Shown: in pieces, positions 1 through 34,915 of the stretch
Layout of the letters: every line of letters begins with the position of its first letter
Position numbering within the stretch: position 1 is the stretch's first letter
Source: a virus
IMG/VR virus record: IMGVR_UViG_3300017917_003453
Coordinates: 1 to 34,915 of that record
Length of the DNA stretch: 34,915 nt
Strand: one strand, 5' to 3'
The notes under the pieces: model-generated
Seen by the model: only the letters and a program-made list of their open reading frames with translations
Database searches by the model: none
What the model was told of the DNA's origin: nothing
Position numbers and translations under genes: made by a program

Positions 1-870
1 ACCCAGTCCGGCGTCGACGAGCTGATGCGCATCGCCTGGAACAGGGGAGCGGCGACGGCAGCCACCGACCTGGTCGCCGCCGGCACCCTCCCCGAGATCG
101 CGTTCGGGCACGTCAACGACTCGGCGCTGCAGGCGATGATCTCCGACCTCGTCGGCCAGCTGGAGCAGACCCACCCGAGGATCCTGCGCAGCGCCCTCGA
201 CGTGTACCGCGACACGGTCGCCGACTCGGCCGGGCAGCTGCTCACCGGAACCCAGACCCGCCGCCAGGCCGCCCAGCGTGCCCTCAACCGGTTCGCCGCC
301 CGGGGCATCACCGGCTTCGTCGACTCCCGCAACCGCTCGTGGGACCTGGCCAGCTACACCGAGATGGCGCTGCGGTCGAGCGCCGGCAGGGCTGTCGTGG
401 AGGGCCACACCGAGCGCCTGGTCGCCAACGGCCGGGACCTCGTGATCGTCTCCGACGCCCCGCAGGAGTGCTCGGTGTGCCGACCGTGGGAGGGCAAGGT
501 GCTCTCCATCACCGGCGCCACCACCGGCCGCCTGTCCGACGGCCGCACCGTGGCCGGCACCCTCAACCAGGCCCGCTCGGCCGGGCTGTTCCACGCCAAC
601 TGCCGGCACCGCACCGGCATCTACATCGAGGGCGAGACCCGCCCGATGCGCGACACCGCCGACCCCGAGGGCGACGCCGCCCGCCAGCAGCTGCGCTACC
701 TCGAGCGGGGTGTGCGCCAGTGGAAGCGCCGGGCGGCGGCCGCCATGGACGAGCAGTCCCGCAAGGCCGCCGAGGCGAAGGCCCGCGAGTGGCAGGCCCG
801 CATCCGCGACCACGTCGCCACCTCGCCGGCCAAGCGCCGGCCCGAGCGCGAACGCCTCGGCGCGCGCTGA
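1..870 (+). CDS. Phage minor head protein, MuF/minor capsid 2 type (5' partial)
   Basis: The frame is open to the left edge, so the true start lies upstream; the first in-window ATG is at 25. The central part has a CxxC (ECSVC, then RPWEG) and a later HANCRHR motif. That Cys/His arrangement is typical of phage minor capsid/MuF-type proteins, which are injected with the DNA or sit near the portal. The C-terminus is Arg/Lys/Ala-rich and probably helical. It precedes scaffold and capsid genes, the classic place for this family, and the portal would be just off the left edge. The family call is from motif and order; its role in this phage is inferred. Confidence 0.8.
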   Translation, partial: TQSGVDELMRIAWNRGAATAATDLVAAGTLPEIAFGHVNDSALQAMISDLVGQLEQTHPRILRSALDVYRDTVADSAGQLLTGTQTRRQAAQRALNRFAARGITGFVDSRNRSWDLASYTEMALRSSAGRAVVEGHTERLVANGRDLVIVSDAPQECSVCRPWEGKVLSITGATTGRLSDGRTVAGTLNQARSAGLFHANCRHRTGIYIEGETRPMRDTADPEGDAARQQLRYLERGVRQWKRRAAAAMDEQSRKAAEAKAREWQARIRDHVATSPAKRRPERERLGAR

Positions 871-897
871 GCTCTCCCTGACCGGGGAGTGACCAAC

Positions 898-916
898 GGC
901 CCCCCAGGCGGGGGCC
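898..916 (+). terminator. Short GC hairpin followed by a T-rich run
   Basis: GGCCCCC (898-904) pairs with GGGGGCC (910-916) across a 5-nt loop, followed by TTTCCTC. It lies between the minor head gene and the scaffold gene. It could be a weak intrinsic terminator or an mRNA-stabilising stem that tunes expression of the abundant scaffold and capsid proteins. Confidence 0.5.
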
Positions 917-940
917 TTTCCTCGTTGCCCAGGAGGCACC

Positions 941-1624
941 GTGACCACCGAAGCCCCGCCCGAGGGCGCGCCCGGCGCGCCCGAGACCCCGCCGGCCACC
1001 CCGCCGGCCCAGCCCCCTGCGGCACCGCCGCCCCCGGCCGCCGAGCCTCCCGCCCCGCCGCAGGCCAACGACGTGCAGTCGCTGCCCGACTGGGCGCAGA
1101 AGATGATCGGCGACCTGCGCAACGAGGCTGCCGGCAACCGCACGAAGGCCAAGACCGCCGAGGAGGAGCGCAACGAGCTGCTCGCCAAGCTCGGCCAGGC
1201 CCTCGGCGTGACCGACGAGGAGACCCCCGACCCGGCGAAGCTCGCCTCCGACCTCGAGGCCACCCAGGCCGAGGCCCGCGTCGCCCGCATCGAGGCCGCC
1301 GCCGTGCGTGCCGCCGTCCGCCTCGGCGCCAACCCCGACGCGCTGCTCGACAGCCGCAGCTTCCTCGACAACGCCGCCCGGCTCGACCCGGCGGCCGACA
1401 CGTTCTCGACCGACCTGGAGTCGGCGATCAGCCAGGCCCTGGAGGCCAACCCCCTGCTCAAGACGACGGGCCAGGCGCCCGGCAAGAGCGGTGCAGACCA
1501 CACCGGAGACGGTGGCGGGAAGCACATCTTCACCGTTGCGGAGATCCAGGCCATGACGCCCGAGGACTTCGCCAAGAACCGCGACGAGATCTTCCGCCAG
1601 CAGGGCGCCGGGCTCATCAAGTAG
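941..1624 (+). CDS. Putative capsid scaffolding protein
   Basis: 227 residues, starting at a GTG preceded by a clear AGGAGG site. The first ~45 residues are a Pro/Ala-rich low-complexity tail. Residues ~50-125 are a charged helical or coiled-coil stretch with many E, K, A and R (for example TAEEERNELLAKLG). The C-terminus ends in a short Lys-containing tail. This composition, and a position directly before the major capsid gene, fit phage scaffolding proteins, which template procapsid assembly and then leave. No protease domain is visible. Scaffolds diverge quickly, so the call rests on composition and gene order. Confidence 0.78.
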   Translation: MTTEAPPEGAPGAPETPPATPPAQPPAAPPPPAAEPPAPPQANDVQSLPDWAQKMIGDLRNEAAGNRTKAKTAEEERNELLAKLGQALGVTDEETPDPAKLASDLEATQAEARVARIEAAAVRAAVRLGANPDALLDSRSFLDNAARLDPAADTFSTDLESAISQALEANPLLKTTGQAPGKSGADHTGDGGGKHIFTVAEIQAMTPEDFAKNRDEIFRQQGAGLIK

Positions 1625-1677
1625 CCCCCGCCCGCCGGCCCGACCTCGCCGCCTGAACCCTTCGGAAAGGGACCCCC

Positions 1678-2529
1678 ATGAGCTACGCCAACTTCATCAA
1701 GGAGGTCTGGAGCGCCGCCATCCTCGAGGCCTCCGAGACCGCACTCGTCTTCGGCTCGGTCGTGAACCGCGACTACGAGGGCGAGATCACCGCCGGTGGC
1801 GACACCGTGCGGATCAACACCATCGGCGACCCGACGGTGAAGACCTACGACCGCGCGAGCGCCATCGACGCGGCCGAGACCCTCGAGTCGGCCCAGCAGC
1901 TGCTGGTGATCGACCAGGAGAAGTACTTCAACGTGAAGGTCTCCGACATCGACCGGGTCCAGGCCAACGTCAACCTGATGGCCCAGGCCACCAAGCGCGG
2001 CGGCTACCGCCTCGCCAAGACGGCCGACTCGTTCCTGGCGACGACCCTCGCCAACGGCACGTCGGCCGGCAACACCCTCAGCGACGCCAGCATCTCGAAG
2101 CAGGCGTCGAGCGACGACGCCTACGAGCTGCTCGTGGAGCTCGGCGTCGCCCTCGACGAGGTGGACGTGCCCGACACGGAGCGCTTCTGCATCGTGTCGC
2201 CGGCGTTCCACGGCCTGATGCTGCGTGACGCTCGCTTCGTGAGCTTCGGCACCGACCGCAACGGCGAGACCCTCGCCAACGGCAAGATCGGTGCCGCCGC
2301 CGGGTTCACGCTCTACAAGAGCAACCAGCTGACGACCGACGCGTCCGGCAACGCCACCCTCCAGGCCGGCCACCCGATGGCCGCGACCTTCGCCCAGCAG
2401 CTCCTCGAGACCGAGGCGTACCGCCCCGAGCTCGGCTTCGACGATGCCGTCAAGGCCTTGCACGTGTACGGCGCCAAGGTCACCCGCCCGGAGTTCCTCG
2501 CCAAGGTCGAGGTCGCCATCGGCAGCTGA
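1678..2529 (+). CDS. Major capsid protein
   Basis: 283 residues; the ATG follows GGAAAGGGACCCCC, which supplies the ribosome site. The N-terminal part (FIKEVWSAAILEA, then VVNRDYEGEI and GDTVRINTIGD) matches the pattern of HK97-fold coat proteins of P22/N4-gp56-like families in actinobacterial siphoviruses. The middle has ERFCIVSPAFHGLMLRD, a common region of these coat proteins. The length is usual. It lies after the scaffold and before a small decoration-like gene, and an 11-bp hairpin follows it, consistent with a highly expressed transcript. It is a possible target of the glycosyltransferases encoded just downstream. Confidence 0.9.
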   Translation: MSYANFIKEVWSAAILEASETALVFGSVVNRDYEGEITAGGDTVRINTIGDPTVKTYDRASAIDAAETLESAQQLLVIDQEKYFNVKVSDIDRVQANVNLMAQATKRGGYRLAKTADSFLATTLANGTSAGNTLSDASISKQASSDDAYELLVELGVALDEVDVPDTERFCIVSPAFHGLMLRDARFVSFGTDRNGETLANGKIGAAAGFTLYKSNQLTTDASGNATLQAGHPMAATFAQQLLETEAYRPELGFDDAVKALHVYGAKVTRPEFLAKVEVAIGS

Positions 2530-2537
2530 CGCATCCA

Positions 2538-2569
2538 CGAGGGCGCCCTCCTGACCGGGGGCGCCCTCG
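2538..2569 (+). terminator. Perfect 11-bp hairpin after the capsid gene
   Basis: CGAGGGCGCCC (2538-2548) pairs perfectly with GGGCGCCCTCG (2559-2569) across a 10-nt loop. No U-tract follows, so it is either a partial terminator or a 3' stabilising stem that sets the ratio of capsid to downstream transcripts. Confidence 0.6.
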
Positions 2570-2623
2570 CCGCGTCCACCCCCGGGCACCCGCCCAACCC
2601 CCAAGAACGAGAGAGAGGCCAAC

Positions 2624-2989
2624 ATGGCACGAGACGCAGTCACCATCATCGAGGTCGCGGCGGGCACGCCCGTCGACCGCGGCGCCGGCACCACGATCAA
2701 CACCAGCAACGGTGCGTCGATCGACTGCGACGGCGACACGAGCGACCTGCTCATCATCGTCACCAACACCAACACCACGCCGGACCACGACCTCACCGTC
2801 CAGGCCGGCGACACCAACCCGCCCGCCATCCAGAACGGCATGGGCGACCTGGTGTTCACCGTGAACGCCGCCGAGTCCTGGCTCGTCGTCGACGGCGCCC
2901 GGCACGTCAACGCCGACGGGAAGATCTACCTGGACTTCGAGTCCGGGTTCGCCGGCAAGGTCCACGCCATCCGGCTCGTCGGCGTCTGA
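2624..2989 (+). CDS. Putative capsid decoration/head stabilisation protein
   Basis: 121 residues; the ATG is preceded by GAGAGAGG. The sequence is rich in short beta-prone segments (LLIIVTNTNT, DLTVQAGD, LVFTVNAAESWLVVD, IYLDFESGFAGKVHAIRL) with many N, T and D residues and no catalytic signature. Small all-beta proteins directly after the major capsid gene are usually cement or decoration proteins on the capsid surface, or head fibre bases. That makes this a candidate acceptor for sugars added by the next three genes. The structural role is inferred from position and composition. Confidence 0.6.
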   Translation: MARDAVTIIEVAAGTPVDRGAGTTINTSNGASIDCDGDTSDLLIIVTNTNTTPDHDLTVQAGDTNPPAIQNGMGDLVFTVNAAESWLVVDGARHVNADGKIYLDFESGFAGKVHAIRLVGV

Positions 2990-3005
2990 CCCAGGAGCGG
3001 GGAGC

Positions 3006-3695
3006 ATGGTCGACACCGGCACGATGGTCGCCATCATCGTGCCGGTGCTCGGCCGCCCTCACCGGGTCGGGCCACTGCTGGCCGACATCACCGCCGGCAC
3101 GCCCGAGCCGCATCGGGTCCTGTTCGTCTGCGACCCGGACGACCACGCCACCATCCACGCCTGCTCCGACGAGGGAGCCGACTGGCTGGCCGACTGGTCC
3201 CCGACGCCGTCGTACGCCACCAAGATCGACCTGGGCTACCAGGGCAGCGTCGAGCCGTGGATCTTCACCGCGGCGGACGACCTGCACTTCCACCGGGGCT
3301 GGCTCACCGAAGCCCTCCGGGTCGCCGAGCTCACCGGCGCCAAGGTGGTCGGCACCGTCGACCTCACCAACGACAAGGTCACCGCCGGCGAGCACTCGAC
3401 GCACACCCTGATCGCCCGCAGCTACTGCGACGACCCGGGGGCGTGCGTCGACGGGCCGTACACGGTGATGCACCCGGGCTACAGCCACGAGTACGTCGAC
3501 GACGAGCTCGTCTGCACCGCCAAGGCCCGCGGCGTGTGGGCCCATGCGTCCGGCTCGGTCGTCGAGCACCTCCACCACCGCCGCCGTGCCGGCCAGGCGC
3601 TGCCCGACGACGACACCTACCGCAAGGGCCGCGCCAGCCGCCGAGCCGACCGGGCCCTGTTCGAGTCCCGACGCCACCTGTGGGAGGCCGCGTGA
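3006..3695 (+). CDS. GT-A/GT2-like glycosyltransferase, first of three
   Basis: 229 residues; the ATG follows AGGAGCGG (2993-3000). It starts with the hydrophobic first strand of a Rossmann-like fold (VAIIVPVLGRPHRVGPLL), the classic opening of family 2 glycosyltransferases. It has an Asp pair at D91-D92 (FTAADDLHFHRGW) in the place of the metal/nucleotide-sugar DxD motif. A His/Tyr-rich region follows (HPGYSHEYVDDE), as in acceptor-side segments. It likely transfers a sugar from an NDP-sugar in the cytoplasm. Its stop overlaps the next start (GTGA), suggesting coupled translation. The acceptor is unknown; virion protein is more likely than DNA given the position. Confidence 0.75.
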   Translation: MVDTGTMVAIIVPVLGRPHRVGPLLADITAGTPEPHRVLFVCDPDDHATIHACSDEGADWLADWSPTPSYATKIDLGYQGSVEPWIFTAADDLHFHRGWLTEALRVAELTGAKVVGTVDLTNDKVTAGEHSTHTLIARSYCDDPGACVDGPYTVMHPGYSHEYVDDELVCTAKARGVWAHASGSVVEHLHHRRRAGQALPDDDTYRKGRASRRADRALFESRRHLWEAA

Positions 3696-4366
3696 TCGTC
3701 GTCATGACGGCCGTGTTCGGCGGCCACGACGTGCTCCTCCCACCGGAGCCGCAGTACATCGACGCCACCTGGCTGGTCGTCACCGACGACCCGCACCTCG
3801 ACCCGCCCGAGCCGTGGCAGCCGATCGTGCTCGACGAGCGCCACCCGGCCATGGCCTACGACCACCCGCGCATGCGCACCGTGTGGGCGAAGTGCCTGCC
3901 GTGGCAGTTCACCCATGAGCGCTGGGTGATCTGGATCGACGCCAACAGCCAGGTCGTCTCGCCGGACTTCGTGGGCGAGGCGCTCTCCGCCGCCCCTTCG
4001 GGGTTCGCCACCTACGCCCACCCGGACCGGGACTGCATCTACGACGAGGCCGAGGCGTCACACCGGCTGCAGCCCGTGAAGTACCAGGGCCAGCCGCTCA
4101 CCGAGCAGGTCACCCACTACCGCAGCCAGGGCCACCCCGAGCACTGGGGGCTGTACGCCGTCGGCACGATCGTCCGCAACTGCGCGTCGGAGATGGTCCG
4201 CACGATCGGCGTCCGCTGGCTCGGCGAGTGCGAGCGCTGGTCGTACCAGACGCAGCTGTCGCTGCCGCCGATCTGCCGGGACCTCGACTTCCGACCCGAC
4301 ACCTTCGACCATCACCAGCGGCGCTCGCCGTGGCTGGCGATCCGACCCCACCTGACCGACCGTTGA
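3692..4366 (+). CDS. Glycosyltransferase-like protein, TOD1/MUCI70 (DUF616)-like, second of three
   Basis: 224 residues from a GTG at 3692 that overlaps the previous stop by 4 nt. It begins with a beta-strand (VIVVMTAVFGGHDVL). It carries a WVIWIDANSQV motif at residues ~78-88 that resembles the Asp-centred nucleotide-sugar site of the DUF616/TOD1 glycosyltransferase-like group, and HxxMAYDHPRMRTVWAK ahead of it. Late residues contain TIVRNCASEMVRTIGVRWLGECERWSYQTQLSLP cut here into known sub-motifs (RNC, W-GECERWS-DQ-like). The fold family is reasonably clear; the sugar and acceptor are not. It lies in a coupled cassette with two other transferases. Confidence 0.65.
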   Translation: MIVVMTAVFGGHDVLLPPEPQYIDATWLVVTDDPHLDPPEPWQPIVLDERHPAMAYDHPRMRTVWAKCLPWQFTHERWVIWIDANSQVVSPDFVGEALSAAPSGFATYAHPDRDCIYDEAEASHRLQPVKYQGQPLTEQVTHYRSQGHPEHWGLYAVGTIVRNCASEMVRTIGVRWLGECERWSYQTQLSLPPICRDLDFRPDTFDHHQRRSPWLAIRPHLTDR

Positions 4367-5082
4367 AGGTCTCGATGCTCGTGCCGTTCCGCCCCGACGG
4401 CGACCACCGTGACGCCGTGTGGTCGTGGCTGCGGCGCCGCTGGGAGCAGCTGCTCCCGGACTGGCAGATCGTCGAAGGCGTCCACGACCCCGACGACGGG
4501 CCGTGGTGCAAGGCCATCGCCCTGGAGGCCGCCACCTGGGGCGCCGAGGGCGACGTGTACGTCGTCATGGACGCCGACCTCATCATCGACGCCGAGGCGC
4601 TGCGAGCCGCCGCCACGGACGCCGTGTGGGCGCCGTGGGTGGTGCCGCACGCCAAGGTGCGCCGCTACACCCACGAGACCACCCAGGCGCTGCTGGAGGC
4701 GCCACCGACCTGCGAGCCCCCCGACCCGACCACCCTCGACGTGCCCGAGCAGACGGTGTGTGAAGGCGGCGGGATCGTCGTGCTCACCGCCGAGGCCTAC
4801 CAGCGCGCCGGCGGCATGGACCCCCGCTTCCGAGGCTGGGGATTCGAGGACTCGTCGTGGGGCTACCAGCTCGAGGCCCTCCTCGGCCCACCCCTGTGCG
4901 GCGACCACGTCGCCTGGCACCTGTGGCACCCGACCGCCCGCGGCCAGCACCGCCGCCCCCGCGCCGGCGACGGCGTCGGCGGCGAGCTGCGCAAGCGGTA
5001 CCAGGAGGCCCGCAGCGACCCGGCCGCCACCGCCCTGCTGATCGGAGAACGCCATGCGATACCGCAACCGCAACACCGGTGA
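4363..5082 (+). CDS. Glycosyltransferase with GT2/GT7-C features, third of three
   Basis: The start is TTG at 4363, which overlaps the previous stop as TTGA; an ATG four codons later (4375) is the alternative. The product is 239 (or 235) residues. It has an N-terminal strand VSMLVPFRPDGDHRD, a DxD motif at D70-x-D72 (VVMDADLIID), and GGMDPRFRGWGFEDSSWGY at ~150-168. The last matches the G(W)GxED acceptor/catalytic-base motif of galactosyltransferase C-terminal (GT7C) and polypeptide GalNAc-transferase-like enzymes. This is the most confidently enzymatic of the trio. The last 29 nt overlap the next gene. It likely glycosylates a virion surface protein. Confidence 0.82.
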   Translation: MKVSMLVPFRPDGDHRDAVWSWLRRRWEQLLPDWQIVEGVHDPDDGPWCKAIALEAATWGAEGDVYVVMDADLIIDAEALRAAATDAVWAPWVVPHAKVRRYTHETTQALLEAPPTCEPPDPTTLDVPEQTVCEGGGIVVLTAEAYQRAGGMDPRFRGWGFEDSSWGYQLEALLGPPLCGDHVAWHLWHPTARGQHRRPRAGDGVGGELRKRYQEARSDPAATALLIGERHAIPQPQHR

Positions 5083-5245
5083 GGAGCGCGTCACGGTCGA
5101 CGGCTCCCGCCTCGACAAGCGCGTGAAGGCCGACCCCAACTGGGAGCCGGTGCCCGAGACGCTGCCGGCCAACGTCGACGAGCGGCCCGACGACGCCGAC
5201 CCCGGCGACCCGACCGACGGCCTCCTCGACGAGGACGTGGCCTGA
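5054..5245 (+). CDS. Small acidic protein in the head-completion module
   Basis: 63 residues; the ATG is preceded by GGAGAACGCC inside the end of the third glycosyltransferase gene. The N-terminus is basic (MRYRNRNTGEERVTVDGSRLDKR) and the C-terminus strongly acidic with D, P and E (RPDDADPGDPTDGLLDEDVA). Such short charged proteins are common between capsid and connector genes in actinophages, but no function is established. The gene abuts the adaptor gene, which starts 2 nt after its stop. Confidence 0.65.
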   Translation: MRYRNRNTGEERVTVDGSRLDKRVKADPNWEPVPETLPANVDERPDDADPGDPTDGLLDEDVA

Positions 5246-5246
5246 C

Positions 5247-5675
5247 GTGGCCTACGCCACCACCGACCAGCTGCGCACCTACCTCGGCGGCGTGCAGCTA
5301 CCCCAGGACCACAAGCGCATGCTGGACCGGGCGTCCGAGCTGATCGACGACGCCCTCATCGGGGTCGTCTACGACGTCGACGCCTCCGGCAACCCCACCG
5401 ACGACGACGTCGAGACCGCCCTCGCCAACGCCGTGTGCGCCCAGGTGGAGTGGTGGATCGAGACCGGCGACGAGCACGGCCTCGCGTCGCAGTTCTCGTC
5501 CGTGTCGGCCGGGTCCGTGTCGCTCGTCCGGGCCAACTCGGCCACCTCCGGCACCCCGGCCGGACCCGTAGCCCCCCGAGCGATCCGCCACCTGCGCGTC
5601 GCCGGCCTCAACGCCACCCCCGGCACGCTGCCCCGCACCGCCGCCGACGCCTTCTTCGGGTCCAACCCGTCGTGA
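5247..5675 (+). CDS. Head-tail connector/adaptor protein
   Basis: 142 residues from a GTG directly after the preceding stop. The opening YATTDQLRTYLGG and following helices (KRMLDRASELIDDALIG, then VETALANAVCAQVEWWIETGD) match the helical pattern of gp6/gp15-type adaptors, which dock on the portal. The C-terminal part is Ala/Pro/Gly-rich and probably flexible. It is first of four small connector genes in the usual order (adaptor, stopper, neck, tail completion). The next start overlaps its stop. Confidence 0.75.
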   Translation: MAYATTDQLRTYLGGVQLPQDHKRMLDRASELIDDALIGVVYDVDASGNPTDDDVETALANAVCAQVEWWIETGDEHGLASQFSSVSAGSVSLVRANSATSGTPAGPVAPRAIRHLRVAGLNATPGTLPRTAADAFFGSNPS

Positions 5676-5986
5676 GCTCCATCCCCGGGTTCCTCCTGCG
5701 CCACACCGTCACGGTCGAGCCCTACGAGGGGCAGGGCGCGGCGGGCCCCATCTACGGCACCGGCTACACGGTGCGGTGCCTCATCGACAACAAGCGGCGC
5801 CTGGTGCGCGGCATCGACGGCGACCAGGTCGTGTCCAACGCCACCGTCTACTGCGCGCCCGGCACCCGCATCCCGCCGCAGTCCCGCATCGATCTCGGCG
5901 ACCGCACCGCCGTCGTGATCGACGCCGCCGTGCGCGAGCACTCCGGGCTGCCCACGCCCGACCACGTCGAGGTGATCTGCCAGTGA
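5672..5986 (+). CDS. Head-tail stopper protein
   Basis: 104 residues from a GTG that overlaps the previous stop (GTGA). The sequence is mainly short beta-strands (LLRHTVTVEPYEG, YTVRCLIDNKRRLVRG, VVSNATVYCAPGTRIPPQSRIDLGDRTAVVIDA). The IPPQSRIDLGDR pattern (threshold-like P-x-S-x-I-x-L-G-D) is typical of SPP1 gp16-like stopper proteins that plug the portal channel after packaging. Position between adaptor and neck genes supports this. It is coupled to the next gene by a 4-nt overlap. Confidence 0.78.
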   Translation: MSSIPGFLLRHTVTVEPYEGQGAAGPIYGTGYTVRCLIDNKRRLVRGIDGDQVVSNATVYCAPGTRIPPQSRIDLGDRTAVVIDAAVREHSGLPTPDHVEVICQ

Positions 5987-6315
5987 CCTGGCAGGGCGCC
6001 GCTGTCGCCAAGCGCATCCGGGACGCCGCCGCCCAGGGCCTGTCCGACGCCGGCGAGCACCTGCTCGAGGAGTCCCTGCGGATCGTGCCCATCGAAGACG
6101 CCGACCTCGCCCGCTCCGGGTTCGTGTCCGTCGACGACGACGAGCTCACCGCTGCGGTCTCCTACGACACCCCGTACGCCGTGCGCCAGCACGAGGAGCT
6201 CGACTACCGCCACGACCCGGGCCGCCAGGCCAAGTACCTGGAGGAGCCGCTCGCCTCCAAGGCGCAGACCCTCAAGCGCCTGATCGCCCGACCCATCCAG
6301 CAGGAGCTGCGGTAG
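5983..6315 (+). CDS. HK97 gp10-like neck/minor capsid protein
   Basis: 110 residues from a GTG overlapping the previous stop. It shows a helical N-terminus (AKRIRDAAAQGLSDAGEHLLEESLRIVP), followed by DLARSG and then VSYDTPYAVRQHEELDY-RHDPGRQAKYLEEPL. The motif of a strand ending in YAxxQHE followed by GRQAKYLE is characteristic of HK97-gp10/minor-capsid-like neck proteins. It helps join the filled head to the tail. The next gene starts immediately after its TAG. Confidence 0.8.
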   Translation: MTWQGAAVAKRIRDAAAQGLSDAGEHLLEESLRIVPIEDADLARSGFVSVDDDELTAAVSYDTPYAVRQHEELDYRHDPGRQAKYLEEPLASKAQTLKRLIARPIQQELR

Positions 6316-6744
6316 ATGCTGCCCGAAGGGATCGCCCGCTACCTCGACGCCGAGGGCATCGTCACCTGGGACCTCACCGGACCCGACGGGAACGTGTACC
6401 TCGAGCGCATGCCCGACGACGACGTCAACGACGGGGTCGCGGTGGCCGTGTACCAGTACGGCGGCCCCGAGGCCGACACGCTGCACGGCTACGACGAGCC
6501 GGGCTTGCAGGTGAAGGTGCGTGGCGACGCCGACCCGCGCACGTCGAGGGCGGTCGCCCAGGCAATCTACGACGCGCTCCACGGCCTGTCCGACGAGACC
6601 CTCCCCGACGACGACGCCACGTTGCTGCTGGCGTGCATCGGCATCCAGTCCGGGCCCGTGTCGATCGGCACCGACGAGCGGGGCCGCCACGAGCACGTCG
6701 TCAACTTCCGCACCGAGATCCGCAACACCGCCAACCGAGCCTGA
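6316..6744 (+). CDS. Tail terminator/completion protein
   Basis: 142 residues, with its ATG directly after the preceding stop. It opens with helix LPEGIARYLDAEG, then alternates strands and helices (VAVAVYQYGG, GLQVKVRGD, RAVAQAIYDALHGL, ACIGIQSGPVSIG, HVVNFRTEIRN). The plan, a small alpha/beta protein with the helix RxxxAxxAxxIxxALHG, is that of gpU/minor-capsid-3-like tail terminators. These cap the tail tube and bind the neck. It is the last connector gene before the tail tube gene. Confidence 0.7.
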   Translation: MLPEGIARYLDAEGIVTWDLTGPDGNVYLERMPDDDVNDGVAVAVYQYGGPEADTLHGYDEPGLQVKVRGDADPRTSRAVAQAIYDALHGLSDETLPDDDATLLLACIGIQSGPVSIGTDERGRHEHVVNFRTEIRNTANRA

Positions 6745-6759
6745 CCCCAGGAGACCACC

Positions 6760-7188
6760 ATGCCAGCAACCAAGATCAACGCCCGCGGCTGGACGTTCGA
6801 GATCGAGAACAACGCCGCCACGCCCGCCTACGTCGAGATCGGCGGCATCACCGAGTTCACGATCTCGCGCAGCTCCAAGGACGTGGAGCTCACCGACTTC
6901 GACTCCGACGGTGACGCCGAGTCCGAGAAGATGGAGCGCGGCAAGTCCATCACCGTGAAGGGGTTCTACAAGGAGGACGCCTCCGGGAACATGGACACCG
7001 GCCAGGCCGAGGTCGAGGAGGTCGCCGACGCCAAGGGCTCGGCGTCGCTGCGCAACTTCCGCATCACCTCGCCCAACGGCGACGCCTACGTGTGGTCGGC
7101 GCACTTCGAGATCGGCGACGTCGGCGGCGGCAACAACGACAAGACGTCGTGGGGCTTCACCGCGGTGCGGTCCGGCGCCGACTCGTGA
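6760..7188 (+). CDS. Major tail tube protein
   Basis: 142 residues; the ATG follows AGGAGACCACC. It contains strands ITEFTISRSSKDVELTDFD, then KMERGKSITVKGFY and SLRNFRITSPNGDAYVWSAHFEIGDV. This beta-sandwich pattern with a charged loop (SDGDAESEKMERG) is that of siphovirus tail tube subunits. It is followed by the tail assembly chaperones and tape measure, the near-universal order in long-tailed phages. The stop overlaps the next GTG. Confidence 0.85.
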   Translation: MPATKINARGWTFEIENNAATPAYVEIGGITEFTISRSSKDVELTDFDSDGDAESEKMERGKSITVKGFYKEDASGNMDTGQAEVEEVADAKGSASLRNFRITSPNGDAYVWSAHFEIGDVGGGNNDKTSWGFTAVRSGADS

Positions 7189-7559
7189 GCCTGGACTTCG
7201 ACGCCGCCTGGGCCGAGGCCGACGCGGCGACCCCGAAGGCGCAGCCGCTGCGGGCGTTCGGGGTGGAGGCGATGCTTCCGCCCCGGATGCCCGCCTCGGC
7301 GGTCATCCTGCGCGCCCGCCTCACCCGCGAGGGCTCGGACCTGTCGCTCCCCGAGGCGCTCTCGGCGGTGCTCGCCGAGGTCATCGGCTCCGAGGCCGTC
7401 GACGCGATGATCGCCAACGGCGCCGACGCCGAACGGCTCTCCGAGGTCGTCGTCGGCGTGTGGAGCCACTACTACCCGAAGCGCACCGACGACGACGTCG
7501 AGGACGCCGAGGGGGAAGCCCAGGCCCCGGATCCGGCCGGGGCACCGTCGACGACCTGA
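7185..7559 (+). CDS. Tail assembly chaperone, short (frame 0) form
   Basis: 124 residues from a GTG overlapping the tube gene stop. It is mostly helical and acidic at the end (LSLPEALSAVLAEVIGSEAVDAMIANG, HYYPKRTDDDVEDAEGE). It sits in the invariant slot between tail tube and tape measure, where phages encode a G-type chaperone and a longer G-T fusion made by ribosomal frameshift. A possible slip site lies at 7511-7517, near its end. The chaperone binds the tape measure and recruits tube subunits and is not kept in the virion. Confidence 0.75.
   Translation: MSLDFDAAWAEADAATPKAQPLRAFGVEAMLPPRMPASAVILRARLTREGSDLSLPEALSAVLAEVIGSEAVDAMIANGADAERLSEVVVGVWSHYYPKRTDDDVEDAEGEAQAPDPAGAPSTT
7511..7517 (+). 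promoter_or_regulatory. Candidate -1 frameshift slippery site G GGG GAA
   Basis: In the chaperone frame the codons are GAG GGG GAA. Slipping back one base re-pairs the Gly tRNA with GGG and the Glu tRNA with GGA, with one wobble pair. The -1 frame then stays open to 7768 and encodes a plausible protein. The heptamer is a reading from sequence; no downstream structure was computed. Confidence 0.5.
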
Positions 7560-7768
7560 TCGACGACTGGCTGTGGCTCGAAGCCGACTTCGCCCGGGAG
7601 TACGGCCTTGACCTGACCGACGAGGTGCGCTCTCGGCGGCTCTCCTGGCGCCGGCTGTGCGCCCTCGTCTCCGGCCTGTCCGCCGACTCGGTGTGGCGGC
7701 TCCATCACGCCAACCGTCCGCTCACCGGCGACGACGCCGAGCGGGCCGTGGCCTCGTTCATGAAGTGA
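7511..7768 (+). CDS. Tail assembly chaperone, frameshifted C-terminal part
   Basis: This -1 frame has no convincing start or ribosome site of its own. Upstream of 7511 it reads as an Arg-rich shadow of the chaperone gene, while downstream it is protein-like (VDDLIDDWLWLEADFAREYG, then RRLSWRRLCALVSGL). Joined to the first frame at 7511-7517 it would give a fusion of about 194 residues. That matches the G-T-like extended chaperone made in small amounts by most long-tailed phages. It ends 10 nt before the tape measure start. An independent start from the GTG at 7460 is possible but less likely. Confidence 0.65.
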   Translation, partial: GGSPGPGSGRGTVDDLIDDWLWLEADFAREYGLDLTDEVRSRRLSWRRLCALVSGLSADSVWRLHHANRPLTGDDAERAVASFMK

Positions 7769-7778
7769 GGGGGTGTCG

Positions 7779-9632
7779 ATGAGCAAGCTCAAGGTGGGCG
7801 AGCTGTCGGCCGTCCTCGACCTCGACGACCGCCTGACCCCGGACCTCGCCGAGGCGGGCCGCAACTTCGAGCGGGTCGGCGGCGGACTGACCGCCACCGG
7901 CACCCTCGATGCGGACTGGGCGAAGCTCGACGCCGCCACCAAGCGGGCCGAGGGCCGCCTGGGCGACATCGACGGCGAGACCGCTGTCGCCAAGATCGAC
8001 GCCGACAACAGCGGCCTCAAGGGCGCGGTGTCGGAGTCGGAGGGCCTCCTCGAGGGCATGGGCGGCGTGGAGATCCCCGTCGTTGGCGCCGCTGGGGCGG
8101 CCGCCGGGGCGGCCTTCACGGCATCCTTCATGGACTCGCTCGACCGGGAGTCGTCGGCGGACTTCGTTGCCGCCTCGCTTGGCCTGAACGAGGAGCAGGG
8201 GCGGGAGCTGGGCAGGCTCGCCGCCGGCTCGTTCAACCAGGGCTTCGGCGAGAACTACGGCCAGGTCGGCGAGGCGCAGATCGCCGCGATGCGCAATGCG
8301 CTGGTGAACCCGTTCATCGCCTCCGACCAGGCGGTCGTCGACACGACCAACAGCCTGCTCGCCATGTCGCAGTTCATGAGCGAGGACATCCCGCGGGTGG
8401 CCGAGGCGGCCGGGCAGATGATCCGCACCGGCTTGGCGGGCAACGCCCAGGAGGCCTTCGACCTCCTCACCCGCGGCCAGATCCTCAACATCAACCACGG
8501 CGAGGACCTGCTCGACACCTTCACCGAGTACAGCACCATGTTCCGCCAGATCGGCCTCGACGGCGAGACGGCGATGGGGCTGCTCGGCCAGGCCACCGCC
8601 AACGGTGCCCGCAACTCCGACGTCGCCGCCGACGCGATCAAGGAGTTCACCATCCGGGCGCAGGACGGGTCGGAGGCCACCGCCGACGCCTTCGGGGCAC
8701 TCGGGCTGTCGTCGTGGCAGATGTCGCGAGACATCGCCGAGGGGGGTCCCGCCGCAGCCGGCGCGCTCGATCAGACCCTCGACGCCCTGCGCCGCATCGA
8801 GGACCCGGCCAAGCGGTCCCAACTCGCCGTCGCCCTGTTCGGCACCCAGTCGGAGGACATGCAGCGGGCGCTCTACGCGATGGACCCGAGCCAGGCTGTG
8901 TCCGCGCTCGGCCAGGTCGAGGGCGCCGCGAAGCAGGCCTCGGACCAGATGGCATCCAACAGCCAGGCCGAGTGGCAGACCACCTGGAACAACATGACGA
9001 CCAAGGCGTCCGAGGCCTGGACGCAGCTGCGCAACGACTTCGGCGGCAGCCTCGGATCGATCGTCGAGGACGTCGAGAACAACTTCGGCCCCGGCCTCGC
9101 CCGCGTCGGCGAGTTCCTGGGCGGGATCTTCGACACCGTCGAGGAGGCCTTCGGTGAGATCCCCGGCTGGCTCGGCGGCCTGTGGGAGCAGATCGAGGAC
9201 ATGGTCGGCCGCATCCCCGAGGCGCTCGGCGCCATCTTCGAGGGGCTCGAAGGCATCTTCGTGGAGCCCCTCAAGGGGGCCTGGAACAACGCCGCCGGCT
9301 GGTTCAACGGCCTCACCTTCCCGACGCTCGGACCGTGGGACATCGACGCCGGCCCATTCGGCTCCTACACCCTCGGCCCGTGGGGCGGCTGGGACCTGCC
9401 GGACCTGCCGACGTTCCACGGCGGCGGCACGTTCCGCGCCGGCGCTCCCGGCGGTGAGGGCCTGGCCATGCTCAAGGACGGCGAGACCGTGTCGCGCCCC
9501 GGCCTCGGTGAGGCCGCCATGCCGCCCGTCACGATCATCGTGCAGGGCACCGTCGTCACCGAGCAGGAGCTGATGCGCAAGGCGGAGCAGCACCTCACCC
9601 GGGTGTGGATGCAGCGAGGCGGGAGGGCCTGA
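7779..9632 (+). CDS. Tail tape measure protein
   Basis: 617 residues from the ATG at 7779, with GAGGGGG (7767-7773) five bases upstream; a GTG at 7773 lies inside that site. It is the longest gene in the tail assembly block and is rich in Ala-Gly helices, with a hydrophobic segment IPVVGAAGAAAGAAFTASF at ~90-110. Tape-measure-type repeats of helix (TAMGLLGQATANGARNSDVAADA) follow, and a Trp/Gly/Pro-rich C-terminal third (~420-560). Length is proportional to tail length in this family; ~617 residues would imply a short tail near 90-100 nm. It sets tail length and may form a channel in the host membrane. Confidence 0.88.
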   Translation: MSKLKVGELSAVLDLDDRLTPDLAEAGRNFERVGGGLTATGTLDADWAKLDAATKRAEGRLGDIDGETAVAKIDADNSGLKGAVSESEGLLEGMGGVEIPVVGAAGAAAGAAFTASFMDSLDRESSADFVAASLGLNEEQGRELGRLAAGSFNQGFGENYGQVGEAQIAAMRNALVNPFIASDQAVVDTTNSLLAMSQFMSEDIPRVAEAAGQMIRTGLAGNAQEAFDLLTRGQILNINHGEDLLDTFTEYSTMFRQIGLDGETAMGLLGQATANGARNSDVAADAIKEFTIRAQDGSEATADAFGALGLSSWQMSRDIAEGGPAAAGALDQTLDALRRIEDPAKRSQLAVALFGTQSEDMQRALYAMDPSQAVSALGQVEGAAKQASDQMASNSQAEWQTTWNNMTTKASEAWTQLRNDFGGSLGSIVEDVENNFGPGLARVGEFLGGIFDTVEEAFGEIPGWLGGLWEQIEDMVGRIPEALGAIFEGLEGIFVEPLKGAWNNAAGWFNGLTFPTLGPWDIDAGPFGSYTLGPWGGWDLPDLPTFHGGGTFRAGAPGGEGLAMLKDGETVSRPGLGEAAMPPVTIIVQGTVVTEQELMRKAEQHLTRVWMQRGGRA

Positions 9633-10909
9633 TGTCCAACGGATCGCTCACGCTCGGCCGATGCGGCGCGCTGCGCTCACCCCGCCAGATCGGCGTGACA
9701 GGCAGCGACGGCCTCGTCACCATCACCGCCCAGATCGACGAGGCGACCGACGCCGCCTTCCAGGCGCGGCTGTTCCAGTACGCCGGCTACCCCAACCCCG
9801 ACGAGCCGTGGGTCCCGATCATCACCACCGGCCGGCTCGTCGGCCTCTCCGGCCTGTACCGCGACGTGAGCGTGGACATCGCCCGCTCCGTCGGCGACGG
9901 CGAAGGCGCCTACAAGGCGATGGTCACCATCACCGGCCGGCGCGCCCCCTCCTACGCAGCGCCGCTCGCCCAGCTGTCGCACTTCGGCCGCATCCGCACC
10001 AACGCCATCACCTTCCTGTCCGGCTTCGAGGTGTACGGCATCGGCCTCCCCGTCGACATCTGGGAGGTCACCGGCGTCGCGGCGTCCGGCACCTGGGCGA
10101 CGCTCACCGGCGAGAGCGGCCAGCAGACCTCGCTCTGGTACAAGACCAGCTCCGGCATCGACATGGACGTGCTCTACGGCCTCGACCCCGCCGACTGGTA
10201 CAACGCCGCCGCCAAGATCGAGGCGAAGCTCGGCGGCGGCTCCGACTGGGTCACCGTCCCCGGCATGCAGATCGAGAACCTGCCGAGCTCGGTGCGCATC
10301 GGCAACAGCCACGCCCGGGCCTCGTTCTCCGTCGACGCCTCGGGCGACTTCGTCATCTCCACCGAGCACCACGACGGCTCGCAGTGGGAGACCGCCAAGA
10401 CGTGGTACGTGATCGGCGGGGCCTTCGGCCAGGTCGAGGGGATCAGCGGGGTCGCCGTCATCGCCAACACGCCGGCGGTGTGCGTGCTGCGCCTGGTGTT
10501 GCTGACCGCCGACGGACCCACCGGCGGCCAGGTGATGCTCGACGTCAAGGTGCGCCGGGGCATCCGCAACATCGAGTTCACGCTCAAGGCCGACGTGGCC
10601 GACACCTGGCAGGTGGTGCGCAAGACCGCCGAGGCGTCGGCCGCCATCCCCGGCGGCGTGTCCGGCGGCATCCGCGCCAACGCCAACGACGTCGACGGCA
10701 ATAGGTATCTGCTGTTCTGTCCAGAGGCGTACACGGCCGACAACACCAACGGCGGCGTCACCGCCAACTCCGCGGCCACCACCTTCCGGTTCGGGATCTC
10801 CTCGGAGATCGGCGGCTCCGGCGCCACCGCACCGTCCGACTACGCCACCCTCCGGGGCCTGTACTTCGGCGGCGTCGCCGAGGTGCCCATCGAGGTCGTC
10901 TCCCGGTGA
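9632..10909 (+). CDS. Tail tip/distal tail-like minor tail protein
   Basis: 425 residues; the ATG at 9632 shares one base with the tape measure stop (TGATG). The N-terminal ~120 residues (MSNGSLTLGRCGALRSP, then ITAQIDEATDAAFQARLFQY) are beta-rich, as in distal tail proteins that follow the tape measure. The rest has strands with sugar-binding-like jelly-roll character (FSVDASGDFVISTEHHDGSQWE). No enzyme motif is seen. Position makes it a component of the tail tip on which the hub and fibres assemble. The stop overlaps the next GTG. Confidence 0.7.
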   Translation: MSNGSLTLGRCGALRSPRQIGVTGSDGLVTITAQIDEATDAAFQARLFQYAGYPNPDEPWVPIITTGRLVGLSGLYRDVSVDIARSVGDGEGAYKAMVTITGRRAPSYAAPLAQLSHFGRIRTNAITFLSGFEVYGIGLPVDIWEVTGVAASGTWATLTGESGQQTSLWYKTSSGIDMDVLYGLDPADWYNAAAKIEAKLGGGSDWVTVPGMQIENLPSSVRIGNSHARASFSVDASGDFVISTEHHDGSQWETAKTWYVIGGAFGQVEGISGVAVIANTPAVCVLRLVLLTADGPTGGQVMLDVKVRRGIRNIEFTLKADVADTWQVVRKTAEASAAIPGGVSGGIRANANDVDGNRYLLFCPEAYTADNTNGGVTANSAATTFRFGISSEIGGSGATAPSDYATLRGLYFGGVAEVPIEVVSR

Positions 10910-12096
10910 GCTTCACCCGGCGCCTCATGGCGCACGGCGACTTCCAGCTCCCGATCATCGCCGGCACGCCCCGCTGGCTGCGGCGCATCTTCGAGCTCGG
11001 CGAGGAGAGCCCCAACGGGTTCTGCTCGGTGGTGTGCACGCCGGCGCGCTACAGCCTCGACGACATCGACGCCGACGACCTGCTCGACCTGTGCCAGTTC
11101 GTCGGCTTCCACCGCATGAACGACGGGCTCGTGCTGTCCGGGCCGGGCGTGGAGGCCGCCGCCTCCGACGAGCTCGGCAAGTACACCGGCTCGGCGCCGA
11201 GCGGCGGGACCCGCACGTTCTCGCAGTGGATCACCGAGATCACGACCTCGAGCTCGGGCGTGGTCGACGCCGGGTCCGTCGAGGCGATCTCCGGCAACGT
11301 CACCTGGACGCCCGAGTACCCGATCGCGACGCTCGACGCCCTCGACTACATCTGCACCCAGAAGGGCGCCGAGTGGCGGGTCAACAACGACCTCACCGTC
11401 GACGCCGGCACCATCACCCACCTGTACTCGACCACGCCTCAGGCGATCGTCGGCGCGGTCGGCCGGGGCGGCCTCGAGCCGGGCGGCTACCGGGGCATCG
11501 TCGGCAAGGTGTCCAAGGTCGAGCACCTGGAGGACTACGCGTACTCGGTGCACTACCTCGACTCGACGGACGGGTCGATCCTCGGCGGCGCCAACCGCTC
11601 GTCTGCCGGCTTCCACATCGAGGGCACCCAGTACAAGCCGGTGATCGCCCTCACCGACGGATCGAACACGATCGCCAACCAGAGCGCCCGGGCGACCGCC
11701 CGCCTCGTCTACGGCGACGACACGCTCAAGCGCACGTACCGGGTCGAGGGCCTCGGCACCAGCCGCCCGCTCGAGCACATCGGCACCCCCGGCGAGTACC
11801 TGTACGTCTTCGACCCCGCCGAGCTGCTCCTCGACAAGGCCAACCAGATCGTCTACCGGGGCGCCCCGGTGTGGCCGATCAAGCTGCGGATCATCGCCGT
11901 CACCACGCCGCTGCGCCGAGGCCAGGGCTGGTACTACCGGTACCAGGACGGGGTCTCTGTCGCGACGGTCGACATCACCGACTTCGTCGACTGGGCCGCC
12001 GAGGCAGGCACCGAGCCGGCCATCGAGGTCGGCCACCCGTCGGCGTCGTGGGCCCGGGTGCTGCGCGCCCGCTACGAGGACCTCACCCGGAGGTGA
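10906..12096 (+). CDS. Tail hub/baseplate minor tail protein
   Basis: 396 residues from a GTG overlapping the previous stop. It contains a pattern seen in tail-associated hub proteins: VTWTPEYPIATLDALDYICTQ followed by AEWRVNNDLTVDAGT, then a long beta-rich part with RLVYGDDTLKRTYRVEGLG and GEYLYVFDPAELL. Hub proteins in actinophages often occupy the second slot after the tape measure. No peptidase motif is visible. It likely joins the tail tube to fibres and takes part in cell entry. The endolysin begins 5 nt after its stop. Confidence 0.65.
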   Translation: MSFTRRLMAHGDFQLPIIAGTPRWLRRIFELGEESPNGFCSVVCTPARYSLDDIDADDLLDLCQFVGFHRMNDGLVLSGPGVEAAASDELGKYTGSAPSGGTRTFSQWITEITTSSSGVVDAGSVEAISGNVTWTPEYPIATLDALDYICTQKGAEWRVNNDLTVDAGTITHLYSTTPQAIVGAVGRGGLEPGGYRGIVGKVSKVEHLEDYAYSVHYLDSTDGSILGGANRSSAGFHIEGTQYKPVIALTDGSNTIANQSARATARLVYGDDTLKRTYRVEGLGTSRPLEHIGTPGEYLYVFDPAELLLDKANQIVYRGAPVWPIKLRIIAVTTPLRRGQGWYYRYQDGVSVATVDITDFVDWAAEAGTEPAIEVGHPSASWARVLRARYEDLTRR

Positions 12097-12100
12097 GCTG

Positions 12101-12997
12101 ATGCAGGCTTGGCTCGACGGCTACGAGCACGCCCCGATCAACGCCGGGCTCGACTGGACGCCCGGCACCCCGTGGAAGGTGTGCCTGCACACCACTGAGA
12201 CGCGCCCCGCACCGGGGCTGATCGACCATTGGCGCCGCGACCCGGGCTCCGGGCTGCCCCACTTCCTCGGCATCACCCCCGATCGGATCGTGCAGCTGCT
12301 CCCCCTGACGGTCGGGGCGTACACGTCGCAGAACCCGGCCGGCGGGATCGACACGAACCGGGCGCACCTGATCCAGATCGAGGTGTGCGAGTACGCCGCC
12401 AACGCACCCACCTGGTCGGCGCCGGGCGCCCCGTGGTGCCGGGCCATTGGCCGGTGGCTCGCCGACCTCAACGGCGCCCTGGACGGCGCCCTCGACCTCA
12501 CGACCGAGCTGGAGTTCGGCCGCCAGTGGGTCGGCTTCCCCGGCGGCGCGCAGGCGTACCTCACCTACAGGGGCGTGCTCGGCCACCAGCACATGCCCGA
12601 GCAGCCCGACCGCCACTGGGACCCGGGCCCCATCGACATCGCAGCCATCCTCGCCGCAGCGCGAGGCGACCAGGAGGACGACGACATGGCCGGCTGGAAC
12701 GACTGGACCCCCGAGTCCCGCACGCAGATGCTCCTCGAGCTCGAAGAGCACCTGGCGAAGTCCGACAAGATCAAGAACCAGGTGGCGAGCGGCGCCCTCT
12801 ACGGCGTGTCCGGCATGGCGAAGGGAGCCGGCAAGGACTACGCCAAGGTCGGCACCAACAACGGCGACCTCCTCAACGCCATCCTGGCGCTCGGCGCCGG
12901 CGGCGGGCAGGTCGACGTGGCGAAGCTGGCCGACGCCCTGCGGGCCAACCTCGCCGCCGAGGTGGTGGACGAGCTGCGCGATCGGCTGGCGGGCTGA
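12101..12997 (+). CDS. Endolysin, N-acetylmuramoyl-L-alanine amidase (Amidase_2/PGRP fold)
   Basis: 298 residues. The catalytic domain spans ~20-190: H30 in VCLHTTET, a mid-domain GITPDRIVQLLPL strand, and a closing GHQHMPEQPDRHWDPGPI with H162/H164 and D174. These are the zinc ligands and catalytic residues expected for type 2 amidases. It would cut the bond between MurNAc and L-Ala of peptidoglycan. The C-terminal ~100 residues are helical (LELEEHLAKSDKIKNQV, then VDVAKLADALRANLAAEVVDEL), similar to tails of other actinophage lysins and perhaps for oligomerisation. There is no signal peptide, so release needs a holin; four small genes follow. Confidence 0.87.
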   Translation: MQAWLDGYEHAPINAGLDWTPGTPWKVCLHTTETRPAPGLIDHWRRDPGSGLPHFLGITPDRIVQLLPLTVGAYTSQNPAGGIDTNRAHLIQIEVCEYAANAPTWSAPGAPWCRAIGRWLADLNGALDGALDLTTELEFGRQWVGFPGGAQAYLTYRGVLGHQHMPEQPDRHWDPGPIDIAAILAAARGDQEDDDMAGWNDWTPESRTQMLLELEEHLAKSDKIKNQVASGALYGVSGMAKGAGKDYAKVGTNNGDLLNAILALGAGGGQVDVAKLADALRANLAAEVVDELRDRLAG

Positions 12998-13002
12998 GCC
13001 TC

Positions 13003-13323
13003 GTGGTGGTCCTGGCGGAGACCAACGCCTTCGACGTGGCCGTGGCGCTGTGCGCCCTCGGCGGGGCGGCGACCGCAGTGCTGTCAGGCCGGGCGTCCCG
13101 GCGTGCCGGCGAAGCGCGCGACGAGGCGGCGGCCGTCAACCGGGCGGTCAACAACCGGCCGGAGGGGGAGCCGTCGCTGTACGAGATGGTGCGGTCCCAG
13201 GGCCTCAAGCTCGACGACCTCAAGGCCACCCAGGACCACCAGGCGGTGAAGGTCGAGCAGCTCGGCACGAAGGTCGCCCGCATCGAAGGCCACCTCGAGC
13301 GGCCCTGGTGGCGCCGTGGCTGA
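13003..13323 (+). CDS. Small membrane protein with coiled coil, DUF2746-like holin candidate
   Basis: 106 residues from GTG 13003 (13006 also possible), just after the endolysin stop. An N-terminal transmembrane segment (FDVAVALCALGGAATAVLSG, ~10-29) precedes a basic patch (RASRRAGEARDEAAA) and a coiled coil (LKLDDLKATQDHQAVKVEQL, then KVARIEGHLE). This one-TM plus coiled-coil plan is that of DUF2746-type proteins next to actinophage endolysins. It may be a holin or holin regulator. The next gene overlaps its end. Confidence 0.6.
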   Translation: MVVLAETNAFDVAVALCALGGAATAVLSGRASRRAGEARDEAAAVNRAVNNRPEGEPSLYEMVRSQGLKLDDLKATQDHQAVKVEQLGTKVARIEGHLERPWWRRG

Positions 13324-13513
13324 GCGGGGCGACCACGATGCCATCTGGTGCGACGACGGCACCCCGTGGGACCCGCCGATGCCACAGTCGTTCGAGGTCG
13401 AGTACGTCGAGCCAGCGTGCATCGGCGTGATCCTCGGCCCCACCGGCGCCCCCATCTCGGCCGTGTTCGAGCACCGGCCGCCACTCGGGTTCCAGGCGGC
13501 ACGCCGTGGGTAG
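13316..13513 (+). CDS. Small hypothetical protein in the lysis cassette
   Basis: 65 residues from a GTG overlapping the end of the previous gene and itself overlapped by the next. It has no membrane segment or clear motif. The sequence is mixed, with Pro/Asp/Glu (WCDDGTPWDPPMPQSFEVEY) and a short hydrophobic stretch (CIGVILGPTGAPISAVF). Its tight packing among lysis genes suggests expression with them. I do not recognise it. Confidence 0.5.
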   Translation: MAERGDHDAIWCDDGTPWDPPMPQSFEVEYVEPACIGVILGPTGAPISAVFEHRPPLGFQAARRG

Positions 13514-13757
13514 CCCGGTCCGTCACCCTCCGGCCCGCTGGCGGCGCTACGCCCCGGCCGTGGGTGGGATCGCCGGCATCGTCGGCGCCACCGTGTTCGC
13601 CGACCTGTGGGCATCGCACACCGAACGCCCCACGATCTCGGCGTTCGTCGCCGAGCTCCTCGACCACCAGATCGGCGGGCCGGTCGTCATCGGCGGTCTC
13701 GCCGCCCTCGGCTGGCACCTCGCCGCAGACCCCATCATCAGGAGGCTCACCCCATGA
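13506..13757 (+). CDS. Two-TM membrane protein, possible holin/antiholin
   Basis: 83 residues from a GTG overlapping the prior stop. After a basic N-terminus (RHPPARWRRY) come two hydrophobic segments: ~16-36 (APAVGGIAGIVGATVFADLW) and ~57-75 (GGPVVIGGLAALGWHLA), ending in a basic tail (IIRRLTP). Two-helix small membrane proteins near an endolysin are candidate holins or antiholins. The gene directly precedes and overlaps the next two-TM gene, so the pair could form a holin/antiholin set. Confidence 0.6.
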   Translation: MGSPVRHPPARWRRYAPAVGGIAGIVGATVFADLWASHTERPTISAFVAELLDHQIGGPVVIGGLAALGWHLAADPIIRRLTP

Positions 13758-13939
13758 AGACCGAACCCGTCGCCACCATCGCCGGCATCCAGGCCGCTGT
13801 GGCGGCCGTGCTGACCCTCCTCGTCAGCTTCGGCGTGCCGCTCACCCAAGACCAGCAGGTCGCCATCCTCGGCGTGGCCGCCACGCTGCTGCCCGTCCTG
13901 TTCGCCTTCTGGACCCGGTCCAAGGTGTCGCCCCAGTGA
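13754..13939 (+). CDS. Holin-like protein, two TM segments
   Basis: 61 residues from ATG 13754, with GGAGG (13741-13745) eight bases upstream. Two strong hydrophobic helices are joined by a short polar turn: VATIAGIQAAVAAVLTLLVS (~6-25), then DQQ and VAILGVAATLLPVLFAFW (~35-53), ending in the basic RSKVSPQ. This is the commonest arrangement of actinophage holins, and it is the best holin candidate here. It would permeabilise the membrane to release the amidase. The stop overlaps the next GTG. Confidence 0.72.
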   Translation: MKTEPVATIAGIQAAVAAVLTLLVSFGVPLTQDQQVAILGVAATLLPVLFAFWTRSKVSPQ

Positions 13940-14343
13940 CCGTCGACTGGTCCGCCCTCGCCCGCATCACCGACGACGGAGACCCCGCGGTCATCGACCC
14001 CCTCACCTACAGCACCGTCGTCTACTTCGACGGCGAGGACGTCTCGGCGGGCACCTGGAGCGGCTACGTGAAGAACGAGCTGACCGACACCGCGCCGCTC
14101 GCCCTCACCATCGGCGTGGCCGTCGACTACGACGCCAACGCCGTCGACGAGGACGGCGACGCCATCGAAGGCGGCGCCACGTCCGTCGAGGTGAGCTTCG
14201 ACGGCGACGAGCTCCAGGCCCTCATCGAGGACGGCCAGACCGAGTGGAACGGCTGGCTGGAGGTGTCGCGGCCCGACGACCCGGTCAAGGGGTTCGTGGC
14301 TGAGATCCGCATCCGCCGCAACGTCAACTGGACCGCCGCGTGA
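13936..14343 (+). CDS. Beta-rich small structural protein upstream of the fibre
   Basis: 135 residues from a GTG overlapping the holin stop. It is acidic, with alternating strands (YSTVVYFDGEDVSAGTW, LTIGVAVDYDANA, TSVEVSFDGDELQALIED, FVAEIRIRRNVNW). Small beta-sandwich proteins next to tail fibres often serve as fibre attachment or receptor-binding adaptors. I see no known catalytic motif. It is coupled to the fibre gene by a 4-nt overlap. Confidence 0.55.
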   Translation: MTVDWSALARITDDGDPAVIDPLTYSTVVYFDGEDVSAGTWSGYVKNELTDTAPLALTIGVAVDYDANAVDEDGDAIEGGATSVEVSFDGDELQALIEDGQTEWNGWLEVSRPDDPVKGFVAEIRIRRNVNWTAA

Positions 14344-17300
14344 GCACCCGCATCCGGCACACCACCACGACGGTGCGCGTGCAGGCCGCCGGCGCGCGCA
14401 CGCGTGTGCGCAACGTCCAGCAGGTCACCCGCATCCGCGTCGGCGGTGTGGGCGCGCCGATCGCCAGGGGCGTCAAGTACCTCTCCCGCTGGCCGGGCAC
14501 CGATCGCACCGGAGCCACCGACTGCGGCACCGCTGTTCAGGCGGCGATCACGGCGTGGGGCGGCACATACACGATCGTCGTGGACGGCGTGTTCAAGTGC
14601 ACGTCGGAACCTCTGGACCTGCCGTCGGGCACCCAGCTCATCGCGGCGCGCCCCGGGGTCGACGGGTTCACCTTCGGGTGGTCGCTCGCGTCGTCGGGCA
14701 CCTACTACCTCGGCAACTCCACGACCGACGGCACCGTGTCGGGCATCCGGCTCGAGGGGCTGAAGATCACCGGCGCCGGGGACGGTACGCCCTGGGGGTC
14801 GAATCAGGTCAGCGGTACACCCGTCAACGGGATCAAGCTACTCAACGTCACCGACTGCGTCATCGACGGCTGCGTCTTGTACCGGGTGCCCGGCATCGCC
14901 ATCAACTATGCGGGCGTCCGAGGGATGCTCATCACGAACAACCGCATCAGCGAGTGCGGGCGTGACGGCATCTCGGGCTTCTACACGGCGACCGGTGGGT
15001 TCTCCAATGTCCGCATAGCCGACAACGAGGTGTGGCTCAACGGTGACGACGGCATCGTCATTTGGGCCGACTCCGACACGCTCACGAACGGCACCGCCGC
15101 CACCGTCGCCACGACCGCCAACTCGACCGCGATCACCGGGTCGGGTACGTCGTGGACCTCGGCCGACGTCGGTAAGACCATCGTGCTCCCCACAGCTGGC
15201 GTCGACGGCAACCTGCTGGAAACCACCATCGCCGCTGTAGCGAGCACGACGAGCGCCACCCTCACGCATCCCGCGTCGGTGACGGTGGCGTCAGAGTCAG
15301 CCACCTACGGCATCGTTCGCCCGACGAACTACGCCATCGTCGGCAACGTCATCCGCAGCGCCAACGTGTCAGACGCCCTCGGCGGTAACCGCGCCATCGC
15401 CCTACGGGGCTGCGGGTTCGGCGTCGTGTCCGGGAACACCACGTCAGAGTCGTTCGGCGCCGCCCTCGAGGTCGGGCCGGCGTCGTCCAATGCGAACATC
15501 TACTCCCGCAACGTGACGGTCACGGGCAACACGTTCGACCGGGGCGGCTACTACGGCGGCACGGCGACGCGACGCCAGGGCATCGACCTGCGTTACGCCA
15601 TCGAGTGCACCATCACCGGCAACGTCGTGACGCGCTCCTACGGCGACGGCATCTCAGCCATCTACACGCAGAACTGCTCGATCGTCGGCAACACCGTGAG
15701 CGAGTCGGGCGACTACGGCATCCGGGCCAACGGCCAGAACGCCACCAACCGCGCCAACCGTGGGCTGCGCATCGCCAACAACACCGTCACGCGTTCCTAC
15801 TCGGGCGGCATCCGCTCGGACCAGTCCTTCGTGCACATCGTCGACAACGAGTGCAACAACAACGGCACCAACGGCGGCCTTGCCGCCACCGACTACGGCA
15901 TCTACCTGAGCGGCCAAGGGGACGCGCTGGTGGTCGGCAACCGTTGCACCGACACCCGCGCCACCGGGGCGAAGACGCAGGCCGGTGGCATCTACGTGTC
16001 GGCAGCCTACGCCGGCCAGGCCATCGTCATCGGCAACATCCTGACGGGCACCGCCGGCACCGCCCTGTTCCGTGGCACGACGTTCATGGAGATGGGCAAC
16101 CTGTGTTCGACGTCGAACCAAGCCCTGAACCATTGGGCGATGCACACCGGCGTTGAGATCCACTCCGGGTCAGGTTCGCCGGAGTCGGCGGTGAGCGCGC
16201 CCGTCGGGTCGCTGTACCTGCGCTCGGACGGCTCGGCCGGCACGTCGTTCTACGTGAAAGAGTCGGGCACCGGTAACACCGGGTGGTCGACCGTCGGCGG
16301 CATGAGCGCCGCCGCCATCCTCGCCGCGCTGGTTACCGTCGACGGCGCCGGCTCGGGCCTCGACGCCGACCTGCTCGACGGCCAGTCGAGCGCCTACTAC
16401 GCCACGGCCTCGAGCGTGTCCGACCACCTGGCCGACACCGTCGACGCTCACGACGCCTCGGCGATCAGCTACGCCGGGTCGACGAACCTGGCCGCCACCG
16501 ACGTCGAGGCCGCCCTCGACGAGTTGGACGGCGAGAAGGTGGCGAAGGCCGGCGACACGATGGCCGGCCCGCTGCTGCTGCCGAACGGCACGGCGTCCAA
16601 CCCGGCGCTCGGGTTCTCCACCGACCCCGATACGGGCCTCGTGCTCATCGGCGACGCCGTCATGGGCCAGTACGTCGCGGGGGCGCGGATCGCGTCGTGG
16701 GAGGCGTCGCTTCTGCGCCTGTCCGACGCCGTGAACATCGCCCTGAACACGTCGACCGGCACAAAGCTCGGCACCTCGACGACGCAAAAGCTCGGGTTCT
16801 GGAATGCCACGCCGGTCGTGCGGGCCACGGTCACCGGCACGAACACGCTGACCGTGCTCGACTCGCTGCTGTCGACGCTCGCGACCTACGGCCTGATCGC
16901 CGACACGACCGGGACGCTCGTGCTCGCCGACGGCGACATTCCATCGACGATCGCCCGTGACACCGAGGTCACGGCAGCGATCACGACGCACGCCGCCGAC
17001 ACCGACCCGCACGGTGACCGGGCCTACGCCCTCGGCCTGGTCGACGACCTGTCGGGCGTGAGTAACGCACCGACGGCCCGCACGAACCTCGGCCTAGGCG
17101 GGTCGGCGACCCTGAACGTCGGCACGACGGCCGGCACCGTCGCCGCTGGCGATCACAACCATTCGGGCGTCTACGACCCCGCCGGCACCGCCGCCGCGGC
17201 CGTGTCGACGCACGAGGGCCTCGCCGACCCGCACCCGGGCTACCTGCTCGAGTCGGCCGCCGGCGACCTCGCCCTGCTCGACACGGTCGGCGCTGCGCAG

Positions 17301-17561
17301 ATCGACGCCGACGCCGTCGGCGCGTCCGAGCTGGCGGTCGACGCCGTGGTCGACGAGAACGTCGCCGCGGCGGCGAACATCGCCGGCTCGAAGATCGCCG
17401 CAGCGACCGACACGACGCGCGGCGCCGTCGAGCTCGCGACCGCCGCCGAGGTGCTCGCCGGCACCGACACGTCGAGGGCCGTCACGCCCGCGGGTGCCGG
17501 CGCCACCTACCCGACGTTCGGCCGAGCGGTGATGATCGCCGCCGGCAACTACCTACCGTAA
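14340..17561 (+). CDS. Tail fibre/tailspike with right-handed beta-helix
   Basis: 1073 residues from a GTG overlapping the previous stop; the largest gene. Residues ~40-80 (RWPGTDRTGATDCGTAVQAA) are the typical opening of the pectate-lyase-like superfamily. Residues ~130-600 are a right-handed parallel beta-helix with many short NNRI/GNxxxSGxYGI turns. A beta-sandwich-like module appears inserted at ~242-322 (SADVGKTIVLPTAGVDGN). The C-terminal ~400 residues are fibre-like, with three H-(4-6 residues)-D-x-H patterns (DHLADTVDAHD, THAADTDPHGD, THEGLADPHPG) and an ending AAEVLAGTDTSRAVTPAG. It may bind or cut a surface polysaccharide. Catalytic residues were not identified. Confidence 0.85.
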   Translation: MSTRIRHTTTTVRVQAAGARTRVRNVQQVTRIRVGGVGAPIARGVKYLSRWPGTDRTGATDCGTAVQAAITAWGGTYTIVVDGVFKCTSEPLDLPSGTQLIAARPGVDGFTFGWSLASSGTYYLGNSTTDGTVSGIRLEGLKITGAGDGTPWGSNQVSGTPVNGIKLLNVTDCVIDGCVLYRVPGIAINYAGVRGMLITNNRISECGRDGISGFYTATGGFSNVRIADNEVWLNGDDGIVIWADSDTLTNGTAATVATTANSTAITGSGTSWTSADVGKTIVLPTAGVDGNLLETTIAAVASTTSATLTHPASVTVASESATYGIVRPTNYAIVGNVIRSANVSDALGGNRAIALRGCGFGVVSGNTTSESFGAALEVGPASSNANIYSRNVTVTGNTFDRGGYYGGTATRRQGIDLRYAIECTITGNVVTRSYGDGISAIYTQNCSIVGNTVSESGDYGIRANGQNATNRANRGLRIANNTVTRSYSGGIRSDQSFVHIVDNECNNNGTNGGLAATDYGIYLSGQGDALVVGNRCTDTRATGAKTQAGGIYVSAAYAGQAIVIGNILTGTAGTALFRGTTFMEMGNLCSTSNQALNHWAMHTGVEIHSGSGSPESAVSAPVGSLYLRSDGSAGTSFYVKESGTGNTGWSTVGGMSAAAILAALVTVDGAGSGLDADLLDGQSSAYYATASSVSDHLADTVDAHDASAISYAGSTNLAATDVEAALDELDGEKVAKAGDTMAGPLLLPNGTASNPALGFSTDPDTGLVLIGDAVMGQYVAGARIASWEASLLRLSDAVNIALNTSTGTKLGTSTTQKLGFWNATPVVRATVTGTNTLTVLDSLLSTLATYGLIADTTGTLVLADGDIPSTIARDTEVTAAITTHAADTDPHGDRAYALGLVDDLSGVSNAPTARTNLGLGGSATLNVGTTAGTVAAGDHNHSGVYDPAGTAAAAVSTHEGLADPHPGYLLESAAGDLALLDTVGAAQIDADAVGASELAVDAVVDENVAAAANIAGSKIAAATDTTRGAVELATAAEVLAGTDTSRAVTPAGAGATYPTFGRAVMIAAGNYLP

Positions 17562-17571
17562 GGAGCCCACG

Positions 17572-18024
17572 ATGCCAGCGAACACCGCGCCGATCTTCAC
17601 CGACACGCCGAGTGTCGGCGCACCGAAGGCGATTTCGGCGGCGAACACGTCGAGCGCCGGCGGCGGCACCATCGGGACCGACATCTTCCTGATCTTTAGC
17701 GCCGGTGCCGACGGGTCCTACGTGAGCAAGGTGCAGGTGCAGGCCGTAGCGACGGCGGCGTCGACGGCCACGACGGCCACGGTCGCCCGGCTGTTCCTGT
17801 CGACTCAGTCGAGCGGCGCCACGACCGCCGGGACGAACACGTGGTTGCTCGCCGAGGTGTCGCTGCCGACGGTCACGGCCGACGCCCCGACGGCCGCCAC
17901 GAACCGCGTAGACATTCCTCTGAACGTGGCGATCCCGTCGGGCTATCACCTGCTGATGACGACGCACCACGCCCCGGCGGCGAACACGTCGCAGCACGCC
18001 GTCGTGTTCGGGGGCGATTACTGA
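17572..18024 (+). CDS. Small Ser/Thr/Ala-rich tail protein
   Basis: 150 residues; ATG 17572 follows AAGGAGCCCACG. It is rich in A, S and T with beta-strand periodicity (DIFLIFSAGADGSYVSKVQVQAVAT cut into strands; YHLLMTTHH; AVVFGG). It lies between the fibre and the glycine-rich protein, so it is probably a fibre-associated or receptor-binding component. The stop overlaps the next ATG (TGATG), and the two are likely translated together. Confidence 0.6.
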   Translation: MPANTAPIFTDTPSVGAPKAISAANTSSAGGGTIGTDIFLIFSAGADGSYVSKVQVQAVATAASTATTATVARLFLSTQSSGATTAGTNTWLLAEVSLPTVTADAPTAATNRVDIPLNVAIPSGYHLLMTTHHAPAANTSQHAVVFGGDY

Positions 18025-18935
18025 TGCAGGACACGCTCGGCCAGGTGACGCCCGCCGGCACGTTCGAGGCCGTGTTCTACGGCAGCTCGTCGAACAACTG
18101 GCAGCGGTGGGAGAAACCGCGCGGCGCCCGGCTCGTGTCGTTCCTGCTGATCGGCGCCGGCGCGGGTGGTGGCGGCGGGTCGACCGGCGCTGCGGGCACG
18201 GTGCGCGGCGGCGGTGGCGGCGGCGGTGGTGGGGCGATCACCCGCCTGCTGATCCCCGCCATGCTGCTACCCGACGTGCTGTTCGTACAGCCCGGCGCCG
18301 GCGGCGCCGGCGGCGCAGCAGGCGCTACGGGCGTCACCGGCGGCACGGGTGGACGGTCCTACGTGTCGACGTCCGCGACCACCACGGCAGCGAGCCTCAT
18401 CGGTATCTCGGGCGCGGCTGACGCCGGCGGCGGCGTCGGCGGGTCGACCTCGGCCGGAACCGCTGGCCCGGCGGGCACGATCGCCACGACCGCCCTGGCG
18501 CCCGGCCACAACCTCGGCGCCGCCTCGTTCATCGCCGGCGTGGCGGGCGGCGCTGCGGGCGCGGTCGGCGGCGCTGCGGGCGGTTCTATTGCGTCGATCA
18601 CGAACGGCGTGTACGTCGCCGGCGGGTCAGGCGGCGGCACCACCCCGGCGGCGAACACCAACTTCGCCGGTGGATCTCAGACGGGCGCCGGGTGGGGGTC
18701 GACGATCAGCGGCCCGTCGGGCGGCACCGGTAACCCTGGGTCCGACGGTCGGATCATCTGGCAGCCGCTCATGTCGCAAGGTGGCTGCGGTGGCGGCACG
18801 AACGGCGCAGCGGGCACCGCCGGCGCTGGGGGTAACGGCGCCTACGGCGCGGGCGGCGGCGGTGGTGGCGGCGGCGTCACGGGCGGCGCCGGCGGCAACG
18901 GCGGTCACGGCCTCGTCATCATCGTGTGTAGCTGA
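18024..18935 (+). CDS. Glycine-rich tail adhesin-like protein
   Basis: 303 residues. A short N-terminal domain (FYGSSSNNWQRWEKPRGARL, then FLLIGAGAG) precedes long Gly-rich stretches, with runs of five to nine Gly and repeated GGAGG/GTGG units separated by short variable segments. It closes with HGLVIIVC. Gly-rich domains of this type occur in phage tail tip adhesins, where stacked poly-Gly II helices hold receptor-binding loops, as in T-even gp38-like proteins. The variable inter-Gly segments are candidate recognition loops. It is the last gene of the late operon and precedes a strong terminator. Confidence 0.7.
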   Translation: MQDTLGQVTPAGTFEAVFYGSSSNNWQRWEKPRGARLVSFLLIGAGAGGGGGSTGAAGTVRGGGGGGGGGAITRLLIPAMLLPDVLFVQPGAGGAGGAAGATGVTGGTGGRSYVSTSATTTAASLIGISGAADAGGGVGGSTSAGTAGPAGTIATTALAPGHNLGAASFIAGVAGGAAGAVGGAAGGSIASITNGVYVAGGSGGGTTPAANTNFAGGSQTGAGWGSTISGPSGGTGNPGSDGRIIWQPLMSQGGCGGGTNGAAGTAGAGGNGAYGAGGGGGGGGVTGGAGGNGGHGLVIIVCS

Positions 18936-18975
18936 TCGCCGAGCGCTCCCCTGGATCGCACCGTCCCCTGGTGCA

Positions 18976-19015
18976 GCCCCCCGCCCCCGGTCGCCTCACC
19001 GGGTAGGCGGGGGGC
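18976..19015 (+). terminator. Strong hairpin terminator ending the late operon
   Basis: GCCCCCCGCC (18976-18985) pairs perfectly with GGCGGGGGGC (19006-19015). Inside it, CCCGGT (18986-18991) pairs with ACCGGG (18998-19003), and TTCTT follows. The extended stem is very stable and sits 40 nt after the glycine-rich gene stop. This is the clearest intrinsic terminator in the window. Confidence 0.85.
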
Positions 19016-19022
19016 TTCTTCG

Positions 19023-19040
19023 CGTCCCGGCTTCGGGACG
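19023..19040. repeat. Small inverted repeat next to the late terminator
   Basis: CGTCCCG (19023-19029) and CGGGACG (19034-19040) form a 7-bp stem with a 4-nt loop (GCTT). It may be a second terminator stem or a binding site near attP. The rest of the 18936-19097 gap shows nothing else clear. Confidence 0.5.
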
Positions 19041-19097
19041 ATGTGTCCGTTCGCGCGCACGGCGGCCGCGTCACCCCAGGTCAGCAGCCATACTCCC

Positions 19098-19157
19098 GTG
19101 GCTTGAGGGGCTAGTGCCCGCAAGGGCGTGGGGGTTCAAGTCCCCCCTCCGACACCA
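19098..19157 (+). other. attP: attP core: 3' half of tRNA-Leu(GAG)
   Basis: Aligned by eye, this is the end of a class II tRNA-Leu: anticodon loop TTGAGGG with anticodon GAG, variable arm GCCC-GCAA-GGGC, T arm GGGGG-TTCAAGT-CCCCC, acceptor strand CTCCGAC, discriminator A and encoded CCA. The D arm and 5' acceptor strand are absent upstream, and the 5' anticodon stem is imperfect, so this is not a working tRNA gene. The 3' half of a tRNA beside a tyrosine integrase is the standard attP design; integration would rebuild the host tRNA. It sits between the late terminator and int, so the window shows the non-integrated form. Confidence 0.85.
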
Positions 19158-19191
19158 GGCCGCTGACCAGGTAATACGCAGGTCAGCGGCC
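19158..19191 (+). terminator. Perfect 11-bp hairpin immediately after the tRNA CCA
   Basis: GGCCGCTGACC (19158-19168) pairs with GGTCAGCGGCC (19181-19191) across 12 nt (loop AGGTAATACGCA), followed by GTTTCAC. Its position right behind the tRNA end suggests a terminator that replaces the host tRNA terminator after integration. It could instead be part of the integrase complex. No strong U-tract is present. Confidence 0.6.
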
Positions 19192-19212
19192 GTTTCACGC
19201 TCCGGGCGGGCG

Positions 19213-19260
19213 CGTCACGCCGTCACACCCCGCAGGTACGTTTACCCCCGTGTACCCCCG
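19213..19260. repeat. Short direct repeats near attP, possible integrase arm sites
   Basis: TACCCCCG occurs at 19243-19250 and 19253-19260, ten bases (one helical turn) apart. CGTCAC occurs at 19213-19218 and 19221-19226. They lie between the attP hairpin and int. Helically phased short repeats here could be arm-type sites for integrase or excisionase, or elements of the int promoter. This is an inference from spacing alone. Confidence 0.35.
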
Positions 19261-19296
19261 AGTCCCCCCGGCGCATGTGTCCGCCTGGTGTCCGCG

Positions 19297-20346
19297 GTGA
19301 GCATCCACAAGACCCCCGCCGGCACGTGGAAGGTCCGATGGCGCGACGCCACCGGCGCCCACTCGCGCACCTTCCGCCTCAAGGACGACGCCAAGGACTA
19401 CGAGGCCGACCTCCGGCGGGGCGTCGCGGCAGCCACCAGCGGCGGCCGCATCACCGTCAAGGCGTGGTCCGAGATGTGGCTCGACTCGGCCGTCAACCTC
19501 GGCCCCGGCGGCCGCCAGGCCTACACCTGGGAGCTGGCCCGGATCATCCCTGCGCTCGGCGACCTGCGCCTCGTCGACGTCACGGCCGCCCGGGTGTCGC
19601 GGTTCCTCGCCGACGAAGCCGCCGCCGGGTACGCACCCTCGACCGTGCACCGCCGCTACCGGACGCTGCGCCGCATGTTCGGCGTCGCCGTCGCCCAGGG
19701 CCGCCTCGCCGCCAACCCGTGCGCCCAGGTCGACCCGCCGAGAGTGCCGCGCAGCGAGATGCTGTACCTCACCGCCGAGGAGCTCGACCGGCTCGCCGGC
19801 GCCGTGGCCGACCGCTACGTCGCCCTGGTGCTCGTCGCCGGATGGGGTGGCCTGCGCTGGTCCGAGCTCGTCGGCCTCCGGCGCCGCAACGTCGATGACG
19901 GGCGCGTGCACGTGCGCGAGCAGCTGGTGTGGCGGACCGGCACGGGCTGGGACCGATGCCAACCCAAGACCGACCAGAGCGTGCGCAGCGTGACCCTGCC
20001 GCGGTCGGTCGCCGACACCCTCGACGTGCACTTGGCCGAGTTCACGAGGGCCGACCGGGACGCCCTCGTGTTCACGAACGGTCGAGGCGGGCCGCTCGGC
20101 TCGTCATCGTTCCGGTCCCACCACTGGAAGCCCGCGCTCGAGCGGGCCGACGTCGACCCGGCGCTGCGGTTCCATGACCTGCGCCACACGGCTGTGGCCC
20201 TGGCCATCGCCGCCGGCGCCCACCCCAAGTCGATCCAGGCCCGGATGGGGCACAGCAGCATCACCGTGACGTTGGACCGGTACGGGCACCTGTTCCCCGA
20301 CCTCGACGACCGCCTGGCCGACGCCCTCGACGCTCTGCGCAGCTGA
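19297..20346 (+). CDS. int: Tyrosine integrase
   Basis: 349 residues from GTG 19297; a GTG at 19288 is in frame, and no good ribosome site is visible for either. The N-terminal ~50 residues form an arm-binding-like beta domain (IHKTPAGTWKVRWRDATGAH). Residues ~52-145 form the SAM-like core-binding domain. The catalytic domain from ~155 has R187 (GLRWSEL), K224 (QPKTDQSVRSVTLP), H293-x-x-R296 (FHDLRHT), H319 (MGHSSI) and the nucleophile Y329 (LDRYGH), all in the expected order. It catalyses integration and excision at attP. attP lies ~140 nt upstream, and a convergent small gene ends 2 nt after its stop. Confidence 0.92.
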   Translation: MSIHKTPAGTWKVRWRDATGAHSRTFRLKDDAKDYEADLRRGVAAATSGGRITVKAWSEMWLDSAVNLGPGGRQAYTWELARIIPALGDLRLVDVTAARVSRFLADEAAAGYAPSTVHRRYRTLRRMFGVAVAQGRLAANPCAQVDPPRVPRSEMLYLTAEELDRLAGAVADRYVALVLVAGWGGLRWSELVGLRRRNVDDGRVHVREQLVWRTGTGWDRCQPKTDQSVRSVTLPRSVADTLDVHLAEFTRADRDALVFTNGRGGPLGSSSFRSHHWKPALERADVDPALRFHDLRHTAVALAIAAGAHPKSIQARMGHSSITVTLDRYGHLFPDLDDRLADALDALRS

Positions 20347-20347
20347 C

Positions 20348-20581
20348 CTACTCCCAGTGCTTTTCGCGGGCTCGGGCCGCCCACCGCTGGAGTTCGGCGG
20401 CGAGATGATCGGCGGCGTCGGGTGGCATGGCGACCCGGAACCTTTCGGCGGGCGCTTCGTTGGCACGGATCGACAGCACCACAACCGGCTGGAGCGTCTC
20501 GCCGTGCTTGCCCTCGGAGACCTCTGTCGACAGCAGTGTGCCGATGTCGGGCTCCTCGGTGTAGCCGAAGTCGCCGCTCAC
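20348..20581 (-). CDS. Small hypothetical protein after the excalibur lipoprotein
   Basis: 77 residues from a GTG that overlaps the lipoprotein stop by 4 nt (GTGA), which suggests a two-gene unit. It has no signal peptide or membrane helix. The N-terminus is acidic (SGDFGYTEEPDIGTLLSTEV) and the second half is helix-prone with charged residues (DAADHLAAELQRWAARAREK). It is not recognised. Its placement after a lysogeny-region lipoprotein hints at a role in the lysogen. It converges with int. Confidence 0.6.
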   Translation of the reverse strand: MSGDFGYTEEPDIGTLLSTEVSEGKHGETLQPVVVLSIRANEAPAERFRVAMPPDAADHLAAELQRWAARAREKHWE

Positions 20582-20982
20582 TTCTCGCAGGCGACGCCGT
20601 CGCCGTCCCGGTCGAGGTGCGGACCGTACCCCGGCTGGCCCCGGTAGAGGGGAGCCGCTCCGGCAGCCCTCGCCGCGGCGCAGTTCGGGTAGTACACCCC
20701 GGCCGCCGTCGTGGGCGGCGCGGTGGTTGTCGGCCTGACTGTCGTGCTCGGAGCCGCCGTTGTCGTCGGCGCTGCCGTAGTCGTCGGCGCGGCAGTCGTG
20801 GTCGGAGCCGCGGTCGTCGTCGTTGCCTTCTCCGTCGTCGAGGTCGTGCCCTCGGCAGTCGGCCTCGAGCTGGACCCCGTCGGTGTCGACGCTGTCGACC
20901 CCACCGTTGGCGCCTCGGTCTTCTTCGAGCACCCCGCCAGCGTCACTACGAGCGCGACCACGACCAACACCACACGCTTCAT
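20578..20982 (-). CDS. Lipoprotein with C-terminal excalibur calcium-binding domain
   Basis: 134 residues from ATG 20982, supported by GGGAGG eight bases upstream. Residues 1-18 form a lipoprotein signal with lipobox LAGC (C18). A long Thr/Ala/Pro linker includes four tandem TTTAAP units (55-78). Residues ~96-134 are an excalibur domain (YYPNCAAARAAG, then GYGPHLD) ending in the calcium loop DRDGDGVACE. Excalibur domains occur in extracellular proteins of Gram-positive bacteria. The protein should sit outside the membrane on a flexible stalk. Being in the lysogeny module, it may act on the lysogen surface, for example in superinfection exclusion; that is inference. Confidence 0.85.
   Translation of the reverse strand: MKRVVLVVVALVVTLAGCSKKTEAPTVGSTASTPTGSSSRPTAEGTTSTTEKATTTTAAPTTTAAPTTTAAPTTTAAPSTTVRPTTTAPPTTAAGVYYPNCAAARAAGAAPLYRGQPGYGPHLDRDGDGVACEK
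20749..20820 (-). repeat. Tandem 18-bp repeats coding TTTAAP x4
   Basis: Four in-frame 18-bp units encode the Thr-Thr-Thr-Ala-Ala-Pro stalk of the excalibur lipoprotein (codons 55-78). The DNA copies differ slightly at third positions. Tandem units like this could change in copy number and so vary the stalk length without breaking the frame. Confidence 0.8.
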
Positions 20983-21054
20983 GGCAAGACCTCCCACCTC
21001 AGCCAACAAGCGCCACGACGGTACCAGGGGCCACCCAAGTCGTGCTCGGGCGAG

Positions 21055-21507
21055 TCAGAGGTCCACGCTGAGCGCCTGGTCGATGGTGTCGCCCTCGGGC
21101 ACCCACAGCGAGATCTTCACGAGCGTCACCGGCACGCCGGCCCCCCTCGCCGCCTCGGCGAGCGGACCGCCGATCTCGGCGAGCTGCCGCTCGGACATCT
21201 CGTTCGAGCACACGCGGATGACGACCTCGGACGTCCCGGGCTGGCGCGCCGAGTCGATCACCTGTGTCCCCAAGAGGGTGACGCCGGCGGCGAGGGGTAC
21301 AGCGGCAACCGCCTGGCCGATCGGGCCCACGTCGTAGAGCGACTGGCCGCCGCCTCCTGCGGTACACGCCGCCGGTGGCGCCAAGGAGTCCGCTGTCGTT
21401 GCTGGCGTGCCGGTCGTCGTGGGGGATGCCGCCGGTGTCGACGAGCACCCCGCGACACCAGCAGCCAGGACGACGGTGGCCACGATGAGAGGTCTCGGAA
21501 AAAACAT
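21055..21507 (-). CDS. Second lysogeny-module lipoprotein
   Basis: 150 residues from ATG 21507, with GGGGGAT just upstream. The signal peptide runs from residue 7 (LIVATVVLAAGVAGC) with lipobox VAGC and lipid Cys at 21. A Ser/Thr/Pro linker (~22-50) is followed by a compact alpha/beta part (~55-150) with IDSARQPGTSEVVIRVC and SERQLAEIGGPLAEAARGAG, then VPVTLVKISLWVPEG. I do not recognise the folded domain. It precedes the excalibur lipoprotein on the same strand, 72 nt away. Both are likely expressed together in the lysogen. Function is unknown; exclusion of incoming phage is the obvious hypothesis. Confidence 0.75.
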   Translation of the reverse strand: MFFPRPLIVATVVLAAGVAGCSSTPAASPTTTGTPATTADSLAPPAACTAGGGGQSLYDVGPIGQAVAAVPLAAGVTLLGTQVIDSARQPGTSEVVIRVCSNEMSERQLAEIGGPLAEAARGAGVPVTLVKISLWVPEGDTIDQALSVDL

Positions 21508-21543
21508 GCAATCCCCCGTTACGCGCCGTCACACCCCGCGCGT

Positions 21544-21711
21544 ATGTTCGGTGACGTGGAAGCTGAACTGGATGAGGTGACCCGGCTTCGCCGCCGGGTC
21601 GAGGAGTTGGAGTCGGAGCGGAGGTTCCTGGTGGAAGCCCTCTCCCAGGGCGGTGCGCTCATCTGCGCAGCGCTTGAGCGCGCCCGCGAGCCCGTGCCGC
21701 TTCGTAGGTGA
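21544..21711 (+). CDS. Possible short coiled-coil protein
   Basis: 55 residues from ATG 21544 (GTG 21556 also possible). A leucine/valine heptad pattern runs through EAELDEVTRLRRRVEELESE and RRFLVEALSQGG, suggesting a coiled-coil dimer. It has no clear ribosome site, overlaps the 3' end of the repressor gene on the other strand by 53 nt, and is preceded by a sequence also found upstream of int. It could be a small regulator, or a chance open frame. Confidence 0.4.
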   Translation: MFGDVEAELDEVTRLRRRVEELESERRFLVEALSQGGALICAALERAREPVPLRR

Positions 21712-22033
21712 CCGCCAGGAGCTCCCGGCCCTCATCCGTGAGTTCCGGGTCGGCCTCCAGCGCGGCGAGCACCCCGTCAGCCGACGGGCCGTAGCCGCAT
21801 GCGCTGAGGACCCAGCCCGGGGGCCGGTCGCACGCCTGCTCGATCCGCACGAGCTCGTCGATGGTGGGGGGCCGCTTTCCGGTCTCGATCTCGCTCATGG
21901 TCGGCTGGGTGACGCCGATGGCGGCGGCGAGCTCGCCCTGCTTGAGGCGGTCTGCCCTGGCGCGCCTGACGGCGGCTCCGAGGTCCATGGGGTCGATGGT
22001 GAGGGGTCCGGTCGACCGTGGCAAGCGGGGCAT
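21659..22033 (-). CDS. Phage repressor, XRE-family (CI-like)
   Basis: 124 residues from ATG 22033, 6 nt after a TAGAAT -10 box, which argues for a leaderless start there; an internal Met at codon 16 (MDLGAAV) is the alternative. The helix-turn-helix is clear: KQGELAAAIGVTQPTMSEIETGKRPP, with recognition helix around TQPTMSEIETG (residues ~43-53). The C-terminal half is helical, without an autopeptidase motif, so it is shorter than LexA-like repressors. It is divergent from the Cro-like gene with two operators between them. It should hold the lytic operon silent in the lysogen. How it is inactivated on induction is not evident. Confidence 0.83.
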   Translation of the reverse strand: MPRLPRSTGPLTIDPMDLGAAVRRARADRLKQGELAAAIGVTQPTMSEIETGKRPPTIDELVRIEQACDRPPGWVLSACGYGPSADGVLAALEADPELTDEGRELLAVTYEAARARGRAQALRR

Positions 22034-22038
22034 ATGGG

Positions 22039-22058
22039 GATTCTAGATATCGGGTTTC
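22039..22058. promoter_or_regulatory. Operator OL, left half of the immunity switch
   Basis: The 20-bp sequence, read on the - strand, is GAAACCCGATATCTAGAATC. It matches the right operator (22088-22107) at 16 of 20 positions and contains CCCGATATC. It overlaps the -10 box of the repressor promoter, so a bound regulator would block that promoter. Confidence 0.7.
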
Positions 22059-22068
22059 ACGGGTGTGG
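22040..22068 (-). promoter_or_regulatory. Leftward repressor promoter, leaderless
   Basis: On the - strand TAGAAT (22045-22040) is a good -10 box. The repressor ATG (22033) lies six bases after it, so transcription should begin at or next to the start codon. The -35 region is weak (CCACAC, about 17 bases upstream), which suggests activation or low basal activity. Operator OL overlaps it. Confidence 0.6.
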
Positions 22069-22073
22069 TTCTC

Positions 22074-22102
22074 TTGACGAGGATGGCGAATCCCGATATC
22101 GT
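22074..22102 (+). promoter_or_regulatory. Rightward early promoter, leaderless
   Basis: TTGACG (22074-22079), a 17-base spacer, then TATCGT (22097-22102). The Cro-like ATG at 22111 follows after eight bases, so the transcript should start at or next to ATG. The -10 lies inside operator OR. It would drive the Cro-like, excisionase and early genes. Confidence 0.8.
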
Positions 22103-22107
22103 GATTC
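22088..22107. promoter_or_regulatory. Operator OR, 20-bp near-perfect palindrome
   Basis: GAATCCCGATATCGTGATTC is symmetric about CGATATCG, with nine of ten base pairs matching. It covers the -10 of the rightward promoter. The shared CCCGATATC with OL and the location between divergent HTH genes make it the likely repressor and Cro site. Confidence 0.78.
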
Positions 22108-22110
22108 TCG

Positions 22111-22383
22111 ATGAGAGCGACCCCAGCACACGTCCTGCTCACGAAGTCGTGGGGCGAGCGAGTCCGCAGCCGGCGCACCGGGCTGGGCCTGACCCAGGCG
22201 GCGCTGGCCGAGCGGGTCGGCTGTCACCAGTCCACGGTGAGCGAGATCGAGACCGGCTCGTACGCGGCGATCAAGCCCGAGATGCTGCTGCGCATCGCGG
22301 TGGCGCTCGACATCGAGCCCGAGCAGCTGTTCCCGTGGCCCCACGGGATCGGCATGGTCGCTGCGACCCAGGCGGTGGCGTGA
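22111..22383 (+). CDS. Cro-like XRE-family regulator
   Basis: 90 residues from ATG 22111, which is probably at the transcript start. The HTH is LGLTQAALAERVGCHQSTVS-EIETG (residues ~24-49), followed by helices EMLLRIAVALDIEPEQLF. It is the first gene of the rightward operon, opposite the repressor, which is the Cro position. It likely competes for the same two operators and favours the lytic path. The stop overlaps the next ATG (TGATG). Confidence 0.82.
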   Translation: MRATPAHVLLTKSWGERVRSRRTGLGLTQAALAERVGCHQSTVSEIETGSYAAIKPEMLLRIAVALDIEPEQLFPWPHGIGMVAATQAVA

Positions 22384-22574
22384 TGCCGACGTCGCCGTAC
22401 CTGACCAAGGCCGAGGCCGCCGAGTACCTGCGGATCACCGAGAAGGCCCTGTCCCGCCTCGTCGAGGATCGCCGGATCCGCGCCCTGCAACCCGGCGGGC
22501 GCCGTGGCCGGTACTTCTTCACCCGCGCCGACCTCGACGCCTACATGAACCAGCGCGTGCTGGAGGCGTCGTGA
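22383..22574 (+). CDS. xis: Excisionase-like DNA-binding protein (HTH_17/MerR-like winged helix)
   Basis: 63 residues from ATG 22383. It opens with YLTKAEAAEYLRITEKALSR, then LVEDRRIRALQP and RGRYFFTRADLDAYM, which is the standard excisionase/HTH_17 pattern: helix-turn-helix plus a short beta wing. It most likely directs integrase to excise, as recombination directionality factor. It lies directly behind the Cro-like gene, so it is expressed on entry to the lytic path. A role as a transcription regulator is possible. Confidence 0.78.
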   Translation: MPTSPYLTKAEAAEYLRITEKALSRLVEDRRIRALQPGGRRGRYFFTRADLDAYMNQRVLEAS

Positions 22575-22771
22575 CGGCCCACACCGCGACCTCGGCGTCC
22601 GGGCTCCCCGCAGAAGCCGCTCTCACCGGCGCGGGTTGCGAGCCCGGGCGCCGGGCCCCCGTCGACCAGTCCACCCCACCCACCTCGTCGGCCCCGTCGT
22701 CGCCCCTCCCGCCCGACGGCGGGGCCGGCGTGGGTGGAGCGTCACACCGACCGGTGACCCCACCTGCCTGA
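22571..22771 (+). CDS. Short low-complexity protein (doubtful)
   Basis: 66 residues from a GTG that overlaps the excisionase stop by 4 nt, which is the main support. The sequence is Pro/Ala/Ser/Gly-rich with no conserved motif (PAEAALTGAGCEPGRRAPVD). No ribosome site is visible. It may be a real coupled peptide or a chance open frame. The following 80 nt up to 22853 hold only a ribosome site (GAAAGG). Confidence 0.35.
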   Translation: MTAHTATSASGLPAEAALTGAGCEPGRRAPVDQSTPPTSSAPSSPLPPDGGAGVGGASHRPVTPPA

Positions 22772-22852
22772 CCTCAGCAAGCCCAACGGCCGCACCCCCT
22801 CATCCCTGCCAGGACCCGGGGCACGGCCGCTCGACAACCGAAAGGCTACATC

Positions 22853-23314
22853 ATGTCCACCTCCGTCTATCTGACGCTCGACGGGCCCGACCCCTACGTC
22901 GACCAGGGCGCCGGGTACCTCGTGTTCCCTGGCCCCGACGGCACCCACACGGGTGGCCTCAAGATCAACCTCAACGCCCACCGGCCCGAGCAGGTCCAGC
23001 AGCAGCTGGCCCTCGCCCTCGACGCCGTCAACGAGCTCGTCGGCTTCTCGGCCCCCGAGACCGTCCTCGTCGACGACCTCGACGCCACCTACGTCGGCTG
23101 GCAGTTCCGCTCGTTGGTCTACCGGTTCTCCGACGGCGCCGAGACCTGGGGCCCGTGGCAGTACCTCACCGACGTGCGCGGCTCGGCCTTCGGCAACTCG
23201 GTCGAGCTGCACCGCGAGGGCGGCTTCGACGAGGTCGACGAGGGCGCCGCCGTGCAGGTCCGGCGCCGGCTCAGCCTCGACGAGGTCAACGATCAGGCCA
23301 AGGCGGTGGCGTGA
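22853..23314 (+). CDS. Hypothetical early protein
   Basis: 153 residues; ATG 22853 follows GAAAGGCTACATC. Strands and helices alternate: VYLTLDGPDPY, YLVFPGPDGTHTGGLKINLN, then a helix QVQQQLALALDAVNELVG, and FRSLVYRFSDGAETWGPW. There is no catalytic motif. It is the first clearly translated gene of the main early operon. Function is unknown. Its stop overlaps the next ATG. Confidence 0.75.
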   Translation: MSTSVYLTLDGPDPYVDQGAGYLVFPGPDGTHTGGLKINLNAHRPEQVQQQLALALDAVNELVGFSAPETVLVDDLDATYVGWQFRSLVYRFSDGAETWGPWQYLTDVRGSAFGNSVELHREGGFDEVDEGAAVQVRRRLSLDEVNDQAKAVA

Positions 23315-23835
23315 TGAGCACCGCCGTCGCCGACCTCGCCCACTCCCTCGACCTGGTCGTCGCCATCGACGACCTCGTCGACCACGTCCAGCACGCCCTC
23401 GACGACGGCGACGTCGAGGAGCTGGGCAAGCTCCACGTGCTGTGCTCGAAGCTGCGCCAACAGCTGAGCGACATCGCCCGCGACGTCGAGGTGCGCCTCG
23501 CCGAGGTGATGCCGGACAAGGTCCTCGAGCTGCCCGGCCTCCCGGTGATGGAGCGCCGCCGCGGCACCGACCGCAAGAGCTGGTCGTCCGAGGACCTGCT
23601 CTCGCTCATCGTGTCCCGGGCGATCATCGACCCCGAGACCGGCGAGCTGCTGTCGGACCCGGTCGTGCTTCGCTCCCGCATCGAGGACGAGGTCCGGGCC
23701 TGCATGCCCGTCACCGGCTCGCTCGGCTGGCGCGTCACCGCGCTGCGCGAGCGCGGCATCGACCCCGACGAGTGGTGCACCACCAGCCCCGGCCGCACCT
23801 CGGTGCAGATCCACGAGGAGGTGTCGCACGCATGA
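23314..23835 (+). CDS. Hypothetical phage protein upstream of HNH and Sak4-like genes
   Basis: 173 residues from ATG 23314 (TGATG overlap). The first half is helical and probably coiled-coil (LDLVVAIDDLVDHVQHALDD, then LGKLHVLCSKLRQQL and DIARDVEVRLAEVMP). Residues ~75-130 carry the polar motif RRRGTDRKSWSSEDLLSLIV. I do not recognise a known function. Proteins of this kind often accompany phage recombinase genes. It may be a nucleic acid-associated accessory, but this is a guess. Confidence 0.7.
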   Translation: MSTAVADLAHSLDLVVAIDDLVDHVQHALDDGDVEELGKLHVLCSKLRQQLSDIARDVEVRLAEVMPDKVLELPGLPVMERRRGTDRKSWSSEDLLSLIVSRAIIDPETGELLSDPVVLRSRIEDEVRACMPVTGSLGWRVTALRERGIDPDEWCTTSPGRTSVQIHEEVSHA

Positions 23836-24179
23836 TGCGCCCCGACAGCCCCGAGTGGCCCACCACATCGAACCGCAAGAGCCCACTGCTCGACCGGTTC
23901 TGCGCCAAGGTCCGCCCGGCCGATAACGGCTGCTGGGCCTGGGCCGGCGCACACGCCGCCAACGGCTACGCCCAGATCGGCAACAACTGCAAGGTCCACT
24001 ACGCCCACCGCGTGGCCTTCGAGCTGTTCGTGGGACCCATCCCGGACGGCCTCCACATCGACCACCTCTGCGGCAACCGCTCGTGCGTCAACCCCGACCA
24101 CCTCGAAGCGGTCACCCAGGCAGAGAACAACCGGCGCGCCGCGATCACCCGGCGCCGCAACCAGGAGTCGGCCGCATGA
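23832..24179 (+). CDS. Small HNH endonuclease
   Basis: 115 residues from ATG 23832 (or 23835). The core HRVAFELFVGPIP-DG, then LHIDHLCGNRSCVNPDHLEAVT, is the HNH_3 type. It has D77-H78, a Cys pair (C80, C85), N87 and H90 in the expected positions, preceded by a WxWxGAxxxNGYA strand. It has a zinc-like Cys pattern and would cut DNA. It could act in packaging, recombination or as a homing-type element. It is placed between a hypothetical gene and the Sak4-like gene with overlaps on both sides, so it is well integrated into the operon. Confidence 0.87.
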   Translation: MMRPDSPEWPTTSNRKSPLLDRFCAKVRPADNGCWAWAGAHAANGYAQIGNNCKVHYAHRVAFELFVGPIPDGLHIDHLCGNRSCVNPDHLEAVTQAENNRRAAITRRRNQESAA

Positions 24180-25585
24180 GCCAGTTCACCTTCACCAAGG
24201 CCGTCAAGCGCAAGGAGAAGCTGCGCATGGCCCTTGACGGTCCGCCCGGCTCGGGCAAGACCTGGACCAGCCTCACCCTCGCCCAGGTCCTCGCCGCCGA
24301 CGTCGACGGCCGCATCGCCGTCATCGACTCCGAGCGAGGTTCGGCCCGCAAGTACGCCAGCGACTTCGACTTCGACCACCTCGAGCTGCCCGACAACTCG
24401 CCGCACACCTACATCGGCGCCATCCGGGCAGCCGACGAGGCTGGCTACGCAGCCATCATCATCGACAGCCTCTCCCACGCCTGGGAGGGCACGCTCGAGC
24501 TCAAGGACAACGTCACCAAGCGCCAGCGCGGTGACAGCTTCGGCGCCTGGCGTGAGGTCACCCCGGTGCACAACGAGCTCGTCGACACGATGCTGCGGGT
24601 TCGGGCCCACCTGATCGTGACCATGCGCACGAAGATGGCGCACGAGATCGAGACGGACGAGCGCACCGGCAAGAACAAGGTGGTCAAGCTCGGCCTCAAG
24701 CCGATCCAGCGGGACGGCGTGGAATACGAGCTGGACGTCGTCGGCGACCTCGACGACGAGAACACGCTCACCATCTCCAAGAGCCGCTGCTCGGCGCTGG
24801 CGGGCGCCGTGATCCGGCGGCCCGACGAGCACCTGGCCAAGACGTTGCTTGGCTGGCTCGACGACGGCGAGGACGCCCCGCCGCCACCGCCGCCCACCGT
24901 CGACTCGACGTCGGCCAAGCGGCGGGTGCTCGACGCCTGTGGCGGCGACCGCGACCGGGCCCGGGCGGCGTGGCCGTTCGGCGACGCGCCGCGCGTCGAT
25001 GCCGGCGAGCTGGCTGACCTGCTGGCGTCGTTGGCCGGCGGTGACCCGTTCGACGACGACCCGGACCCTGATGGGCCGGACACGACCTCGGCACCCGCCG
25101 AGGGTGAGCGTACGACGAAGGAGGCGAGCGGAGCATCCGACTCCGTGGCTGATCTCGACGAGGGCTCACCTGCGCCCGATGAGGGCGCCCTTGGCCCGGA
25201 AGCGGGGGAGGGGGACGACGCGAGCACGGCAGCCGTGGAGGACCCCGCCCCCGCTGAGGGTGCGATCGAGGACGGGACGCGCCGGCGGCTGTTCGCCCTG
25301 GTGGGGGAGTGCTGCCCGCCGGTGGCGAACCTGTCGTCGGCGGCGAACGACGAGGTGGCCAAGCAGTGGCTGCTGGTGCTCGTCCAGGCGCTCGACGGCA
25401 CCGTCGACCGGCTGGAGTCCCGGTCGCTGATCTCGGAGCACTCGGCCCGCAAGGCGGTGCTGGCGTGCGAGGAGATCGCCGAGGGGCGTGCGTCGTACGA
25501 GGACTTCGTCGAGGGCCGGGTGCGGATCACGGTGCGGGCGAACGGCGGCATGACGGTGCAGCGCAAGCGGACGAAGGCGGCGTGA
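24176..25585 (+). CDS. Sak4-like RecA-fold recombinase/ATPase with long C-terminal extension
   Basis: 469 residues from ATG 24176. Walker A is GPPGSGKT (22-29), the second motif DSERGSARKY is at ~51-60, and Walker B is IIIDSLSHAWEG (~94-105). This set is the AAA_24/Sak4 single-strand annealing family, which promotes phage homologous recombination. The core ends near 225. A Pro/Asp/Glu-rich low-complexity linker follows (~235-385), then a helical domain (RRRLFALVGECCPP through DRLESRSLISEHSARKAV) and a basic tail. The core family is usually much shorter, so the extension is unusual. Its early position suits DNA replication and recombination. Confidence 0.8.
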   Translation: MSQFTFTKAVKRKEKLRMALDGPPGSGKTWTSLTLAQVLAADVDGRIAVIDSERGSARKYASDFDFDHLELPDNSPHTYIGAIRAADEAGYAAIIIDSLSHAWEGTLELKDNVTKRQRGDSFGAWREVTPVHNELVDTMLRVRAHLIVTMRTKMAHEIETDERTGKNKVVKLGLKPIQRDGVEYELDVVGDLDDENTLTISKSRCSALAGAVIRRPDEHLAKTLLGWLDDGEDAPPPPPPTVDSTSAKRRVLDACGGDRDRARAAWPFGDAPRVDAGELADLLASLAGGDPFDDDPDPDGPDTTSAPAEGERTTKEASGASDSVADLDEGSPAPDEGALGPEAGEGDDASTAAVEDPAPAEGAIEDGTRRRLFALVGECCPPVANLSSAANDEVAKQWLLVLVQALDGTVDRLESRSLISEHSARKAVLACEEIAEGRASYEDFVEGRVRITVRANGGMTVQRKRTKAA

Positions 25586-25773
25586 TGGCGCTCACGCCGA
25601 AGACACGGTCCGCGCTCGCTGCTCTGCGCCGTGACGGCACGCTCACCATCTCGAACCGGTCCGACCTCGCTGAGGGGATCGTCTACTGGCAGCAGGCCCA
25701 GGCGCTCGTCGACGCCGGTCACGCCCGCCAGGTCGGCATCGACACCATCGAGCTGATCGAAGGGGGCGAGTGA
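25585..25773 (+). CDS. Small hypothetical early protein
   Basis: 62 residues from ATG 25585, sharing a base with the Sak4-like stop (TGATG). It is helix-rich (TPKTRSALAALRRDG, then GIVYWQQAQALVDAG) with polar edges and a short acidic tail. No family is recognised. It is coupled to a tiny membrane protein gene by the same type of overlap. Confidence 0.65.
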   Translation: MALTPKTRSALAALRRDGTLTISNRSDLAEGIVYWQQAQALVDAGHARQVGIDTIELIEGGE

Positions 25774-25880
25774 TGGACGCTTTCTCCTTCGGTGTCGGCA
25801 TGATCGTCGGCGCGGTCCTCACCGGCGCCACGGTCGTCGTGCTCGCCCTGTGCGTTGCAGCGAAGGACGACGAGTCGTGA
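25773..25880 (+). CDS. 35-residue single-TM membrane peptide
   Basis: ATG 25773 overlaps the previous stop (TGATG) and the stop at 25878-25880 overlaps the next GTG. The peptide is mostly one hydrophobic helix (GMIVGAVLTGATVVVLALC) with an acidic end (AAKDDES). Overlap on both sides argues that it is translated. Function is unknown; it could be a membrane-localised regulator. Confidence 0.6.
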   Translation: MDAFSFGVGMIVGAVLTGATVVVLALCVAAKDDES

Positions 25881-26263
25881 GCCGCCGCATGTCGTGCTCG
25901 ATGACGGTCGACGCGGTCCGCGACCGCACGAAGACCGTTACCCGTCGCCACGTCGACACCTGGCGCACGCTCAAGGCCGGCGACCGGCTCACCCTCATCG
26001 AGAAGGGCATGGGCCTCCCGAAGGGCGCCAAGCAAGTGGTGCTCGCCGAGGTCGAGGTGGTCGACGTTCGGGTCGAGGGCATCGGCGCCGTGACGCTCGA
26101 CGAGTGCGCTCGTGAGGGATTCCCGAAGCTGTCGTCGGATGAGTTCATGCGCATGTGGCTCAGCAGCCACGGCTACGGCGGTCTGCGACTGTGGGACGCC
26201 ATCTGTCAGCCGGTGCTGTGCCGTCGCATCGAGTGGTGCTACCTCGGCGGAGCAGCGTCGTGA
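25877..26263 (+). CDS. ASCH/PUA-like domain protein
   Basis: 128 residues from a GTG overlapping the prior stop. The N-terminal motif RDRTKTVTRRHVDTWRTLKAGD, followed by RLTLIEKGMGLPKGA and VVLAEVEVVDV, is the ASCH-like pattern: a conserved K-T-x-T-R-R segment, a K-x-G-D turn and a beta barrel. ASCH domains bind nucleic acid or modified bases and are common in actinophage early regions. The C-terminal half (GFPKLSSDEFMRMWLSSHG) adds a helix. The specific target is not known. Confidence 0.7.
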   Translation: MSRRMSCSMTVDAVRDRTKTVTRRHVDTWRTLKAGDRLTLIEKGMGLPKGAKQVVLAEVEVVDVRVEGIGAVTLDECAREGFPKLSSDEFMRMWLSSHGYGGLRLWDAICQPVLCRRIEWCYLGGAAS

Positions 26264-26529
26264 GCCTCATCGCCCGCACCCGTGAGGCGCTCGGCATCGC
26301 ACCCCTGCCGCGGCCCGTCTACCACCCCAACGTCGGCCAGCCCGCGCCGACGATCACGAACCCGCCCGCCCGCCCCGCCGAGCGCCGCCATCATCCGCTG
26401 CTCGACCGCACCGCCATCGCCGTACGCAAGACGCTGGGGTGCTGGGCGACGCTGTGCTTCTGCTGCGAGCGGCCCGGCACCGACGCGTGGCTGTGCGAGG
26501 AGTGCACGACCAGGGGGTGCGGGTCGTGA
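26260..26529 (+). CDS. Small Cys-rich C-terminal protein
   Basis: 89 residues from a GTG overlapping the prior stop. The N-terminal half is Pro-rich and basic (PLPRPVYHPNVGQPAPTI). The C-terminal ~30 residues hold a Cys cluster (LGCWATLCFCCERPG, then WLCEECTTRGCG), which probably binds zinc. It may bind nucleic acid or protein. No family is recognised. It is coupled to the RuvC-like gene. Confidence 0.6.
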   Translation: MSLIARTREALGIAPLPRPVYHPNVGQPAPTITNPPARPAERRHHPLLDRTAIAVRKTLGCWATLCFCCERPGTDAWLCEECTTRGCGS

Positions 26530-27050
26530 GCGCCGTCGTCGGCCTGGACCTGAGCCTCACCGCCACCGGCATCGCCGACGGCTCCGGCGTGCGCACGATC
26601 AAGACGAACCTGCGCGGCTGCGAGCGGCTGATCTTCGTGCGGGACCACATCGCCCATGTCGTCCGCGACAGCTGGCACTACGTGCCCGGCCCGCCGCTCG
26701 TCGTCATCGAGGACTACGCCTACCACGGCCGCCACGCACACTCCCACCAGCTCGGCGAGCTGGGTGGCGTCGTGCGAGTCGCCCTGCACGAGGCCGCCGT
26801 GCCGTGGGTCGCCGTCGTGCCGTCGACGCTCAAGCGGTACGCCACCGGCAAGGGCAACGCCCCGAAGGTGCAGATGGTGACGTCCGCCCGTGAGCGCCTC
26901 GCCTACGCCGGCCACGACGACAACGAGGCCGACGCCCTGTGGCTGCGAGCCCTCGGCATGGACCTGCTCGGCGCGCCACTCGTCGACCTTCCCAAGACCC
27001 ACCGTGCCGCCCTCGACAAGGTGGCGCTGCCCGAAGGAGTCGCCCTGTGA
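26526..27050 (+). CDS. RuvC-like Holliday junction resolvase
   Basis: 174 residues from a GTG overlapping the prior stop. GLDLSLTATG places Asp at 8, VVIEDYAYHG has Glu 62, and DDNEADALWLRA gives the C-terminal acidic cluster (131-136). These are the metal-binding residues of RuvC-fold resolvases. The length fits the family. It would cut branched DNA to clear recombination or replication intermediates before packaging, consistent with the Sak4-like recombinase and DnaB in the same operon. Confidence 0.82.
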   Translation: MSAVVGLDLSLTATGIADGSGVRTIKTNLRGCERLIFVRDHIAHVVRDSWHYVPGPPLVVIEDYAYHGRHAHSHQLGELGGVVRVALHEAAVPWVAVVPSTLKRYATGKGNAPKVQMVTSARERLAYAGHDDNEADALWLRALGMDLLGAPLVDLPKTHRAALDKVALPEGVAL

Positions 27051-27325
27051 GCTCCGACCGCGACTTCCGCACCCTCATCCGCTGGTGCGTCGCCTTCATC
27101 ACCGTCCCCGTGCTCGTGGTCGCCGTCAACGCCGCCGCTCGCACCGAGTGGGCCGCCGTCATCGTCGGCGTCGTCGGGTCCGCCACGATCCTCGCCGCCT
27201 ACCGGGTCGGCGCCAGGGCGTGCGACGAGCTCGACGCCTACGAGGCCGTCCACCCGCTGCCGTCCTACGAGCCGCTCGGCCTGGCTGAGGAGTGGGGGTA
27301 CACGACCGGGGACGGTGCAGCGTGA
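27047..27325 (+). CDS. Two-TM membrane protein
   Basis: 92 residues from a GTG overlapping the resolvase stop. There are two hydrophobic segments at ~12-30 (IRWCVAFITVPVLVVAVNA) and ~36-54 (AAVIVGVVGSATILAAYRVG), followed by an acidic cytoplasmic-like tail (ELDAYEAVHPLPSYEPL). No conserved motif is seen. It may be a host-membrane modifier. It overlaps the next gene by 4 nt. Confidence 0.65.
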   Translation: MSSDRDFRTLIRWCVAFITVPVLVVAVNAAARTEWAAVIVGVVGSATILAAYRVGARACDELDAYEAVHPLPSYEPLGLAEEWGYTTGDGAA

Positions 27326-27552
27326 GCGCCTCGACGTGCCGCAGCTGCGACGCCGCCATCCGTTGGGTCGCCACCACCAACGACCGGCCGATGCCGCTCG
27401 ACGCCGAACCGAACGCCGACGGCAACGTCGAGCTGATCGTCGTCGACGGCCGCGAGGTAGCCGTGGTGCACGCGCCCGGCCAGGTCTGCATGTTCGACGG
27501 CGAGCGGTGGATGCCGCACTTCGCCACCTGCCCGAACTGGGGAGCGGAGTGA
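27322..27552 (+). CDS. Small zinc-ribbon-like protein
   Basis: 76 residues from a GTG overlapping the prior stop. N-terminal CRSCDAAIRWVATTN and C-terminal FATCPNW suggest a two-part Cys site, with the conserved PMPLDAEPNADGNVEL loop between. Short proteins of this type are widespread in actinophage early regions, but function is unknown. The next ATG (27552, WhiB) shares a base with its stop. Confidence 0.65.
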   Translation: MSASTCRSCDAAIRWVATTNDRPMPLDAEPNADGNVELIVVDGREVAVVHAPGQVCMFDGERWMPHFATCPNWGAE

Positions 27553-27824
27553 TGCTCAACATCGACCGACCCGAGTGGCACGCCAACGCCGCCTGCCTCG
27601 GCGAGGACGTCGAGGTCTTCTTCCCTCACCGAGGCGAGGACGTCTCCGAGGCCAAGCGGATCTGCGAAGGGTGCCCGGTGCGCACCGAGTGCCTCGCCTT
27701 CGCCCTCGACACCGGCCAGCACTTCGGCGTGTGGGGCGGCACCAGCGAACGACAGCGACGCCGCATGCGACACCGGGCGTGGCGGCAGTTCACCGATCAC
27801 GCCGAAGGAGGCGACGCAGCATGA
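27552..27824 (+). CDS. whiB: WhiB-family iron-sulfur transcription factor
   Basis: 90 residues from ATG 27552. It has four Cys at 15, 38, 41 and 47 (C...CEGCPVRTEC), the Wbl iron-sulfur pattern. The GVWGG turn (59-63) and a basic tail with RQRRRMRHRAWR are the remaining family marks. WhiB proteins are nearly restricted to Actinobacteria and their phages and act with sigma factor to tune transcription. It is the strongest host clue. As a phage gene it may redirect host transcription. It overlaps the ParB-like start by 4 nt. Confidence 0.93.
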   Translation: MLNIDRPEWHANAACLGEDVEVFFPHRGEDVSEAKRICEGCPVRTECLAFALDTGQHFGVWGGTSERQRRRMRHRAWRQFTDHAEGGDAA

Positions 27825-28789
27825 CCACCGACAACCGCGACGTGAAGACTGAGGCGTGGCTCGACTCGATGCACGTCACCTGGACGTACGAGCCGAAGCT
27901 CAGCCTCGACGACATCGACGTCACCCGCAGCCTCGCCAACCAGGCCCGCCTCGAGCCGCTCGACGAGGACACCGTCGACCGCTACACGGCCGACATGCGC
28001 GACGGAGCCGTGTTCCCCGCCGTCATCGCCCACAAGCCGTCGGCCAGGGCGAAGAAGCTCGTGCTCCTCGGCGGCAACCACCGACGCGCCGCCGCCACGG
28101 CCGCCAAGAAGCGCACCATCGCCGCCTACATCGTCACCTGCGAACCCGAGACCGCCACTCTCATCGCCTACACCGACAACCGCCGCCACGGCCTCCCGTC
28201 GTCCCGACCCGAACGGATCCGCCAGGCCGTGCACCTCGTCGAGATGGGCATGACCGGCCAGGAGGCCGCGAAGCAGATGGGCGTCAGCGCGTCCGACGTG
28301 TCGAACTACCGGGCCATCGGCAAGGCCGAACGCCGAGCCCGCACGCTCGGTGTCGACCGGTTCGACCACCTGCCCGTCGCCACGAAGCTCGCGCTGTCCA
28401 AGATCGACCTCGACGCCCCGTTCCGGGCGGCCTCCGAGCTGGCCGTCACGACCGCCATGACGAACACCGACGCGGCTGCGCTGGTCAAGCAGGTCGCCAA
28501 GGCCGCCTCGGAGGCGGATGCCCTCGCCACCATCGGTGAGGCCGCCGAGGAGCGCCGCCACATCGCCCAGAAGACGATGGGTGGCCGGACCGCCGGCCCC
28601 CGGGGCCGTGCCGGACGTCCGTCGGCCGCCTACGGCACGGTCAACGGCGCGTGCGTCGAGATCCTCGGCGTGTCGCCCGAGGACGTCGCTGCGTCGATCC
28701 CGCCGGCATCCGTCCAGCGGATCCGCGAGCGGTGCAAGGAGACCGCCCGACGCCTGATGGCCATCGACAAGGCACTCGGGGCGGCGTGA
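27821..28789 (+). CDS. ParB-like nuclease/HTH domain protein
   Basis: 322 residues from ATG 27821 (overlap ATGA). It carries a ParB N-terminal-like region with VLLGGNHRRAAA (~81-92), the GGxHRR box, after DIDVTRSLANQARLEPLDED. A helix-turn-helix (MTGQEAAKQMGVSASDVSNY, ~144-163) follows. No ParA gene is nearby. The C-terminal ~120 residues are helical, with a basic RGRAGRPSAAYG segment. ParB-like phage proteins can bind DNA for partition, act as nucleases or regulate transcription. Without ParA, a regulatory or nuclease role is likelier than partition; that is inference. Confidence 0.75.
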   Translation: MTTDNRDVKTEAWLDSMHVTWTYEPKLSLDDIDVTRSLANQARLEPLDEDTVDRYTADMRDGAVFPAVIAHKPSARAKKLVLLGGNHRRAAATAAKKRTIAAYIVTCEPETATLIAYTDNRRHGLPSSRPERIRQAVHLVEMGMTGQEAAKQMGVSASDVSNYRAIGKAERRARTLGVDRFDHLPVATKLALSKIDLDAPFRAASELAVTTAMTNTDAAALVKQVAKAASEADALATIGEAAEERRHIAQKTMGGRTAGPRGRAGRPSAAYGTVNGACVEILGVSPEDVAASIPPASVQRIRERCKETARRLMAIDKALGAA

Positions 28790-29082
28790 TGCCCCGCAAG
28801 AGCCCCGCCCGCCTCGCCGTCGACCAGGTCATCGCCGACGGCGACTGGCACGACCGGGAGGAGTTGATCGCCGCCGCCATGGCCGTCATCCCACCCGCGG
28901 TGGCCTACCGCCGAGCAGAGGTGAACCGGACCCGCAAGACGACGGGCCTGCGCAGCCGAGGTGGCCGCGACGACGCGGTGCGCGCCGGCAGCCGTGACCT
29001 CGCCCGCCGGCTCATCGATGAGGCCGTACGTCGCGGCTCCATCGAGCGCGACGGCAGCCGCTACCGGGTGGCCCTGAAGTGA
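28789..29082 (+). CDS. Small basic protein, winged-helix-like
   Basis: 97 residues from ATG 28789, sharing a base with the ParB-like stop. It is basic and helical (RLAVDQVIADGDWHDREELI, then RAGSRDLARRLIDEAVRRG), with a wing-like end IERDGSRYRVAL. The layout, helices plus a beta-hairpin at the end, resembles winged-helix DNA-binding proteins. No family is assigned. Its 3' end overlaps the convergent membrane gene by 22 nt. Confidence 0.65.
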   Translation: MPRKSPARLAVDQVIADGDWHDREELIAAAMAVIPPAVAYRRAEVNRTRKTTGLRSRGGRDDAVRAGSRDLARRLIDEAVRRGSIERDGSRYRVALK

Positions 29083-29558
29083 TCCGACGCGGCCGCTTCG
29101 ATGCGGCCCCGCAGATCGTCCAGGCGCTTCTTCGCCTGCCTGTCATCGGGAGGTGTCGCCCTCACGGTCTCGATGATCTGCGCCTCGAACTCGGTGGCAA
29201 GCCTGGCCATGTTCGCCGGGCCGAGCAGGCGCACCCGCGCCGTGGCGTGCGCCACCTGCTGAATGAACACCATCACCTTCGCGAGGTACTCAGCTTCGCC
29301 CTCCTCCCACGCGTCGGACCCTTTGACCTGGGTGTAGAGCCATCGCAGCTCGATCGACAGGCCGTAGGTGGCCAGCAGGTCGGTGTACGCGGCGAGACGC
29401 TCCTGGCGCAGCCAGTGCCGCCGCTCACCTTGCCGACCCAACGCCACGCCGCCCAGGGCGAAAGCCCCCGAGACGAGCGTGGTCACGACCGCTGTCACCA
29501 CCACCGTCGGATCCAGTTCCACCGGGCACCGATCGTACGGCCCTTGCGGTGACTGCAC
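29061..29558 (-). CDS. Lone minus-strand membrane protein (moron-like)
   Basis: 165 residues from GTG 29558; a start at GTG 29522 (VELDPTV, 153 residues) is an alternative. One hydrophobic N-terminal segment (VVVTAVVTTLVSGAFALGGV) is followed by a basic patch (GRQGERRHWLRQERLAAYTD) and a long helical, charged cytoplasmic-type body (EGEAEYLAKVMVFIQQVAHA). It is the only minus-strand gene within the early operon, so it needs its own promoter; TACGAT lies nine bases before GTG 29522. Such reversed membrane genes are often expressed in the lysogen. Function is unknown; host protection is a hypothesis. Confidence 0.7.
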   Translation of the reverse strand: MQSPQGPYDRCPVELDPTVVVTAVVTTLVSGAFALGGVALGRQGERRHWLRQERLAAYTDLLATYGLSIELRWLYTQVKGSDAWEEGEAEYLAKVMVFIQQVAHATARVRLLGPANMARLATEFEAQIIETVRATPPDDRQAKKRLDDLRGRIEAAASDHFRATR

Positions 29559-29610
29559 CAGCTTCGCGGTCCCTCAGGCCCCATCCGCCACCCGAGACCA
29601 CCACCACACC

Positions 29611-30993
29611 ATGAGCGTGGCACACGACGACGACTACCTCCCCGAACCCGACCACTGGCCCGACGACGACAACGTCGTGCCGCTGCGCGCCCGCGACCGC
29701 GACCCCGCACCACACGACCTCGACGCCGAACGCCACCTCCTCGCCGCCATCGTCTACGGCACCACCCCACCCGGCGCCGCCCACCCCGACATCTGGTACG
29801 CACCCCGCCACGCCACCATCCACGACGCCGCCGCCCACCTCCACGACAACGGCGACACCGTCAGCGCCGAAACCATCAACACCCACCTGCGGGCCCGAGG
29901 CATCCACATCGAAGCCCGCTGGTGGGCCGACCTCGCCGGCCAGACCGTCGCCCCCGCCAAAGCCGCCACCCTCGCCACCCAACTCGACCAGCTGCGCCTC
30001 GCCCGCAACCTCGCCGCCGCCGGCCACGACCTCACCGAAGCCGCCCGCACCGCACCCCACGACGCCACCCGCATCCTCGGCGACACCATCGCCGACCTCG
30101 GCGCCCTCGAACCACCCGACCCGAGCGGACTGCGCGTCGCACACGTCGGCGACGACCTCGAAGAATGGCTCGACCTGCTCGACCGGCGCATCGAAGGCGA
30201 CCGCGACGGCATCCCCACCGGCCTCACCGACCTCGACTCCGTCATCGGAGGCCTGCACCCCGGCCAGCTGATCGTCGTCGGCGCCCGGCCCGCCGTCGGC
30301 AAGACCGCCTTCGCCCTCAACGTCGCCACCAACATCGCCCGCACCGGCGAACCCGTGCTGTTCGTCTCCATCGAGATGTCCCGCCTCGAGCTGCAGGACC
30401 GCCTCGTCGCCGCCTGCGCCCGCCTCGACGGCCGCCGCATCCGCAACGGCACCATCGGCCCCCGCGACAACGTGAAGGTCGCCGCCGCCGTCGCAGAGCT
30501 CGCTGTGATGCCGCTCACCATCGTCGACGACGCCGCCGCCACCCTCGGCTCCATCCGGGCCGACGCCGCCAAGGCCGGCATCGGTGACGGCCAGGGCGTG
30601 ATCGTCATCGACTACCTGCAGCTCGTGCAGCACACCGCCGCCAACCGCAACGCGTCGCGCCAGGAGGTCGTCGCCGAGGTCGCCCGCGGCGCCAAGCGCC
30701 TCGCCCGCGCCCTGGCTGTGCCCGTCGTCGCCCTGTCGCAGATGTCGAGGGACCTCAAGCACCGCGCCGACAAGCGACCCAGCCTGTTCGACCTGCGCGA
30801 GTCCGGCCAGATCGAGCAGGACGCCGACGTCGTCATCGGCCTGCACCGCGAGGAGATGTACGACACCGACACCGCCGACAAGGGCGTGATGGAGGCGATC
30901 GTGCTCAAGCAGCGCAACGGCCCCACCGACACGGCACGGCTCGCCTTCTTGGACCGCTACGGCAAGGTCGTCGACCTCGGGAAGGCGCTGTGA
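29611..30993 (+). CDS. dnaB: Replicative DnaB-type helicase
   Basis: 460 residues from ATG 29611; no strong ribosome site is seen, and GTG 29617 is an alternative. It has an N-terminal DnaB helical domain (HDLDAERHLLAAIVYG, ~35-50), then a linker. The C-terminal RecA-like core has Walker A GARPAVGKT (224-232), Walker B IVIDYLQL (331-338) and the motif DLRESGQIEQDADVV (394-408). All hallmarks of ring-shaped replicative helicases are present, and the length is usual. It unwinds DNA ahead of the host polymerase. No phage DNA polymerase or primase gene is seen, so host enzymes are probably used. Confidence 0.9.
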   Translation: MSVAHDDDYLPEPDHWPDDDNVVPLRARDRDPAPHDLDAERHLLAAIVYGTTPPGAAHPDIWYAPRHATIHDAAAHLHDNGDTVSAETINTHLRARGIHIEARWWADLAGQTVAPAKAATLATQLDQLRLARNLAAAGHDLTEAARTAPHDATRILGDTIADLGALEPPDPSGLRVAHVGDDLEEWLDLLDRRIEGDRDGIPTGLTDLDSVIGGLHPGQLIVVGARPAVGKTAFALNVATNIARTGEPVLFVSIEMSRLELQDRLVAACARLDGRRIRNGTIGPRDNVKVAAAVAELAVMPLTIVDDAAATLGSIRADAAKAGIGDGQGVIVIDYLQLVQHTAANRNASRQEVVAEVARGAKRLARALAVPVVALSQMSRDLKHRADKRPSLFDLRESGQIEQDADVVIGLHREEMYDTDTADKGVMEAIVLKQRNGPTDTARLAFLDRYGKVVDLGKAL

Positions 30994-31172
30994 CCGCCCA
31001 GCTCGTGCTCGACCTGCCGGCACCCCGGCCGGCGCCCACCGCGGCCCGCACCACCTGGTGCTGCACCTACTGCCGGCGCGGCTTCGTCCCGGCCACCAAC
31101 TACCGGCCCGACGCCGCCACCTGCCCGGCCTGTGGCGCCGACCTCGAGGAGAACCGACCATGCCCTGGGTGA
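30990..31172 (+). CDS. Small zinc-ribbon protein
   Basis: 60 residues from a GTG overlapping the DnaB stop. It has a Cys4 site: CTYC at ~25-28 and CPAC at ~45-48, with a further C near the end. The N-terminus is short and Pro-rich. It is probably zinc-bound and may attach to DNA or to the helicase-loading protein encoded next. It overlaps the initiator gene start by 13 nt. Confidence 0.65.
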   Translation: MTAQLVLDLPAPRPAPTAARTTWCCTYCRRGFVPATNYRPDAATCPACGADLEENRPCPG

Positions 31173-32008
31173 AGCTCGACGACAACTTCGTGGACCACCC
31201 GAAGGTCTCGAAGCTCTCCGATGGCGCGTTCAGGGTCCACCTCAGCGCGCTCTCGTATGCATCGAGGAACCTCACTGACGGACACGTTGACCGTCACCTT
31301 CCTCGACGCCTTACGAACCACCTGCGGGTGGCGTCGTTCGTGCGGGAACTCGTCGAGTCCGGCCTGTGGGACGAGACTGACGACGGCTACCAGATCCACG
31401 ACTACCTGGACTTTCAGCCGTCACGGGCCGAGATCCTGGAGCGCCGGGAGAAGAACGCCGAGCGCAAGCGTCGCTCCCGCAGCAAGGCCGGTCACGGTGT
31501 GACGGACGCCGTGACGGGCGATGTGACTCCGCGTGGCAGTCCGCGACCCCCGTCCCGTCCCGTCCCCAAACACTCAGTCTCTTCGTCTACAGAGCCTCAG
31601 GGGTCACCGGCCCTCGACGACGACGACCGGATCTCGCTGACCGCCGAAGCGCTCGGACTCGCCGACCATCAGCGGGCGCTGCACGACGGCGTCGAGATCC
31701 GCAACACCAGAGCGCACCTCGCCAGCTGCATCGCCCGCCGCCTCGACGACGCCCGCACCGCAGTAGCCGCCAACCCCGACGCCACCGTCGACGAGCTCGT
31801 CGAGATCATCGAACCGCCACCCAAGCCCGAGCGGGCCAACCCGCACGTGCGCACCTGGGAAGAGACCCAGGCCGCACGAGCAGCCGAAGCCGCCGAGCTC
31901 GAAGCCGCCGGCGGACGCCTCACACCCGAGCAGCGACGAGCCGCCATCGCCGCCGCCAAAGCCGGACTCGCCCGAAGCCGCCAGAGCCACGAAGGAGAAC
32001 CCGCATGA
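31160..32008 (+). CDS. Replication initiator/helicase-loader-like protein
   Basis: 282 residues from ATG 31160, preceded by GAGGAG. The N-terminus PWVKLDDNFVDHPKVSKLSD, then FRVHLSALSYASRNLTDG, is the winged-helix opening common to phage DNA replication and DnaD-like proteins. A basic region follows (RREKNAERKRRSRSK, ~95-109). A Ser/Pro-rich linker at ~115-150 leads to a helical C-terminal part (ERANPHVRTWEETQAA and onward). It sits after dnaB, consistent with origin binding or helicase loading. No ATPase motif is seen. The origin was not located. Confidence 0.72.
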   Translation: MPWVKLDDNFVDHPKVSKLSDGAFRVHLSALSYASRNLTDGHVDRHLPRRLTNHLRVASFVRELVESGLWDETDDGYQIHDYLDFQPSRAEILERREKNAERKRRSRSKAGHGVTDAVTGDVTPRGSPRPPSRPVPKHSVSSSTEPQGSPALDDDDRISLTAEALGLADHQRALHDGVEIRNTRAHLASCIARRLDDARTAVAANPDATVDELVEIIEPPPKPERANPHVRTWEETQAARAAEAAELEAAGGRLTPEQRRAAIAAAKAGLARSRQSHEGEPA

Positions 32009-32619
32009 GCAGCCACGACACCGCAGGAACGCGCCCGACCGGTCGACGCGGCAAAGGCGCACACGGCCCGACCAAGGCCGAGGTGCTGGCGTTGGCGCAG
32101 CGCACCCAGGAGCGGCTCGACCGGCTCGTCGGTTGGCTGTCCACGCCGGGCCCGGACGGCCTGACGCCGCTGGACCGCCAGGCCGAGCACGAGGCGCACA
32201 TCTACGGCGACCGCGGCGAGTCGGCGGGGCGGAGCTCAGGGCCGGCGGACCCGACCGGCTCTGCGGCGCTGCGGCCGCACCCGAAGCCGCTGTCGCAGAC
32301 CCGGGAGCGGTTCGAGGCGATGTGCGGTGAGCTGTACGACCTCGAGCTGCTGGCGATCGAGCACCGGCCGCCGGAGGTCACGACCGAGCTGGCGTGGGCG
32401 AACGAGGACCCGGGCTGCCAGCCGTGCGCCCGGCTCGGCCATTGGTCGCCGGTGTACCGCACCGGGACGGTCGGCGGCGCGCTGTCGTTCTCGATGCGCC
32501 TGTGCCGCTGGGACTACGACCACGTGGCGCACACGGGCGAGCTGGCCGGCGAGGCGATCCGCGAGCAGTACCTGGCCGGCAAGACGCCGGTGGTGCGGGC
32601 CGAGGGGAGCGCGGCGTGA
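32005..32619 (+). CDS. Hypothetical protein with a CxxC site
   Basis: 204 residues from ATG 32005, overlapping the prior stop. The N-terminus is basic (TAGTRPTGRRGKGAHGPTKAEV). The middle is low in conserved motifs. A Cys pair in GCQPCARLGHWSPV (~137-142) and a Cys/Trp strand MRLCRWDYDHVA hint at a metal site. The last helix is EAIREQYLAGKTPVV. It is not recognised. It lies between the initiator-like gene and the GIY-YIG-type gene. Confidence 0.6.
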   Translation: MSSHDTAGTRPTGRRGKGAHGPTKAEVLALAQRTQERLDRLVGWLSTPGPDGLTPLDRQAEHEAHIYGDRGESAGRSSGPADPTGSAALRPHPKPLSQTRERFEAMCGELYDLELLAIEHRPPEVTTELAWANEDPGCQPCARLGHWSPVYRTGTVGGALSFSMRLCRWDYDHVAHTGELAGEAIREQYLAGKTPVVRAEGSAA

Positions 32620-33092
32620 GCGGGCCGGCGCACTGCTGCATCCCGGTCCGGCGCAACGGCGCCGAAGAACCGTGCGGCAACGAGGTCATGGGATCGACGC
32701 CGCATCCAGCGGTGTGCCAGCGCCACGCCGAGCAGCTGCGCGGGTGGTTCGACCGAGAGCGTGAGCGCTTCGCCGAGGTGCGCCTCGTCGAGCACCTGGA
32801 GGCTGAGCGTCAGCGCCTCACGGGCGGGGTCGTGTACTTCATTCGGCAGGGCGACTTCGTGAAGATCGGAACGTCGCGCCAGCTCGACAAGCGGCTCTCG
32901 ACCCTTCGCCAGGAGTGGGGCGACTTCGAGTACTTGGGCTCTATCCCGGGCGGGTTCAAGCGTGAGCAGAAGCTTCACCGGCGCTTCGCCCAGCTCCGGG
33001 TGCTGGGTGAGTGGTTCGAGGCCAGCCCGGAGCTACTCGCGTTCATCGCCGAACAGCTGGACGCCACCTCCGGGCAGGCTGCACGGCCCTGA
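32616..33092 (+). CDS. GIY-YIG/T5orf172-like nuclease-family protein
   Basis: 158 residues from a GTG overlapping the prior stop. Residues ~70-140 carry VVYFIRQGDFVKIGTSR, RLSTLRQEWGDFEYLGSIP and KREQKLHRRFAQL, the layout of T5orf172/MUG113-type GIY-YIG proteins: two short motif strands, a basic helix and a downstream Glu. The N-terminal ~40 residues have several Cys and His (CCIPVRRNGAEEPCGNEV) and may bind zinc. It should cut or bind DNA. It lies directly before the terminase promoter, so a role in packaging or DNA processing is plausible, not shown. Confidence 0.72.
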   Translation: MSGPAHCCIPVRRNGAEEPCGNEVMGSTPHPAVCQRHAEQLRGWFDRERERFAEVRLVEHLEAERQRLTGGVVYFIRQGDFVKIGTSRQLDKRLSTLRQEWGDFEYLGSIPGGFKREQKLHRRFAQLRVLGEWFEASPELLAFIAEQLDATSGQAARP

Positions 33093-33103
33093 CCTGGGCA
33101 TCC

Positions 33104-33132
33104 TTGACGGGCAAATGACATCGGTGTAGTTT
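33104..33132 (+). promoter_or_regulatory. Promoter for the terminase/late operon
   Basis: TTGACG (33104-33109), a 17-base spacer and TAGTTT (33127-33132) form a good sigma-70-like promoter in the only sizeable gap of the right half (33093-33228). It uses the same -35 hexamer as the rightward immunity promoter. Transcription would start near 33139 and produce a ~90-nt leader before the small terminase gene. Confidence 0.72.
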
Positions 33133-33142
33133 GATGCGATCT

Positions 33143-33175
33143 TGCGAGCGCTGCGCCACCAGGCCGGCGCTCGCA
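33143..33175 (+). repeat. Perfect 9-bp inverted repeat in the terminase leader
   Basis: TGCGAGCGC (33143-33151) and GCGCTCGCA (33167-33175) flank 15 nt. It lies at the very start of the predicted terminase transcript. It could be an RNA hairpin that tunes expression or stability, a regulator site, or a part of the packaging start region recognised by the terminase. Confidence 0.65.
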
Positions 33176-33228
33176 CACGCGTCCCGGCCAGGCGCCGGCG
33201 ACGGGCCAGCGCCCAGGAGGTGCAGCCC

Positions 33229-33771
33229 ATGGCACACAAGCCCCTCACCGACGACGAGCGCGCCCACATCGTCGACCTCGCCCGCACCGGCATGAGCCGC
33301 AACGACATCGCCCGCGAGACCGGACGAGCCCTCGGCACCGTCACCAAGGTCTGCCACGAGGCGGGCCACGACTTCGACCGGGCAGCCACCAAGGCGGCCA
33401 CCGCCGCCCGCCAAGCCGACAACGCCGCCCGCCGCGCCGAGCTGTCCTCCCGGCTCCTCGACGAAGCCAACCGGGCTCTCGACGACATGCACGGCCCGTA
33501 CCGGGTGTACAGCTTCGGCGGCCGCGACAACACCTACGCCGAGCACACCCTCGACACGCCGCCCACCCCGGCCCGCCGGGACCTCATGGTCGTCGCCGGC
33601 ATCGCCATCCAGCGCCACGTCGACCTCGAGCGCGTCGACTCCGACGACGGCGTCGACGAGGCCCGCTCGCTGCTCGGCGGCCTCCAGGCCGGGCTGGCCG
33701 CCATGGCCACCAGCCTGCGCACCACCACCGACACCGGACCCGCCGAGGACACCACCGACGAGGCCGGGTGA
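33229..33771 (+). CDS. terS: Terminase small subunit
   Basis: 180 residues; ATG 33229 follows AGGAGG (33215-33220). The N-terminal helix-turn-helix RAHIVDLARTGMSRNDIARE, then TGRALGTVTKVCHEAG, matches small terminase DNA-binding domains. The middle is a helical, probably oligomerising segment (ATAARQADNAARRAELSSRL) and the C-terminus is acidic and flexible. It recognises the packaging start and feeds the large subunit. It overlaps the large subunit gene by 4 nt. Confidence 0.8.
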   Translation: MAHKPLTDDERAHIVDLARTGMSRNDIARETGRALGTVTKVCHEAGHDFDRAATKAATAARQADNAARRAELSSRLLDEANRALDDMHGPYRVYSFGGRDNTYAEHTLDTPPTPARRDLMVVAGIAIQRHVDLERVDSDDGVDEARSLLGGLQAGLAAMATSLRTTTDTGPAEDTTDEAG

Positions 33772-34915
33772 CCCCCGACCTGCCGCTGTCACCGGCGCAG
33801 ATCTGCTCGGTCGCCGACAGCACCGCCCGGCTCAACATCTGGGAAGGTTCGGTCCGCTCCGGCAAGACGATCGCCTCGCTGCTGCGCTGGCTGATCTACG
33901 TGGCCGACGCCCCACGCGGCGGCGAGCTCGTCATCGTCGGCAAGACCCGCGAGACGATCGAGCGCAACGTGCTGGGCCCGCTCATGGACCCCGGCATCTT
34001 CGGGGCGCTCGCCCGCCAGGTGCACCACACGACCGGCTCGAACCTCGCCGTCATCCTCGGCCGCACCGTGCACCTCATCGGCGCCAACGACACCAAGGCC
34101 GAGGGCAAGCTGCGAGGCATGACCTGCGCCGGGGCGTACGTCGACGAGATCACGATCATCCCCGAGTCCGTGTTCAAGCAGCTCCTGGCCCGCCTGTCGG
34201 TGCCCGGAGCGATGCTGTTCGGCACGACGAACCCCGACGGGCCGATGCACTGGTTCAAGCGGGAGTTCCTCGACGCCGGCCTCGCCCACCTGCGGGCGTT
34301 CAAGTTCACGCTCACCGACAACCCGAGCCTCACCGCCGAGTACGTCGAGAGCCTCAAGGCCGAGTACCAGGGCCTGTGGTACCGGCGCTTCATCCTCGGC
34401 CACTGGGTCGCCGCCGGCGGCGCCATCTTCGACATGTGGGACCCGGCCCGCCACGTCATCGGCACCCCCCACGACGACGCCGCCATCCCGACCGCGACCG
34501 GCGAGACGCCCATCATCGACCGCTGGTGGCTCGGTGTCGACTACGGCACCACCAACCCGTTCGCCGCCGTGCTCGTCGCGCTGATCGGTGACGGCCGGGT
34601 CGTCGCCGTCGACGAGTGGCGCTGGGACTCCAAGGCCCGGCAGCGGCAGCTGACCGACGCCGAGTACAGCCAGCGGCTCGCCGAGTGGATCACCGAGCGG
34701 CGCGAACGCTGGGGCGTGCACCTCGACCGCCTGTACGTCGATCCGTCGGCGGCGTCGTTCAAGGTGCAGCTGCGCCGCGACGGCCTCGACGGCGTCAACG
34801 ACGCCGACAACGAGGTCCTCGACGGGATCCGCACCATGGCGTCGCTGCTCGGCCAGGGCCGCCACCAGGTGCACGCCCGTTGCCAGGGGCTCATCACCGA
34901 GATCCCCGGCTACGT
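33768..34915 (+). CDS. terL: Terminase large subunit (3' partial)
   Basis: The frame from GTG 33768 (overlap GTGA with the small subunit) stays open to the window edge, giving 382 residues without a stop. The ATPase has the Walker A-like GSVRSGKT at ~27-34 and Walker B GAYVDEIT at ~123-130. The nuclease half opens with WWLGVDYGTTNPFAAVL (~258-274), whose Asp is the first metal ligand of the RNase H-like fold, and continues with VDEWRWDSKARQ. It drives DNA packaging. The C-terminus and the portal gene lie beyond the window. Confidence 0.92.
   Translation, partial: MTPDLPLSPAQICSVADSTARLNIWEGSVRSGKTIASLLRWLIYVADAPRGGELVIVGKTRETIERNVLGPLMDPGIFGALARQVHHTTGSNLAVILGRTVHLIGANDTKAEGKLRGMTCAGAYVDEITIIPESVFKQLLARLSVPGAMLFGTTNPDGPMHWFKREFLDAGLAHLRAFKFTLTDNPSLTAEYVESLKAEYQGLWYRRFILGHWVAAGGAIFDMWDPARHVIGTPHDDAAIPTATGETPIIDRWWLGVDYGTTNPFAAVLVALIGDGRVVAVDEWRWDSKARQRQLTDAEYSQRLAEWITERRERWGVHLDRLYVDPSAASFKVQLRRDGLDGVNDADNEVLDGIRTMASLLGQGRHQVHARCQGLITEIPGY

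What the first reader, a model, noticed from the sequence alone, without database searches (positions are those of the whole stretch)
3006..5082. Three coupled glycosyltransferases inserted between capsid and connector genes
Three different transferase types (GT2-like, TOD1/DUF616-like, GT7C-like) sit in one translationally coupled cassette just after the capsid and decoration genes. Three enzymes suggest a stepwise glycan built on a virion protein rather than a single sugar. Phage virion glycosylation is known in actinophages, but a compact three-fold-type set here would be unusual. Candidate acceptors are the decoration protein (Ser/Thr/Asn-rich) and the capsid protein. DNA modification is possible but less likely given the late-operon position.
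Basis: partly seen in the sequence, partly recalled or inferred. Interest (0 to 1): 0.68.

Follow-up and report, generated by a model that had tools for sequence, protein, structure and literature searches.

The report
Phage enzymes sugar-coating virion C-terminal serines
An environmental bacterial virus carries three linked sugar-transferring enzymes beside its capsid gene that most likely attach a small sugar chain to the last amino acid (a serine) of its own capsid and tail-tube proteins, a coating known from a few cultured mycobacterial phages that appears to be widespread in uncultured phages and may be predictable from how those proteins end.

Summary
The three genes are real, tightly overlapping (GTGA and TTGA junctions) and encode GT-A/TOD1/GT7C-type glycosyltransferases (GTa, GTb, GTc) in the head-gene operon. 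The virion-glycosylation reading is well supported; "unusual" is not: cultured cluster O mycobacteriophages carry three tandem GTs near the capsid gene (PMC11600133). GTc belongs to the family of Che8 gp109, part of a proven cassette. GTa is a phage family found in 73 IMG/VR loci and in none of 50,697 deposited phage genomes; in 30 of 68 dereplicated loci it joins a five-GT island next to head genes. The same trio, in the same order, occurs as one fused ~700-aa protein beside capsid genes of other uncultured phages. New here: in phages with these GTs the capsid protein ends in Ser (52/52 dereplicated) and so does the tail tube (22/22), usually -GS or -AS, against 34/106 and 14/43 without a GT nearby and 1/116 for portal, terminase, protease and scaffold proteins. 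The window's capsid (AIGS) and tail tube (GADS) fit; its decoration protein (LVGV) does not. Best reading: stepwise O-glycosylation of C-terminal Ser of capsid and tail tube. Glycan and donors are untested; GTb has lost a motif Asp and may be altered or inactive.

The parts
1678..2529 (+). Major capsid protein (283 aa); predicted acceptor, C-terminal EVAIGS (last two codons 2521-2526)
   Evidence: phrog_267 1.1e-68, Pfam Phage_capsid_4 7.5e-14; C-terminus
2624..2989 (+). Decoration-like protein (121 aa), ends RLVGV; probably not the acceptor
   Evidence: phrog_24894 1.3e-17, function unknown; C-terminus
3006..3695 (+). GTa: GT-A fold glycosyltransferase of a phage-specific family; ADD at 3273-3281, DDE at 3498-3506, HLH at 3567-3575
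3692..4366 (+). GTb: TOD1/MUCI70-type glycosyltransferase (GTG start, overlaps GTa by 4 nt); WID at 3932-3940, RDCIYDEAE at 4028-4054; Thr codon 4250-4252 where relatives have Asp
   Evidence: Pfam TOD1_MUCI70 2.4e-9; alignments
4363..5082 (+). GTc: Glyco_transf_7C-type glycosyltransferase (TTG start, overlaps GTb by 4 nt); DAD at 4570-4578, GWGFED at 4834-4851
   Evidence: Pfam 6.3e-7, phrog_1721 8.1e-17; family shared with Che8 gp109
5054..5245 (+). Small gene (63 aa) overlapping the end of GTc; unknown
   Evidence: no Pfam or PHROG match
5247..5675 (+). Head-tail adaptor, ends GSNPS (possible minor acceptor)
   Evidence: phrog_541 2.3e-18; C-terminus
6760..7188 (+). Major tail (tube) protein, ends RSGADS; predicted second acceptor
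   Evidence: phrog_3884 4.4e-23; C-terminus

Best explanation
The three genes form a virion-protein glycosylation cassette. GTa, GTb and GTc, made together from overlapping reading frames in the late head operon, build a short glycan in steps with host nucleotide sugars. The glycan is O-linked to the C-terminal Ser of the capsid protein (AIGS) and of the tail-tube protein (GADS), so that the surface of head and tail carries a sugar coat. Shown: genes, families, GT-A fold of GTa, conserved place beside capsid genes, natural fusion of the trio, correlation of GTs with Ser-ended capsid and tube proteins. Inferred: that the terminal Ser is the attachment site in this phage, the order of action (GTa first is a guess), the sugars, and that GTb is active in spite of its changed motif.
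For: GT families and fold. GTc profile matches Che8 gp109 (1.1e-19), Phrappuccino gp143/144 and Wildflower GT35 (4e-23); Che8 gp110 and Corndog gp38 are described as essential for capsid glycosylation (PMC12363180) and glycans sit at the C-termini of capsid and tail-tube subunits (PMC12619734). GTa loci: head genes upstream and connectors/tail tube downstream where contigs are long enough. Same trio as one fused protein right after capsid and adaptor genes in L025 and L026 (51/43/37% identity for L025, same order). Capsids with a GT within 8.5 kb end in Ser 52/52, without 34/106, Fisher 7e-19; 17 of those 52 come from loci fetched after the pattern was seen and all 17 fit. Tubes 22/22 against 14/43, p 3e-8. 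Controls in GTa loci: portal, terminase, protease, scaffold 1/116 Ser. The window's own capsid family: Ser in the window and in Che8; not in 8 dereplicated environmental relatives nor in phiSASD1, Dubu, AGM2, D6E, none of which has a GT2. Cultured GT phages looked up afterwards: Wildflower VGS/GDS, Jabbawokkie DES/DES, Sbash TAS/DGS.
Against: No biochemistry. Phrappuccino has GTs but its capsid ends KAA, and phiAsp2's annotated capsid ends CCP. In capsid family c47 many Ser-ended capsids have no GT nearby, and a whole-record GT2 search did not separate them from the others (1 of 12 against 1 of 14). On capsid trees independent changes are few (3 in c17, 9 in c47) and the paired test has no power, so the p-values overstate independence; the strength lies in agreement across several capsid families and the tail tube. 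GTb lacks the Asp of its S-x-x-D-Q-x-S motif.
Confidence: 0.72

Rival explanations
1. Virion glycosylation, but on another virion protein or an internal site (decoration protein, adaptor, tail spike); the C-terminal Ser is only a side feature of these phages.
For: Some adaptors, post-capsid genes and terminators also end in Ser (6/10, 9/15, 4/8); the window's adaptor ends NPS; the decoration-like protein is Thr/Asn-rich.
Against: Only capsid and tube are Ser-ended in every GT locus examined; capsid and tube ends co-vary even where no GT was found (both Ser 10, one only 2 and 3, neither 23; p 3e-5); the decoration-like protein ends in Val, and a similar small gene follows the capsid gene in GT-free L002.
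Confidence: 0.13
2. Lysogenic conversion: the enzymes glycosylate the host envelope (superinfection exclusion or receptor change). The phage looks temperate.
For: Integrase domain and HTH regulators in the window; temperate phages often carry GTs (established knowledge).
Against: Late structural position, no flippase-like gene in the cassette, conserved place beside capsid genes across many phages, Ser correlation.
Confidence: 0.06
3. DNA hypermodification by the GTs.
For: Phage GTs do modify DNA (Pyle 2024, cited in PMC12619734); GTa has a distant fold match to a TET-associated GT (rank 41).
Against: No thymidylate-synthase-like gene in the window; no TET/JBP hit (uninformative because nothing rang in controls); late position; virion-protein correlation.
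Confidence: 0.04
4. A partial relic: GTb is inactive and the cassette adds only one or two sugars, or nothing. This can be true together with the best explanation.
For: Thr replaces the Asp found in the GTb relatives aligned over this motif; the window has fewer GTs than most complete GTa loci.
Against: All three frames are open and coupled; motifs of GTa and GTc are intact.
Confidence: 0.2

Closest known systems
Mycobacteriophage virion glycosylation: Che8 gp108-110 (cluster F1) and Corndog/Wildflower cluster O cassettes of three GTs and an O-methyltransferase (Freeman 2023, read through PMC12363180, PMC12619734, PMC11600133)
   Same: Three overlapping GT genes, GTc family shared (Che8 gp109, Wildflower GT35), homologous capsid (Che8), Ser-ended capsid and tail tube
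   Different: GTa and GTb were not found in these phages; no gp110/gp38-family GT and no methyltransferase beside the cassette here; it lies between decoration-like and adaptor genes (Che8: far right end of the genome; Wildflower: between portal and protease)
GTa-type five-GT islands of uncultured phages (this work: L040, L058, L059, L074 and others)
   Same: GTa first and GTc last, next to head genes, Ser-ended capsid and tube
   Different: The window has GTb instead of GTd, GTe and GTf, and no methyltransferase
Fused GTa-GTb-GTc protein of L025 and L026 (this work)
   Same: Same three enzymes in the same order, just after capsid and adaptor genes; capsid ends GGAS
   Different: One ~700-aa polypeptide; GTb motif Asp kept
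TOD1_MUCI70 (PF04765) and Glyco_transf_7C (PF02709) families
   Same: GTb and GTc pass the curated cut-offs
   Different: Best-known members (from memory) act in plant or animal glycan pathways; acceptors here unknown

Membership tests
Phage virion-glycosylation system (Che8/Corndog type) | Two or more phage-encoded glycosyltransferases in one transcription unit | tested here: met
   Three overlapping GT genes
Phage virion-glycosylation system (Che8/Corndog type) | Homology to a GT of a proven cassette | tested here: met
   GTc family profile matches Che8 gp109 at 1.1e-19; GTa and GTb have no counterpart there
Phage virion-glycosylation system (Che8/Corndog type) | Homologue of the essential GT Che8 gp110 / Corndog gp38 | tested here: not met
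   The GTa and GTc profiles do not hit gp110; only the GTd and GTe profiles reach it weakly, and the window lacks GTd and GTe. So it works like, but is not the same cassette as, the Che8 type
Phage virion-glycosylation system (Che8/Corndog type) | Glycan on capsid and tail-tube C-termini | not testable with these tools
   Only the Ser-ended C-termini of both proteins could be shown
TOD1_MUCI70 (PF04765) | Curated score cut-off and family motifs | tested here: inconclusive
   37.4 bits against cut-off 21.4; WID and RDCIYDEAE kept, Asp of the DQxS motif replaced by Thr
Glyco_transf_7C (PF02709) | Curated score cut-off, DxD and GWGxED motifs | tested here: met
   29.4 bits against 23; DAD and GWGFED in the alignment
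GT2-like / GT-A fold (GTa) | GT-A fold with DxD-like motif | tested here: met
   pLDDT 92 model, top PDB matches are GT-A enzymes; invariant ADD, D.E and H.H; Pfam GT2 score below cut-off
DNA glycosylation / hypermodification | Enzyme making a hydroxymethylated pyrimidine | tested here: inconclusive
   No thymidylate-synthase homologue; TET/JBP search had no positive control

The most novel reading that the evidence does not exclude
A C-terminal small-residue-Ser end on capsid and tail-tube proteins is a portable glycosylation tag read by phage GT cassettes of several different make-ups, so that virion glycosylation can be predicted from sequence and is widespread in uncultured phages through a GT family (GTa) not seen in any deposited phage genome searched.
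Probability: 0.58. Interest if true: 0.8.

Novelty: new variant of a known kind. Interest (0 to 1): 0.63.

Why it matters
Proven phage virion glycosylation rests on a few mycobacteriophages. If the C-terminal Ser rule holds, it names the acceptor proteins and the attachment residue from sequence alone, extends the phenomenon to many uncultured phages, and offers minimal enzyme sets (three genes, or one fused protein) for testing. It makes the open question of what a sugar coat does for a phage in soil or water directly testable.

Tried and rejected
Decoration-like protein as acceptor: ends in Val. DNA modification: no supporting gene found. GTb model: pLDDT 56 with 5 rows, too poor for a fold search, so not used. 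GTa by tblastn with two different members found nothing in INPHARED. P0003 alone found no IMG/VR relatives by the pattern method; its profile did in fetched loci. Tree-based independent-pairs test: no power. The Freeman 2023 paper itself is not held; its results were taken from papers citing it. Cluster 0 had merged GTb with GTa through an overlapping frame; this was separated. A home-made gene caller picked antisense frames in this 71% G+C window and was not trusted.

Full report
WHAT IS THERE. The window is a 34,915-base virus record with about 71% G+C. It encodes a tailed phage: MuF, capsid, decoration-like protein, head-tail adaptor, major tail protein, tape measure, tail spike, integrase, DnaB-like helicase and terminase. 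Between the decoration-like gene and the adaptor lie three + strand genes in overlapping frames: GTa 3006-3695, GTb 3692-4366 and GTc 4363-5082. GTb and GTc pass curated Pfam cut-offs for TOD1_MUCI70 and Glyco_transf_7C; GTa does not pass any. A model of GTa built on 30 relatives has pLDDT 92 and its best PDB matches are GT-A glycosyltransferases.

RELATIVES. GTa was found in 73 IMG/VR loci by a two-pattern scan, which is a lower bound. It was in none of 50,697 deposited phage records by tblastn and in one short metagenome-derived contig out of about 85,000 genomes. All-against-all comparison of the neighbourhoods shows a repeated order: terminase, portal, protease, scaffold, capsid (often with an adaptor Ad1 gene), then GTa followed by other GTs and sometimes a methyltransferase, then connectors and tail tube. 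Of 68 dereplicated loci, 30 hold all five GT families GTa, GTd, GTe, GTf and GTc. Pfam places GTd and GTf members in GT2-type families; GTe members reach GT2 only weakly and match a PHROG galactosyl transferase. The GTb family follows GTa in L037, L064, L078 and L089. In L025 and L026 (and cut off by contig ends in L024 and L028) GTa, GTb and GTc form one open frame of about 700 residues, in the window's order, right after capsid and adaptor genes. Two of the window's nearest capsid relatives, L002 and L003, have no GT at this place.

LINK TO KNOWN VIRION GLYCOSYLATION. The GTc profile finds Che8 gp109, Phrappuccino gp143/144 and Wildflower GT35. Che8 gp108-110 and Wildflower gp34-36 are also three overlapping GT genes. 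Papers citing Freeman 2023 state that Che8 gp110 and Corndog gp38 are essential for capsid glycosylation (PMC12363180), that glycans are at the C-termini of capsid and tail-tube subunits (PMC12619734), and that cluster O phages have three tandem GTs that modify capsid and tail tube (PMC11600133). The original paper is not held, so I cannot say whether it already points to the terminal Ser; no held paper was found that does.

A C-TERMINAL SERINE. The capsid proteins in GTa loci, from four sequence clusters (PHROG major head families 10, 283 and 1328), all end in Ser after a small residue. After dereplication, 52 of 52 capsids with a GT within 8.5 kb end in Ser, against 34 of 106 without (Fisher 7e-19). 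By family: c17 14/14 against 6/46, c47 15/15 against 23/45, c34 15/15 against 4/6, c26 8/8. Seventeen of the 52 come from loci fetched after the pattern was noticed, and all fit. Major tail proteins: 22/22 against 14/43. Portal, terminase, protease and scaffold proteins of the same loci: 1/116. Capsid and tube ends co-vary even in loci with no GT found. In the c17 family a whole-record search found a GT2 in 3 of the 6 Ser-ended cases without a nearby GT and in 0 of 18 others; in c47 it found no difference. Cultured phages with GTs: Che8 TGS/DGS, Wildflower VGS/GDS, Jabbawokkie DES/DES, Sbash TAS/DGS, prophiGD91-2 capsid SGS; phiSASD1, Dubu, AGM2 and D6E, with no GT2 or GT7C found, end otherwise, and so does Giles, searched for GT7C only. 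Exceptions: Phrappuccino (KAA) and phiAsp2's annotated capsid (CCP). The window's capsid ends AIGS and its tail tube GADS; the decoration-like protein ends LVGV.

LIMITS. Related sequences share history, and tree counts show few independent changes, so p-values are too optimistic; agreement over several capsid families and a second protein carries the weight. Flanks are short for many contigs, so 'no GT' is uncertain. The pattern was found by looking, then tested on further loci and a handful of cultured phages. Nothing shows which sugar, which linkage or which enzyme acts first. That the phage uses host nucleotide sugars is inferred from the absence of recognised sugar-nucleotide genes among the window's scanned genes.

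GTb. All GTb relatives aligned over this region keep Asp in the S/T-x-R/Q-D-Q-x-S motif; the window has Thr (codon 4250-4252). Loss of activity, a changed specificity, or a compensated site are all possible.

VERDICT. This is a new variant of known phage virion glycosylation, with a testable acceptor rule.

Noticed in passing
L243, L130, L237, L266, L199, L201, L204: Capsid and tail tube share look-alike Ser-ended tails (for instance SSSSSSS and ESSSSSS; PAGSGS and VGSGS) although no GT of the five families lies nearby; a different modifying enzyme may be present.
   Followed up: partly
window 18349-20346, 21659-22033, 22111-22383, 22335-22574: Integrase domain, two divergent HTH regulators and an excisionase-like HTH_17 gene: the phage is probably temperate.
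   Followed up: no
window 32616-33092: MUG113/T5orf172 (GIY-YIG-like) gene close to the terminase end of the record.
   Followed up: no
window 14340-17561: 1073-aa tail-spike-like protein (phrog_2234).
   Followed up: no
L038, L055, L057, L077: In these loci GTa sits behind a portal gene and a long protease/portal-like head protein rather than behind one of the four capsid clusters; their acceptor was not examined.
   Followed up: no
L096 7684-12807: Caudovirales GX15bay (mangrove soil) has a run of GT genes with a methyltransferase upstream of its terminase, including relatives of GTd, GTe and GTf but no GTa.
   Followed up: partly
L095: The only GTa match in bacterial genomes is a 4.8-kb contig of an Acidobacteria bin with a capsid gene ending in Ser; probably a phage fragment.
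   Followed up: partly
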